Assembly (NCBI GenBank): GCA_021432635.1
Contig: MU270019.1
Coordinates: forward strand, 1,175,672-1,239,671
Source of the DNA: Thozetella sp. PMI_491
Taxonomy: Eukaryota; Ascomycota; Sordariomycetes; Chaetosphaeriales; Chaetosphaeriaceae
Length of the DNA stretch: 64,000 nt
Direction of reading: 5' to 3'
The position numbers and the translations under genes are program-made. The number at the start of each line of letters is the position of its first letter. Position 1 is the stretch's first letter. Below the pieces are notes generated by a model that had not been told where the DNA came from, did no database searches, and saw nothing but the letters and a program-made list of their open reading frames with translations. Below are positions 1 to 64,000 of this stretch, in pieces.

Positions 1-2106
1 ATGCGTAACCACTACCTCCGTTATACTCCAGGGAGGCACCGCGACGGACCAGAAACTGGACGGCTTTGATGCGGCCGCAGAAGCAAGCTGCCATCAGGGC
101 AGAGCCACTCGGACAGCCGTCGTAGTCTATTTTTGCGCCGAGGTCCAGCGGGATGCCCTTCCGGTAGAGATCCTTGCACAGCTCGACGTTGTCGTCTGCA
201 ATAGCATGCTGGAAACTCAGGGCGTTGATGTAGTCATCCGCTGAAGCCACTGTTCTGTGCCCCTCTGGGACCGGAGGCGGCCATGAGAAATGGTTCTCTG
301 GCTCGAGCTGGCTGATTGACGCTGTATTCCCGACGGGCATACGCCACCATAATTGGCGTCTTTCCGTCTTTCGAGGCAATCGGCATTGCCCTAACCGAAG
401 AAGGGTCTCCACCAGAGCCGGCTCGTCTGATTGTGCAGCCAAGTGTAGAGGTGTGAACCCGTTGGCGTCTTGGGCGTTAACATCACCCCCCTTAGCATAG
501 ATGTGCTGAAGTAGCTCCGATATAGCATCGCCATTTACTTCTTCATCGGCGTAATCGTAGTATGCATGGCACAGCCAATGAAGCAGCGTCCTTCCTTCGC
601 CATCAACAGCCATAGGGTCACAACCTGCGTCTGCGAGCCGCCTGATGCATACAATATGGCCGCTGGATAGCGTGCTTCGGGGATGCTTTCCTCTCCTCCA
701 TCCCAGGTCATCCCGGGTCTCACTTCTGAGCCATTCCAGTTTACTCAGGGGATTCGCCGCTATGTAAAAGAGCGAGTATCCGGCTCTGTTTCGTATGTCT
801 TGGGCTTCAGCGCCTCGGTATCGTAGGAAGACATCTAGGCAATCACGGCTGCCGGCAGCAACAATCAGAGCAGCCAGATCGTCGTCATGCCCTTCCTCTA
901 GGGACATATGACGGTCAACTCTTGAAGGATCAAACGCGAAGGCAAAGGTTTCTTACAATGCCCACTTCCATAGCGACCAATACAAGGTACGCACCACGAG
1001 AGATTGGTCCGGCAAGCCAGATAGGAGGTTCATTAGGGACCGCAGCACCTCATCAAAGCCATCTTCCGTATGCCAGGTCTGATTCATTTGTCCGGAGATG
1101 TAGTCTTCATCCTCGGTCGTCAGCATCGCGCCAGCCGCGAAAAGTATAAAGGCTGGGGTCACATCGTGTAGGATGAAGACGGTGACAAGCGAGTCGGCAA
1201 GCAATGACGGGCTACACTTGTCCGTTGTCACGGCCAGGTCAGATGATATATTGCCAGGACAGTCTGCCCCTGCCCCGAGGAGGTGCTGAACCACCGTGGA
1301 CAGTGCGTAGCGGCTGCGTCCTTCGGGTGTTAATTCCTTCTGGTACCAAGACTGGATATCTGGGCAGGGAATCTTGCAAGTGTACCGAGTGAGCAGCCGG
1401 GTGCCCACCACAGCACAATAAAGAGGGGTCCCCAGCGAGCTCCGGGAATTCACATCTGCACCTTGCTCGATCAGGTATTGACAGATTTCCGGTAGCCCTA
1501 GCATCGAGGCAAGGTGTAAGGGCTTCCTATCTTTGTGAAGTAATAGGGATTGTGTTCTCGGGTTTAACGTATACTCCTCACGGGCTGGCAGAGTGGACCA
1601 GGAAAGGGGTTCGAGGCCCGAGACTCCCTGTAATTCCTGGCCAAGTTGCACCACCCATTGTGCAAACACCTGAGTCTTTCGAGGGTTGAACAGTCGCCTT
1701 GAAAGTTCCATGATTTCCTCATTCTGCCGCGCATTTCTAGTATACTCAAGCCATTTTACGGTGGCATACCGATGGAACTCGTGCTGAGGATCCGGCTCCC
1801 AGGCACACTCCGCTTGCTTTGTCACCTTCTGGGGCCAGACATCAAAGTTTCCCAGCTGGATATACCGGAGACACTGGACGGCTAGCAGCCTGTTGCAGCG
1901 CTGGATTGATATTCTGAATTCGCTGAGGTCATGCTCCGCGAGGTAGTCGCTCTCAAGAAACTCGCGCACCGAAAAGTGGGCGAACTCGAACGCGATGCCT
2001 TGGGTGTCGAGGCGTATCAGGCTGCTGCAGAGGTTGGCAGCGGAGGAGTGCGTTCATGCTGTCGGCGGTGATCGCCAGGTTGATGCTCTCTTTGTAGCGT
2101 AGTTCT
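1..2106 (-). pseudogene. NACHT/ankyrin-type (fungal NLR-like) protein relic, truncated and interrupted
   Basis: Read on the minus strand, the segment starts with the region that follows a NACHT domain in fungal NLR-like proteins: a CSSLI-type motif, then FAHFSVREFLESDYL near 1960-2000. Ankyrin repeats follow, for example DRKPLHLASMLGLPEICQYL near 1490 and DANGFTPLHLAAQ near 450. Three kinds of damage are visible. The frame shifts near 2055: MNALL is in one frame, and SSAANLCSSLI continues in another. An in-frame TAA lies at 953-955, and the same frame then stays open through more ankyrin-like sequence. Around 320-400 a good ankyrin stretch (IASKDGKTPIMVAYA) lies in a different frame from both flanks. 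Upstream of about 2106 the frame closes and no NACHT domain is found. The left end runs off the window. An intron could explain one frame change but not the stop plus the missing N-terminus, so I call it a pseudogene. Confidence 0.75.
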
Positions 2107-2381
2107 CACGGTCTCTCATTCGTCATACTAGGGTTCAATGTTGGACTGAGCAACTAACTATACTCTGAACTCGACTATATAGATGCACTTGTGACCGTAG
2201 AAGCAACGTTAGGGAGACATGGACCAGGTCACGGTCACGGCATCTGCAAGCACGCGAAAATACTACAGCAATAGTTCATCTATTAGTTTTAAAATGGGGT
2301 TAAGAATTCTTAAAATACGTTTCGTGGCCGGGAGTCTAAGCTGACCCCTTGTCCTCATCACCCCTTCTTCATCTATCCAGG

Positions 2382-3317
2382 TCAATAGTGGGTGGTAGGG
2401 TGAGCTGCAGCCTTCGTGTGGGTAGGTACAACCTGCCGAGAAGGGAGAGTAGTTGGCCCTTTGTGAGGTTCAGTATGGGGTTTCTTGTGATGCTCAGTTT
2501 TGTGCTCCGTGGCAGGAGTACCCCTGGCTGCAAGAGCTGCCACGGTCGCATGATGCTCCTTGTGCGTGCCAGTCTTGGTCTTGTGATGTTTGGCGTGGGA
2601 CTTTGTGTGATGCTTAGTATGCTCTGGAGCCGAAGTATGTTTGGCATCGAGAGCCCTCTTGGTCCGATGATGGCCCTCGCCACTACCGGTATGCGGCTCC
2701 CCGTGGTGATCGGCGTGGGACTTGGTCTGATACCCGGTATGGGACTTGGTGTGGTGCTCGGTATGGTTCTTGTGATGTCCAGGATTCCCAGGGGCCGGAG
2801 TAGGCCTGATATCGTGAGCTGTCTCGGTCAAATGATGGCCCCCGTGAGTAGCTGTATGCGTCTCCCCGTGGTGCTCGGCGTGGGACTCAGTGTGATGCTC
2901 GGTATGGTTCTTGTGATGTCCGGGATGCTCTGGAGCCGGAGTATGTCTCGCCGCAACAACATTCTTAGTCGTATGATGTTTTTCAGGGGCCTTAGTGTGC
3001 GACTTCTTGCCCGTACCGTGAGCCTTAGTGGGCGAGGTTTGATGTACCTGAGCGGTTGCCGGCTTGGTTGGTTTGCCTTTTTGTTCAATCTCCTCAACGA
3101 GACCAGCGGCAACATCACGTTTCTGGACAGCAGCTTCGGCTTTCGCAATGGCAGCCTCGGGAATCTCGAGGCCCCGTAGCTGCAGTCGGGTACGGCCACA
3201 GGTAACAGCTGCGTCGGTGAATGGAGAGGATGCAATGAAGGCGCAGAACACAACGAAGCAGGCGTATGCCAGCCACGGGTGTCCGGGCAATAATCGGGCC
3301 ATTTTGGTGACGGGCAA
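2382..3317 (-). CDS. Secreted histidine/threonine/lysine-rich repeat protein, unknown function
   Basis: This is an intronless 311-residue reading frame. It opens with an N-terminal signal peptide: a basic start, then a hydrophobic core LAYACFVVFCAFIA, with probable cleavage just before AVTCG near residue 36. Met6 is an equally good start. After a short Ala/Glu/Lys-rich segment (residues 40-85) the chain becomes a set of about four degenerate repeats of roughly 40-50 residues, built from HxxHH and KSHxxHH motifs separated by a PAPEHPGHHKNH-like block. I count about 50 histidines. Dibasic sites (KR near residue 217, and others) could be cut by a Kex2-type protease. No enzyme domain or known family is recognised. 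The composition suggests metal binding or a cell-wall or secreted role, but that is inference. The nearest neighbours are the NLR-like relic and a CaaX monooxygenase. Confidence 0.6.
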   Translation of the reverse strand: MPVTKMARLLPGHPWLAYACFVVFCAFIASSPFTDAAVTCGRTRLQLRGLEIPEAAIAKAEAAVQKRDVAAGLVEEIEQKGKPTKPATAQVHQTSPTKAHGTGKKSHTKAPEKHHTTKNVVAARHTPAPEHPGHHKNHTEHHTESHAEHHGETHTATHGGHHLTETAHDIRPTPAPGNPGHHKNHTEHHTKSHTGYQTKSHADHHGEPHTGSGEGHHRTKRALDAKHTSAPEHTKHHTKSHAKHHKTKTGTHKEHHATVAALAARGTPATEHKTEHHKKPHTEPHKGPTTLPSRQVVPTHTKAAAHPTTHY

Positions 3318-4942
3318 ATAAGAAGAAACAATTTTCTAAGTAGAGGAGCTTGTCGGACTACAAACTCGCGTTTCTACGATCTAGTTCTTGGCAGACAAAT
3401 GAGACGGGAGCAGCCTGGTCTATTATACGCTACAGATGTGCCTCCAATATGAAGGCATGTGAAGGTCTTGGCAGGAGGATTGAGAGAGCAGCCCTCGTTC
3501 GCGTTCCTATCCATTCGAAAGCCGCTGAGGTATCTAGTCCTCAGAGACACTTGAGTGCCAGAGCTAGGGGTTGGAATGCGTTCGTTGAGAATCGCCCTCC
3601 CCGAGTTCCCTCTTCTTCGCCTCTCTTGTCTCAATCAAACGGAGCCATCAGATCATTCAAGGGTCCTGTCTCACATAGGTAAAGAAGCGAACCGCTGAGC
3701 ACAGCTGAGCATGCGCGGCAACAGACAGAGACATGGTCGTGCCCAACTACTTGCTCCAGCCAACTCGCGAGACAAAATCCAGTTGCTGGAATCTACAACA
3801 GCCAGTCTGTTACGACATAAAACTACTCTCCCTCTATATCTTCTGGCTCTTTGGGCTTCTAGACCTCAAGGCCGCGTCACCTCAGCATGTGTGGCTTGTC
3901 TTGACGATCAGCCAGCGATGTTCCCCTCCGGGGCATGTCCCCTAGGCTCGTTGCTCAACATTTCCTCAGAATTCTGCGGTATCTTTCTTCCCCTCGAGGT
4001 CATCTCAACGCAGCAATGTTTGGAGGTTCCTATTACGGCTGTATGTGCTGGTGCGCGGAGGCGGAAGTATCCTGAAGCGGACGTCTACTCTGGCCGGCAG
4101 CGGGGTTGGTATCTTTCCGCACGGATGATGTGCGCGTAGAGCTTCCTTACGAGTTATTTCCTGCTAAGGAGGCGACTTAGGTATACTAGCTATCTCCTTG
4201 GCCTCCTCTATGGAACGTGCAACCCGCTGCGATAACAAGTCCCGGCCATGTCCGAGAACGTGGGAGCGGATGTACTGCCGAGAAACTTCATTTTCGGGCA
4301 ACGAGCTCGGCATAACTAACGCGGTTCAGGTGATCACAAATGCGCGGCTCGATTTGGTAAAGTGGTTCGAAACAAGATCCTCATGATACACAGCCATGCT
4401 TGGGCAGCAATAGACTGTTCCTCGCGGCTCAATCGCGTATCCACATCGCTTGGGGGATTATACGGCACACAGGTGCGGCAGTCACTTTTCTCAGTCGCTA
4501 TACGGTTTGTGGCAGGTTGATGTCGTGGCATCGAGCATACGGCCGGATGCGGCATTCCAATCGGACGATGGCGTGCTGGCGACATCCCGATTTGCTCCTT
4601 GGCTGATATTAATGGATATACGCAGGATATTAACCTGCTCTAAGAGGATCTGCCATGGTGGTGTTTAGTGGCCACGTATGGGGAGAGATGTTCATGCCGT
4701 GCTGTCACGGGGACAGGCTGCCAAATTTACCCGGCCAACTCGATCGACAGCCAGGCAGAAGAATATACATTGCCGGGAGCATCAAGGCATCCACTTTCAT
4801 CTAGGCAAGCCTATGTGTCGGCGGTATCAATCGGCAAGGGCTGCCTAGAGGGCTTCTAGAACCCCGACACAGGGGCAGGGCCTCCTGTAGTACCGCGTCA
4901 TCAATTCAAGTCTAGGCAGCCAAGCTTTTCAGCACTACGAAC
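3318..4942. other. Non-coding interval, no supported gene
   Basis: This 1.6 kb interval lies between the upstream end of the His-rich gene and the start of the monooxygenase, so it should hold both promoters (divergent arrangement). Short open frames occur on both strands, but none shows a recognisable domain, signal peptide or splice pattern. Confidence 0.6.
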
Positions 4943-6292
4943 ATGTCGCCGATGCACTGCCTTGTCGTCGGGGGAGGCATAGGCGGGCCAGTGGCCGCCA
5001 TCGCCCTTGCGAAGAACGGGCACAAGGTCACTCTCTTGGAATGCTCAGAGACGAAGCAAGGCGTCGGGTATGCCTTCCGGCTCACCCCGAACTCTGACCG
5101 CATTCTCAAGCGCCTAGGCATCGATGCCGAGGCAGGAGGCGCTGTGGCTGCGAACGTGGTGCGCAAGTTCGACGCGCAGGGAAACCCACAGAACGAGGTC
5201 AGGGAGAACCAAAATGCACAGCAAGCAAGGCAGGCCAAGTCGGTCTTCGCAACCCGGCACCAGCTAGGCGCACAGCTGATGGACCTGGCAGTCCAGAGCG
5301 GAGTGGAAGCCAGGCTGGGCAATGCAGTCGTGCGTGTTGATCTCGAGAGCACGTCTGCAGAGCTCGACGATGGCACAAGAGTCTCAGCCGATGTGATCAT
5401 TGCGGCGGATGGCGTCAAGTCCGTAGTTCGCTCAGAGATCGCTGACCCTGCAACACACTTCCCGCACAGCTCGACGGGCCACAATGCATTTCGCTTCATG
5501 CTCGACAAGGACGACGTCCTGAAGGACGGCGTTACAGCCTCGGCCTTCCAGCAGGAGCCCCGGATGTTCATGTGGACGGGCGACAGCAAGTTAATCCTTG
5601 CCTACCCAGCGGACTACGACAGGCAGCTCAATGTCGTTTGTACGCACCCAGAGACGCTTTCGGACCAGGCTACTACGGATGCAGACGGCGCCGGCTACCA
5701 AGGCTACGACAGGAAGGTCTCTAGGGAGGTGGCCCTGGATATCTACCGGGAGTTCGACCCGATCGCCCGGCGACTAGTCGAATTGGCAGACCCAGACGGG
5801 TTACGGATTTGGAAGCTCAGGGACATGGACGAGATCCCGTCGTGGTCCAAGAACTGCACGGCGCTGATCGGGGATGCCTGCCACCCCGTGCTTCCCTTCA
5901 GCTTCTCGGGAGCCTCGATGGCCATAGAGGACGCCATCACCGTCGCCACGCTCCTACCCGCCGGCACCGAGCTAGCCGACATCCCCGGCCGCCTAGCCCT
6001 ATATGAAGAGATACGCAGGCCACGCGTCGCTAGGGTCCGGCAGGCCGGCAGGGACATCGCCTATGGTACGCAGGGACCTGAGTATCTCGCGACCTACATG
6101 CGATTTCTCGTAACTCACGATGCGGCTCAAACGGCTCAGGAGGCGCTAGAAGGCTATCTCCTAAAGTCGAACCGCAACGTAGCAGGCAACACAGAGACGT
6201 CCGAGGGTTCGCAGGACACAGGCAGCAAGGGTGGATCTGACAGGGGTGCAAAAGCGCCGGGGAGATCGAGGAGCTGCTGCGTAGTGCTATAG
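4943..6292 (+). CDS. FAD-dependent monooxygenase (PHBH/UbiH fold) with C-terminal CaaX motif
   Basis: This single-exon gene encodes 449 residues and belongs to the FAD-binding-3 family of aromatic-ring and related hydroxylases. The N-terminal Rossmann dinucleotide site is VVGGGIGG (residues 8-15). The DG motif is IIAADGVKSVVRSEI (152-166). The GD motif that contacts FAD ribityl is LIGDACHP (309-316), followed by a helix with MAIEDA. The substrate cannot be told from sequence. Two Met codons (1 and 4) lie just ahead of the Rossmann strand, and the first is chosen. After the catalytic domain comes a low-complexity, basic tail (about 415-445) ending in Cys-Cys-Val-Val-Leu. CVVL fits a CaaX box for geranylgeranyltransferase I, which is not usual for this enzyme class. 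It predicts a membrane-anchored enzyme. No pathway partners lie next to it. Confidence 0.92.
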   Translation: MSPMHCLVVGGGIGGPVAAIALAKNGHKVTLLECSETKQGVGYAFRLTPNSDRILKRLGIDAEAGGAVAANVVRKFDAQGNPQNEVRENQNAQQARQAKSVFATRHQLGAQLMDLAVQSGVEARLGNAVVRVDLESTSAELDDGTRVSADVIIAADGVKSVVRSEIADPATHFPHSSTGHNAFRFMLDKDDVLKDGVTASAFQQEPRMFMWTGDSKLILAYPADYDRQLNVVCTHPETLSDQATTDADGAGYQGYDRKVSREVALDIYREFDPIARRLVELADPDGLRIWKLRDMDEIPSWSKNCTALIGDACHPVLPFSFSGASMAIEDAITVATLLPAGTELADIPGRLALYEEIRRPRVARVRQAGRDIAYGTQGPEYLATYMRFLVTHDAAQTAQEALEGYLLKSNRNVAGNTETSEGSQDTGSKGGSDRGAKAPGRSRSCCVVL

Positions 6293-7759
6293 GCAGGCTG
6301 TGGGGGGGGCTCAAATGTCGTGGCGCCAGGGATCCTCGTTTATTGTCTATGTACTTTTTGCTTACCCAACTGTTAAAAAGTTCTCGGGTAAGCTCGCGTT
6401 TACAGCCCCGATTTGAATAAACGTACGAAGGTGCCAATCTTGGCCTAGGTTACGAGGTAGCGTGGTACTCGCCGCGCCGCTGCCTCGCCGATAGACAAAC
6501 ACCCCCTCCCCCCTCCCCGCCGCAGCCGCTCTTGGCCCCCGTAACCCCTTTGGTACACGAAAGGCTCATCGGGTATAACCCATGGAAGCCAACTAGAGGA
6601 CGAGCATCGCTGAGGAAAGTGCTCGTTAGATGGAGTGGGTTACCATCCTGGCCACCCAAGCCACCCATGATCGGCTACTACTACGTACAGTATCGACATA
6701 GGATGTAGGTCGGCCGCCTGTAACGGTGATATAGTGCGTCGGGTTCCATTTACGGCTAGCTAGCTGGGATATGCAGCGAATACTCCTTCATGCGAGCGGG
6801 ACATAAATCCCTTTCAGTGAAACGTAGCGGAGCGATCGGTAGCCCAGGGGGGACGGGGGACGGGGGGAGGGGCCCTTGTCTGGTAGGGATCCCTGCGCCC
6901 GTGTCATAATGTTGCACAAACTGGGAATGCAATGACCCTGGCGGGCCCCAACGGAAATCTACCATATTAGTAGTCAACAAGTGCACACCACCGCGCGTGG
7001 GTACATAGACGACACTGGGGTTAGTCATAGCGGCGGAGCCTGTCCATCAAACACGGCTCATTGCCGGAGGTGCTCCTTTAGCGCTACAAACCAACGTATC
7101 GAGCAAAGCGCCGAGGCCGAGCGAGATGGATAGGCGAGCGCAGCAGCCTGCCATGCGCCTTCGGGGTTAGTTAAGAAGCGTCTATACCGTGAACACATGG
7201 GTCCGGTAGGCGTTAGGGAAAGTAATCCTGCAGGAGCGTTATATCTCAGCAGCCTGGAACCCCAGGCCGTAACGAAGGCAATTGCGGACGTTAGACGGCC
7301 CAAAGAGGAAGCGTATGTCTCTACGGCTAGTCTCGCTCATCTCTGTTAGCCCCATTCCCTCTCATGGGATCCTAAGTGGCTTTACCTGCCAGTGGACGCC
7401 AAGTCCGACCCTGCCGGTCCACCCTTCCTCTACAGAGCCAATTACCACGTCACCTTACTATTACGGGCGGGTATACTCTCGGTTATGGGCATTTTAGAGA
7501 GAGCTCCAGAGGGCTGTCACGTATAAAGTCCCCACGATGTCAAGGCTCGGCCGCTCCGCAGTGGAATTGCGCACCCCTCCCCTTCCCCGACCCGCCATCA
7601 TGTTCCACTGCGCTGGGCGGTGGTGCTTGCAAGCGCTAATGAGACTCCCTATATGCATTCGCTAGTCTGCTTGATCCCTGGCGTACATGCTGCTCCCATG
7701 CAAGAGCGCCCGCTGTGCTGCCGGGGGGGCACTTATGTCTTGCACTTGACCAACTGGGC
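6293..7759. other. Non-coding interval, no supported gene
   Basis: About 1.5 kb separates the convergent 3' ends of the monooxygenase and the hydroxyacid dehydrogenase. It contains G- and C-rich homopolymer stretches (for example near 6495-6520 and 6850-6875). The short frames present have low-complexity, unlikely products. Confidence 0.6.
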
Positions 7760-9029
7760 TTAGCCTCCCCTTCCAAAAGTCCTGTGAAGCTCATTCAGGA
7801 GTGGTCTCCCTTGCGCCAGGCGCTCCAGATTGGCCTCCATCAGGCTTAAGTTCCTCTGTAAAAAGTTGGTCGTCTGCCACGCTGTGTGCGGTGTGACGAG
7901 TAGGTTCGGGGCTTTCCACAGAGGATGGTCCTGCGGCAGGGGCTCCGGGTCCGTCACGTCTAGAGCGGCGCCTCGGATTTGTCCCTTCTCCAGCGCTGCG
8001 ATCAACGCGGCGGTGTCGACGATCTTGCCGCGGGCAATGTTGCACAGGAACGTTCGCTTCTTGCTCAGGATCTCAAACTGCTTGGACGAGATGAGGCCCG
8101 CAGTGAGGTCGGTGAGCGGCATGGACAGCACCAGGATGTCGAGGTCTTGCGCGAGGAACTCATCGATCGACTCCCGCCCCCCGTGGAACCAACGCGACGG
8201 CAGCAGTCCGTCCGGGTCGCCAGTGCCCTCGAGGCGGAAGCTGTGGTCCTTCCGGGCCTCGGGCGTCGCCTTCTCGCTGTGGGTGTAGGCATAGACCTCC
8301 ATGTTTAATGCCTTGGCCATCCGCGCCACCTCACGCCCGATGGCGCCGTAACCCAAAATGCCCCTGTACCTTCGTTAGTTTCAGGACAGCACAAACGAGG
8401 GTGCCTATGAGAGGACATGGCGTACATTCGGCGCCTATACGAGTCCGTGACATCGATCTTGTCATGAGTATACCAATGGCTCTGTTTGGCGTAGTCATGG
8501 TACCGGAAGAAGCGGTGCTCACTCGCGAGCCAGGACCCGATCACCCACTCCGCGATCTGTGGCCTGCGGCAGGCTCGTTAGCCGGGCTCCTTCCTCCAGC
8601 CCTCGCATTGCCAGGATGCAGGATGGCCTCGCTCGGCAGAACTCACGTATTGTTGCCGCGACCGTTACAGAACACTACATTGGGGTCATGGTAGGTGGCA
8701 TGGTTGATCCATGGGTCGACGCCAGAGCCGGCCAACTGCACGAACTTGACGTCCTCGAGCAGATGGGCCGGTGGCGCGTACCACCAGATGCAGGCGTGAG
8801 TCACACCCTTCCACAGGTCGCCGTATACTTCGGCCTCCACGGGCGCCCCGTCGAGGTAGGCTTTCGCCCAACGCACCTCTATCCCAGGATACCGGGCCTC
8901 TATCTTGGCGATCCAATCTTGGTCAGGGTCTTCGGCGAAGTAGACGATCACCTTTGCGTCGCTTAGCCGGCCGCTGATGCTGCCATCAGCCGAAGCGGTG
9001 GCAACGGCTGTCGTCTCTGTGGACCCCAT
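7760..9029 (-). CDS. D-isomer-specific 2-hydroxyacid dehydrogenase (NAD-dependent)
   Basis: Gene model: complement of exons 8647-9029, 8426-8563 and 7760-8363, giving 374 residues. Intron 8564-8646 has donor GTGAGT, branch CTAAC and acceptor CAG. Intron 8364-8425 has donor GTACGC, branch CTAAC and acceptor CAG. Splicing keeps frame and reconstructs the family. The nucleotide-binding motif is GYGAIG (residues 178-183). The catalytic triad is Arg285 in NIARGKIVD, Glu314 in DVTDPEPLP and His333 in VTPHTAW. These enzymes reduce 2-keto acids to D-2-hydroxy acids or run the reverse reaction, and the exact substrate (glyoxylate, hydroxypyruvate, mandelate-type) is not decidable here. No targeting signal is obvious, so it is probably cytosolic. 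It stands alone, with its promoter facing the 9.0-11.9 kb gap. Confidence 0.93.
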
Positions 9030-11869
9030 AGTTGTATATCGTAGCTAGCTCGCCGCTGGAAGGTTACTCTGAAATCCCGCGTGGGGAGGGCGAGAGCAAA
9101 CACTGAGCACAAAGCCGAAGGAGGGAACAGGGGGCACACCTGGGATCTCTAGCGGCTTGTCGACGTGCTCCTACGAACGACATAGAGAGCAAAGCCCGGC
9201 CTGATCACTATTGTTAACCTCGGCCGACCGCGGTATCGGCGAGCTAAGAGGCAATGCACCCCCCCACTCCGGCATCTCTCTAGTGGATTATCGCGCCCCG
9301 CGGCCATGGCGAACTTCGGTGTGTTTACTAAGGGCATACGCCCTGAGGCAGATGACAGCCAGCCGCTTACCAACACGCCCGATGGCCCTAGTCTCTGCGC
9401 CTGGCGTGAGCAGCCGCCCAAACTTAGCAACTTGAGGTGCCAACAACCGTCATGTTACCAACTGTTAATTATATCGTACTGTTATGCACCAGGACCGCTG
9501 TGGTCTGGTTGGTTGGTGCAAGCCCACTTGTCCCGTTATCGCTATCGCTATCGTCCGGGGCTCCCCCCCCTCGAAACTTTGGGCAGATCTTGGAATAGAC
9601 GAGGCGCACAGTTTGTATGGCTGCTATAGGTGCATTCTCCTGTTGGTTGAGGCGTCAAAATAACCATGGCTCCTCCGAGCATATGTACCCGGCGCCGCAG
9701 TATGTGACAGTCCGGGCGCTGTACAAGGCAGGCATCCACGATGCCTACTGCTACAGTAAGGCTATGCATTTTTGAATTCCCAAGGGATGGGATGCCCTTA
9801 CGAAGTAATAGCCGATTGCAGCGGCACGGTGGGGCACCAAGGGGGGCAAGACAAGCGAGCGGACGAATCCCGACGGCCGCTGACCGAAGCTAGGGAGAGA
9901 GTCTCGGGGTTTGCTCTCGACTATGTAACAAGCATGCGGCTCAACATTAGCAGCAATACCACCAGGGCAGGCCTGCGTGGGGGCCGGGCGTGAATCGAGC
10001 CAATTTTGAGTTCCAGCACTTAGTCACGGCGGAGAAGCATTCTCTGCAGGGAACATTAGCTGCCAGGATCAATTATAGCTGGGCAAGCTGGGGTCGGGGC
10101 TCTGCGGCCGCCACCATCTCGCAAGCGGCAAGGCTTTGCGTTGCATCTAGATCTATTGGGCCGAGACTAGCTATGTCCAGGCCATGCCAGCGAGGTATGC
10201 CAGTGCTGAGACGAGCTTGAGGGTCCAAGGGAGGCGGAGCGAGAGCTTCAGAATCAGAATTGATACAGATACCAACGAACATTATAGCGTGCGCTGAACA
10301 GAACAGGAGACGCGCAATAGGCGGAGCCCGTAGTTCTCTTTGGCGCCTTCTACGTGGATCGTCGCATATCCTCGTGTCTTCATGTCCTCCCCCAGTTTTG
10401 TGCCGTCCGTCGTGTTCACCTCTAGTTGAGTGGCGGTAGGCTCGGCGGCGGCCCAAAAGTAATAACAATAAAAAGCTAGGCCTGGTGGCTCTTTTGACGA
10501 CCTAGGCTGCAAGAGTGAATAAATCCTGCCCCGAATCATCTGCCTCTTTAGGCGACTTTGCCTCGTTGGAGCGTGGGGCCAAAAAAGACCATAGGGAACG
10601 GCGTCATTGCCGGCGCCATACTTCATACGACTGGGACCTAGGCGAGCCAGCGGCCGCCCCCCCTGGACGAAAAGGAGCAAAGAAAGGAGCAGACGGGACC
10701 GAGATCGTATCGATCGGCGTGGGAAGGTGGTGGGCCACCCCCCCCCCCCCCCTAAACTCTCGGCAGGCGTTGTTGCAATGCTGCTAGGCCTGCTTCACCT
10801 CTGCACCGGGAATCAACATGAAGCCGTCCACGTCGACGATGTTGAAACATGCCCGCTGCAGCCGGCTTCAATGGGCGCCCCGCGTGCGACAAGGCGGGAG
10901 GAGGCTTCCGTTCTTGAATGAACACGGCGGCCAGATCCCCCCAGCGATCGCCCGCTAGGCCCGAAAGCGTCGAGAGAGGAGACGATGCACAGGCCACGGC
11001 AGCCGCCGGGCCAATAGACGAGCGCGATTCCATATTAGGCTAAGCCCATGAGACGCCGTGATGCCTCACCGTCCAATCAGCCGGCGGCCATCCCCGTGCT
11101 TTCTCGTAAAGAAATCTTGGAAGGCGCGCGAGCTTGGTGTGGGAAAAAAACAGGCGGCCCCCCTGGTTGGTGCAGCACGCAGCCCCGGGCCCCGCCCGCC
11201 CTGACCCTTCTTCCGCCCTTCTTGTCTCTCTCTAGCCCCGACTCTCCTCTTTTCCACGGCAACGCACCTCACGTCACGACCCAACACCGGAGCAACCGCC
11301 TGGGCTTGACGTCGCGACAAGGCAGGGCCGCCGTTCCGACACTCGTTGATACACTATTCCCACTTTCGCTTTTTTCTAAACAATCCCGCCCCCCACACCA
11401 CTTACCTCAATTCCGATCGTTCACTATACTATTCTCCTTCCTGGAACGGCACGATCGTCGAATAGTCCATCGCTTTTCCCGCTTCAACTGCCGGGCACAC
11501 ACACACACCCATCACTACTACCTACCTAGGTGTATGACTTAATACGAGACATTCCCAACCCTCCAGCATTCCAGTCCCGTACCCGTGTCCAAGGCCTGAG
11601 ACCCTCGCTACCCGGCCCCCCGGCTTCGTATTGGAACGTCATCCTCTTGCCCCTTTTCGCTCAACGACCTCCCTCGCCTATCTGTCTTCGTCTTCGGCCC
11701 CCCGAGCGAGTGCCGGCTGAAAAGGACCGCGAGCCTCAACGTCGTCGGGCCCTTCCAACGACGCACGAGAACCTCGTCCTCGACCATCACCCCTCCCTAG
11801 TCCGCCGTCGCCGTCGCTGTCGCCGTCGCCGTCGATCCGAGAGGCCCGCTACCCAACTCGCCAGCAACG
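9030..11869. other. Non-coding interval between divergent dehydrogenase and chs7 genes
   Basis: The 2.8 kb spacer should hold the promoters of both flanking genes. Its right third (about 11190-11860) is strongly pyrimidine-rich, as expected for a fungal promoter and 5' leader of chs7. It includes a CA repeat near 11497-11510. A run of 15 C lies at 10738-10752. I see no domain-bearing frame. Confidence 0.6.
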
Positions 11870-12974
11870 ATGGGAGGCTTCGGGGACTTCACCGACATAT
11901 GCCAAGTGGCGCCGCTGCCACTATGCGCGCAGGTCGGAGCCATCACGTCCATCTCCAGCGGCGTGGGCATCGAGCCCAACTGCTTCGCTCGCAACATTGA
12001 GCTGGCGAACACCATGATCTTCCAGGGAGCCGCCAGTGCTATGCACATTGTCGCTCTCGTCATGACGGTAGTCATGATCCTCCACATCCGGGGGAAGTTC
12101 ACTGCAGTCGGTACGTTCAACTTTTCTTCTCTACGCGATGGAGGTTGAGGCTGCGGCCTCGGCCCGGACCAGGCCCCCACAGCTACTAACTCGGAGATGC
12201 TGTCTAGGCCGGAAGGAGATCTCGTCCTTCTTCTACCTCTACATGCTGCTCTCTTTCATCTCTCTCTGTGTCGACGCCGGGGTGGTCCCGCCAGGTTCCG
12301 CCCCCTACCCCTACTTCGTCGCAGTGCAGAGTGGACTGACGTCGGCGATGGTGACGTGCCTCCTGATCAACGGGTTCGTGGGCTTCCAGCTGTATGAAGA
12401 TGGTACGCCGCTGTCGCTCTGGATGATGCGGGTGTGCTCCATCGTCGCCTTCGTCATTTCGTTCCTCGTATCCCTAGCCACCTTCAAGACGTGGGCCGGG
12501 CTCGGCCCCACCAACACCATCGGCTTGTTCGTGGTACTCTATCTGCTCAACGCCGTGCAGCTGTTCGTCTACATTGCGCTGCAGATTCTGCTCGTAACAC
12601 GCACGCTGCAGGACCGGTGGCCGCTCGGCGACATCACATTCGGCGTCTTCTTCTTTGTCATTGGCCAGGTCATCCTGTACGCTTTCAGCGACAAGATCTG
12701 CAACTCCGTCAGCCACTACGTGGACGGACTCTTTTTCGCTACCACCTGCAACCTGCTCGGCGTCATGATGGTTTACAAGTACTGGGACTCGATCACCAAG
12801 GAAGACTTGGAATTCTCGGTCGGCCAGCGCATGAACAACTGGGAGGTCAAGGAGCTACTGCCCGAGGAGGAGCGCCGCGCGACCATCTACACCGACGACC
12901 CTTACGGCCACGCCACGGGATATGAGCACTCATTCTCGCCATCGCCTAACCGCTACTCGAAGCACGCCTACTGA
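11870..12974 (+). CDS. chs7: Chitin synthase export chaperone Chs7
   Basis: Gene model: exons 11870-12110 and 12208-12974, 335 residues. The 97-nt intron has donor GTACGT, branch CTACTAAC and acceptor CTAG. Its splicing restores KFTAVGRKEISSF. The N-terminus MGGFGDFTDICQ and the later block DKICNSVSHYVDG are typical of the Chs7 family. Seven hydrophobic segments can be read, roughly at residues 47-77, 86-107, 115-140, 150-172, 180-210, 220-245 and 255-275. A soluble C-terminal tail (FSVGQRMNNWEVKELLPEEERR) follows. In yeast Chs7 is an ER membrane chaperone needed for export of chitin synthase Chs3, so this gene should act in cell-wall chitin deposition. The length matches the family. The first Met begins the conserved N-terminal motif, so the start is secure. 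Confidence 0.97.
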
Positions 12975-14665
12975 TGGATGAGTAACGGAAGGCGGGGGGG
13001 ATGGCGCTGAGTGGCGGTGGCAACGTCGGCGTGTTGACGAAAAACCTCCGGAGGATGCACCCGGCGTTCTTCTAAGGTTAGGCAACACCATGATGGGCTG
13101 CATGGCGAGCATGGATCAATTTTTTATTTTATTTTTTGCTTTACCCTTTCGGCATCAGCGACATTGGGTTCTTGGCTTTTGGGGCCGGCGTTTCTATAGG
13201 CACCCGCGAAAAGGACAGGCGCGGAATAGGCAGTTTTCCATTCAATAGCATGAGCGCCGGACTCACAAGTATGTGGGGAAGGGCCAAAGCAAAGATGGGG
13301 GGTTGGAAGGGGGGGCCTGGTCTCGGCCACGTGGTAATACTGTTAACAGATATCTCGATCCAAGAGATAGTCGTACATAGCTACTTAATACAACCGAATA
13401 GTCAGAAACAAGACAGGGACCCCCAAACCGCGGAATGGCAAAAGTCGGCGACCTGCCGGGGCTTGCTGACGTGCTGGCTTGGTCATGGTGCTTCCTGCAG
13501 GGGTTAAATAGGCAGTCGGGTTTACCAATACGCAGCGTACAGCCCAGCGTAATACTTTACTCGGTAGTAACCCTAGTAGGCAGTAGGGAAAAGGGCGAGC
13601 TAGGTCGGAGTAAGCAAAAGCTGCAAATGTAACAAACCCGACTGGCGCCAGGCGGCGTGCAGAAAAAAAAGGCGGACTCAAACGGGGATAAGGAAGTGAC
13701 CAAGCCTCGCAGGGGTTATGATATGCAGGGCTTATTTATCACCAGCTGAGCGTCGCATGGCGACAAAAAGGGACAAAATGTGCCTGCCGGCCGTCTATTG
13801 TCCCACCTGCAAAACTATATACCTCGTGCATGGGTGAGCGTATTAGTGGGTGAGGCCAAGGGAATGGCGAGGGAGCAAGCCGCCAAGACTGCCAAAAAGT
13901 TCAATGTGGGGGGGGAGGGAACAAGTGCACACGAGGGAGGGAAAAAGTCTAGGGGAGGCGTAGACGTAGTAGGAAAAAGAAGTGGGTCTACCGAAACCAT
14001 TGATAGCCCGACTGGGTACATAGTACCTCTTCGGGGCGGGTCCTCGGAAAAGAACATGAGAGAGAAAGAGACAGCTGGGCTGGGCTGGCGTGCATGTGCC
14101 CCCCATTTTCGGCGAGGTGTGACTAGGTCGAGTTTCCGCCCTGAATAGTCATCGGGCCATCGGTCCCATTTTTGGTAATTATACGACGAAACGATGAAGC
14201 GAGCGAACAAGGCCAGATTGCTTACTCGGCCGCCGCATCGCATCTTCGGCTCACTTTGGTAACTTTTACTTGTGTTTGCCCCCCCCCCCCCCTTTCCCTT
14301 ACCACATACCACCCTGGGCGATGGAGCGAGGATTTCTACGACGCCTGCTGCACGGCCACTAAGCTCCCTTACTGAGATCGTCAGCTTGACGGAATCTGCA
14401 GCGCTTACGGGGACGTCTATACGACTGGCTGACTAGTCGCCCGATGGTACGGCTACTGTCTCGTTCGCTCTTACCGTCGCGTTTTTTTTTTTAATTTCTG
14501 ATCTGTCTCCGCCTCTCTCTTTGTCCCCCTCCCCTTCGCCACCTAGTTGCTTGCAACCTGCATCGGGTGTTGGAATAGTAGTAGTAATAATAATAATAAT
14601 TGGGTTTCTTTGTTATTACGTTGCCGACTGGGGCGTGGCTTAGAGCGCGAGAAGAACCAACGCTC

Positions 14666-14700
14666 GTGACACACACACACACACACAAATAAAATAATAA
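14666..14700. repeat. AC dinucleotide microsatellite with an AT-rich tail
   Basis: About nine AC units are followed by AAATAAAATAATAAAA. It lies in the non-coding interval upstream of the 18.4 kb gene. Confidence 0.85.
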
Positions 14701-15647
14701 AAAGGACCAGGGAGGAGACGAGAGAGCACGCTAACTGGCTTCCTCGTATGCGTGCGCGTGCGCTGTTCCAGGCTTGGAGCAGTTTACACTTTCGGTCAAC
14801 TTCGCGATTCAGCCCCTCCCCCTGGCTGTGCATAATCCGGGCTGTCTCATGGAGCCGCAAGCAGCGCGGAGCGTCGAGATTGTCTGTCACAGAAAGAGTA
14901 CCCCGGTACCTTTTTTTTTCCCCTTCCCTTATTGTCCTCGGGTTTTCTCACCTGCGACTTCCGTCCCCTCGCGCTCTTGACTTTCCCACTTTTTCCGCTT
15001 TCTACGCTGGCGCAACAAGAGGCCTACAATAGGCAAGGCCCCGATACGCGGGTTGCCAGCCAAGACAGCCGACTAAGAAGTAGTCGCTTGAGCTGGCTCG
15101 CAGCTCGCTCGCTAGTCAACCAAAGTTCCCATCGCACGCCCCTCCCCCCCTAGTCTTTCATTCTCTCGTAGCACGACAATGCTCCCCAATAGGTATTCAA
15201 TAATCCCGAGGCCTTTTTTTGCTCCCTCTCTGTCTTTCGGCCTCACTCTTTCTCTCACTCTCGCATACTGGGCACACACCCCTCCCTCCCTCACCCCCTG
15301 TTAGTCGTGTCCCTCGCTCTTTCTGGATCTGGGTAATTTTTCCTTCCGGTTCCCTCCTTGTCCCTCCTAGGCCGCCTCACCTCATCTGCAATGCTGCAAT
15401 GCTGAGCCGGTGAGAGCGTGGGAGCGAGGGGTGGGCGCCGCCCTTGCGCGGCAGGCCAAAAAGTCCGGGCCTTCGGAAAAGAGGGAAGGGCTGCATAGGT
15501 TTTCTTGTGCCCCGTTGGAGTGTGTGCGGTGTAGCACAGCAGGGCGGTGACAAAAGGTTCGGCAGATGGCAATTAATTCCATTCTACTCCTTAGTTCCCT
15601 GACTCGGATCCACGTTCTACGAGCATGCACACGCCAGCCAGACGAGA

Positions 15648-15736
15648 GCGAGCAGGCGGCGGCGGCGGCGGGCGCCCCCCTTAGACCTACCCCCCCCCCC
15701 CCCCCGTCCGCCGCATTATCGGCTTCTTGCTTTCCT
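15648..15736. repeat. 89-bp sequence duplicated across the assembly gap (left copy)
   Basis: This segment begins GCGAGCAGGCGGCGGCGG and ends ATCGGCTTCTTGCTTTCCT. The same 89-bp segment recurs exactly 240 bp further on, directly after the N run. The two copies differ only in about 25 central bases. There the left copy has a run of C and the right copy a mixed C-rich sequence. It is probably an assembly duplicate, not biology. Confidence 0.85.
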
Positions 15737-15887
15737 NNNNNNNNNNNNNNNNNNNNNNNNNNNNNNNNNNNNNNNNNNNNNNNNNNNNNNNNNNNNNNNN
15801 NNNNNNNNNNNNNNNNNNNNNNNNNNNNNNNNNNNNNNNNNNNNNNNNNNNNNNNNNNNNNNNNNNNNNNNNNNNNNNNNNNNNNNN
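15737..15887. other. Assembly gap (151 N)
   Basis: An unbroken run of N, flanked on both sides by the same 89-bp sequence. Open frames spanning it are artefacts. Confidence 0.99.
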
Positions 15888-15976
15888 GCGAGCAGGCGGC
15901 GGCGGCGGCGGGCGCCCCCCTTTGGCTATCCCGCCCTGTCCGCCCGTCCGCCGCATTATCGGCTTCTTGCTTTCCT
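15888..15976. repeat. 89-bp sequence duplicated across the assembly gap (right copy)
   Basis: Right-hand partner of 15648-15736, with the same length and the same ends. The central C-rich part looks like normal mixed sequence, so this copy is the more trustworthy version of the locus. Confidence 0.85.
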
Positions 15977-16851
15977 AATCCTGAAATTGAGCACTAAGGG
16001 GGGGAGGGGCCAGCAAGCCACCCCAACAAAGAAGCTAAGTGGTACTGTACTTGTTGCATGTACTTGGGTACCGAGCTATGTATGGGTAAGGTAGGAAGGG
16101 GGAATTAAGCTGCCTCTTGTAAAAAGTCCCATCATGACTGGCGCAAGCATACGACCACACCCTGCGTCGTCGGCAACGGGCGCCGCCAGCAAACGAGGCA
16201 AAAAAGAGGAAGGACGCACGCAATGCATTTCTGTTGCTGCCGAGTGCGGCATGGCGCTTGTCATTGGACGGGTTGCGTTTCTCAGAACAGAAAGTTTTTT
16301 TTTTTTCCCTTCGCTCTCTTAAGAGTGGGGCGGCCTGGTTTGAGGTATGCGATCATGACTCCACGCTGATCGCACGCCCCCCCTGATTAGTCGTATACGA
16401 GGGACATGTCGAAAAGGGAAAAGTGCGAAGCGAAAGGGAAGGGAAGGAAGACAGTAGCAGAGGGAGAGAAACCTCAAGAGTGTTTCTGCTTTTCGCCGAC
16501 GCTGTTTCGTCGGCCGCTCGCTGTCACCACCCTCGTCAATCTAAAATCCTTTATTGGCTTATTCCATTTTATCTATTCGCACCCTTCCTTTTTTTTATTG
16601 GTATTATTGGTATTATTATTCTTTCGCCTCTGCCTGCTGCTGCTTCTCTTTCTGTGACTGTCTGCCTGCCTGCTGCTGCTACTTGCTGCCGTTGCTGCTA
16701 GGTGCGCACACCATTGTTCGCTAGACTAGCACCACGTCACACGCCGCCGAGGCCAGCTGCCCGCTCGAGCTCTCCCTTTTGGACCAAAAGCTGCCTCGCT
16801 TCGCCCTGTCGACCCTTTTTTTTCTGCTGCTCAGGCGAAGGCCCCGGTTTA

Positions 16852-16890
16852 TGGCTGGCTGGCTGGCTGGCTGGGCTGGGCTGGAGGGCT
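16852..16890 (+). repeat. GGCT tetranucleotide tandem repeat
   Basis: Perfect and near-perfect GGCT units, then GGGCT variants, in non-coding sequence about 1.5 kb ahead of the 18.4 kb gene. Confidence 0.85.
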
Positions 16891-18362
16891 GGCTGCGCGA
16901 CGCTGCGCTTCGATTCGACTGACTGGGCTGCGCTGTTTGGGCCAATTTCCCCTATCCGATTTACCTAATTGGATCTTATCTTGGCCGACTGGGCATAAAG
17001 GTCGCCTAGTCATCATCCCACCCCCTCCTTGCGCTCACGCCCCCCTTCCAAGGCCTCCCGGACGGACTAGTAAGCCAGCCCCCCGGACCCATATAGCAAT
17101 GCACAAGGACTCTGCATCCATACCCTCCTGACCTCATACCCGGCGCCTCGCTCGCACACTGCCCCCGGAACTGTCGAGCGACAGACGACTGCTTTCCCTA
17201 TTTTGCGAGGCCGCGCACTATTGCGCTATTACTATACGCCCGCTACTACGCCCGCTGCCTATCTTATTTGGGGTCTGACTAGTCCCTCAGTCGGCTTTGG
17301 TCCTCACCCAGTCCAGTCCACGTTTCTGACTTTTGGCCGAATTTAATTATTTCATCATCCCGGTTCCCTTTCTTCCCTTCCACTTTCCTCTTTTCCTCTT
17401 TCTTCCCTCTCCCTCTTCGCTCCCTTCCCCCTTCCTAGGACCGACAACCAACTCGCGCTAGTCTTCTTGGCTAGTATTCTCTCCTGCCTTGTCCGACGAC
17501 TTACCGCCGACGAGCCTACCCAACAAAAACTAATTAGTACCAGTCTCCGTCTCTCTCTCTGGCGCTCTCTCCCTTTGGCCTCTCCACCTTTGCAGCGGTT
17601 GGTCGACCAAACATTCCATCACAGCTACTCTACTAGGTACAGTCCCTTTCGCTCTCCTCCCCCCTGTCGGCCCCCCTTCCCGCCCAAGCCTCCGCCTGGG
17701 TGCGATTTGCAGCCGCACATCCCTACCCTGTGTTGGATCTTTTTTCCCATCCGACAGCCGAAAATAATCCCATCCACTGCGACGCTTCGGGAAAGCGACT
17801 ATTTTGGCTCGCATAACATGCCCGCGCCAACCAACAGCTTTCCACTTTTTGCATTTTGGCCTGCAGCCAACTCCGGTCGCTGACCTGTCCAGATGTGCTC
17901 ATAATTAAAAAACAAAAGTCGCGGGCAAATCCCCTCTTCGCTTTTGCCGCCTTCTCAGCTCTCTTTCACACACTCCGGAGGTTCTTTCGGCACCACCCTG
18001 GAATGCAGCCATCCCCGACTCGCACGCTGCACTCCCTTCATCGCAACGGAGCCTCGGTTTCCGCTTCATCCGACATCTCGGTCCAAGCTCGTTTTGCCCT
18101 TGGCTCACGGGCCATTGCGGACCACTAGACCACCCTCTAGATTACTATTACCACCCTTTTGAGTCAGGTAAATAGGCGCTAAGCCTCCCGCTTCGCCAGC
18201 TCATCACCTCTTCCTCACTCATCCCGAGCCGGCCCCAACCCAACCTACGCAAACTCGTAGCAGGTTGAGGCCACCTATCCGGCTCACAAACACATCTTCA
18301 CCCAAACACCGTTTGTTTTACGTGAGCGCCTGTCTCGTCGGTGCAGCGAGACGCCTAGCCCC

Positions 18363-21055
18363 ATGGCGCCCACCAACCTAGAAAGCATAGTGCAGACCGT
18401 GAGCCGCTACGGCCCTGAGTCCATCGAGAGGCTACGTCCCGAGGTATGGGACGAGATCGAGGCCAAGTACTGGGCCTCCAGCTCCGCAGTCCGCAGCCAG
18501 GAGGACCGGGAGCTGGAGGACGGCTACCGCAAGCGGCATGCCGAGGTGACGGCCCGCATCTACGAGATCGCTGCAGAGCACGCGCGCCTGAAGGCGCAGA
18601 TGATGGCCGCCGAGGATGAATGGCGCGCACTGGACGACGAGCTCAAGGTGATGGACCAGAAATTCAAGGCCGAGCGGGCCAGCCGCGCCTCACATCGCGC
18701 CCACGAGGACGACCAGAAGCGCCAGTGGTTCGAGGGCCACAAGCGCAGCAGCGAGGCCTACCCGCCCGTGCGTAGGATTCACCGCATGGACGACGAGGAG
18801 ACGGTCGTCGACGACGACGTCAACGGGGTCGACAGCATGGAGGCGTACCGAGCGAAGCAGCAGGCTCACCGGCCTGGCCCGCTTGCGCGGCCGCTCAAGG
18901 AGTCGCCCAAGATGGACAGCCGCGGCATCAGCATGGGCATCCCGCCCATCCATGCCGCGACCAACGGCATTCTCCAGAATGGCCACAGCTTACTCAACGG
19001 ACACGCAGCCCGCGCCGCTGAGGTGACGGCAGCCCACCGCGGAGCAAGCCCGAGGTCTCGGGACAGCACCGAACGCGCCGCCCCTTCGCCCGTATCGATC
19101 CAGGAAATTATTCGCCACGACCCCCCGCCACAGATTGCGGAGTCGGTCGAGAGGTCACAGGACCAGGCGGCCCTGGCGGCAGCCGCCGCTGCTGGGGGCG
19201 GTTTCACAGCTGTGAACATCAGCGCTGCACCCAGCCGCCGCCAGACCCCAGAGGAGACGCCACGGTCCATCGGCCGGGGCCCGCGCGGCCGCAAGTCGCT
19301 CCCCGACAGCCGGGGCTCAGCTCATGACGCTTCAATGCTCTCGACGCCGGGCGGCAGCCCCACGCAGGACGCGAACGCGACCGAGGAGGAGATAGACCCG
19401 CCAGCAGAGATCAGCAAGTCGATGCTTGACCTGCTGGACGACGGGACTGTCTTCACTGCACCCGCCACTATGGTCGGTGTCCCCCTCGCCAAGATCTCGC
19501 CTGATCACCCGTATTGGGACCCGGAGTGGCGGCCGATCGAGGACAGCATCCGGCCCGCGCTTGAGAAGTGGCAGTCGAAGCACGAGGAGCATCTCGCCAA
19601 GGGTTCGACCAACTCTAGCAAATTCCTGGCGAATCGGCAGATCAACCGCGGCAATGCCATCCTAAAGTTCCTACAGGAGGGCGATCTGCACCCCTACCAG
19701 ATCTTTGGCAAACAGTTCATCAACAGCAACGTGCGCAACTTTGTGAACTACGACACCCTGTTCCGCATGGTCCAGGTGCTGGAGGAGCTGCCCAAGTTTG
19801 GCATCGACTGCAGCCCCAGCGAATGGCTCCGCCAGCGTCTGCACGAGGTCTACACCGAGTCCCCCGAGACTTTCAACCTGGCCAAGACGATCCACGAGCT
19901 GTATCACGACGAGAAGGTTATGTACCTCCGGTCCAAGAGCGGCTTCGGAAACATCGGTCGCCCTTCGGGCTACAAGATGGGCGACAAGCCCTCTGAGGGC
20001 CGCCGCGTGGTGTCGCAGGGTCGCAAGCGCAAGGCCGAAGGTACTCCCAAGGGAACTCCCCGCGGGACGCCTCGGGGCACCCCCAAGCCGGGCCCGCTGC
20101 AGGAGGGCGAGCACATCATGTCGCCCATCCCAGGCCACGCCCCCATCCTGCCTCGGCCGGACTCGTCCTCATCGCACCGTAAGATCCAGCCGCACCCCGG
20201 CCCGCATCTGCAGCCGGCGCCCGCCCCCCAGGACAGCTACACCAGCAGCCCGGCCTTCCGCCAGCTGCAGGCGCAGGCCCAGCAGGCCCAGCAAGCACGG
20301 GAGTACGAGGAGACCAAGACAAGCATCGGCAGCAACGCCTCGATCCCGTCGCAGTCCCCGCGTGAGCCCAAGAAGCAGCGGCTCTCGCCCACGCCGCTAA
20401 CCCCCGGCGAGCCCAGCCCGACCATGCGGATCGAGGACGACCTCGACTACGACGGCTATACGTCAACCGACAGCTACAGTAACGACACGGTGCTCCCGGT
20501 GGACTGGCGCGTGCACCAGGTCAAGGTGGCCAACATGGCCACCAACACGCAGGTGACGCAGTACTGGCACTGGCTCGACCAGAATGGTTCCCGCCAGGGC
20601 ACCGAGAGCAACATGTTTGAGCACCAGGTGCTCAAGGATGTGCCGCCCAAGAAGGTCAGCTGGGGCGTCTACAAGGAGCCCTTCGACTTCCACCTGCGCC
20701 TTTCGGAGCTGGTGCAGGTCGAGTACTCACCCGAGAGCCTGCGGGTCGTCATGGCCACCAAGCCTGTCGAGGGCGTGCCGCACCGCGGCAACGTGCTTGC
20801 GCAGTTCAAGCGCGAGCGCACCAAGCGCCGCTTCCTGCGCTTCATGAAGGGCAAGGGAGTCAAGCTCATCCGGGTCCCACAGTAAGTCTACGCTGATACA
20901 ACCCCCTGGAGGAGGAAAAACGGATTTGCTAACCCACCCCGTGCAGACACATGGTGGACTCGGCCTGGGCAAGCATGGACCCCCCGACCCTCCCCATCTA
21001 CGACGGGGAGGAGGGAGGCCAGGGCGGTCGCGCGCTGAACGGCCCCCCAGCTTAA
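18363..21055 (+). CDS. Uncharacterised conserved-looking protein, probably nuclear (875 aa)
   Basis: Gene model: exons 18363-20881 and 20947-21055. The 65-nt intron has donor GTAAGT, branch CTAAC and acceptor GCAG, and it removes an apparent stop and adds 35 residues. I do not recognise the family. Residues about 45-130 are charged and heptad-like, suggesting a coiled coil. A long low-complexity middle (about 170-350) follows. Residues about 375-555 look folded, with ordered motifs such as LHPYQIFGKQFINSNVRNFVNYDTL split over a helix-rich stretch. Near 552-575 lies a basic segment with GRKRK followed by GTPKGTPRGTPRGTPK, which resembles a nuclear localisation or DNA-contacting tail. A second ordered block (about 712-845) is rich in aromatic residues (WRVHQVKV, YWHWLDQNG) and ends in a basic stretch, KRERTKRRFLRFMKGKG. 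A chromatin or transcription role is inference only. The ATG at 18363 follows a long pyrimidine-rich leader. Confidence 0.85.
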
Positions 21056-22296
21056 GCTACCACAGCTAGTTTGATCACTGGTGTGCATGGGAAACATGCT
21101 GCTCCACAAAAGGGGCACATGATAGACGGAGATCATCTTGCAGAGGCCTATTTAGGCCGTAATCCATGGTTCGGAGAGGCAGCATAGGCAGCGTTGGCGA
21201 GCCACCTGACGCGCAGGATGGCCGAGAGAGGCCGCGCGTCCGGGGCGTGGACTGGGAGTTTGTCCGCAACCCAGATACCCTTTTCCTTATTTGTCTCGGT
21301 CTTTTTGTGTCTTTTGTCTTTTTCCTTTTCTTCCCATCTGGAGGGAGAGGAGGGGGGGGATCTGGCTTTTCATTCACATCGCATGGCGGCGGGCGTTAGG
21401 GGCGTCATTTGCTAGACACACATTCCCTCTGGCTCTTCACAAGACCACGAGAGCCGGGCACGGACGATGGCGTTTATACGGAACGGGGGGTTTTTTGGCT
21501 TCTCCATGGCGGAGGGCTCATGGCTCGACCGGGGTCGTTTGTATTTTTGTTGCGTTGCGCATGTACATGCCCAGGGACACAAGGGCTATAATGACTTCAT
21601 TGCAGTCGGTTAGGAATGCAGAGCACTACATGGGGGGAGTTTTCCCTTCCCCCCTAGCCCTTATGAGATTTTTTTTTTTTTTTTCAATTTCGATCTCGAT
21701 CACAACGCGTGGGGTGTGTCGCAAACTGTTTTCGGTAAACCTAGGTCGTTGAGAAAAGGCATGGAGGCTGATCCCGCGCCCTTGCATACCTCCGCCGTAT
21801 AGTCTACTAGTCGTATGTAGTATGTATAGGCCTTGTGTACGTACCCTTGGGGGCGTGTGTCGGCTGTCGTCCCTTGGGGGATCGGCCGGCTGCAGACTGC
21901 CGCGTCTAAAAAAAGGATGGCCCCCCCCTAAGCCAAGCCGAATAGCGATTGTACTGGGAGCACGAGCAGGGCCAATCTCGGGAGTCGTTTGCTTTTTCTT
22001 TTTTTAAACTACTACTACCTACGCATGTACGTACGGGTACGTTCGCCACCACCCCTGAACCGGTCTCACCCCACATGGGCCGCAGCGCAGATCCCTTCCG
22101 GAAGGGTGTGGCAGCCTGGATCCCTGGATCTCGGGCGCCGGCTCCCACACCTCGGTGAGCCGGCGCGCGGGTCGGCGAAACCTCGGCTCCCAAAAATTTC
22201 TAGCTCGTCGCGAACTTCCACGGAGCTTTGCACCGCGAACCTATCTCCATCAACGCAAGCCGGGTCGAGCCGTCCAGCGCAGCACCCGCCGTAAAG
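21056..22296. other. Non-coding interval upstream of the bS6m gene
   Basis: 1.2 kb holding the 3' end of the preceding gene and the promoter of the mitochondrial ribosomal protein gene. A T tract near 21668-21684 and other T-rich stretches are present. No supported coding frame. Confidence 0.6.
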
Positions 22297-22857
22297 ATGC
22301 TCTACGAAGTCATTGGAATCGTACGCGCCGCCCCGGCCCCCCCTTTTTCCCCCGCCGTGTCTTCGTCCCGCTAACCCGCTCGTGCTCCCAGGTCCGCCCC
22401 GGCAATGTCGCCGAGGTCAAAGAGTACGCTACCCTCTCGACTCCTGCCCTGGCATGCCTCGCACCCGGGGTGGGGGCGTGACGTCTCCGTCCCCTTTCCC
22501 CCTTGATTCCTCCTGAATTAGTCTGGTCGCTGGTCGCTAACGCGGCCGCTCCTTTCCTGCAGAATCGTCCTCGCCGCCGGCCAGCTCGTCCTCCGCCAAG
22601 GCGGCGTGATCCGCGACATCGCCAACTGGGGCACCTTCCTGCTCCCCAAGCCCATCACCCGGCACGAGATGCGGCACACGCGCGGCCACTACTTTGTCAT
22701 GCGCTTCGATTCGGGCGTGCGCACCCAGGAAGAGGTACACTCGACGCTGCGGCTCGACCCTCGCATCATCCGCGCCAGCAGCGTCCGGCTAGGCGACAAC
22801 AAGCTGTCCGCGTTGAGCAAGCTGAGCAAGGTGCAGTGGTCGACCATCAACCAGTAG
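22297..22857 (+). CDS. MRP17: Mitochondrial small-subunit ribosomal protein bS6m (Mrp17 family)
   Basis: Gene model: exons 22297-22320, 22392-22423 and 22563-22857, 116 residues. The first exon encodes only MLYEVIGI and the second VRPGNVAEVK plus part of a Glu codon. The introns have donors GTACGC and GTACGC, acceptors CCAG and GCAG, and a CTAAC branch in each. The product is a complete S6-type protein: the strand MLYEVIGIVRPG, then GGVIRDIANWGTFLLPKP, then HTRGHYFVMRFDS, and a C-terminal conserved STLRLDPRIIRASSVRLGD. It should sit in the mitochondrial 37S subunit and bind small-subunit rRNA next to bS18m. As in yeast Mrp17 there is no obvious cleavable presequence. The tiny first exons make this gene easy to mis-annotate. 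Confidence 0.96.
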
Positions 22858-23887
22858 GAGAGGGCCGGAACATGATTAAGAAAGGGGGGGCGGGGGCCGC
22901 TAAACACCGTTGAAGAGACCCACAGCAAGGGCTCCAAGACCGACGTGCGGCTGGTCGAGACTGGCGATGCGATGCCGAAGGGAATTGCGGCTTGCTTCTT
23001 GTCGCCCCGGGCTCGACAATAGTCATGAGGAAAAAATAGAGGGACAGGTAATCGGGAGCCATGGGCGCAGCTGCGGGACATGGGTGAAGCCTGGAAGAAA
23101 GATGACGAACGGCCCCAAGGGGCATGTAACATATCGAGATGTACACTACCCGTTGTCCCGATAGAGGACTCACGGCTCATGATATCAACATATAGAGAGC
23201 TAAAGCTATGGTTTCAGTCATGCGGATAGCTCCTGCCACGATACGTCTTCTTCGCCATGCTGGCTGTACCAGTAGCATCCAACAGTTATGTCAACACGCC
23301 TGATAGCGAAAAGTCCAATTCTTGCCTACAGGCCAGGCCTGTCGGAAAATACAAACACCAGCAGCGTATGCCGTCCAAGGCACGAGCCTAGGTGCTTGGG
23401 CATGGCTACGGCACGAGCAAGGGGCTAGGGGGCATACCAGCGGCGGGAAACATGGACACCCTAGATCAACCATCTAGTCCTCGGGGAATATATAATTCAT
23501 CTTTTTTTCTCGCATCATGGATGGTGGCTTCCACTGTCTATGGGGATTCGGTTCATAGGTGGGACGGCCGGACATCACCGTCCCCCTCAGTAATCGTGAT
23601 CTTCGTCTCGGCGGCTGCTGCATCCCTCGTGGCGTCGAGCCTCTCTCTCCCTGAGGCATCAAAACGTGCTGCTTCCATGTTGTAATGCCGCTCGAACGCC
23701 TGTCCCAAAAAAGAAACACACCTCCACCTAGGCCATTTCCGGCCAAACCACTCAAGGGAGCCCGCCGTTGTTTGTGCCGCCGTCGGGGTCCGGAGACCAG
23801 GGCAGTATTATCCTCCTTATTTGCCGCCAGTTCTCCGACAGCATCTTCGGTGCACCATATCCCGTGGCATACGAGGGGGAGGCTCTT
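22858..23887. other. Convergent non-coding interval
   Basis: 1.0 kb between the 3' ends of the bS6m gene (plus) and dcn1 (minus). It should contain both transcript terminators. No supported gene. Confidence 0.6.
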
Positions 23888-26001
23888 TCAGTCGACCTCC
23901 ATGCCGTCAGCTGCACCACCGCCGCCGATCTTCTTCTCGCTGCAGTACTCGACGAACTGATCGATGACGGTAGGCCACGAGCTGTTCTCGTCCCAGAAGG
24001 AGAGGCCGCCGGCCGCGACTGTCCGGTCTGCAAACTCAAGAGTCTGGTTCCACATGTCCTTGCTGACGGTCTTGTTGTACTTCTCCTCCAGGAACGTCTT
24101 CCATGCTTCGAGCCAGTCGACGCCAGGCGTCTGCCAGGGGTGGATGTGGGGGGCGAAGAGCATGTCCCAGAAAACCTCTGCACGCTCGAGGGGCAGAGCC
24201 CTCTGGTTCTCGTCTCGGCCAGCAATGAAGCCATAGCGGTAAACCTTCTTAAAGTAGTCCGGGTCGGTGGCTAGACGCTTGATAGAGCTCTCCACATACT
24301 TGATGTGGTCAGTATCGCGAGCCGGGATGCCCGTGTTCTTCCACCCGTCGACATAGTTTTTCTTAGTGATCCTGCCAAACGACTCGGCCTGCACGATCTC
24401 AGCCACCACGAAGAAGTCAGCCGTCTCCGGGTCGATTCCCAAGCTCTGGAAATACATCATCGATGACTCCACATCCAGCGTGTCTTTCTCATCCCGGGAT
24501 TCATCTGGTCATCGGATTAGTAACACAACCCCAGACTGCGGGCGGGGAGGAGCGCGAACCATGGAGGCCATCGAACATCTTCTCGAGGGCAGGCTCCGGT
24601 CTAGGGGCGTTAAAAGCACCCGTGTTGCCTCCGCTACTGCTAAAGTATCTGGGAACCGTCTGAGTCAGCCCAAGGGTCCACTATGAGACGGAAATGAACA
24701 GGCTAATCGGTGACAAAAACCCGCTCGGCGATGTGGAGGTGAAAAGAAAAGAGGGAAAAAAAAAAAGCAAGGCCCTTCACGCGCACAAGGAAGAGACGAA
24801 CTCATCAGCCCCAGTAGTCTTTCTAGAGGAGTGCCTAGCGCCTCGAGCAACGGCCTCGAACGTCTTTGCGACCCTAGACTTGCTCGTCTTTGCGGTTCCC
24901 TTTTTACCCGCCATGCTCGTAGGCTCTGAATCTGACGGTGAGGGGTGAATAGAAGTAAATGTGATGGGCTGTGGCCGGAGACGTGATTCTGAGGGGGGGT
25001 TGTGGGTAGATTGCGGCAACATGGGAGACGATGGCCTTGATGCTCGTGCGGTGGAAACACGAGAGGGGTCGACGTCGTCGTCAGAGTCTCTCGGGGTTTG
25101 TTTTCCCGCAGGCGGCGAGGAGGCCATGCAGGATGTGAATAGGCGTAACAAGGACATGATGATGTCAAGACAGGGAAGGTGAAGAAGGAAGGAAGGTTCC
25201 GAGCCGCCAGGCGGCAACGGGTGCCTTGTAAGGCAGGATATATGCGCGAGAGCGTTTACGGCAAGCGCAGCCCAGGGCAATCCAAGATTTGATGCGAGCG
25301 ATGGTTATTAATTTTTTTTTGGGCTGAGCCCAGCCAGCCGCGAAGCTCTCAGCACTCGCTGGCAGTTTAAGCTTTGGTTTGTGAAGGGGCGAATTTTTGA
25401 AGGGGTAGATAATTAAGTGATCGTCTGTGATAGCCCAGTGCTCCACCGCACCTTGTGAGACAGCGTGACAGACAAGGAGGTTTCTTTGCGGCTTGCATTA
25501 AAGAGCAATTCAGATCTCGAAACACGCAACGTGCGGGCGGGCGGCGCCTCATAGGGAGGGGGTCGGGTTCCTCACTTTCTGAAGGCTCCATTCCCCTGCT
25601 TGCTTCTTCCATACCACCCTTTTCCCTCCATGATTATGCCCAAGCCACGACCCATCTCGGGAAGCAACGCAAAAGCAAGCGGCACATGGGGCAAGGAAGT
25701 GACAAAATAGAGGGACAAAAGAGGGGACAATATAGTAGTAGGAGAAGAGAGACCGGAGACTTACGCATCGGCCGCCACGTCGAGCTTATAATTGGCATTC
25801 TTGAGGAACTGCACGCCGGAGGCAGGAGTCGTCAGCACCCATTACAACCAATGCCACGGCCGGCGACCAACGTGTGTGGCCAGTCGGGCGCATGCTACTG
25901 GACAAACCGGGAAAGCATACCCGTTGTGCCGCCTTCTCATTCGCGCCAGTCGCCTGGCAGAACTGGGCGACCAGGTTCTTCTGGGCCGTAGTCAAGGGCA
26001 T
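23888..26001 (-). CDS. dcn1: Defective-in-cullin-neddylation protein 1 (Dcn1), Nedd8 E3 co-factor
   Basis: Gene model: complement of exons 25921-26001, 25765-25808, 24560-24648 and 23888-24504, 276 residues. Introns: 25809-25920 (GTATGC...CAG), 24649-25764 (GTAAGT...CCAG, 1116 nt) and 24505-24559 (weak donor GTTCGC, acceptor CCAG). Residues 1-45 form a UBA-like domain (AQKNLVAQFCQATGANEKAAQRFLKNANYKLDVAADAYF). The PONY/DCUN1 domain follows at about 60-262: DEKDTLDVESSMMYFQSLG, VVAEIVQAESFG, then FWDENSSWPTVIDQFVEYC near the end, the conserved cullin-binding tip. Dcn1 promotes transfer of Nedd8/Rub1 from Ubc12 to cullins and so activates SCF-type ubiquitin ligases. All exon joins keep frame and conserved motif continuity. 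The 1.1 kb second intron is far larger than any other in the window and contains an open frame on the same strand. Confidence 0.93.
24777..25157 (-). CDS. Possible nested small gene inside a dcn1 intron (hypothetical)
   Basis: An open frame of 126 residues lies wholly within the second dcn1 intron, on the same strand. It begins MSLLRLFTSCMASSPPAGKQ and is Ser/Thr/Pro-rich. The last third is basic (MAGKKGTAKTSKSRVAKTF). I recognise no family. The frame could be a chance opening in a large intron, part of an alternative dcn1 transcript, or a small nested gene. Only the unusual intron size argues for it. Confidence 0.2.
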   Translation of the reverse strand: MSLLRLFTSCMASSPPAGKQTPRDSDDDVDPSRVSTARASRPSSPMLPQSTHNPPSESRLRPQPITFTSIHPSPSDSEPTSMAGKKGTAKTSKSRVAKTFEAVARGARHSSRKTTGADEFVSSLCA

Positions 26002-26827
26002 GGCGAGGGCGTCCTTGTCGGGGAAAGGGAAATAGTACGACCGGGCGGCGGAAAGGACCAGACTAGATTGAAAGGACTATCCCGATAATGCAGGCGCGCG
26101 GGCAGGCAGACGAGCAGACAGGCCAGACAAGCCGGGCGAACAAGCGCGAAGCGGGGGGGGTGGTGGAGGGGGGGGGGGTGCGTGCGGCGGATAGGATGGG
26201 TTGGGATGGGGATGGGAATGGGGATGGGAGGGAGTGAGGGGCGGCGAAAGGGCGACCACAACGATCGTTGGATACGAGCAGGTGCTGCAACGGTCGCTTC
26301 TGGAATCGCAGGGGATGCAGTCGTAGTGGCTCAGAGGAGGAGAATGCCGCCGCGAGGTCGCAGTCTCCCTTATCGGCCGCAGGTGAGGGTCTCTGTCAAG
26401 TCGGGCCGGTTCCCCAGACCGCCGATCGCTCGGGCAACAAACTGCACGAAGAGGCGCCGAAGCTGCAATCTGGCCAACGGGCCAAGCCGGATCAAGCGGG
26501 GAGGGGGGGCGCGGCTTCGCGAGTCGGCGGGGGGGGGAGGAGACGCAGGGCGAGGTTGCGGGTGGAGGCGCGTTCCGTGGGTGTCGCGAAGGCACGAGGA
26601 TGAGGCAGCGAAGGGAAGGGCGGTAGGCAGGTTTCGAGGTCGGGGCAGCGGTTTGGGCGGAGAGGCTGGGCAGAGTCCCAGGCACCACAGACAAGCAGGA
26701 AAAACTGCCCCGCGGTGGAAAAGTGGTGGCCACGGGCGCCTGCAAGGCTGCGACGCACGTCATTGGGTGGGGTGCCTCACCCGCAAGGCTACGAGTCCAC
26801 CGTATTCCCCCGAGCGGCGCCCTATGT

Positions 26828-26891
26828 GGCTTGAAGGCTTGAAGGCTTGAAGGCTTGAGGGCTTGAGGGCTTGAGGGCTTGAAGGCTTAAG
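26828..26891 (+). repeat. 8-bp tandem repeat, unit GGCTTGAA/GGCTTGAG, eight copies
   Basis: Eight consecutive 8-bp units are readable: three GGCTTGAA, then three GGCTTGAG, then GGCTTGAA and a degenerate GGCTTAAG. It is followed immediately by a run of 12 C and, about 120 bp on, by the N gap. Confidence 0.9.
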
Positions 26892-27011
26892 GCCCCCCCC
26901 CCCCGACGCACGCCATCTGCCAAGCTTGGGGCCCACCGAGATTCGACCCTCCGACAAGCGGCTTGCTGCAGGCTCCCTTGTGCTCCGTTCAACAACCTAC
27001 CCTTGATACGA

Positions 27012-27221
27012 NNNNNNNNNNNNNNNNNNNNNNNNNNNNNNNNNNNNNNNNNNNNNNNNNNNNNNNNNNNNNNNNNNNNNNNNNNNNNNNNNNNNNNNNN
27101 NNNNNNNNNNNNNNNNNNNNNNNNNNNNNNNNNNNNNNNNNNNNNNNNNNNNNNNNNNNNNNNNNNNNNNNNNNNNNNNNNNNNNNNNNNNNNNNNNNNN
27201 NNNNNNNNNNNNNNNNNNNNN
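27012..27221. other. Assembly gap (210 N)
   Basis: An unbroken run of N followed directly by 17 C. Unlike the first gap, its two flanks are not duplicates of each other. Confidence 0.99.
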
Positions 27222-28189
27222 CCCCCCCCCCCCCCCCCTCCAAAACTTCCTATCCCGAGGGCTATGCACGAGCTGACTCGTCCTCGAAGTCGCTGAGGGT
27301 GTCCAATGCGACACCCAACAGAACGGCAACATGATTAGTTGGTGCGACGGAGAAAGATAAATTGGCCGTCAGCACGCCATGCTTCGGAAGCATTGCTACG
27401 GAGGTCGGCGGGGGTGGTAGGACACTTGGCAGCACCCGACTAGCCCGGGCCAGGGCACCACTCACTCTACGACTCCGCGCCGGGGCATGGACTGAGACAA
27501 GGCAACCAATTCCGCCGTCTATAGTGGCATTTGTTATTATTAAGGTAGGAAAAGGGAAACACCGTGTACTAAACAGCTCCAAAGCTACAACTCCATGCTA
27601 TGTACCGTGGGGTGGGGGTGGAACGAGAACGGCCTCCGCCGGAGCCAGATGCTCGACCACGATGCTGGAAAGAGAGAAAATGCACAATACAGCCACAACA
27701 AAACGCTGCTTCCAGTGATGAGAACAGAAGCAAAAGGGTATCCCAACACCACCAGCGGCATTCCCTCCTAGTGTATACGTGCGCCGCTTCCTGTGACCCT
27801 TGAAAGGATCTGGCCTCCCACTAGCGGAGAAATAACGGGATCGGAAACCATGGCACAGGGAACGCGATGGTACGTCAAGACATGTGCCTTACGTAGCGCA
27901 CCACCTCTCCCACGCTCTGGCTCCGCTCTTGGTTCGGCAGTCGCTCGTCTCCCTCTCCTCCACTGTCTCTTGCGGCCTGCTCGCCACCCTCCTAGTAACC
28001 CAAATTCGGTCGTGTCGCTTGCAGAGGCCGAGATGAGGCCATCGCGCTCGGGCGGCTAGTGCTTTGCTCCCCTGGCGAGAGGCTTCCTCCAAGATCCTTC
28101 CTGGCGATGGCTTCTGGGTCCTTCCAGTTCACCCCTCTCCGCTCACTCCTGCAGCACCGCATCCGCAAGCCACCATGCCTCGAGAGCAC

Positions 28190-30815
28190 CTAATCACCCA
28201 ACGGCATGCCGTCAAGCTCGTCCAGCAGTCGGCGCCAGTTGTCGGCTAGCATCTCCGAGTACTTGACGCGCTCTTGTGCCCAGTCTTGGTTCCAGCGCGA
28301 GACGTGATATTGCGTGCTCTGGAAGTAGATGAGCTCGTCGCGAAGGCACTCCTTGACGAACACGGAGCGGTTATGCTGGTTAACGATTGATTCCTTGTCC
28401 TGCGGATCGTCAGTGCACTGCACGCTTGGATACGAGAGAGGGCTGGGGACCGAATCGGGACATACCTTGATGATGGCCTCGATGACCTTCTCAATCTCTC
28501 CAGGCTTGACCAGCCCGTCAGGCTTGGCCCGGAGTCCCGCGAGTTTTGTCTCGTTGGTCTGGATCCTCCGCTCTAGGTAGGGGATGTTGTCCTTGTCGAG
28601 GCGCTCCCGGCGGTCGAACAGGTCGCGCAGGCTGACGAGGGCATCGCGCTGCCTCTTCAGGTCCTCGAGCACGCCCTCGTCCCACGCCCGGGATTCGTCT
28701 TCCATGAGGGTCTGGGCGGTCTGGAGATGCTTGCTCATGGCCTGGAGGCCATCGTTGAGGAGCGGCACGTCGTTAGTGTCGGTTGCGTACGTTTCGCTGC
28801 TGCACTCGGTCAACGAGGTAAGCGAGAGCGCAATGCGTGCATGGTCGGCCGCAACACCCTCGGACCGTTTGACTAGGCGATCCATGATGTTACAGACGTT
28901 GATGTACAGCTCGGCGCTCCGTCGCACACCTGTGCGAGTCCTGTCGAAGAGGTCGCCTAGACTTGACGGCAGGGAATCCTCGAGGCCGGGAGGCAGGGGG
29001 CGGCCAGTAAACTCATCCTGCACAGAGATAGTCGCCTGCTTGCGCCAGACAGCGAGTTCAGTAGGAACAGTCAAGAACATTATCACCAGCTGCTCCTGGC
29101 TCATGATGGGGTGCCGGACGAGGGCATTCAAGAACCTAGCCAGACCCCGTCGACGCTTCTCGATGAAGGCTCCGTCGTTCGAGAGGTGGTTTCCGTTGAC
29201 TAGATGCAAAGTCAGCCAGGTCCCAGTGCTCGCTCCTCCAGCGTCTCACATACCTGCAACCCGCTTCGGCGGCAGCAGCGGCAGGACCCGGAAGGGATAC
29301 CGCTTGTGAAGGCAGTCCAGCAGCCAGACGAAGTCGCTGTACCGCCGAATGACTTTACTCGCACGCCGCGAGCTCGTGACCTCGTAGTTGTGATGCTGGA
29401 ACATGAACATGCCCTCCTTCTCCGGCATCAAGCTGACCACAATGTTCTCCTCCACGGCGCTGCCGGTCCGTCCGCTGCCGATCGTCCGCACAGGGGCCGG
29501 CACGGCGGACGGGCCACCGGGCGGCGCTCGGCCGCTGTTTCCTTCGCCGCTGTTACCTTCGCCGCTGTTGCCACCACCCGCCCCCGCACCGAAGGGGCTT
29601 GTGGGCTGGTTGTCTGGCGGGTTGCCAAATTCCCCAGCCGCGGGCGGGTTCCCATCGTAGTATCCCCAGCCGCTCGCATTGCTGCCAAGGGAACCGCTCG
29701 TGGGAGGTACGTCAGCGCCCGATGCCGAGACGGATGTTGTGAAGGTGGAAGTAGTCCGGTGCGGCAGACTCTCTTCTCGGACTGCCGCGTAGCCTCCGTT
29801 GCTTCCGTTCAGGGCTGGCCTCGGCACATCGACGCCGTTCGATGCAGGGGGCTCGGGCCCGTGGTTGTGGTGCTTGTGTACATCGGGCGTGTTCCACGGA
29901 TCGTCGGGGTAGTCCATCGAGGGTTTCCTAGGAGTGCGGCCCAGCCGAGGTGGCGACGAATTTGCTGGCTTGGGCGGCTGGGGCGGCGTGGCTGGTCTCT
30001 GGGGCGGCTTGGCAGCCAATTCAGACGCGTCGAACGGGATGGAGGCAACACTGTTGTTGACGAGGCCGAGGAGCTTGGGAACAGGAAGATCTGGGGGTTT
30101 TCCCAATGATGTTAGCTTCTCCGCTGTGGCAGGTGGACCCACTGGAGCTCGAGGTGGCACTCGCCGATACGGCCGGCGAGAAATTACCACCGCCGAGAGG
30201 CGAATCATTGCCTAGTGGGCAGCAGCGTCGAGCAGCCAGCCGAATGGGACGGTAGATAAGATAAGGTCCGTGGACCATTGCCAATACAAAAGGATGGGAC
30301 TCACTTCGACGATGCTCATCTACTGTGTCCAGGCTGAGGGGCTCGTCGTCCTGCGCCAGGCCGACGAGCGCCAGCAGGACGTTGAACTCGGCCCTGCCAA
30401 GTCCGCCATCGTCGCTCCTAGCGGGGGCGACGAGGCTGTTGATGCGTGCCTGGTCATCCGCACTCAGGCGGGCCGCGGCGAGAGTGCGCGCGACGCCGCC
30501 GGAGCTAATCTGGCCGCTGCTGCCCGGGTCGTCGCGCACGACGGCGTCGAAGGTCTCGACGTAGCTGTCGGGCACGTCGGAGACGGGGAGCAGGTTGCGG
30601 ATGACATCGCCACGCGATTGCTGCTTGCGCGGGGTTGGCATGTCCCACGGCGACGGGGCGGCGCTGTCGTCGTCCTGGAACAGGGCGCTCGATGTCGACT
30701 TGGTCATGGCCGGCTCGTCGTCGAACAGCGATGATCGGCTGCGGTCGAAGTTTGGCGTCGACATGACGCCGTTGTTGTTGTCGTTGTCGGACGGGGAGCT
30801 GCCGAACAGCGACAT
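28190..30815 (-). CDS. mvp1: Sorting nexin Mvp1 (PX-BAR, SNX8-like)
   Basis: Gene model: complement of exons 30305-30815, 29254-30090, 28466-29199 and 28190-28399, 763 residues. Introns: 30091-30304 (GTGAGT...CCAG, 214 nt), 29200-29253 (GTATGT...CTAG) and 28400-28465 (GTATGT...GCAG). The last intron is 66 nt, a multiple of three, with no stop. The N-terminus carries an EH/EF-hand-like helical region (about 85-160). A Pro/Ser/Gly-rich linker (about 195-380) follows, containing a short GEGNS tandem. The PX domain spans about 385-495, with RRYSDF near 419-424 in the phosphoinositide-binding strand. The C-terminal half is a BAR-type helical region. Mvp1 acts at endosomes in tubule formation and vacuolar protein sorting (yeast Mvp1/Vps1 pathway). 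The exon junction DEHRR-NLPVPK restores the family's conserved sequence. Confidence 0.95.
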
Positions 30816-31741
30816 GACAACAAGAGGGAACGGCGGCGTGAGGTCTATTGGCAGCGAATGCTTGGACTACCAGTGGACGCTATAACAGTCGCCAATGGGA
30901 CGGGCCCAGGTTATGTTGTGCGTGTGTGGTTGTCCAGATGCGAGGCCGCAGTAAGCAACTGGTAGGTTAGGCGCTGGGCCGGAGAATCGGCGTGCGTCGT
31001 AACCGATTCGTAAGGCGGTCCGAAGCGAGGGGGAGGGGGAGGAATCGATTTTCAGTTGACGCAAACGCCAATGCAAGGCAAACGCAATCCGTTACGCGGG
31101 TCAACGCAGGCAAGAACCGCGGTCCCAATGCTTCGGGGCGATGATGGAGGTGCAACCGGATCTTGGGAAGCAAGAGAGATGCGAGACGGGAGAGCTCCTG
31201 CGGTTTGCGCTGAGACAAGGACTGGGGTAGCTGTCGCAGAATCTGGGAGGCGGGATGGAGCCACCACCTCCTCACCGAAGCTAGCTGGTGGGCCCGCCTG
31301 TGCACTATCGCAAGCTGCCCACCACCAACACCGTCTAAGCACCTCGAGCCGAGCCTCATCCTGCCAGAGCTGAAAGCAGCAGAGCCAACGCCCGTCCCTT
31401 CCATGAACCGAATCTACTCTAACAAACCGCGCATGCTCGAATTGCGATTCTCGTGCAACGCCACGGTGCTGCTGGATACAATTGGCCCACTAGGTGGAGC
31501 ACAAAGGACTGCTCCTGAACCGGGGCATTGTGCTACGATTTTGTTGGGTCAAGCTTTGCTCCTAGATAAAGCCTGCTCCTGCCTGAGTCGTCCTCGTGAA
31601 GCTTGCCATAGGGAAGGGGGAAACCCCTCAGGTCATTGCAACAGATAGTGGGATTCGGCAAACACCATGCCGTGTGTCTTATTGTACACCTATCTTGACA
31701 GCATAGAAAAGAAGAGTGCGTGGTATACATAAGTCCGGTCC
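30816..31741. other. Non-coding interval between mvp1 and the uL15m gene
   Basis: About 0.9 kb that should contain the mvp1 promoter and the 3' end of the uL15m transcript. Both flanking genes are on the minus strand. No supported frame. Confidence 0.6.
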
Positions 31742-32736
31742 TCAGAACAGCTTCTCTTCCTCCTGGTCCGCCTTCTTCTGCTGCTTGACCTTGGCGTTGA
31801 AGATCTTCTTCTCGCCAGGCACCTTGAAGTACAAGCTGGGCGACTCGCCCGGCTGGAGCATGTGGCTGAGGTAACCCCGGTGCGCCGGGTCACGGTAGTA
31901 TTCGATATCCCAACGGCTCGTCGGGTCCGGCAGCCGGTACGTGTGCGGGCCGGACCGAGCCTGCGTCAGGACGGCGTCGACGTGCTCGGGACCGTAGGGG
32001 AGCGGCTTGGTGGTGTTGACACTCTCGCCCGCGACCAGCCTCTTGAGTGAGTCCTTGGTGTAGAATCTCGTCATGATCTTGCCGCCTAGCGCCTCCACCG
32101 TTTCGATAGCCGAGGCCGAGGCGCGCGACACGACGATGTCGATAGGCGTCTTGAGAGTCGTTTTGCCTCGAGAGAGGAGCTTGATGCCGTCCCGGATGCG
32201 CGTCACGCACTTGGACTTGATCAGCTCCCGGGGGGTGATGGGCTTGGTGGCATCGAGGCGGCCGGCGTCAATCCAGTCCTGGATACGGTCGAGGTTAAGT
32301 TCGGCCATGACATCGGCGCGGCTATAGCAAATCGATCCCCCGTGTTAGCAATGCCGCAGCAAGCTTAGGTCTAGCAGACAGCGCCCGTTTCCCAGCAGTC
32401 TAGGAGAAGCACGTACATGTTCTCGAAGCCCTTCTTGCCCCTAGAGAAGATCAGGGGCGTCTGACCACCCTGGAACCACGGGTTCACTTTTCCATGCTGC
32501 TTCTGACCCTTGTGGCCCCTACCGGACGTCTTTCCGTAGCCAGAGGAAGGACCGCGGCCCTTGCGGATGCGCTTGTGGTAGGCGCCCGGGTTGTCGGAGA
32601 GGCTCGCGAGGATGGACGCGTTCCTCGTCTGAATCGAGAGCGCTGCGAAAAGTGACGCCAGCGGAGTGACCGTCGGGGCGGCAATGGGTGTCCTGCAGCA
32701 CCGTGCCGCCTGGGCGAGCGGTATCCGTGGAGGCAT
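31742..32736 (-). CDS. MRPL10: Mitochondrial large-subunit ribosomal protein uL15m
   Basis: Gene model: complement of exons 32417-32736 and 31742-32321, 299 residues. The 95-nt intron has donor GTACGT, branch GCTAAC and acceptor ATAG, and rejoins KKGFENI to [11 protein letters not shown]. An arginine- and alanine-rich mitochondrial presequence covers about residues 1-45. The L15 signature follows: [20 protein letters not shown], then [20 protein letters not shown]. The second half carries the L15 C-terminal domain ([21 protein letters not shown]) and a fungal-type mitochondrial extension ending in a Lys/Glu-rich tail. It is a component of the 54S subunit. The symbol follows the yeast name for this protein. 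It is the second mitochondrial ribosomal gene in this window, about 9 kb from bS6m and on the opposite strand. Confidence 0.96.
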
Positions 32737-32869
32737 CTTGTCGTAGAGGTAGAGGAACAGCTCGTGTGATGCTGCTGGCTGTCATAAAATTTCGGATCGA
32801 ACAATCTTAGGGGATTGAGCTCTAACGTTGGTCCGTGCGCTGGGGTTGACTGCATTAGCTAAGCGGCGA

Positions 32870-34060
32870 CGCCTCCATTGACTGCTATGCTCCTTGCCAA
32901 CGTCAACAAACCGACGAAACAGCAAGTCGCCAATAGAGGTATTAAGAGGGTAAATTAAGATTCAGATGCTCTGTGAAAATCTGAAAGTAATTTATGATTA
33001 CATTGGTTTCGAGCTCAATGTACGTTCTTGTTGAGCAATTTTCACCTATTCGTCCCCCAATGACGATACCTAGCGCTCACCACGTTTCTTCATTCTTCTC
33101 ACCAACAACCACCTCTATCTTTAAATCTCGCCAGTAATTATGTTAGCCTTTTATTTATTTAGTCTGAATCATTGTTGCGATGCCCTAATATTTAGACGTT
33201 GTTAGGCATGCTACTAAAGCATGTTGCCATCTCCTGACTCTATCAGGACAACTTGCCACGTTGCTTGGCACATAGATCCCATTTCCTCTTAAAACTCAGA
33301 CTCAGTCTTGTTCAAAGCTTTCTATTTCTATTATCGCCATTCTGGGTTTACCGGGAGTTTCCTAGCCCCATATTGCCCCTGTTAGCCGTGTGTGATCGGT
33401 TATTGCTATCCGAGATACGTGGAACGTTTAGGAGGCAAGTCAATGAACAAACCCCAGGCATCACCTATTTTCAATCTAGCAAATTCATTAGCTAATGTAC
33501 TACCTCAAAAGATTTACAGAGTCGTTTCCATCCGAAGACGACGTACTGCGTGACTTTCGCAGCTAGAATAGCTTTCTTACCAGCCTCCCTCTCCTGGCCC
33601 ACAGTCCAACTTCTCCTCTGTACTAGGTATCATCCTCCATTTATGAGCGAACAATCGTTATGAAGCTCACGTTTACGGTTCTCTTGGCCAAGTTCTCTCA
33701 GTCACCGGCCCCAACAGGTTTCACGGCGTGACTATACGCTGCAACTTCCCAAGTATGTCGGTAGAGTCTCATCGACAGAAGTGATAGGCCAGCGAAACAT
33801 GTCGAGCCTGTCCTTAAAATCGCTTCTATCGATTTCTTGTACATTTAAAGTATCTATTCACTCCTATGAAGCACTTTTATTGAAGCGAATGACGTTGTCT
33901 CCAGGATGAGACTATTCCATCGGTGCAGTGTGTGGTGCAACCTCGATCTGTAAACTTCTCACATCACGATGTAACATACTCACAGCGTCTGAAAAGCGTA
34001 ATTGAAATGTCTACATCTGCTTCTTTAATTTTTAGAAGTAACTTCCTAGGCGCCTCGAGG
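32870..34060. other. AT-rich island, possible relic of a RIP-mutated sequence
   Basis: Base composition drops sharply. I count 18 of 60 G+C at 33121-33180 and 20 of 60 at 33841-33900, whereas flanking DNA is clearly GC-rich. All frames are broken by stops, and TA dinucleotides are frequent. One plus-strand stretch near 33505-33565 reads FTESFPSEDDVLRDFRS before a stop, weakly reminiscent of an F-box-type start. The composition returns to GC-rich near 34050. This fits an old, mutated gene or mobile element copy, but the origin is not established. Confidence 0.45.
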
Positions 34061-36726
34061 TTCTTGAGTACGAGTTGGGCTCTGCAACTGGCTCAACCAT
34101 GGTCTCCACCATGGTGTGCAGACACTCTCCATCACAGTTCAAGATCACGACCGCCACCATTTCACGACGTCACGGGCAGCAAGCCACTGATTCCCGAGTG
34201 ACGGCGCACTGAGACTGGGAGACAACAGCGACTCAGTATCGGGCAACTGGCGCTCGGGATGCTCCGTCTGCCACTGATCAGCCCCGAAGGGTACGAAACT
34301 ATGGATCGCCAAGTGAGCAACAGACAACTCCGGGCAAGCTCACGGAGGAAGGGCTTGGTATGCCCTCGGCGGGGCGACCGACGTGACACCAACACACTCG
34401 AGACAGTCCTCACCGGGTGCCGAGACACTACGAGAGGCCAGAGCTGCGACGAAGCAAAACAGCCGGGCGGCCACTTGGAGCACGAAACCAGCCTAGACAG
34501 CGATCTGTCCGCCGGCGACGTGACGGTGAGGTGCTAGGCCCCCAACGAATGGCGTGCGCCGCGCTGTGACGCGGCCGACGACCTAACGCGACGGTGGCGT
34601 GCGGGGCTGGGAGGCATCAAAAGCAAGCTATTGCCCTCGCCATATTGGCCCTCGCCGTATTGGCCCTCCCCCTCGCCTTTCTCCCGGGCACCAGCCAGTG
34701 CCGGCGGCAGCTACGAGTCTGGCTTGAGACATACGGATGCTGGAGGACGAGCGTCTAGGGGTGGCAGTCATTTTGGGTCTAAGGGGGGGGTCAATCCCAC
34801 GCCGACGCCTAGCTGCATTGGCGTGTCTGGGAACTGGACGCCTTCTCGTGGCGCCGGGGCATTCCCACCCCCTCCCTAGATAATAATACCGCAGAATGGC
34901 GATAGGCAGAACCACGACCAGGGCCGGCAGCTCGGGACAAGGCGCCGGAATAGGAGACAGCGCTCGTTGGAACCCCTCTCCCCCCTCACTGGTCCTTGAA
35001 TTCGACCGGGGTGGGAAGGTGGTGGTGGTGGTGCGGGCGCGAAGGCGTCGTTCTGGGCTGCCGCCGACCGAGGGCAGGAAACAGTAAGAAAAGAGACGAC
35101 AAGGTCTCGGCTCAAAACCGTCGAAAACAAGTGTGGCATATCCGGCAAGTGGCTACCAAGGCGAGCACGCAGGCAGTCGGTGTTAGCAAGTGAACATGCG
35201 GTCACGAGCGCCTGCGGCCTGTGGTTGGACCGCAGCTCACAGCAGCTGGAGTGGATGGATGCGGCTAGCCCAAAGGTGCATGACAAGCCCTCGGGCGGTT
35301 CTTTGGCTGGACCCCCGGGGCCTGGACGGGGGCGAAAGAGGACCGCCAGGCCGGCTAGTGGTCGGGTGTTGGACGCCCCTTGGTGCAGCGTGGCAATTGG
35401 GATCCATGGCCCGAGTCTCCTGCCCTTCCGCCCATCCTTCCGGTAGCAGGTTTGGGAAGAAACCATGTTGGACCGGCCGTGGCACCGACATGTAACCTTC
35501 GCTCCTATCGGCGATCGAATGAGCGGTCGGACGGGCGGGACAGACTGATATTGCGTCCTGGAGGCTGATGCTGCATCAAAACGGACCCCGGGAAAGGAGG
35601 GGAGAAGAGGGGGGCCTTTTTTTTTCATCAAGAGTCATGACGGGCCAACTATTCCATCGTACGTAGTACTGCGAGGCGAGTGAAATTTGCATGGGCAGAC
35701 CCGATAGGGCAAGTTGCCAGTGGTTAAAGTTGGGATGGGTCCCATCCTGGACCCCCCGCCAGCGTGAGCGCTCAGCTAATCGCGGTCACCAACCTCTTCC
35801 GGGGGGTGATGAGGGTGGCACCGTGTGAAGGAGCAAGCGCCTCACATGGCAGCAGCCAGGCACGGGCTTGTTCATCCCCCTCCTCGGCGTAAGATATTCC
35901 CTCGTGACTGGAACACGCCCTTTCATGGTCCTGGGTTAGTGGAGCAGCATGTTCTATTCAAAGGCCCAAATTGCTTCCTCTGGGTCTCACCTGGGCAAGG
36001 GACCGGGGGGGGGAGGTCCTTCTAAATGGGGGGCGCTCGTTAATACCTTACGTCGCATGCTGCGGCCGTGGGTGCAGCAACGAAAGAGCGAGGAGCAGCA
36101 ACAGCAGCAATAGCATCAGCAGTAAACTATTAGCAGGTGCGCCAAAGGAGCGACGGGCGGCGGGGACGGAAAGCCATCAGCTAGCTCGACGGCGGCCAGT
36201 CTTCCCGGCTAGGCTTGGCAGCAAAGCGGAGCTGAGAGGAAGGGAGGGGCGGGGGCCGGCGACGCTCTAGTACGAACGCACGACAGGGTGTGACGACGAT
36301 CATGGAGTCATGGCCTCGACAAGGCTGGTCGCTAGTCAGAGCCACAGCGGCGAGACGATGTTTGTTTCTTGCGCCCTGGTCGGCTTTTTTTGCTTGGCCA
36401 GTCTGTGACCGCCTTCTACGGAGCGATGTGTCACCGTAGGGATTACGGTCGGTGAGGTCGGACTACTGTAACCCTCGCTGTCTGCGTCGGGGCGCTATCA
36501 GGTGGTCCTGTGCTACTCATTCGCCAGGGACGCAGTGATCGCCCTCTTTGGGGCAGTGGTCGCAGAGTGGCGGCTGACGAGCGGAATGCTTAGGAGTCTT
36601 CCCGGGAAGGTTAGGATGCAAACGTAATCTGCAATCGCGAGAGATGACTCTGCCTTGGTCAAGGGCCGACCGTTCGGGGGGTTGGTCGGTCGGACGGCAG
36701 AACACGAGAGATATGCTGAGTAGCAT

Positions 36727-36812
36727 GTGTGTGTGTACTATGATATCCCCCGTGCGTGTGGTGTGTGTAGAGAGTGTGTGCGCGTGTAGTGTGTGTGAAT
36801 GTTGCCTAGGTT
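36727..36812 (+). repeat. TG-rich, alternating purine-pyrimidine tract
   Basis: Several runs of TGTGTGTG and GTGCGCGTG are separated by a few bases. The tract is non-coding. Confidence 0.8.
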
Positions 36813-39800
36813 GAGCGAGAGGCGTTGTGCCTACTGACAGTACAGTACCTTACGTAGTGGTAGTATGCGTCCCCAGTGGGCTTGTGTGTATGTGGGTGTG
36901 AGTTGTGTGAGTGGGTTCCCGAGGTCCAGAGGCAAACCGCTGAGCGTGGGCTTGTCGAGCGGCGCAATGGGTTGGCATGATGGTCAGCTCCTCGTCCAAT
37001 GTCGTCAAAGGAAGGAGAAACAAGAAAGGTGACGGAGCGGGCGACCTCCCGCGGGCAAGCAATGGATGGCTGTCCGCCCGCCGTTTCGAATAGGCGCACG
37101 CAGCCAGCCCTGTCCTTCCTCGGGGTGGGATGAGAGGAGGCAAGAAAAGAGGGGTGTGTACGTACCTAGTCCCGGGCCAGCCAGCCTGTGTGCCTGCGGC
37201 TCGTACTGTAAGAAAGCCCGCAAAGGCATGATGTCGGCGCGGTTGGCACCCAGAGACGAACGGGCGGTCTCTGATCCCAGCCAGCCAGTCGCAAGCCCGC
37301 GCGGGCGTGACGCAGCAATCGACCCCCTTCGGCTCTGCCTCGTCTACACATATAGCACGCAAATGTCACCAGCTTAATGAAGGATGGTCATATGGCCCGG
37401 TCGCAGGAAGAAACAGCTACCGTGCATCAGCAGCAGCAGCAGAGCCGGGACCGGCTCCCGCTTTCCTGATTTCTGAGATGCCCGAAAGTTATCGCGCATA
37501 CCGCATCATTGATTTGACCACGAACGAGTCTCATCAAGGGATGAGATATGCGCTCCCCTGCGCCCACGCCCGGCCCATCCTTCGTCATCTTGATCGTCAA
37601 CCCCGGCGTGATGGTCCTACGTCGCCCCGCTCAGATGGGCTGGCGGCTTTTTTACGACCGCCGCCCTGGGGATGTGTTAGTAATACGGAGAGAGAGTGAC
37701 AAGAGACAAGAGGACCTGAGGCCCCGTACCCCCTTCTCGGCGGTTGGCAAAATGCAGGCCGGCCCTTGCGGCGAGAGTGTACCCCCCCTGAGTTGGGTGT
37801 CTCATTGGACGAGGTGCGTTTCGCCCCATGGTCAGACAGCGACTCTGGGGGAGAACGCACGCGCATAAGTCCTTCTGGCAGCCTTATAATAGGCCGTATT
37901 GACGCACCATCCGCCTCTCTCCTCCCCAATGCCACTGTTGGGTCTGTGACCTGCCCCATGCTGACGATCGCGCCTCTGCGACATCCACCCGGTGGAAACC
38001 TTTATGTCCGGAGTTGATTGCGAGGCGAAGAGCCAGGGCAATGTACATGCCGTCGAGCCGTGTCATCACGGGGTGGCTAAGGCCCCAAATTGGTCCCGCC
38101 GCAGGCGCTGAGCAAAGATCCATGGGGGGTCTGATTTGCTCGCGGGGAGGAGGAGAAGCAGCCATCATGACTAGTCATGGAATGGAGGATGGCCGGGGGT
38201 GAATTCAAGGCAGGATGAAGCTCGGTATTACTGGGAGACACAGACCTGCCAGGTTTCCTCCAGGAACAGCAGGCGATGCGGCCATCTCTTCTAATTACCT
38301 CCCTCTTCCGTTTTGATCAGGCTGAGGACGCCGACTGGCCGCCCGTGGCTGTCGGTACCTTACAGTGGGCGTACAGTGGGCGTGGGCCTTGTCGCACGCC
38401 TGGGAGGGTCCCACAGAGGAAATCTTACAGCCACCCTGGCGGCGTCACTCACTGCCGAGCATCCTGTCTCTGACGTTAATAACACCGCCCAGCACAAAGC
38501 ACGCTGGCAGGGCCGCTTGGTGATTGAAACCCTATCCCAGCCGGGGCACAAGAGGGCACATCCCGAAATGGAGTGCGTTCCCGTCTCTTGGCCCCCTCTC
38601 CTTCTCGCCCGCTCTCTTGGTCGCACGCCGTCGTAGGTACTCAAGAGCCGTCCGCCAGCGGTTGCCAGACCGGCACTCTCCTTTGGAATTTGCAGATACG
38701 AAACCACGACTAGCGACCCCTCGTGCTCCAAAAAAAAAAGTGTTGACGAGCTCCACCATTCCGCCGCCCGAATGGGGTACCTGCCACTCCCTGCCGTCAT
38801 CCGGGAGGGGGGTTTGTGCAGTTCCGTCGTCCGAGGCCAATGGTTCCTCAGATAATGCCGAAGGGGCCGCCAGGAGGGGAAAGAAAGCAATTATTTGATC
38901 AGCGGGGGGGTCGCTAAAAATGTGAAGGCGGACCCGCGTGTCAAGTTAAAGCCGCCTTCGTCACCCACAGGCAGGGCGTCAAATGCCAGCCCGGCTGCCA
39001 CTAAACTCGTGTCTTTGTACATACTGCACGAGGCCTGCGTGCTATGTATAGTGCGGAATAGCTGCGATGCATGCATGCCTCTGTCAGCTAACCGTCTCTC
39101 TGCTCGCCACCCCCCATTCATCCCGCGGACGGCATTCCTGTTCCTGCCCGCCTATTCATTGTGATGCGAACAGGAGCCGTGTACAACGTATGCCGTAGGC
39201 CCTCTAGCGTGGGCTGCCGGCCGACTAGGATCATCGTCATCGAGTCTTTTACGAGACGGAGATTTCGGGGCGCTGAGAGGCGACATGCCCCCATCGTAGT
39301 TGGAGCGGCTGTCGTGCCGCCGGCTGCATTTTGGCAGCATTCGCAACGGAGAGTAGCACTCTACGAAGTACATACAGTGTAGCCCATCCAGACATGCATG
39401 CACTTACGCCGTAACCCACCGCGCGCCGGAAGGGAGGTGTACAGTGCGACCGGGCGTCAGGGATGGTGGTCCTAGAGCTGGCTAGCGATCAATCAATTAA
39501 CGCGAAAAGAAGGCTAGGTAACCACGGTGCTCCCAATGCCTCCGTGCTCCGTGCCAAGGGGTCTCCACGAAAAAAGGGGCCCCGAGGCTCCCTAGCCGCA
39601 GTAAAAATGTGATAGCGTTTGACCTTTAATCATGGCTTTGCCTGACAGAAGGCTGGCGGGCCGGCCCCTTGACCATGTTGCGTGGTAAACGAGACGAGGT
39701 GCACAAGGCCCTCCCGGATCGTGGCTGCTCGCTTTGATGAGCAGATACCCGCGTGGGTTCCCGGGGGGCGGGGGCAAGAGGGGCGGCGTTGAGTGGCAGG

Positions 39801-42108
39801 GTGCTCGACCGCTGGAACTTAGAGGATAGCTGCTCGCCAAGCTTACCATCGGGGCTCGGCCCTGGACAGCCCATTGGGCTGGGATGGAATGCTCTCCGCC
39901 AGGGACCCTCCGCTATGGACTAGGATTTAGGTTACCCCAAGCGTAGCAGTGTATCAGCGTGCCGGAACGCTGGATGTGCCTCGCCGGTTTGCCACGCCTC
40001 CCGTTTCTTGTTGGATGTCGATGGATGCCCGACAGTTCATCCACCCAAACAGGCATCTTGGGGTCACAGTCGGGGCTGATTGAGCTCCGCGTGGGAGCTG
40101 GGCAAGGGGGGAGGGGGGTTGCTGGGATGCCAAGACATGGAGGGGTGGTGTCGATAGCACGAGCTGGGTGGGGGATGGACGAAGAGGGAGGGGGTGGATG
40201 TCGGGGTCGCAAAGTATGGTGTAAGATACGGTCTCTATGCCCAGCCCAGGCCATTCTTTTGGGCTCGGGTCGATGGGGATCGACTGATTCGTCCCGAATG
40301 CTTCGACATCATATGCTGGGGTCGCAAGTGCACATCGTCCCTCACGATGGGCATGCCTGACCTCGAACACCGCGCGGCCCACGTCGCCTCTCTCCCATTT
40401 TTTTGCGCCTTCGAGCCGAGAGTTTAGCCTTCTGGGTACGGTGTGCGTGCCACAAGCAGGGACGATGGTCGAGACCGTCAAACATAAAAGTTCAAGACAA
40501 TGAATAGCTCCGGTACGGCAGGAGCCATGAAAAAAAGGGAAAGGCACTTGACGATGGCCGGGGTTCTGGTTCGCTGCTAGGAGGAGGATCAGACCCGAGG
40601 CGGGGGTAAGCCCACAGCTGGTCGAGCTGAGTCGATGCTGTGTGTTAGTCCCGGAGCCTCGGTCAGGAAAGTGGTGCTCGGCATGGTTAATTTGTTGGCG
40701 ATGATTGATCCAAAGGCAACTTGCCGCAGAATCCCGAGGCTCTGTGGCAGCAGGCTTTTCTTTCGGCCTTCTACGAGTGCTCAGCACCCGGCCAACCGAC
40801 GACCGAAATATGGAGTACGTATGTAGGACGAATATGTACCTACTGTACTATGGTAGGTTGCTCGGGCAAATCGGCGGCGTGGCTCCCCTGCCCGCACCCA
40901 CGAGGCAGGACGGGGGAAATCCTGGCCAGGTGGCTCCGTCAGGTCTGCTGAGGCTCGCCCCGGTTTCTCTTGTGGCACACGTCTGGAACCAGCCTTTCCT
41001 AAACTCTTAGCCGTGTTAGGACGCCTCCTGGCGGTACCACCGGCCCCATCTTACCCTGTCCACAAAGCGGCCAGCAGGCAATAGTCGGCAATGATGCGGA
41101 GCGATTGATGCGAGTTTTTCTCTTCCTTTCTCGTAAGGCAGATATCATGGGGCGATGGCGTGGCGAGCCGGGGGAAGTCTATCGGGGCCGGACCTGTCAA
41201 TGGTCAGACATTGTGTCGGGCCACTCACGACGCAGGATCTGTGGCCCCCTTCATGACGTGAATATTAGAGAGAGGAATACCAAAAAAAAAGGGCTTTGCA
41301 AAGGTCCACCAGACTCAACCCCACCACCCTCGAAGTCTACCGTTTCTGTTTCGGTCCATGCGATGCGGGCCTCGACGATCGGAACGACGCATTGCTAAAC
41401 GCCCCCCTCTCGCCCCTCTCCGGACACGAGGGCGGTGATGAGAGACCGGGAATGCGAGAGGCACAGTCTCGGACAGGCAAGCCCAGAGCGCAGCGCCGGC
41501 CGGGGGGCTTGCGACTAGGAACTTGAGGATTGGAAGCCGTTTGGCGAGGATTTTCAGGAGGACCACCACAGGACCAAATTGGAAAGACAAGTTGGCGCCC
41601 GGGGCCGGGAAGGCACAAGGGAAGGGGAAGCAGCACACTCATCCATTGGCAGACGCAAGCTCGGTGGGGCACTTGACGCTGGCAGCAGATCGGCGCCATC
41701 AAAACTTCGTCGACTGGGGTGTGTGGCTTGGCGTAAGTTACGGGGGCTTCGCACCACCGGTTGTGTCTGCCCCGGACACGGATGACATGAGATCGTCGGG
41801 GCCAGAGGCCAGAAGGACAATCCATCCAGATTGCGTGTGTGGTTCCCTATCTCTTCGATATTCCCTTGGTTCCCTTGAAGGGAATCCTCCGCACTCGGTT
41901 TTTTTTTTCTTCTTCTTCTCGCAGAGGCTATTGCACGGCGCCCGGCCCCCTCACTTCAGGATTGTGCCGCTTCTCTAGCCTTGCATGTGTGCGATGCGGA
42001 CGCGGGCAGGATCCAGAGAGACATGGAGAGGGAAGAGCTCGAAGCTCCTTGCCGTGCCTGGGATGGAGTAGCGATCAATCCTGGACTAACTTTTCCGTAC
42101 CACGTCCC

Positions 42109-42135
42109 TACGTACGGTACGGTACAGTACGGTAC
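42109..42135 (+). repeat. GGTAC short tandem/palindromic repeat
   Basis: Reads TACGTACGGTACGGTAC and then AGTACGGTAC. Each unit contains the palindrome GTAC. It is non-coding. Confidence 0.8.
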
Positions 42136-45100
42136 AACCCAGAGTTGGCTGCTGCCCCCCTCCTCGCCCCCCTGCCGTGCCGTACTTTACATGCTGCCAA
42201 CTACCAACCTCCTCCTCTTCGTCCCCCCCAAAAAGCCGGGCGGCCTGTGCGCTTACGCCTAACTTGCTCTGCACATATAGGTTGTCCGCAATGCCCGCCT
42301 GGCCCGGCCGTGCCTAGAGAGCTCGAAATTGCCCAATTAGCTCGCCGTGGAGATGGCGTCGCACCGCCATGTCCGTCCTGGACATAACGGCCGGCGTATG
42401 GTACATACGGGGGGGGAGGGTCCACCGCGGTCGTGCTCCATACTGTCCGCAACGCACGGGAAAACTTCCAGTTTGCGAGAAGCGAGCGATGAGCTATTAC
42501 AAGCTACGAGCGACGGGGGCGCGCGGCCGGCGGGCGTCGTCTGTCCGCTCTGTGCTGCGAAGAGCGAAATGCCATACTACAGTAGTGAGAGAGATGGGGA
42601 ACCCTTGCTGGGAGCGTCCACGGTGGTAATTTAGTGCCTCCGAGATCCTTGGCCCACCCAAACCTCAGCAGCCCGCCAGCTCGCCTCCCAAGCCCCCCCT
42701 CCCTCCGTCTCTCAAACTGGCCTCAGGCCCAGCGCTGATAGGCTTGCGCTGGTCCAGCCCGGTCCAATCCACAAGAGCTTAGGTGCTGCTGGGGCTTCCA
42801 CCGGCCGACTGCAAGCATCGTTCACATTCCTCACATGCTGAGGTGGCTGCCGACGCACAGCAACGGAGTATGCCAGGGATCCAGGGATATGGCTACACCT
42901 TTTTACGCCGCGGCGTGGCCCTTTTCTGCTTTCTCGTATTGCATGTTTTATGGCCTGGCAAGCCTGGCTGCGACGCGACCGCTGCCGACTTCTCTTTTTT
43001 TCTTAAGCCACACCTGCAGAACCCACCCCTCCCTTTGGCCCCCGCTCCCCTTTCCCTCTCGCCTCCAACGGCGGGGAAATTATTCCTTGCTTTATTGGAC
43101 CCTTCTTTGGTCCTCAGAAGCAATACCTCGAATTTTTGGAAAGAGGCAACCGTTTTGTTGGCCCCCCCCTTTCCTGCTCTTTCTCCTTCTCCATAGGCAC
43201 CGTCCCGTACATCTAGTAACAGCACACCTGCGTCCAGGGTGTACGCACCTCGTGTAGACTTGCACAAGAAGCCTTCCCAGATCAGGTACCGGCCGGAGGT
43301 AGCTGTGGTGCGAGACGAAAGACGGTGGATATGCCGGCTGTGCCACCAGAGCAAGGAGGGGGGCCGACAAGGCAGTCATTTTCTTGCATTTCTACCTAGA
43401 GGCCTACGTGTGTTTCTTGACTCAGTATAAAACAAAATGCAAGGCAGCAAAGAGTTCCGGCGTATCTTTGGCTGTCCATCCGTTTCTACCTGGTCTGGGT
43501 TGTATGTATGATTTGTATTGTACGTATGTACTTCTTCCTTCCTCCTATCTCCAAAAAGGGGGGGGGGGTGTGGAGGGGTGGACGGGTGTGAGCGTGTGTG
43601 TGTGTGCGACCGACAGGATAGCCGCAGTCCACTAAGCCCAAGAGCTGGCGCTCATTTGGAGGAACGGATGACCGGCCGACCTGAGACTCTTCTAGGAGCC
43701 ACGGAATCGCAGGGCCTAGGAAACAACTCGGTAGCAATGACGGAGCGTGAGTGAGGCCTAGAGAAGGGTGTTGGGAAAAAAAAAAAGGCTAAGACCTAAG
43801 ACACATAAATGAGCCCGGAACTAGGCCTAAAGTGGGCGGACAACACCCTGAGGTTGGGACCTGAAAGAGCTTAAGCGAGACAGCCCATTGACAGGCTGGA
43901 TTGGACAGGCGGTCGGCGGGTGGGGCGGGGGTCTCCTTGGCCGTGTGCGAGGGCCGCCGCTCTGGCACTGTGGGCAGGAGCCAGGGTGGGTAAGGAAGCA
44001 GCCACGACCGGAAAGGCCAAAAAAGCAGGGCCGCACTTGGAGCCAGACACGGCACAGCAACCGCTCCGGCCCAGTCCACACACACACCACAAGTTGACGC
44101 TCCGTACGCTTGCACTTTGCACGGCACACCAGACAACGACGACCGCCCAGGGGGACAAAGTAAATTGCAGACCAGGACTAGTAATCCACAACAACGCAAG
44201 CTGCCTTATCTACTTTGGGTACATACTACGCAACCACCACCTCGCATGGGGATGGTTGCTGTGAGTGGTATGGATGTTTTCGCTTTCTGGGGGGTCTAGT
44301 TCCTCCTTTCCATGCTTCCTCTGGTCAAACCGCTCCAGCTAGCTCTCGTGAATATCCATCCCCTCCCCCCCTTTCCTTGCTTAATCCTGGACCTAAGATT
44401 TTAGGTCTCTGTCTCCTCCCTTCTTCTACTACCTGCTCCTCTTCTTCCTTCTGCGTACCCGGCCACCGTGCCTTGTATATTATCCCGTCCTCGCCGTCGA
44501 ATCGGGGCTGCAGCTTGCTCCCTCCCCACCCTCTATTTCAACCTCGCTGCCACCCCCCCTCGCTGGTCCTCGGAACACCCTCTCGACGGGTTCCCTTGAC
44601 TCTCGACCTCCCTCGACTTCGGTGACACGACCATTGACCCGATCTATCGTCAACCCCCCACCTGAGCTGGCGTTCTGAACGCTGTGCGTGCTCTGCTCTG
44701 TAGTTGCGTACAGGTGAAGAGGCGAGCGAGCCTGCGTCCCACTCTCGCAGCCGAGTTGCTGTGTCGAGCATTTTGGGACCGGTCCCCCCCAACGAGACTC
44801 GGCAGCCCCCGTGAGCTCCCTCGAGCATCGACGGGCCCCGGCGGTTTAAAGTTCGAGCTCCGCCCGATCCTGAACCAGCTTTTTTGGCTCTTGCCCGTCC
44901 TCGGTACCCACGCCAATTCCGCCTTCGAGATCTCGAAAGACCCCCATCCGACCCATCCACCGGCGAACTAGGTTTGACCCAGGTCGTGGTACTGCCTTCG
45001 GTGGCTGTCCGTCCGCGTGAGCGAGATCCTTGAGAGCTTGCTATGGCTCAATCATGTTGAGCAGGAGCGAACGACAAAACGGAGACACCTAATCACCAGC

Positions 45101-45262
45101 GAGTCAGACCACCTCAGCGAGGGTGGCAGGTGCGAAGGGGGCCATTAGCTTCACCAGAACTACTGCCTCGTCACACTGACAGATGCGGCGAGAACAAGAG
45201 GCCCTCTAGGTCCCAAAGTCGAGACCTCAACCCCTCCAGCAGGCAGCTGAGCCCGATCTCTT

Positions 45263-47536
45263 GTGGCCCATCGACACGGACCGCCTCGATCACTGGTTTC
45301 GATACCCCAGCGGGCAGAAATTGTTGACTCGATCACGCCCCTACATCCGCCGCCCATGTATTCTACTGCTCCCGCGAGAACCTATCTATCCTCTCTACCC
45401 TCTCCGCTTCGCCCCTCGACCAACGCCCACAACCGCCGACCGAACCCGCTGCCGGCATTCTACTTGGCGAAGCCGTCCAATCCCGTGAGCGAAGCTCCTC
45501 TTGCTCACGGCGGCCTGCGGACGCCTCCAGCAGACGAGATGGGAACGACATACCAACTGCCAAACTTGGCATCCTACGAGAACCACTCCATGCATCACCA
45601 CTCCAGCTTTGCCTCCACCCTCTCCCACCCCGACCGGACACGCCCGGCACCCGTCGCCGAGCACGTCTTCCACCCCAACTCCCGCTTCCCTCCCGAAGGG
45701 CAGCTCGCCCTCCCACACCCCTCGACGACCAGCGTAGCTTTTGCCCCCGCTGCTCCTCACACATCACAGACCATGCACTCACGGTCATCTACACCAGGCT
45801 CCAGCCGCACAATGCCCTCCGGAGGCTCATTAGCAGCGCAGCTAGAATCTGGCCTCTCAGCCAGGGACTCGGTCATGGTCCTGCACAGCCTAACTATCCC
45901 CGCCTGCATCAGCCCCAAGGGGGGTAGCCTGGTGGACTTTGCTGCGCAGATTACGGCCCTGTTCTGGTTCGAGTCAATCAAGACGCTCGAGGCCGCCGAG
46001 AAGGTGCGGAGCCTGGCCCCGGGCTCCCACGTCCGCCGCCTGACCGACAACGCCATCGCGAGCCCCCACTTCAAGAAGTGGGTTCACAGTGTTCTCTCGA
46101 CGACCCAGGTCACGCAGAACGTCATTCTGCTGGCACTGATGTTCATCTACCGCCTCAAGGTCGCCAACCCCACGGTTCGGGGCCGCCCGGGTAGCGAGTA
46201 TAGGTTGCTTACGGTGGCGTTGATGCTGGGCAATAAGTTCCTCGACGACAACACGTATACGAACAAGACGTGGGCAGAAGTATCCGGCATTGCGGTAGGC
46301 GAGATCCATGTGATGGAGGTGGAATTCCTGAGCAACATGCGGTACTCGCTGCTGGCGTCCAAGGAGCAGTGGGAAGAATGGCTGGCGAAGCTCGCCAAGT
46401 TCTGGGAGTATTGCGAGCGGGCTCAGCAGCCAGTCACATCGCCTCTCATCATCCCGTCACCTAACCACCGCGGATTCGCTTCACCACTGCCCTCACCGAC
46501 AGGCAACCTGCAGTTGACGCCGAACTTCCAGCCGACGCCTACAGCAGGCAACAAGGTCGACCCCGCTTGGCAGCACCCGGGTAGCTCTCCTCTGTCGACG
46601 AAGCGTGATATTTTCACCAGGAAGAGGTTCCCCGAGGAGGACCTGACGGAACCCCCTGCGAAGCGACTGAGCCGCCAACCCGACCCGGCACTTGTGGCTG
46701 CTCAGCATGCAGGTCTTCAGCAGCACCCGATTGTCCAGCCCATGCACCAGCGCCCTCCACAGGACACCGTGCGCCTCCCGGTACCTAACTTGACGCTCAA
46801 CACGACCAACATCCCCAGCCTGCCCGTGCAGTCGCACGTCACCCCGAACTATGCTCCGCAGCAAGCATCGGCTCTCTCGCTACCGCCCCTCGTCGCGGGC
46901 GTGCGTGCCATGGCTACGGTGTACCCGACGACCACCTATGCGGCCCAGCTGCCCGTTCCGGCGACGAGTGGCCCGGTTGGTGCCTCGAATATTGTGGTCA
47001 CTCCCACGAATGCCTTCCCGCCCGTGACATATAGCACCCCTACGAAGCGGATGTCGCCCCAGAATTCCCTCACACCGGTGGCTGCTTACAACTCGTCGCC
47101 GCTAGCTGATAACTTCGCTCACCACGCTCTCACTCCTCTGGGGAACATGGGCACTGCTAGCGGTGCGCACACCCCGATCGGCCACTCGCCTTCGATCTAT
47201 CTGCAGCAGCGGCCGAGCCCGTACAAGCCCGTGCGGCACGTGAACACGCTGCTCTACCCGCCACCTTCGGCCTTCCTTCAGCAGTACCACCTGGCTAATC
47301 AGGTCCCGCCTACCCAGATGCACTATCAGCCCTTGGGCAGGCGAAACGAGTTCCGGACCGGCATCGTTCCCGAGTTTGCGATGGCCAGCCACGGGCTCTT
47401 GGGCGCTCTCGGTGGTCAACACCATGCAGTAACCCCAGTCCCCATGCAGCCTGTCGTCCAGATGCCGCCGAGCCAAGCACGGCCGCAGTATGCCCCGGCC
47501 GGGCGTCCTGCGCATGCGCAGTATCCACCCAACTAA
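45263..47536 (+). CDS. Pho85-type cyclin, Clg1-like
   Basis: This single-exon gene has an open frame from 45263 giving 757 residues. The Met at 45356 (residue 32, MYSTAPARTYLSS) is a good alternative start and gives 726. The cyclin fold occupies about residues 225-385 of the long form: VDFAAQITALFWFESIK, then FKKWVHSVLSTTQVTQNVILLALMFIYRL broken over two helices, then YRLLTVALMLGNKFLDDNTYTNKTWAEVSGI and MEVEFLSNMRYSLL. This pattern, with NKFLDDNTYTNKTWAEVSG, marks the PCL/Pho80 group that partners the Pho85/Cdk5-type kinase. The long low-complexity Pro/Gln/His-rich C-terminus (about 390-757), including LSRQPDPALVAAQH, resembles fungal Clg1 homologues. A role in nutrient- or growth-linked kinase signalling is expected from the family. 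Upstream is a pyrimidine-rich leader without an obvious intron. Confidence 0.9.
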   Translation: MAHRHGPPRSLVSIPQRAEIVDSITPLHPPPMYSTAPARTYLSSLPSPLRPSTNAHNRRPNPLPAFYLAKPSNPVSEAPLAHGGLRTPPADEMGTTYQLPNLASYENHSMHHHSSFASTLSHPDRTRPAPVAEHVFHPNSRFPPEGQLALPHPSTTSVAFAPAAPHTSQTMHSRSSTPGSSRTMPSGGSLAAQLESGLSARDSVMVLHSLTIPACISPKGGSLVDFAAQITALFWFESIKTLEAAEKVRSLAPGSHVRRLTDNAIASPHFKKWVHSVLSTTQVTQNVILLALMFIYRLKVANPTVRGRPGSEYRLLTVALMLGNKFLDDNTYTNKTWAEVSGIAVGEIHVMEVEFLSNMRYSLLASKEQWEEWLAKLAKFWEYCERAQQPVTSPLIIPSPNHRGFASPLPSPTGNLQLTPNFQPTPTAGNKVDPAWQHPGSSPLSTKRDIFTRKRFPEEDLTEPPAKRLSRQPDPALVAAQHAGLQQHPIVQPMHQRPPQDTVRLPVPNLTLNTTNIPSLPVQSHVTPNYAPQQASALSLPPLVAGVRAMATVYPTTTYAAQLPVPATSGPVGASNIVVTPTNAFPPVTYSTPTKRMSPQNSLTPVAAYNSSPLADNFAHHALTPLGNMGTASGAHTPIGHSPSIYLQQRPSPYKPVRHVNTLLYPPPSAFLQQYHLANQVPPTQMHYQPLGRRNEFRTGIVPEFAMASHGLLGALGGQHHAVTPVPMQPVVQMPPSQARPQYAPAGRPAHAQYPPN

Positions 47537-49501
47537 GGCCGAGAGCTGGCTGCTCTCGCTGTCGCCTACTACGCACGGCTTTTCACAAAGGGACTTGTGG
47601 AGGAGCTTCTGAGCTGTACTTGTATTGCTAATTTCCCGATTTCTTTTTCATTTTTTCTCTCTAGCATAAGCATTAGCATTGCTTGCGGCGTTGGTCACGG
47701 TAGGCTCCCGGGCAAAGGGCTACCCGGCGTTGGACTTTGGCCTCGATGTAGGGACGGAGAGGACATTTCAGAGGCTTTGGCGTTCTCACAAGGCACAGCC
47801 ATAACTGGCATAAGAAAGAGTGGAACAGGCCCAGGTCGCCAAAAGAGACAATACATCATGTTATAGCAAATAGGAAGACGCTGTCGCGGTCCTGTGGCTG
47901 CATCAAATAACCAGGTCCCCCATCCCTGTTTGGCTCGTGATGAATCGTATCGACGCCCGATCGATCCCAGCGCTTGCGAGGGACCAGGCCATCTTTTTGT
48001 CGAGCATCCTCTCCCCCGGCCGACGGCTAGGCGGGACCGGCCCCTTGTACTTGGAGCGATTCACACGTGGTCAAGGTCACTGCAAGGCACCTTTTCCTGG
48101 GCCAATTCCCGCCAACGTTATTCATCCTGCCGGATCTTGGATATCTATTGGTGAAGCGCAGGGACTCGGTAAGCAGCATTGACCAAGCGAAGGAGGCAGC
48201 CTTAACCGCACTGAGCTCCGCTGCACCACGCTTCCGAGACTTCCGGGGCGCCGGTCACCGGTAACACCTCCTGCCGGCATATCTCTGCCATTTTCGCCCA
48301 TTGACGATGATAGCAGCCGCCCAACACCAACTCAATTCCGGACTACGAGTTGGAAGGAACCTGGGGCCCGCGGGTTATTTCCCCACGACTTGCGCAGCTA
48401 TCCTGGCATCTAGCGCGTGGGATCTGGCGCGCCGGGGCGACCTACACCCGGACTTGTACGACCATGCATCGCTAAAAAAGATCCCCCGCATACGCAGGTC
48501 GGATTGGATCTTGGTAGGCAGCGCTCATATCACGGGGAGCCTGGTGTGTCGTTAAACGCCAGCCTCGGTTGGGATGGCCTCGAGAATGTTCGAGACCTGG
48601 GTCCGGCTTGGCATCCGGTGACCATGAGGTGACCACGCGGCATACGGCATCGAGATAACGAGGACCTCAGGAGCAGGTGGAGCTTGCGAACAAGGTCCTC
48701 GCATCTTGGATTCGAGAATGGCCTTGAGATGGTGCGTGCGTGCTGGCCATGATGGAGTTTTCGCACTCCGCTACGGTTCTCTCGACGCCTAGCAGAGCTA
48801 GCCGCCTCTGCCGAGTTCCTGGAATATGCCCTTTTGCTTCACATGCCCGCTGCCCGTAGCCTAGGCTGTTGGTCAGGCACACCCGCAGGCGCAGGCAGCG
48901 GCCGCGTTGGCGCGGACACTTTGTCGAGCGGCGAGGCCCTTGGGCTGGTCTGCACACACAAACAACCCCACTGCTCACTTCAGGGTCTAGCATCGAGGCA
49001 CTGCCGGATAGGGGCGTTTTGGCGGTGTTGCCAAGCGGTCACAGTGGTGAAGGGCTGGCTAGCCGCGGTAGTCGAGTGGGTTTGGCATGAGGGGAAGCGG
49101 TGAACTAGTCCAGTTGGCGGTGTCGTATCGGGGATATGGCTGGCAGGAGAGGCCTAGGCATGCAGCCGAGCCTCATCTGAAAGATAGAGCATAGAGCCAG
49201 TGCTACGTGGAACTCGGACATCGTACGGCGAGAGCTCTTTGTCCAGACGTGGCGGCTCACCATGGCTGGTGCCGCTTTCGTCTACCACTAGTAGTTCCCC
49301 CCCGGCGGTGGGACGTCTCTTGCGGTCACATCCATCGCGCTGGTCACATCATGATATGGTTGGGTTTCGGTAAGCGCGTTATGGAGTACTTGGGCATGTG
49401 TTACCGGAGTGAACGGGAATTCGGTAGTGACACTGGATATCTCGGTAGAATCTTTGACGAGCATAGGAGCACTTCGTACGAGTCTGGGACGGGGCGGTTT
49501 A

Positions 49502-49516
49502 TAGGGTTAGGGTTAG
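49502..49516 (+). repeat. Short interstitial telomere-like motif
   Basis: Reads TAGGGTTAGGGTTAG, two and a half units of the TTAGGG repeat found at telomeres of most filamentous fungi. It is internal, with ordinary sequence on both sides. Confidence 0.8.
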
Positions 49517-51626
49517 ATAAAGCTATGAAGCTGTTTGTTTGCAAGGGCGGCGTGAAAGGATGATGGGGGCCATTGGCTAAGTGCAATCCATCGCGTACAG
49601 GTCCCGGCAGGAAGCAAGATGGATGAAACCGTCTGTGGCTTGAATACTCGGCCCTCTCTTCTGCGCTGACTGCCTGGCCTACCTGCCTGGCCGCCTTGAC
49701 GATTCATGATGAACTCTTTTGAGGCCTCGTGAGGTGGCTCAAGCTACCTTATCTCTCGATCTCGATAAGGTCGACGTTGGTTGGCCATGCGCTTGGACAG
49801 GGGTCTTTTGTGAGCTTGCTGTTGAGGAGAGCAAAGATTTGGTAATTATGACGTAGCTAGCTAGGTGGGGTGTGGGTGCCGAGATTGCCGAGCCTTCGTC
49901 TGTACCCACCTTGGTTAGTACCTTAGGTACGTGCAACTCCTTAGTGGCAGGATGCAGCCTGGCAAAGCTGGCTTGGCTAGCCCGAGGAAGCTCTTTCCTG
50001 CCTGCTTGGTTCCTTGGTCTCGTCGCGATGGGACCTGCAAATTTCCGTTTCGAAGCAGGCCGAATTTACAGATCCAGGCGATCGTGCTACGATTGAGTGT
50101 GTCTAATCCTCAGCATCGAGATCGGGGGCCCGGGAAAACTGGAGACTACATGCAACGCGCCGTAAAGCGTCTGTGGAATCAGTTGGCTGTCGGGCCGGGC
50201 GAGATTGCGGTCATCCGCGCAGAGGGTGGGACACCCCTCGCAGCGCCTCCGAGCGGTCTCATGCCCACTAGGTTCTGCAATCCGCGCACGCTGACAGGCG
50301 CACACGGGCCTTGGAAGATGGCATGAGATCAGGCATGGTTCGGGGGAGCGGTGAGGGATGTCCCCCTCTCAGCGCGGTCTGCTCTTTTCTTTTTTCATCT
50401 TTTGATACAGGGCGCTTGCCGTGCCTCTCATGCGTGGGGCGGGGATAGCCCGGGTCGATTGAGTGTGCACAACCAGCCGCGGATGCAGCTCCCCGCGCTC
50501 TAAAGGATTTGGCCAAGGTCTGTTAGACCCGTCGTTCGCGGCGTTCTAGACCACTCGATTTTCTCACTCGCAGCGCGCCTGAATCGACCGGTCTCCGTAA
50601 CTCGACCCTACGTGCATCCAGGACAACTGGAGGCAGCGCTGGAACAGAGCCTGAATTGGGGCCTGTTCGAGAGGGGGGCTCGGCACGGGACGGCCAAGAC
50701 CTTGAAAGTTGGACCTTCCCCGGGGTGAGTAGGGACCAGGTTCCTGGGCGGCGGGCGCTGAACTCGGGGCGGGAGCCATGACTCGACGCCTTGTTTTTCG
50801 TCCCGAGCAGGGGCGAGGAGGCGCCGGCGGTGGCCAGGGCGTCCCGGGGCGGAGACAGTGAGGGCGACGCGGTGGTGATGTAGCCACTTCCAAGGAGACG
50901 CGGGAGCAGAGCTAGCTGGCTGGCACGGCTGGACTGGTTGGCTGCCAGGGCGGCTGGCCGGCCAGTATGCCTCCTCGGAAATGGGTGGTTTTCATGCTCC
51001 CCCCAGCCAATGCCCCAAAGCGTTCCTCCAAGTTCCCTGATTTGGGCCTTGTATGCACGCGCCCGGGTAGGCCAAACCTTGACAGGAAAGCTACCCACCA
51101 CTTCGTGCTCGCCGTTAAGGAGGGATCGCCTACGGAGGAGGCCTGGTGCGGTCGTCCAAGGCGCGTCATGATGGATCAGGCCAGCGCAGCGACCTCGTCA
51201 TGGTGCCCTCGCTTGGGTGCAGCGTGAGCTACGCCCCGGCCCCATCGGGTCGAAGCCACAGCGACTTGCTGACTGGCTGCAGGCTCAGGGCCAGGTTCGC
51301 CAGCCGGTGCCACGGGACTATGGGGGTTTGGGGTATGGAGACGAGGCTGGGCGAAGCTCGGAGAGAGAGGTGTGGCGGGATCTACCAGCAACGCCGAACC
51401 TGCGACGAGCAACGAGCGGCATTTTTCAAGAGCTGCGCGATATGTCGGGTTGCTTACGAAGTGCCCCGGCTCGGTACGCCCAACGCCGTACTGCGGGTCA
51501 ACTTTTTTTTTTTCTCTAACGGCTTTCCCTCGCCGCTGGTTAAAAACGCCGTCTCGAGGCGATAAACAAACGGCGGCGGAGAGACAACCTACAAGCGACC
51601 TTAGTAGTTAGAACCACTGGCGCAAG

Positions 51627-51657
51627 CCCTCCCCTCCCCTCCCCTCCCCTCCCCTCC
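51627..51657 (+). repeat. CCCCT tandem repeat (G-quadruplex-capable minus strand)
   Basis: Six units of CCCTC/CCCCT in a row. The minus strand therefore carries at least five GGGG runs separated by single A, a canonical G-quadruplex pattern. It lies about 1.75 kb ahead of the arrestin start. Confidence 0.85.
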
Positions 51658-53402
51658 TTCGTGTGCCCTCCCCCTGTACAGCGGGACACTGCACTCCGGC
51701 TCTTGGGCACGACGACATTGGTCCAAAGCAGTCCAAAGCTGGGAGTTGGACAAGGACAACCCCCATTGGCCAACCCCACTCCCTTCAGCGTATTCCCCGA
51801 TATTGGGCGCTGCAGGGATCCGTGTCGCAAATACATCATACTTCCTAGGCTCTGCAGATCCCAGTGCCCCAGTTTTCGCACTTTCTGGGTTTACGTCTGC
51901 GCCGCCAACCTCAACGCACTCGTCATCGTCCCCCTGACCGTCTCGCTGGTGTTTGCCCAGACATCGGCTCAAAGCTTGCCAGGACGCCTCAGATCGCCGC
52001 CCGCGACGTTATAGAAAGATATTAACAACTTTGGCGCCTCTCACCTCACTCTGCCCCATATTCCGCCCTCCACTTCCTTCCACCCCACCGACCATAGTGC
52101 TTCGGCGTCGCCCGGGAACTGCGCAATAAGGGCCGTCTCGAAACAAAGAGCACATAAGCGTCACAAGCGTTTGGCCGTCCATAGTAATCGGTCCCCCTCA
52201 TCCCCTCCCTCCCCCGGCTTGCTGGCCCTGCCGTCATCATCCCCAGTCCGAGCGCCGCAGAGCAGAACCCGCCCGCCCTTCCGGCTGCTTGGGACAGGCG
52301 CGTGCTCGCCCGTTTGCCCGCCTGCTGCTGCGCGCTTTCCGAGACATTGATCCATAAAGATAAGGTCGAGACAAACGGGGGCCATCTGGACAGACTGGAA
52401 CCAAAAAAAAAGAGAGAGACCCTGCTTCCCTCCCTTGCGGACGAACCAGGTGCTCCCTTCCGGCGCAACCACCGAAAAAGGCGTTGTGATCCCACGACTG
52501 GTCGGGTCTGCTCGACGGGGTTGCCTCGTGTGTCTCGCCTGATATTGCCCGCCCGCTGGTCCAGAGTCCACACGAGAGCGGCCTGCATTCCCATTTGCTT
52601 GGTTGTTTTGTGACGCTCCTGCACTCCAAACCCGCACCGCAGGCGTCGCATTCGCCCAACCGCGCCGAGAAGAAATAACACAACAGTCTTATGATACAAG
52701 CGCATGTAAGTTCCTCCCTTTCCTCGCCTCGCCAAAGTCTGGGGTCCCCCCTCTCTGCCCTTCCCGCGCCGGCTTCTCTGTTGGCCATGTTTCTCCCGGC
52801 CTGAGACCCCGTGGCCTCTTGCGTCCCCCTTTTCGCCTTCCCCGTCGACAAAACTCTGCACATCCCTACCCCCCTCCGTCGGCGGCAGTGCGCCCTCCTT
52901 CGTCCACTAGCACTAGCATCCCGTAGGGTAGTGTGGTTGATGAGTCGTGGCACCTGGCTACCGACATGATGCCTGCTGCCCCCCATGGCGCTGCTTCAGG
53001 ACTCTCGTTGCCCAACTCCACCTGATGCCCCCTCGTACCTATGGATACCCTCACCTCGAGATGCCAGCGCATTGGACATTATTTCAACCCAGCATCGCTT
53101 AGTCACGACGCAGACGCTGTTGCCCTTGTCGCCCTATGGCATCGCGTCGTCGAGCTCGTTTGACACAGGGCATATTTCAATACCCGGTGTGCCCGACCAC
53201 TGTTGGTCCTCTTGCCCTCATATTCCTTCTTCCTATCGTCGGGCGCTTGGCACAATAGACGCGCTTGCTTGCTGTCGTTTTTTTTTGGCTGCCCGTGCTG
53301 GTGCTCCCACCGGGTGTTGCTCTGCGGCGCTGTGCCGTGCTTTGTGCCTCTCGTTTAGACACCCCCCCCGTTGCCGAGACTCCCGACTCTGACCAGGGCA
53401 CG

Positions 53403-56400
53403 ATGCCATCTGCAGTCACGGATCCTAGTAGGCCACGACCGGAACCCTATTTCACCTCAGCCCACGGTTCGGTCTACTACACGCCTAGAAGCACTATAGA
53501 CCGAAGGCGCCGAGGGAACGCTCCACCGACCCTACCGACGCCACCAATCCAACCCCGCCAGCGCCGTCCCCACTCGATTCACATCGTCTCCTACCCGGCG
53601 GGCTTCATACCCTACGATCTCCGCCAGAAGCCCCTCCCAGCCCCGAAGCAGCCGAGCAAGCGGCAGCATAAGAAGAAGCAGCAGCAGGCGCAGAAGGAAG
53701 CCGAGGAGAAAGAAAAGCGCGACAAGGCAGCCAAGCGCAGATCCATCCTCTCTCTCCCACCCATCGCAGAGAAGCAAAAGGGCAAGCTCGGAAAGCTCCT
53801 GTCCGTGTTTTCTATAACACCAAAGTCGCCGACTGCGTCCACGTCGAGCTCGCCTCCGACTCCGGCGCCCAGCCCGCGATCCAGGACTTCGAGCTTCGCC
53901 AGCTTCGCCCGCCGCCTCTCCTTGTTCGAGTTCGACTCGCCAGCCCTCGCCGAGCCCGGCATCCGCCCGACCAGTATGGTGGACACGATCCGCCCCGGTT
54001 CGGTGGTCGTTCCGGTTAACGGAAGCTACAGGAATAGCATACTCTCGATGCGCTCCGGCAAGATGACGGCCAATTCGTCCGTGGTGGAGGTGCCGAAGCC
54101 CGTCGCCACCGGCAGCGGGGTCGCCTGCTCCATCATCCTCGCCGAGCCCAACGTCTTTCTCACAGGCTTCGACCACGACGGCCACCCGCGGCATGAGAGC
54201 CACAACTCGACCGCCCTGCTGCGGGGAAAGCTGCACCTGGACGTTTCCAAGAGCGTCAAGATCAAGTCGGTGACGCTCAAGCTGCTCGGCAAGGCCCGGA
54301 CAGAATGGCCCGAGGGCATCCCCCCCCTGAAGGTTGACATGTCCGAGGAGGAGACGCTGCGGACCCAGTCCCTCGTCTTCTTCCACGCCATGCACGAGGA
54401 CATGTGGGAGACTGAGTATGGAAACCAGTGCAGGTTTAACCTCAAGGCCGTTTCCGGCGCCGACAGCCTCCTGTCGGCCGCCTCGGCGAACCAGTCCAGC
54501 ACCTCGATCAGGGCCCTCGGCGGCAAGCCCCGCCAGCCGACTAACCTGACCGCCAAGGAGCTCAAGCGGCTGTCCATCCAGTCGGTCAACTCCCGAAGCT
54601 TTGGCAAGGGCGAGTCTCCATTGGCCAACCAGACGCAGGCCAAGGGCTACAAGATCTTCCAGCCGGGTACCTACGAGTACTCGTTTGAGCTCCCTATTGA
54701 CCACCACCAGCTAGAGACCACGAAGCTGCAGTACGGCTCCGTGAAGTGGGAGCTGGAGACCACCGTTGAGCGTGCTGGCGCCTTCAAGGCTAACCTCCAT
54801 GGCTCCAAGGAGGTGACCATCGTCCGCGTGCCGGACCAGATGTCCCTCGAGATGAGCGAGCCTATCTCCATCAGCAGGCAGTGGGAAGACCAGCTGCACT
54901 ACGACATCATGATCTCGGGCAAGAGCTTCCCCATCGGTGCCAAGATCCCCATCGCCTTCAAGCTCACGCCGCTCGCCAAGGTCCAGGTGCACAAGCTCAA
55001 GGTGTTCGTCACCGAGAGCATCGAGTACTGGACCAACGACCGCCGCGTCACCCGCAAGGACCCGGGCCGCAAGATTCTGCTGCTCGAGAAGACCGCGGGT
55101 AAGCCCCTAGACAAGCAGTACGCGGCAAGTGACATCCGCGTGCTCAGCGGCGGCGAGCTGGCGCCCGAGGAGAGGGTGGAGGCCCGTCGGGCTGCCGAGT
55201 CGCGGCGGTCGCTCCAGGCTGCCCGCGTCCATGGCGTGGCGGAGCCGCTACCCGAGCCGACCGAGAACATCCTGGGCGACCTGGATCTCGGACTCGAGCA
55301 CTACTGGGGAAGCACTGAGATGGAGATGAACGTCCAAATCCCCACGTGCGAGATGATGGCTAAAGACAAGTCCCTGCGCCTTCACCCAGACTGCAGCTGG
55401 AAGAACGTCAATGTCTATCACTGGATCAAGGTATGTCTACACCGCATCTCCTCTTCGGAAAGGGATTGTTCGTCAAGGGTGAAGATCAATATACTAACTT
55501 GATTCGAAAGATCGTCATGCGCATCTCGCGACTTGATCCGGATGATCCGAACGGCAAGCGACGCCGGCACTTCGAGATCAGCATCGACAGCCCCTTCACT
55601 GTTCTCAACTGCCGCGCCACGCGTGCCAACACAGCTCTTCCCCAGTACTGCGGCGCCGATGGCCCGGACAACGCACCGCGCCAGAGCGCGTCTTGCGGCT
55701 GCCCGGACGCCAGCGTCTTCACAGCCAACCCCTCAAGCTCGAACGGGCATCTCGCGATGGTGGAGCAGGACATCACCCCTATGGGCGGCGCCCCGCCCCT
55801 CGATCGGGTGAGCAGTTCTGTGTTACCTGTCGCGCCGCGATCGGCCCACATTAACACATCCAATGGACATCCGTCGAGGCAGAATAGCTCCGCATCGACT
55901 CGCCTCCTACAACAAAGAGCCCCTGTTGCTGCCCCTGCCCCGCCACGACCGATGCATCTGATGCGAGTGCCATCTTATAACCCTCCAGCTTTTGACGCCG
56001 AAGACCCGCCTCCGCCCATCGCCTCCGACATCCTGACCCCTCCTCCCAAATACGACATCATCATCGGCACCCCCAGCGTCGACGGCATGGCGGACTACTT
56101 CGCGCGGTTAAACGAATACGAGCTTCTGGGTGATAACCTGGCTGACCTTATCAGGCAAGACCCCCCCGCGGTCATGCTTCGGGACAGCGGCATTAGCGTG
56201 GGCGGCGGCGAGGCTGTTGTTTCGGGGGCCAACGGGCCTGGCCCGACATCTAGTGGTGATGATTTCTTTACTTCGCGGGCCATCGGCGCGCCTGCCGAGG
56301 ACGAGACGGATAGCGACGAGAACGACGACCCTGCGAGGCCGCACCAACGCGGCCGGGTGAACGTGGCAAACCCAAGGACACCCGGCGGTCGGCTCGTGCC

Positions 56401-56473
56401 GAGCAGGAGTCTGGAGATAGAACGGCCGGCCATACCGCTGAGTATGGCCGGCGTCACGAGGAGAGAGGAGTAG
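53403..56473 (+). CDS. Alpha-arrestin (ART family ubiquitin-ligase adaptor)
   Basis: Gene model: exons 53403-55430 and 55511-56473, 996 residues. The 80-nt intron has donor GTATGT, branch ATACTAAC and acceptor AAAG. The frame is open upstream to 53265, but that part encodes a hydrophobic stretch unlike the rest and overlaps a T-rich leader, so MPSAVTDPSR at 53403 is chosen. A basic, Lys/Gln-rich segment lies at about 75-120. The arrestin N domain starts near residue 240 (VACSIILAEPNVFLTGF), and the C domain starts near 491 (QWEDQLHYDIMISGKSFPIG) and continues into exon 2. A PPKY motif at about 854-857 fits PPxY, the docking site for Rsp5/HulA-type WW-domain ubiquitin ligases. ART proteins direct such ligases to plasma-membrane transporters for endocytosis. 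Which cargo it serves cannot be told from sequence. Confidence 0.93.
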
Positions 56474-57655
56474 CGAACGTGTAAAGGAAGTTTACCGGCA
56501 CTTGGGGATGGCGCTCGGATAGACGGCGTTTTGCATGACTTCTAGCTTTTTGGTGTGGTTGGGCTCCTCTCTGGGAGGCTGTGTACATCCCATTCGACAT
56601 ACACCATTTTTTCTGCATCCGGCGCTGTGGGACGCCTCACACGATGATTACGACGAGAGAGGAAAGGAAAGCGAGGGGCTTGGAGGAGGCCTGCGATGGA
56701 TCCGCTCCCTTGGATGAGATACGAGCGACGAGAAGCGGTGGCCTGGCCAGCCACGTATTTGTTGTTGAGATTAGTTGCTTTTGCGCTTCTGCCATCCACG
56801 CGCATACCCGCTTGTACCCCCCACCCCCCATCACGGTGCTACACCGACGTGCTTTGTCTTGGCTCGGTGATGTTAGCTGGTGGGAAAAGTAAATCGTTTG
56901 GAATGACGGACGGAGACGAAAGAGTTCAAGTGGGAGCTTTACTTTTGGGGCTTGGAGGGATATGATGGCGCCTGATACCTCAGGTAATACCTAAGGTAAT
57001 ACTGTTCATGGGAAATAGTCTACATAACTTGGTATTTTATAATACTCGCTGGTTCTCGTCAGTTATGAAGTTCTGTGGAAGGGCACCCAACAGCCACCGC
57101 CGTGAAGCTAAGGTTAGTAGTACATGTCTCTGAGATAGGAGGTCTTGTAGCCATTTCACTAATAATATACGACACGGACACATCAAGCCGAGTCGTGGGT
57201 GCTGCTCTGAGCATGGTGCCTTTCACACTTGTCTTTGAGGCCGTCACAACGGTACTTCAGAAGGGTCCTGAACGAGATTCTCTTCAAACATAGAAGCACA
57301 AAACATCCCTGTAAGCGGGATAAACTCTAGATAGAAACTGACGACATTTGGACATAATATATTCTGAGAGCTGTGGGACGTGTCCTCGGGGCGCACGGAA
57401 AGAAACAAGGAGACAATTATACACTCGCACTTGCGAGCGAAAAGCAAACGAGTAAACAAGGATGCGTTCGCACTTGCGAGAGGAATCGACAAGGAGATAA
57501 CCAGACCCATCTTGGGCGTAAAGGATCGAGTGAAGAGGAAGGCCGCGCCCGCTTGGGCCGTGACCTCCTTGCCAGCCTCTAATCCAGTTATCGCGCCTGG
57601 TCTTGGCCCGGCCCACAGGCACGTCGCCGGTCTCTACCACGCCCCGTAGTTAGTA
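56474..57655. other. Convergent non-coding interval
   Basis: 1.2 kb between the 3' ends of the arrestin (plus) and kinase-like (minus) genes. It includes a tandem near-palindrome at 56977-57000. From about 56990 to 57500 the composition is less GC-rich than the flanks. No supported gene. Confidence 0.6.
56977..57000. repeat. Tandem near-palindromic motif ACCTNAGGTAAT x2
   Basis: Two adjacent 12-bp units, ACCTCAGGTAAT and ACCTAAGGTAAT, each with an ACCT/AGGT inverted core. A related core, GTACCTTAGGTAC, occurs at 49918-49930. Confidence 0.75.
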
Positions 57656-59395
57656 TCATGCCCCTGTTTCACCATTATCATCTTCCGGGGACGGTTCATC
57701 TTCAAGAGATCGTGACGCCTCCATCTGTTGGTCTTCCGGGGACTCCTCTTCTTCCTCTTCAGGAGATGATGTCTCCATCTGCTCGCCCTCCAGAGGCTGC
57801 CCGTTTTCGCCTTCGGGAGGCGACGACGCCTCCATCTGCTCGTCTTCCGGGGACTGCTCGCTTCCATCTTCAGGATTTGACGTCTCCGTCTGCTCCGGCT
57901 GCGGATGCTGCTCATTTCCACCTTCAGGAGACGACGTCTCCATCTGCTCGCCTTCTGGGGACTGCTCCTCTTCGTCTTCATCTTCATCTTCAGGAGATGA
58001 CGTCTCCATCTGATCGTTCTGCGCAGGCTGCTCGTTTTGACCTTTAGAAGACGTCTCCATCTGCTCGCCTTCCGGAGATTGCTCGTCTTCGTCTTCATCC
58101 TCATCTTCGTCTTCGTCTTCGTCTTTGTCTTTAGGAGATGTCGACGTCTGCGTTTGCTCCTGTGCCGCAGGCGACGACGCCTCCGTCGGCTCCTCCTCTG
58201 CCGCGAGACTAGCCCTGCTCGATTCAGGGGTGCGATTTGCCTTCCAGCGGATGCCGGACTGGTCCTGCTCTCCATACTCGACGATGTTGTGCTCAGCGTC
58301 GAGCTTGACGATGTACCACGGGCCAGGCACGCCGCCCTTGACCGCCTCCGCCTTCTCTATGGCCGCGGCCTCTGTCTCAAATAGGCATGTGGTTATGTCG
58401 AACGAGCTCTTGGCAAGTCGGCCTTGGTGCTCGTACCAGAAATGCCAGTCTTCCTCAGCAGCGGCACACTCCTCCTCGGCCGTTTTAGCTATCTGGATAG
58501 CCTGGCTCAGATCCGGAAGAGTCACGGGTACATTGTTTGTATGGAGGTTCTGCTTCCGGTGGATATACTCTCCCTCCAGTCTGGTTAGCTCATCCAGCAG
58601 AGGCGCGAGGGGTCCCAACATGCCCGCCGCTTCCATTTCGGCCCACCCTTGAGACCTGCCTCCCTCGAGTAGCTCGGTAAAGACTTGGCTGGTATTCTCG
58701 ATATCCCAGATGGGAACTTGAAAGGGAGACGCGAACACGGCTTGCTCGAGAACCTTTGTCTCTCCGAAATCGCCTACGTAGAAGTCTGGAAGGGCTTTCT
58801 CGTCGCTGCTATCCCCCCAATGGAGAAAGACGTTACGGGTGAGCATGTCGCCGTGGATTAAGGGTTGGTTGTCCTGGTAGTGGTACAGGTACTGGAGCGT
58901 CTGGAGCACATGGTGCATGCATCGTGCGATGAGAATGTATGGCACGCCGATGGGCATTCTCCCGTTGTTTACCCCACTATAGCTTTCAGCGAACTCGGCG
59001 GCGTCTCCGCCATTGCAAAGTTCGAAGTAGGCGGTGCCTTCGTTCTTGCGCTCTTCGTCGAACTGCTGCCCCGGCCGCCACGGTGCCAGGTCGTTGTGGC
59101 CGCATGCGCGCGCGATCCTCGGCTCTAGGCCTTGAGCCCGGGCGCGGCCGAGCCTGTGTGCATCGTGCAGCCTTCGATCTACGTCTGCTTCCTTCTCGAG
59201 ACCCGGAATGTCTTCGAGATTACGCGCGCTCTTACGCACTCGGGGCACTTGGTCTTCTACGGACCACACCAGCTGTGTCTTTGCGTGAGTGCCGGATCCC
59301 AATCTACTTGCAAAGAGATATCTCTTCTCATGGCCCTTCTCACCTTGGTAGAAGCATACGGCATAGCTGTGCTTGTCGGGTGACGGGGACTCCAT
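57656..59395 (-). CDS. Protein-kinase-like protein with acidic repeat tail
   Basis: This intronless gene encodes 579 residues. Residues about 28-250 follow a protein-kinase layout: RLGSGTHAKTQLVW (31-44) in place of the glycine loop; a possible ATP lysine at Lys55 in RVRKSA; a catalytic loop LIHGDMLTRNVF (179-190); and DFG at 209-211. The loop has HGD instead of HRD but keeps the catalytic Asp183 and Asn188, so activity is possible. Residues 280-385 form a second, apparently folded region with no recognised family (WHFWYEHQGRL, WYIVKLDAEHNIVEYGEQD). From about 400 the protein is very acidic: a run of alternating Asp/Glu (424-438), then seven imperfect copies of EQMETSSPE at about 444, 461, 483, 501, 519, 538 and 557. 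Substrate and role are unknown. Its start faces the xylanase gene. Confidence 0.85.
   Translation of the reverse strand: MESPSPDKHSYAVCFYQGEKGHEKRYLFASRLGSGTHAKTQLVWSVEDQVPRVRKSARNLEDIPGLEKEADVDRRLHDAHRLGRARAQGLEPRIARACGHNDLAPWRPGQQFDEERKNEGTAYFELCNGGDAAEFAESYSGVNNGRMPIGVPYILIARCMHHVLQTLQYLYHYQDNQPLIHGDMLTRNVFLHWGDSSDEKALPDFYVGDFGETKVLEQAVFASPFQVPIWDIENTSQVFTELLEGGRSQGWAEMEAAGMLGPLAPLLDELTRLEGEYIHRKQNLHTNNVPVTLPDLSQAIQIAKTAEEECAAAEEDWHFWYEHQGRLAKSSFDITTCLFETEAAAIEKAEAVKGGVPGPWYIVKLDAEHNIVEYGEQDQSGIRWKANRTPESSRASLAAEEEPTEASSPAAQEQTQTSTSPKDKDEDEDEDEDEDEDEQSPEGEQMETSSKGQNEQPAQNDQMETSSPEDEDEDEEEQSPEGEQMETSSPEGGNEQHPQPEQTETSNPEDGSEQSPEDEQMEASSPPEGENGQPLEGEQMETSSPEEEEEESPEDQQMEASRSLEDEPSPEDDNGETGA
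57690..58130 (-). repeat. Coding minisatellite in the kinase-like gene
   Basis: DNA encoding the EQMETSSPE-type repeats and the Asp/Glu run. The plus strand shows a recurring GACGTCTCCATCTGCTCG-like unit about every 50-65 bp, with shorter CTTCGT/CTTCAT hexamers. Repeat number could vary between strains. Confidence 0.8.
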
Positions 59396-60404
59396 GGCAA
59401 TAATATAGCGCCTGCTAGTGCAGAGAGACGGCTGTTCTATAGCTGCAGATCTGAATGTGTAAGGGTGAACGGGCTGATGAGGTTTATTATTCGAGCCACA
59501 TGTAGGCTGCGCGACTTCACTTATATACTAGTGCTTCCATATTCGGCAATGAAGCGTTATTTGGGCTATAGACAAAGGGATTGTGCAAAAGTAGCCTGTC
59601 TAGAAAGGGCTGTGGAAGGTTTGGTGTTCGCTGCTCCAACGACCTACCTTTATCGTCTTTGTTCACCTGCCGCCCAACGTCTTTCTCCCAGATCGCGGCC
59701 CTGGCTTCGATGTCCCGAAGGTCGTCCCCGGCGTACTGGACCCCGCCAACCAGCCCGGTGTCCCGGTTAAAGGGCTCGGAAAGTGTGTTCGTAGTACATA
59801 GTATACCCCACCCTCTTATATTGATCTGCCGAACCTGCCGTCTAATCTGGCATCCACTTAGCAACCAGGGGGTTGTTTCAGGACGATCCCGGGCGATCAA
59901 CCCCCCTGTGCCATGTGGCTATGCACCACCAACCCAGAGGAACCATTTTCCTGGACGACGGGTCCCAGGGGCGCCAAAGGAGGCGAATGACCTCTACCTG
60001 ACGCATGAAGGCCGACGGCGTGAGCCAATTTGGTGGACCAAGGCGTGGTGGGAGATGGCGCTCGTCCGACCGAGAAGCCTTCCCATCCCATCCCTGGCCC
60101 CTCTGGCGCCTGCATTGGCCTTTGCCGCCTGGCATGACCAGGGGCAAGCCTCCATCCTGGTGGTGGACGTAATTCCTCCTCACGGAGAATCAATGCGTTT
60201 TGCGACGACGAGCATCGACCGATGTGTGGAGCCCAACGGCGCTGAATGGAGAGCCCAGGGGTCGACAGACAAATATGAAGCATATAACTTTATCGTCGCC
60301 CTCTTCGCATTGCCCGTGTGGGCACCGCGCGCCGTGCATTTCCAACTCTGTTCTCTTGTCCAGCTCTTTTCATTCGTTTCTCTCTTGGCAACTTCGCCCA
60401 CAAG
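59396..60404. promoter_or_regulatory. Divergent intergenic region of kinase-like and xylanase genes
   Basis: 1.0 kb shared upstream region. On the xylanase side a CCAAT box lies at 60025-60029 and a TATA-like CATATAA at 60281-60287, about 118 bp ahead of the xylanase ATG. GGCW-type motifs that xylanase activators of the XlnR/Xyr1 family can bind occur at 59564-59570 and 59917-59922, but at a density expected by chance. The assignment rests on position and generic core motifs only. Confidence 0.4.
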
Positions 60405-61725
60405 ATGCATTTCTCCACCGTCGCAGCGGCGCTGCTTTCCGTGCCCGGCGCACATGCCAACCTGAACCAGCTGGCTAAGGCTGCCGGCAAGCTTTATTTC
60501 GGCACGGCCACGGACAACGGCGAGCTCACTGACACGGCCTATCTGGCCATCCTTTCGGACGCCAACGAGTTCGGCCAGGTCACCCCGGGCAACACGCAGA
60601 AGTGGCAGTTCACTGAGACCTCGCAGGGTGTGTTCGACTACACCAAGGGCGATGTGATCACGCAGCTGGCGCAGGGCAACGGCCAGATCCTGCGGTGCCA
60701 CACTCTGATCTGGCATCAGCAACTGCCGACCTTTGGTGAGTCGTCTTCGCCGCGTAAAGATCTCCTGAGGTCGATTCACTTCACTGACACCTGCTCCAGT
60801 CTCTTCGGGCAGCTGGACGAACGAGACGCTCGCTGCCGTGATCACGGCCCACATTGCAAGCGAAGTCGGCCACTACAAGGGCCAGTGCTACTCATGGGAC
60901 GTGGTCAACGAGGTCGTCGGCGACGACGGCAACTTCCGCAACAGCATCTTCTTCCAGACCATGGGGACCTCGTACATCCCCCTCGCCTTCCAGGCGGCCG
61001 CGGCCGCGGACCCGGGCGCTAAGCTCTACTACAACGACTTCAACATCGAGCAGGCGGGCGCCAAGGCCACCAAGGCGCTCGAGGTCGTCAAGCTGGTCCA
61101 GGACGCCGGCGCCCGCATCGACGGTGTCGGCCTGCAGGGCCACTTCATCGTCGGCTCCACGCCCACCAAGGACGCGCTGGTGTCGCAGCTCAACGCCTTC
61201 ACGGCGCTCGGCGTCGAGGTCGCCTACACGGAGCTGGACATCCGCCACAGCAGCCTGCCGGCGAACAGCGCCAACCGTTTGCAGCAGGCCACCGACTACA
61301 CCAACGTCGTGGACGCGTGCCTCGCGGTCGAGAAGTGCGTCGGCGTAACAGTGTGGGACTTTGACGACAAGTTCAGCTGGGTTCCTTCGACCTTCCCGGG
61401 CGCTGGCGATGCTTGTCTGTTCTCGAGCAACCTGGAAGCCAAGCCGGCCTACACCTCCGTCTCTAGCCTGCTCTCCGCCTCCGCGTCTGCCGCCGGTGCC
61501 GTCATCACCTCCGCCGCCACCACAGCCGTGAGCCCGGCCACCACGCTCGTGGCTACGACTTTGGCGACAAGCATTGCCTCGCAACTCGTGCCTGCCAGCA
61601 CTGCCACGGCCGCTGTCACGGATGTCGTCTCGCCCACGACCGAAAGCCCCGCCGCGACCGAGACGGCGGTGGATCCCGAGAAGTGCAAGAAGCGCCGCCG
61701 CCGTGTGGTGACCGTCGTTGCCTAA
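60405..61725 (+). CDS. Secreted endo-1,4-beta-xylanase, GH10
   Basis: Gene model: exons 60405-60735 and 60800-61725, 418 residues. The 64-nt intron has donor GTGAGT and acceptor CCAG, and joins LPTF to VSSGSW. The start chosen gives a classical signal peptide ([18 protein letters not shown]). An upstream in-frame Met at 60318 would spoil it. The GH10 barrel spans about 20-330. The acid/base Glu148 is in YSWDVVNE and the nucleophile Glu255 in [18 protein letters not shown] (98-108) and [10 protein letters not shown] (295-304) are family landmarks. At residues 60-67 the family motif TPENxMKW appears as TPGNTQKW, so the sugar-contacting Glu is Gly. After the barrel there is a Ser/Thr/Ala-rich tail (330-402) and an unusual basic end, KCKKRRRR. 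No cellulose-binding module is present. It should cleave xylan outside the cell. Confidence 0.94.
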
Positions 61726-62131
61726 AGCACACGCGGTGCCCAAGAGGATGTAAGACGCACCTCCTGCCAGCCAGGAAAATTGGCAGTACCTCTTTGTTCT
61801 CATGTACATATATTTTTATGATGTGTGTAGCACTTGGTAGCCAACTAAGTTAAGCATCGCTTCCTGGTCACCTTGGGTTCGGTTAGCCTGTGAGACATGG
61901 AAACTTAGATCTGATGTCGTGCAACATGGGCGTTCTACCCGTGTCTATCCGCCCGTTTATTGAAACAGAGTGCAGAAGGCCGGTAGTATGAGTCAAGGTA
62001 GAACCACCGTGTGCACAAAGCGAGGGTGGAACCTGGTAACATTACTCCTAGTTTTGGCAATCTGATCTAACGCTCTCTTGATGCAAGTGCACAGCGTACC
62101 CGTGAAACCCCTGTTCTGAACCCCTATGTTT
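61726..62131. other. Convergent interval between xylanase and GH31 genes
   Basis: A 0.4 kb spacer holding both transcript ends. TATATTTTTATG near 61807-61820 is a plausible 3'-end element for the xylanase transcript. No gene. Confidence 0.5.
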
Positions 62132-64000
62132 TTAAAGTACCACATAAGACCCATCCGAATCGGCGCTCCGTCCGCTGAGTCTCGACCGCAGCTGGAGTTC
62201 CCTCGCGCTCGCCAGAGCCCGCTCGTCCGCAAGCCACACCTCGATCACGGCGTCTCGGAGATCGGCGTCGATGTCCATCTCGTGGAGCCTGTTCTGGCGG
62301 ATGTGCAGCGGGTCCTTGGACTCGACAACCAGCTGCCAGACGGCCTCCTTGGGCAAGTGCTTCGTCTCGCCCCGGTAGAGCACCTCGTGCACGCGGCTGG
62401 GGATGTCGACGATGTCCAGCCGGAGGTCCGGCCCTAGCACCACTTCGAGTGCCTGGCCGTCCTTAGCCGCGCCTAACTTGATCATGGTCGAGTTGTCCTT
62501 CTTGAGGATGGCCTCCGGCGGGACCAGGCCGCTGAGGTCCGACTTGGTGTGCCCCAGTAGCTTGACGATCCAGTTCCGCGACTTGCCGGTCCGCTTCGAC
62601 GCGGGGCCCACCGTCAGCCGGCCGGTCTTTTGGTCCCATGTGATGGGGGTCCGGATGAAGGAGGAGGGGTCTGGGCGGACTTCCCGCTTGGCGCTCTCGT
62701 CCTCCTCGATGAGCTCGAAGCTGGCGTCGGCGCCGACCACGAGCATGATCTCCATGTCGGACGGGTTGGAGACGCCGTTGGTGAGGACCGGGGAGGCGTC
62801 TACGGGTAGGATGGAGCCTTCCTTGGCGAACACGGGGAACTTGGACAGGGTGCGGTGGAACTTGATCTCGCGGCCGCCGTCGTACACCAGCGACGGGCTG
62901 AAGATGTCGACGTAGCGGCCCGGCGGCAGCCAGCCGCGCGTGGAGGCGAGCAGGGAGGAGGGGCTGTGCGGCGACGTGATGGGGGCCACGATGAGGTCGG
63001 GTCCGAAGTAGAACTGGTTGGGGTAGTTGTACGCCGCGCTATCCTTGTGGTTCCAGTACATGGGCTGCACGATCGGCTCGCTATCGTAGCTCGCGCGCAC
63101 GTTCATGGTGTAGAGGAAGGGGATCAGGCGGTGGCGGAGGACGAGGAACTCCTTCATGACGCGGTATGTCTCGTTCTCGTAGTTCCACGGCTCCTTGCCG
63201 TCCCAGCGGCTCTTCTCCGAGTGCAGGCGCAGGATGGGCGAGAAGGTGCCCAGCTGCACCCACCGGGCCAGGCGCTCGTTGGAGCGCTGGCCCCAGTAGT
63301 GGCCGCCGATGTCGTGGCTCCACCAGCCGTAGCCGATGTTGGACGCCGTCGCGGTGAACTCGGGCTGGAAGTGCAGCGACGCCCAGGTGATGAGGGTGTC
63401 GCCCGAGAAGCCGATGGGGTAACGGTGCGAGCCGGGGCCGGCAAAGCGGGAGAAGGTGATGGGCTTCTCCAGGTTGTCGATGTCCTTCTCGCTGTTGAGG
63501 TAGTGGAAGTGGTTCAGCACCCACAGGGGGTCGATGCCGGGGATCTTGGTCTTAGTGCCTTGCTGCCAGTCGATCCACCAGAAGTCGAGCCCCTGCTTCT
63601 CGAAGCCGGCCTTGAGTACGTCAAAGTAGGCGTCGAGGAACTTGCGGTCGGTGGGGTCGAACTTGATGGGGTCCTTGTTGGAGGTGTCGAACTTGAGGTA
63701 CTTGGCCACGGCCTCGTAGGGCTCCTCGAAGGCACGGACGCCGTCGGCGGGGTGGTCGTTGAGGGCCGTCTTGAGCCCCCGCTTGTGCAGCTCCCGGAGG
63801 AAGCCCTCCGGGTCCGGGAACAGCTCCTTGTTCCATGTGTATCCGGTCCAGCCGGAGCCGTACTGCGCCGGGACGTCCTCGACGCGGTGCCAGTCCATGT
63901 CGATGACGCCCACGACGAGGGGGATCTCCTCCTCCTTGAAGCGATCCATAAGGTTCAGGTACTCATCAGCCGAGTAGGCGTGGTACCGGGACCACCAATT
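62132..64000 (-). CDS. Glycoside hydrolase family 31 (alpha-glucosidase/alpha-xylosidase type), partial
   Basis: The frame is open to the window's right edge. 622 residues are visible and the N-terminus lies beyond it (first visible residues NWWSRYHAYSADEYL). The methionine at 63949 is internal, not the start. The GH31 barrel is clear: VVGVIDMDWH, then FDPTDRKFLDAYF, then GLDFWWIDWQQG with the nucleophile Asp at about visible residue 144, then FSRFAGPGSHRYPIGFSGDT with the acid/base Asp in FSGDT, and WWSHDIGGHYWG. Beta-sandwich domains typical of the family follow: PGRYVDIFSPSLVYDGG, then KFPVFAKEGSILPV. GH31 enzymes remove alpha-glucose or alpha-xylose residues from oligosaccharides or glycans. 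The WWIDWQQG variant does not by itself give the substrate. No intron is seen here. The signal peptide status is unknown because the start is outside. Confidence 0.94.
   Translation of the reverse strand, partial: NWWSRYHAYSADEYLNLMDRFKEEEIPLVVGVIDMDWHRVEDVPAQYGSGWTGYTWNKELFPDPEGFLRELHKRGLKTALNDHPADGVRAFEEPYEAVAKYLKFDTSNKDPIKFDPTDRKFLDAYFDVLKAGFEKQGLDFWWIDWQQGTKTKIPGIDPLWVLNHFHYLNSEKDIDNLEKPITFSRFAGPGSHRYPIGFSGDTLITWASLHFQPEFTATASNIGYGWWSHDIGGHYWGQRSNERLARWVQLGTFSPILRLHSEKSRWDGKEPWNYENETYRVMKEFLVLRHRLIPFLYTMNVRASYDSEPIVQPMYWNHKDSAAYNYPNQFYFGPDLIVAPITSPHSPSSLLASTRGWLPPGRYVDIFSPSLVYDGGREIKFHRTLSKFPVFAKEGSILPVDASPVLTNGVSNPSDMEIMLVVGADASFELIEEDESAKREVRPDPSSFIRTPITWDQKTGRLTVGPASKRTGKSRNWIVKLLGHTKSDLSGLVPPEAILKKDNSTMIKLGAAKDGQALEVVLGPDLRLDIVDIPSRVHEVLYRGETKHLPKEAVWQLVVESKDPLHIRQNRLHEMDIDADLRDAVIEVWLADERALASARELQLRSRLSGRSADSDGSYVVL

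Follow-up and report, generated by a model that had tools for sequence, protein, structure and literature searches.

In the fungus Thozetella sp. PMI_491, a class A flavin monooxygenase is encoded in a frame whose hydrophilic C-terminal extension ends in Cys-Cys-Val-Val-Leu. If the gene is expressed, the hydroxylase would, by a modest balance of probability, be geranylgeranylated and membrane-bound through this extension. The tail and its CaaX-type end are real and a function for them is plausible; that a prenylated membrane form has been selected is unproven. All coordinates refer to the window, that is, the whole stretch of 64,000 nucleotides that was analysed, and the features of the gene are as follows.

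4943..6292, plus strand: uninterrupted open reading frame of a FAD-dependent class A monooxygenase, 449 amino acids (PF01494 match, PDB relatives)
4964..4987, plus strand: FAD-binding GxGxxG segment VVGGGIGG, residues 8-15 (alignment A1, four bacterial relatives)
5402..5422, plus strand: DG motif AADGVKS, residues 154-160 (alignment A1)
5870..5887, plus strand: GD motif GDACHP, residues 310-315 (alignment A1)
6077..6178, plus strand: residues 379-412 with FLVTHDAAQ (His392-Asp393); the boundary at 412 is the author's judgement
6179..6277, plus strand: hydrophilic Ser/Gly/Arg/Lys-rich tail, residues 413-445 (sequence, charge and motif positions)
6278..6289, plus strand: CVVL CaaX-type end, residues 446-449, followed by TAG at 6290-6292

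Identification of the monooxygenase

The frame, 449 codons long, runs unbroken between its ATG and the TAG stop, and residues 6-366 of its product match PF01494 (FAD_binding_3) with an E-value of 3.7e-21 and a score of 76.2 bits, which passes the curated cut-off of 22 and bears out the sequence-only reading of a clear FAD-binding-3 monooxygenase. A total of 49 distinct PDB sequences were matched, with E-values of 8.8e-39 to 2.1e-37 for the relatives 8r2t, 8x38 and 8gsm, and the labels among these relatives include vanillate 1-hydroxylase, 4-hydroxybenzoate decarboxylase, salicylate hydroxylase and others. No NCBIfam cut-off was reached among the 25 of 67 matches listed (best 167.4 bits versus 459), and since the scores for equivalogs such as 3-hydroxybenzoate 6-monooxygenase and salicylate 1-monooxygenase fall below cut-off there, no named reaction can be assigned to the monooxygenase.

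Alignment A1, comprising the query and four bacterial relatives, was used to locate the conserved segments. G10, G12 and G15 of the GxGxxG segment were invariant, as were A155, D156, G157 and S160 of the AADGVKS segment and G310, D311, A312 and H314 of the GDACHP segment; the last two segments are the "DG motif" and the "GD motif", respectively. All three segments were found, as is characteristic of class A flavoprotein monooxygenases. Judged from its sequence, the gene product is a soluble-type class A flavin monooxygenase and, by family, a hydroxylase. The search of bacterial and archaeal genomes returned relatives at four prokaryote loci (28-31% identity) and that of viral contigs returned none, both collections being uninformative on a eukaryotic CaaX box.

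The C-terminal extension

The C-terminus of the monooxygenase reads ...GSKGGSDRGAKAPGRSRSCCVVL, then stop, and over a longer stretch ...SKGGSDRGAKAPGRSRSCCVVL-stop. As had been noted from the sequence, the stop codon stands directly behind Cys-Cys-Val-Val-Leu, the final residues of the frame being GAKAPGRSRSC-CVVL-stop with a second cysteine (Cys445, codon 6275-6277) immediately before CVVL. The linker of 11 residues, GAKAPGRSRSC, contains three Lys/Arg and none of V/I/L/M/F/Y/W (0/11), and the net charge over the last 40 residues is +2, so that the "basic Ser/Gly-rich linker" of the sequence-only reading holds as to its basic character, only mildly so. Upstream of the tail, the query retains a THDA-type segment (LVTHDA, His392-Asp393) similar to the H/Y-D segments that several paralogues have close to their ends; it is separated from the stop by 55 residues.

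Codon-position GC was 0.526, 0.658 and 0.632 in the tail, which has 38 codons only, as compared with 0.652, 0.45 and 0.735 in the core, whose pattern is not seen in the tail; the third-position value for these few codons is intermediate, below that of the core and above those of the flanks (0.545 and 0.55).

Splicing that removes the tail had been named at the outset as a way in which the CaaX end could be lost. This possibility was set back by the finding that no consensus donor GTRNGT lies near the tail, the sole one in the frame being far upstream at 5330; it keeps some ground in four weak donor-like GTNNGN sites at 6035, 6066, 6199 and 6207, found in a scan restricted to sites whose fifth base is G. 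A branch-like CTGAC lies at 6237 and YAG acceptors occur from 6282 on. A real transcript spliced or ending elsewhere, leaving a mature protein without CVVL, would fit with the introns apparent in several paralogues, and an intron only some 86 bases long, starting at 6199, would take out Cys446. It is nevertheless improbable: none of the four weak sites equals GTRNGT, use of those at 6035 and 6066 would cost the THDA segment too, and the monooxygenase frame is unbroken all the way to the stop. The tail is probably present in the mature protein.

Prenylation signals and host machinery

The end of the frame has Cys at -4, aliphatic residues at a1 and a2 and Leu at X, all at the C-terminus itself. 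GGT1 is described as having a clear preference for Leu at the last position, affinity measurements for both FT and GGT1 include CVVL, and the 11 residues ahead of the CaaX cysteine are expected to be small or flexible, with hydrophilic ones preferred (PMC1175975). GAKAPGRSRSC agrees with this linker rule. The same source gives a GGT1 preference, short of a rule, for Ser or Lys directly before the cysteine and for more Lys at -1 to -7. The query departs from it, with Cys at -1 and a stretch from -1 to -7 that contains two Arg and lacks Lys. The false-positive rate quoted there for the GGT1 predictor is 0.02% (PMC1175975).

Prenyltransferase and CaaX-processing families are both matched in the host genome. 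Prenyltransferase beta-type matches comprise 6 rows at three loci, with FT, GGT-I and GGT-II taken together, and this family was matched in 0/14 prokaryote control genomes; alpha-subunit repeats comprise 7 rows at two loci. The Rce1-like family has one match and the ICMT family four, and because prokaryote controls match these broad families as well (11/14 and 5/14, respectively), they are non-specific and count as weaker evidence. Taken with the sequence rules (PMC1175975), these family matches lend support to the earlier proposal that the end is of the GGTase-I CaaX type.

Genes of the Ras family served as a control. Sixty matching places were found in the genome and the downstream end was read for 6, of which 4 showed prenylation-type ends (CAC, CVIL, CC and CAC); the frames of the other 2 stopped without one, probably at introns. 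The CVIL-ending gene (G000:C79:244289) terminates in ...KKGKGPKCVIL, like the tail of the query, or in fuller form ...EKKGKGPKCVIL. With CC or CAC at 3/6 of the ends read, the double cysteine of the monooxygenase could be regarded as a Rab-type end for GGTase-II; the Ras-superfamily genes ending in CC or CAC are here presumed to be Rabs, judged by such ends. This reading is given hardly any credence, as the monooxygenase is not a GTPase (PF01494 domain) and GGTase-II requires its substrate to be complexed with an escort protein (PMC1175975).

Probability of an accidental CaaL end

The chance of a strict CaaL end was estimated with 400,000 random tails drawn from the protein's own composition or from triplets of the flanking DNA. 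The frequencies were 0.00015 and 0.000275, respectively (1.5-2.8 in 10,000 per C-terminus), falling to 0.0000125 and 0.0000475 with at least 3 Lys/Arg before the motif (rough values from 5 and 19 events; 1-5 in 100,000) and to 0.0000025 and 0.000015 with Cys at -5 (few events; 0.25-1.5 in 100,000). Among stop-to-stop segments of at least 30 amino acids at the 60 loci described below, spurious and real frames alike, 2/5,128 had a strict CaaL end, 1 of these with at least 3 Lys/Arg and 0 with Cys at -5, corresponding to about 4 in 10,000 for strict CaaL and about 2 in 10,000 with 3 Lys/Arg. Within the window the count was 1/1,328 segments, this one being the CVVL finding itself.

From the simulated and frame rates, about 2-8 accidental strict CaaL ends per genome follow if 15,000-20,000 genes are assumed. 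CVVL is thus improbable by chance for one gene chosen beforehand, and a whole genome holds a few accidental ones. As a few false ends are expected per genome and the finding was chosen for its striking end, the reading of CVVL as an accident, in which a young unconstrained extension (arising for example by loss of an older stop codon) is perhaps prenylatable and has no biological role, retains a sizeable minority of the probability. It draws on the chance rates per C-terminus, on a tail base composition by codon position that is not clearly coding (38 codons) and on the paralogues, among which a CVVL-type end is shared by 0/59 readable ones. Against it stand the drop in the simulated rates once the Lys/Arg and second-cysteine conditions are added and the fit of the tail to a working anchor, namely mild basic charge, an 11-residue linker free of hydrophobics and a second Cys.

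Paralogues in the same genome

The 72 Mb genome of Thozetella sp. PMI_491 was searched and at least 88 matching places were found. Sixty loci were taken, consisting of 59 other places with a match reaching query residue 338 or beyond and a paralogue on contig C30 matched in pieces, and 28 matches confined to the N-terminal or middle part were left out as separate places. Of these loci 59/60 were readable to a stop, the remaining one (L039) being left out as it had no C-terminal match. These loci are paralogues, none of them an orthologue, and their identity to the query across the matched segments is about 21-43%. With frames read to the stop in this genome, Cys at -4 was found in 0/59 readable paralogues; several of their frames probably run into introns, and some true ends are therefore missed. 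Homologues with the same catalytic domain and unrelated C-termini, which the sequence-only reading had named as the case against it, thus appear in all 59 readable paralogues (no Cys at -4), though the comparison concerns paralogues only.

Since the C-terminal alignment was poor, with only 4 paralogues placed beside the query, motif positions were used instead. The GD pattern was located in 51/59 readable paralogues, and the distance from it to the stop was 140 residues in the query versus a median of 116, with 8/51 paralogues longer than the query, including one (L015) in which the pattern started at a wrong GD-like string. A loose H/Y-D motif, which also picks up chance strings, was found in 30/51 paralogues, of which 20 stop 13-33 residues later, 2 sooner and 8 at 40 or more; the tail after this motif was shorter than that of the query in 25/30. 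The query tail exceeds those of most paralogues, yet other long tails occur in the family. A DNA search of this genome with window 3300-8000, in which simple repeats were skipped, gave no second copy of the region, and the only non-self match was one of 92 bases (window 7905-7996) to contig C26 at 75%.

Of the paralogues, L068 (C30:676000-679500 of the same genome; 1085-150, minus strand) has the smallest summed tblastn E-value. Its monooxygenase is closely followed, on the same strand, by a match to acetoacetate decarboxylase (PF06314, E 1.3e-16), and the arrangement is possibly a monooxygenase-decarboxylase fusion or else two neighbouring genes.

Other features of the window

A D-2-hydroxyacid dehydrogenase match on the minus strand (7763-9044, with PF02826 at 7763-8374) adjoins the monooxygenase; the frame at 8646-9044, which has no Pfam match, may be the first exon of this dehydrogenase, and the 92-base DNA match falls in the same region. 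A gene for the chitin synthase chaperone Chs7 is also within the window. Three further frames are without a Pfam match. That at 2385-3317 (minus strand, 311 amino acids) has an N-terminal hydrophobic stretch and a long His/Thr/Lys-rich repeat region and may encode a secreted low-complexity protein; 18261-20882 (plus strand) is a stop-to-stop frame of 874 amino acids; and 57659-59527 (minus strand) is one of 623 amino acids that takes in tandem repeats at 57714-58086, the repeat unit being 54 bases.

Proposed route to the membrane

Under the slightly favoured reading, that of a geranylgeranylated, membrane-bound hydroxylase, GGTase-I, and possibly FTase too, would attach a prenyl group to Cys446, a Rce1-like protease would cut off VVL and ICMT would methylate the newly exposed C-terminus, and Cys445 may in addition be palmitoylated. 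The lipid together with the mildly basic linker would hold the enzyme to the cytosolic side of either the plasma membrane or an endomembrane, where it could be brought close to a lipophilic substrate. The wider proposition, that in a fungal lineage a soluble flavin hydroxylase became a membrane enzyme with a prenyl anchor by gaining a short tail, with prenylation controlling the site of hydroxylation, is advanced tentatively and is considered rather unlikely as a whole.

Comparison with known systems

The group A aromatic hydroxylases (salicylate, 4-hydroxybenzoate and vanillate 1-hydroxylase; 8r2t, 8x38, 8gsm, 5evy) belong by sequence to the same family as the query. Their matches to it span residues 4-370 to 6-382 and include the FAD-binding, DG and GD segments. 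In none of the 49 PDB rows does the best stretch extend past residue 382, so that the last 67 residues of the query are unmatched. The likeness to GGTase-I substrates (Rho/Ras-like GTPases, CaaL) consists in a flexible hydrophilic linker followed by C-aliphatic-aliphatic-L; the query differs from them in being a metabolic oxidoreductase whose linker has only three Lys/Arg and lacks Lys at -1 to -7.

The fungal prenylome is described as known so far to a limited extent, with a focus on Ras- and Rho-family proteins (PMC6550545). Among the literature matches listed (titles and abstract starts), no prenylated or CaaX flavin monooxygenase was found, and a flavin-dependent fungal version of a prenyl-anchored monooxygenase is a variant not met in the literature searched. 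Fungal Tri14, said to hold CAAX motifs (PMC12474229), was not counted as a precedent, a C-terminal position being unstated in the text available.

A precedent is CYP85A2, a P450 of brassinosteroid synthesis in Arabidopsis, which is prenylated and in its motif-less form fails to complement the mutant, its prenylation motif not being conserved across all orthologues (PMC6866125). If true, a prenylated flavin hydroxylase would likewise tie the place of metabolic oxidation to protein prenylation, and a simple screen of fungal flavin monooxygenases for CaaX ends conserved among orthologues would suggest itself. CYP85A2 is a heme P450 and a substrate of the plant farnesyltransferase, whereas the query is a fungal flavin enzyme; both are monooxygenases with a C-terminal prenylation motif, and given this precedent lineage-specific prenyl anchoring of a monooxygenase is of an already known kind.
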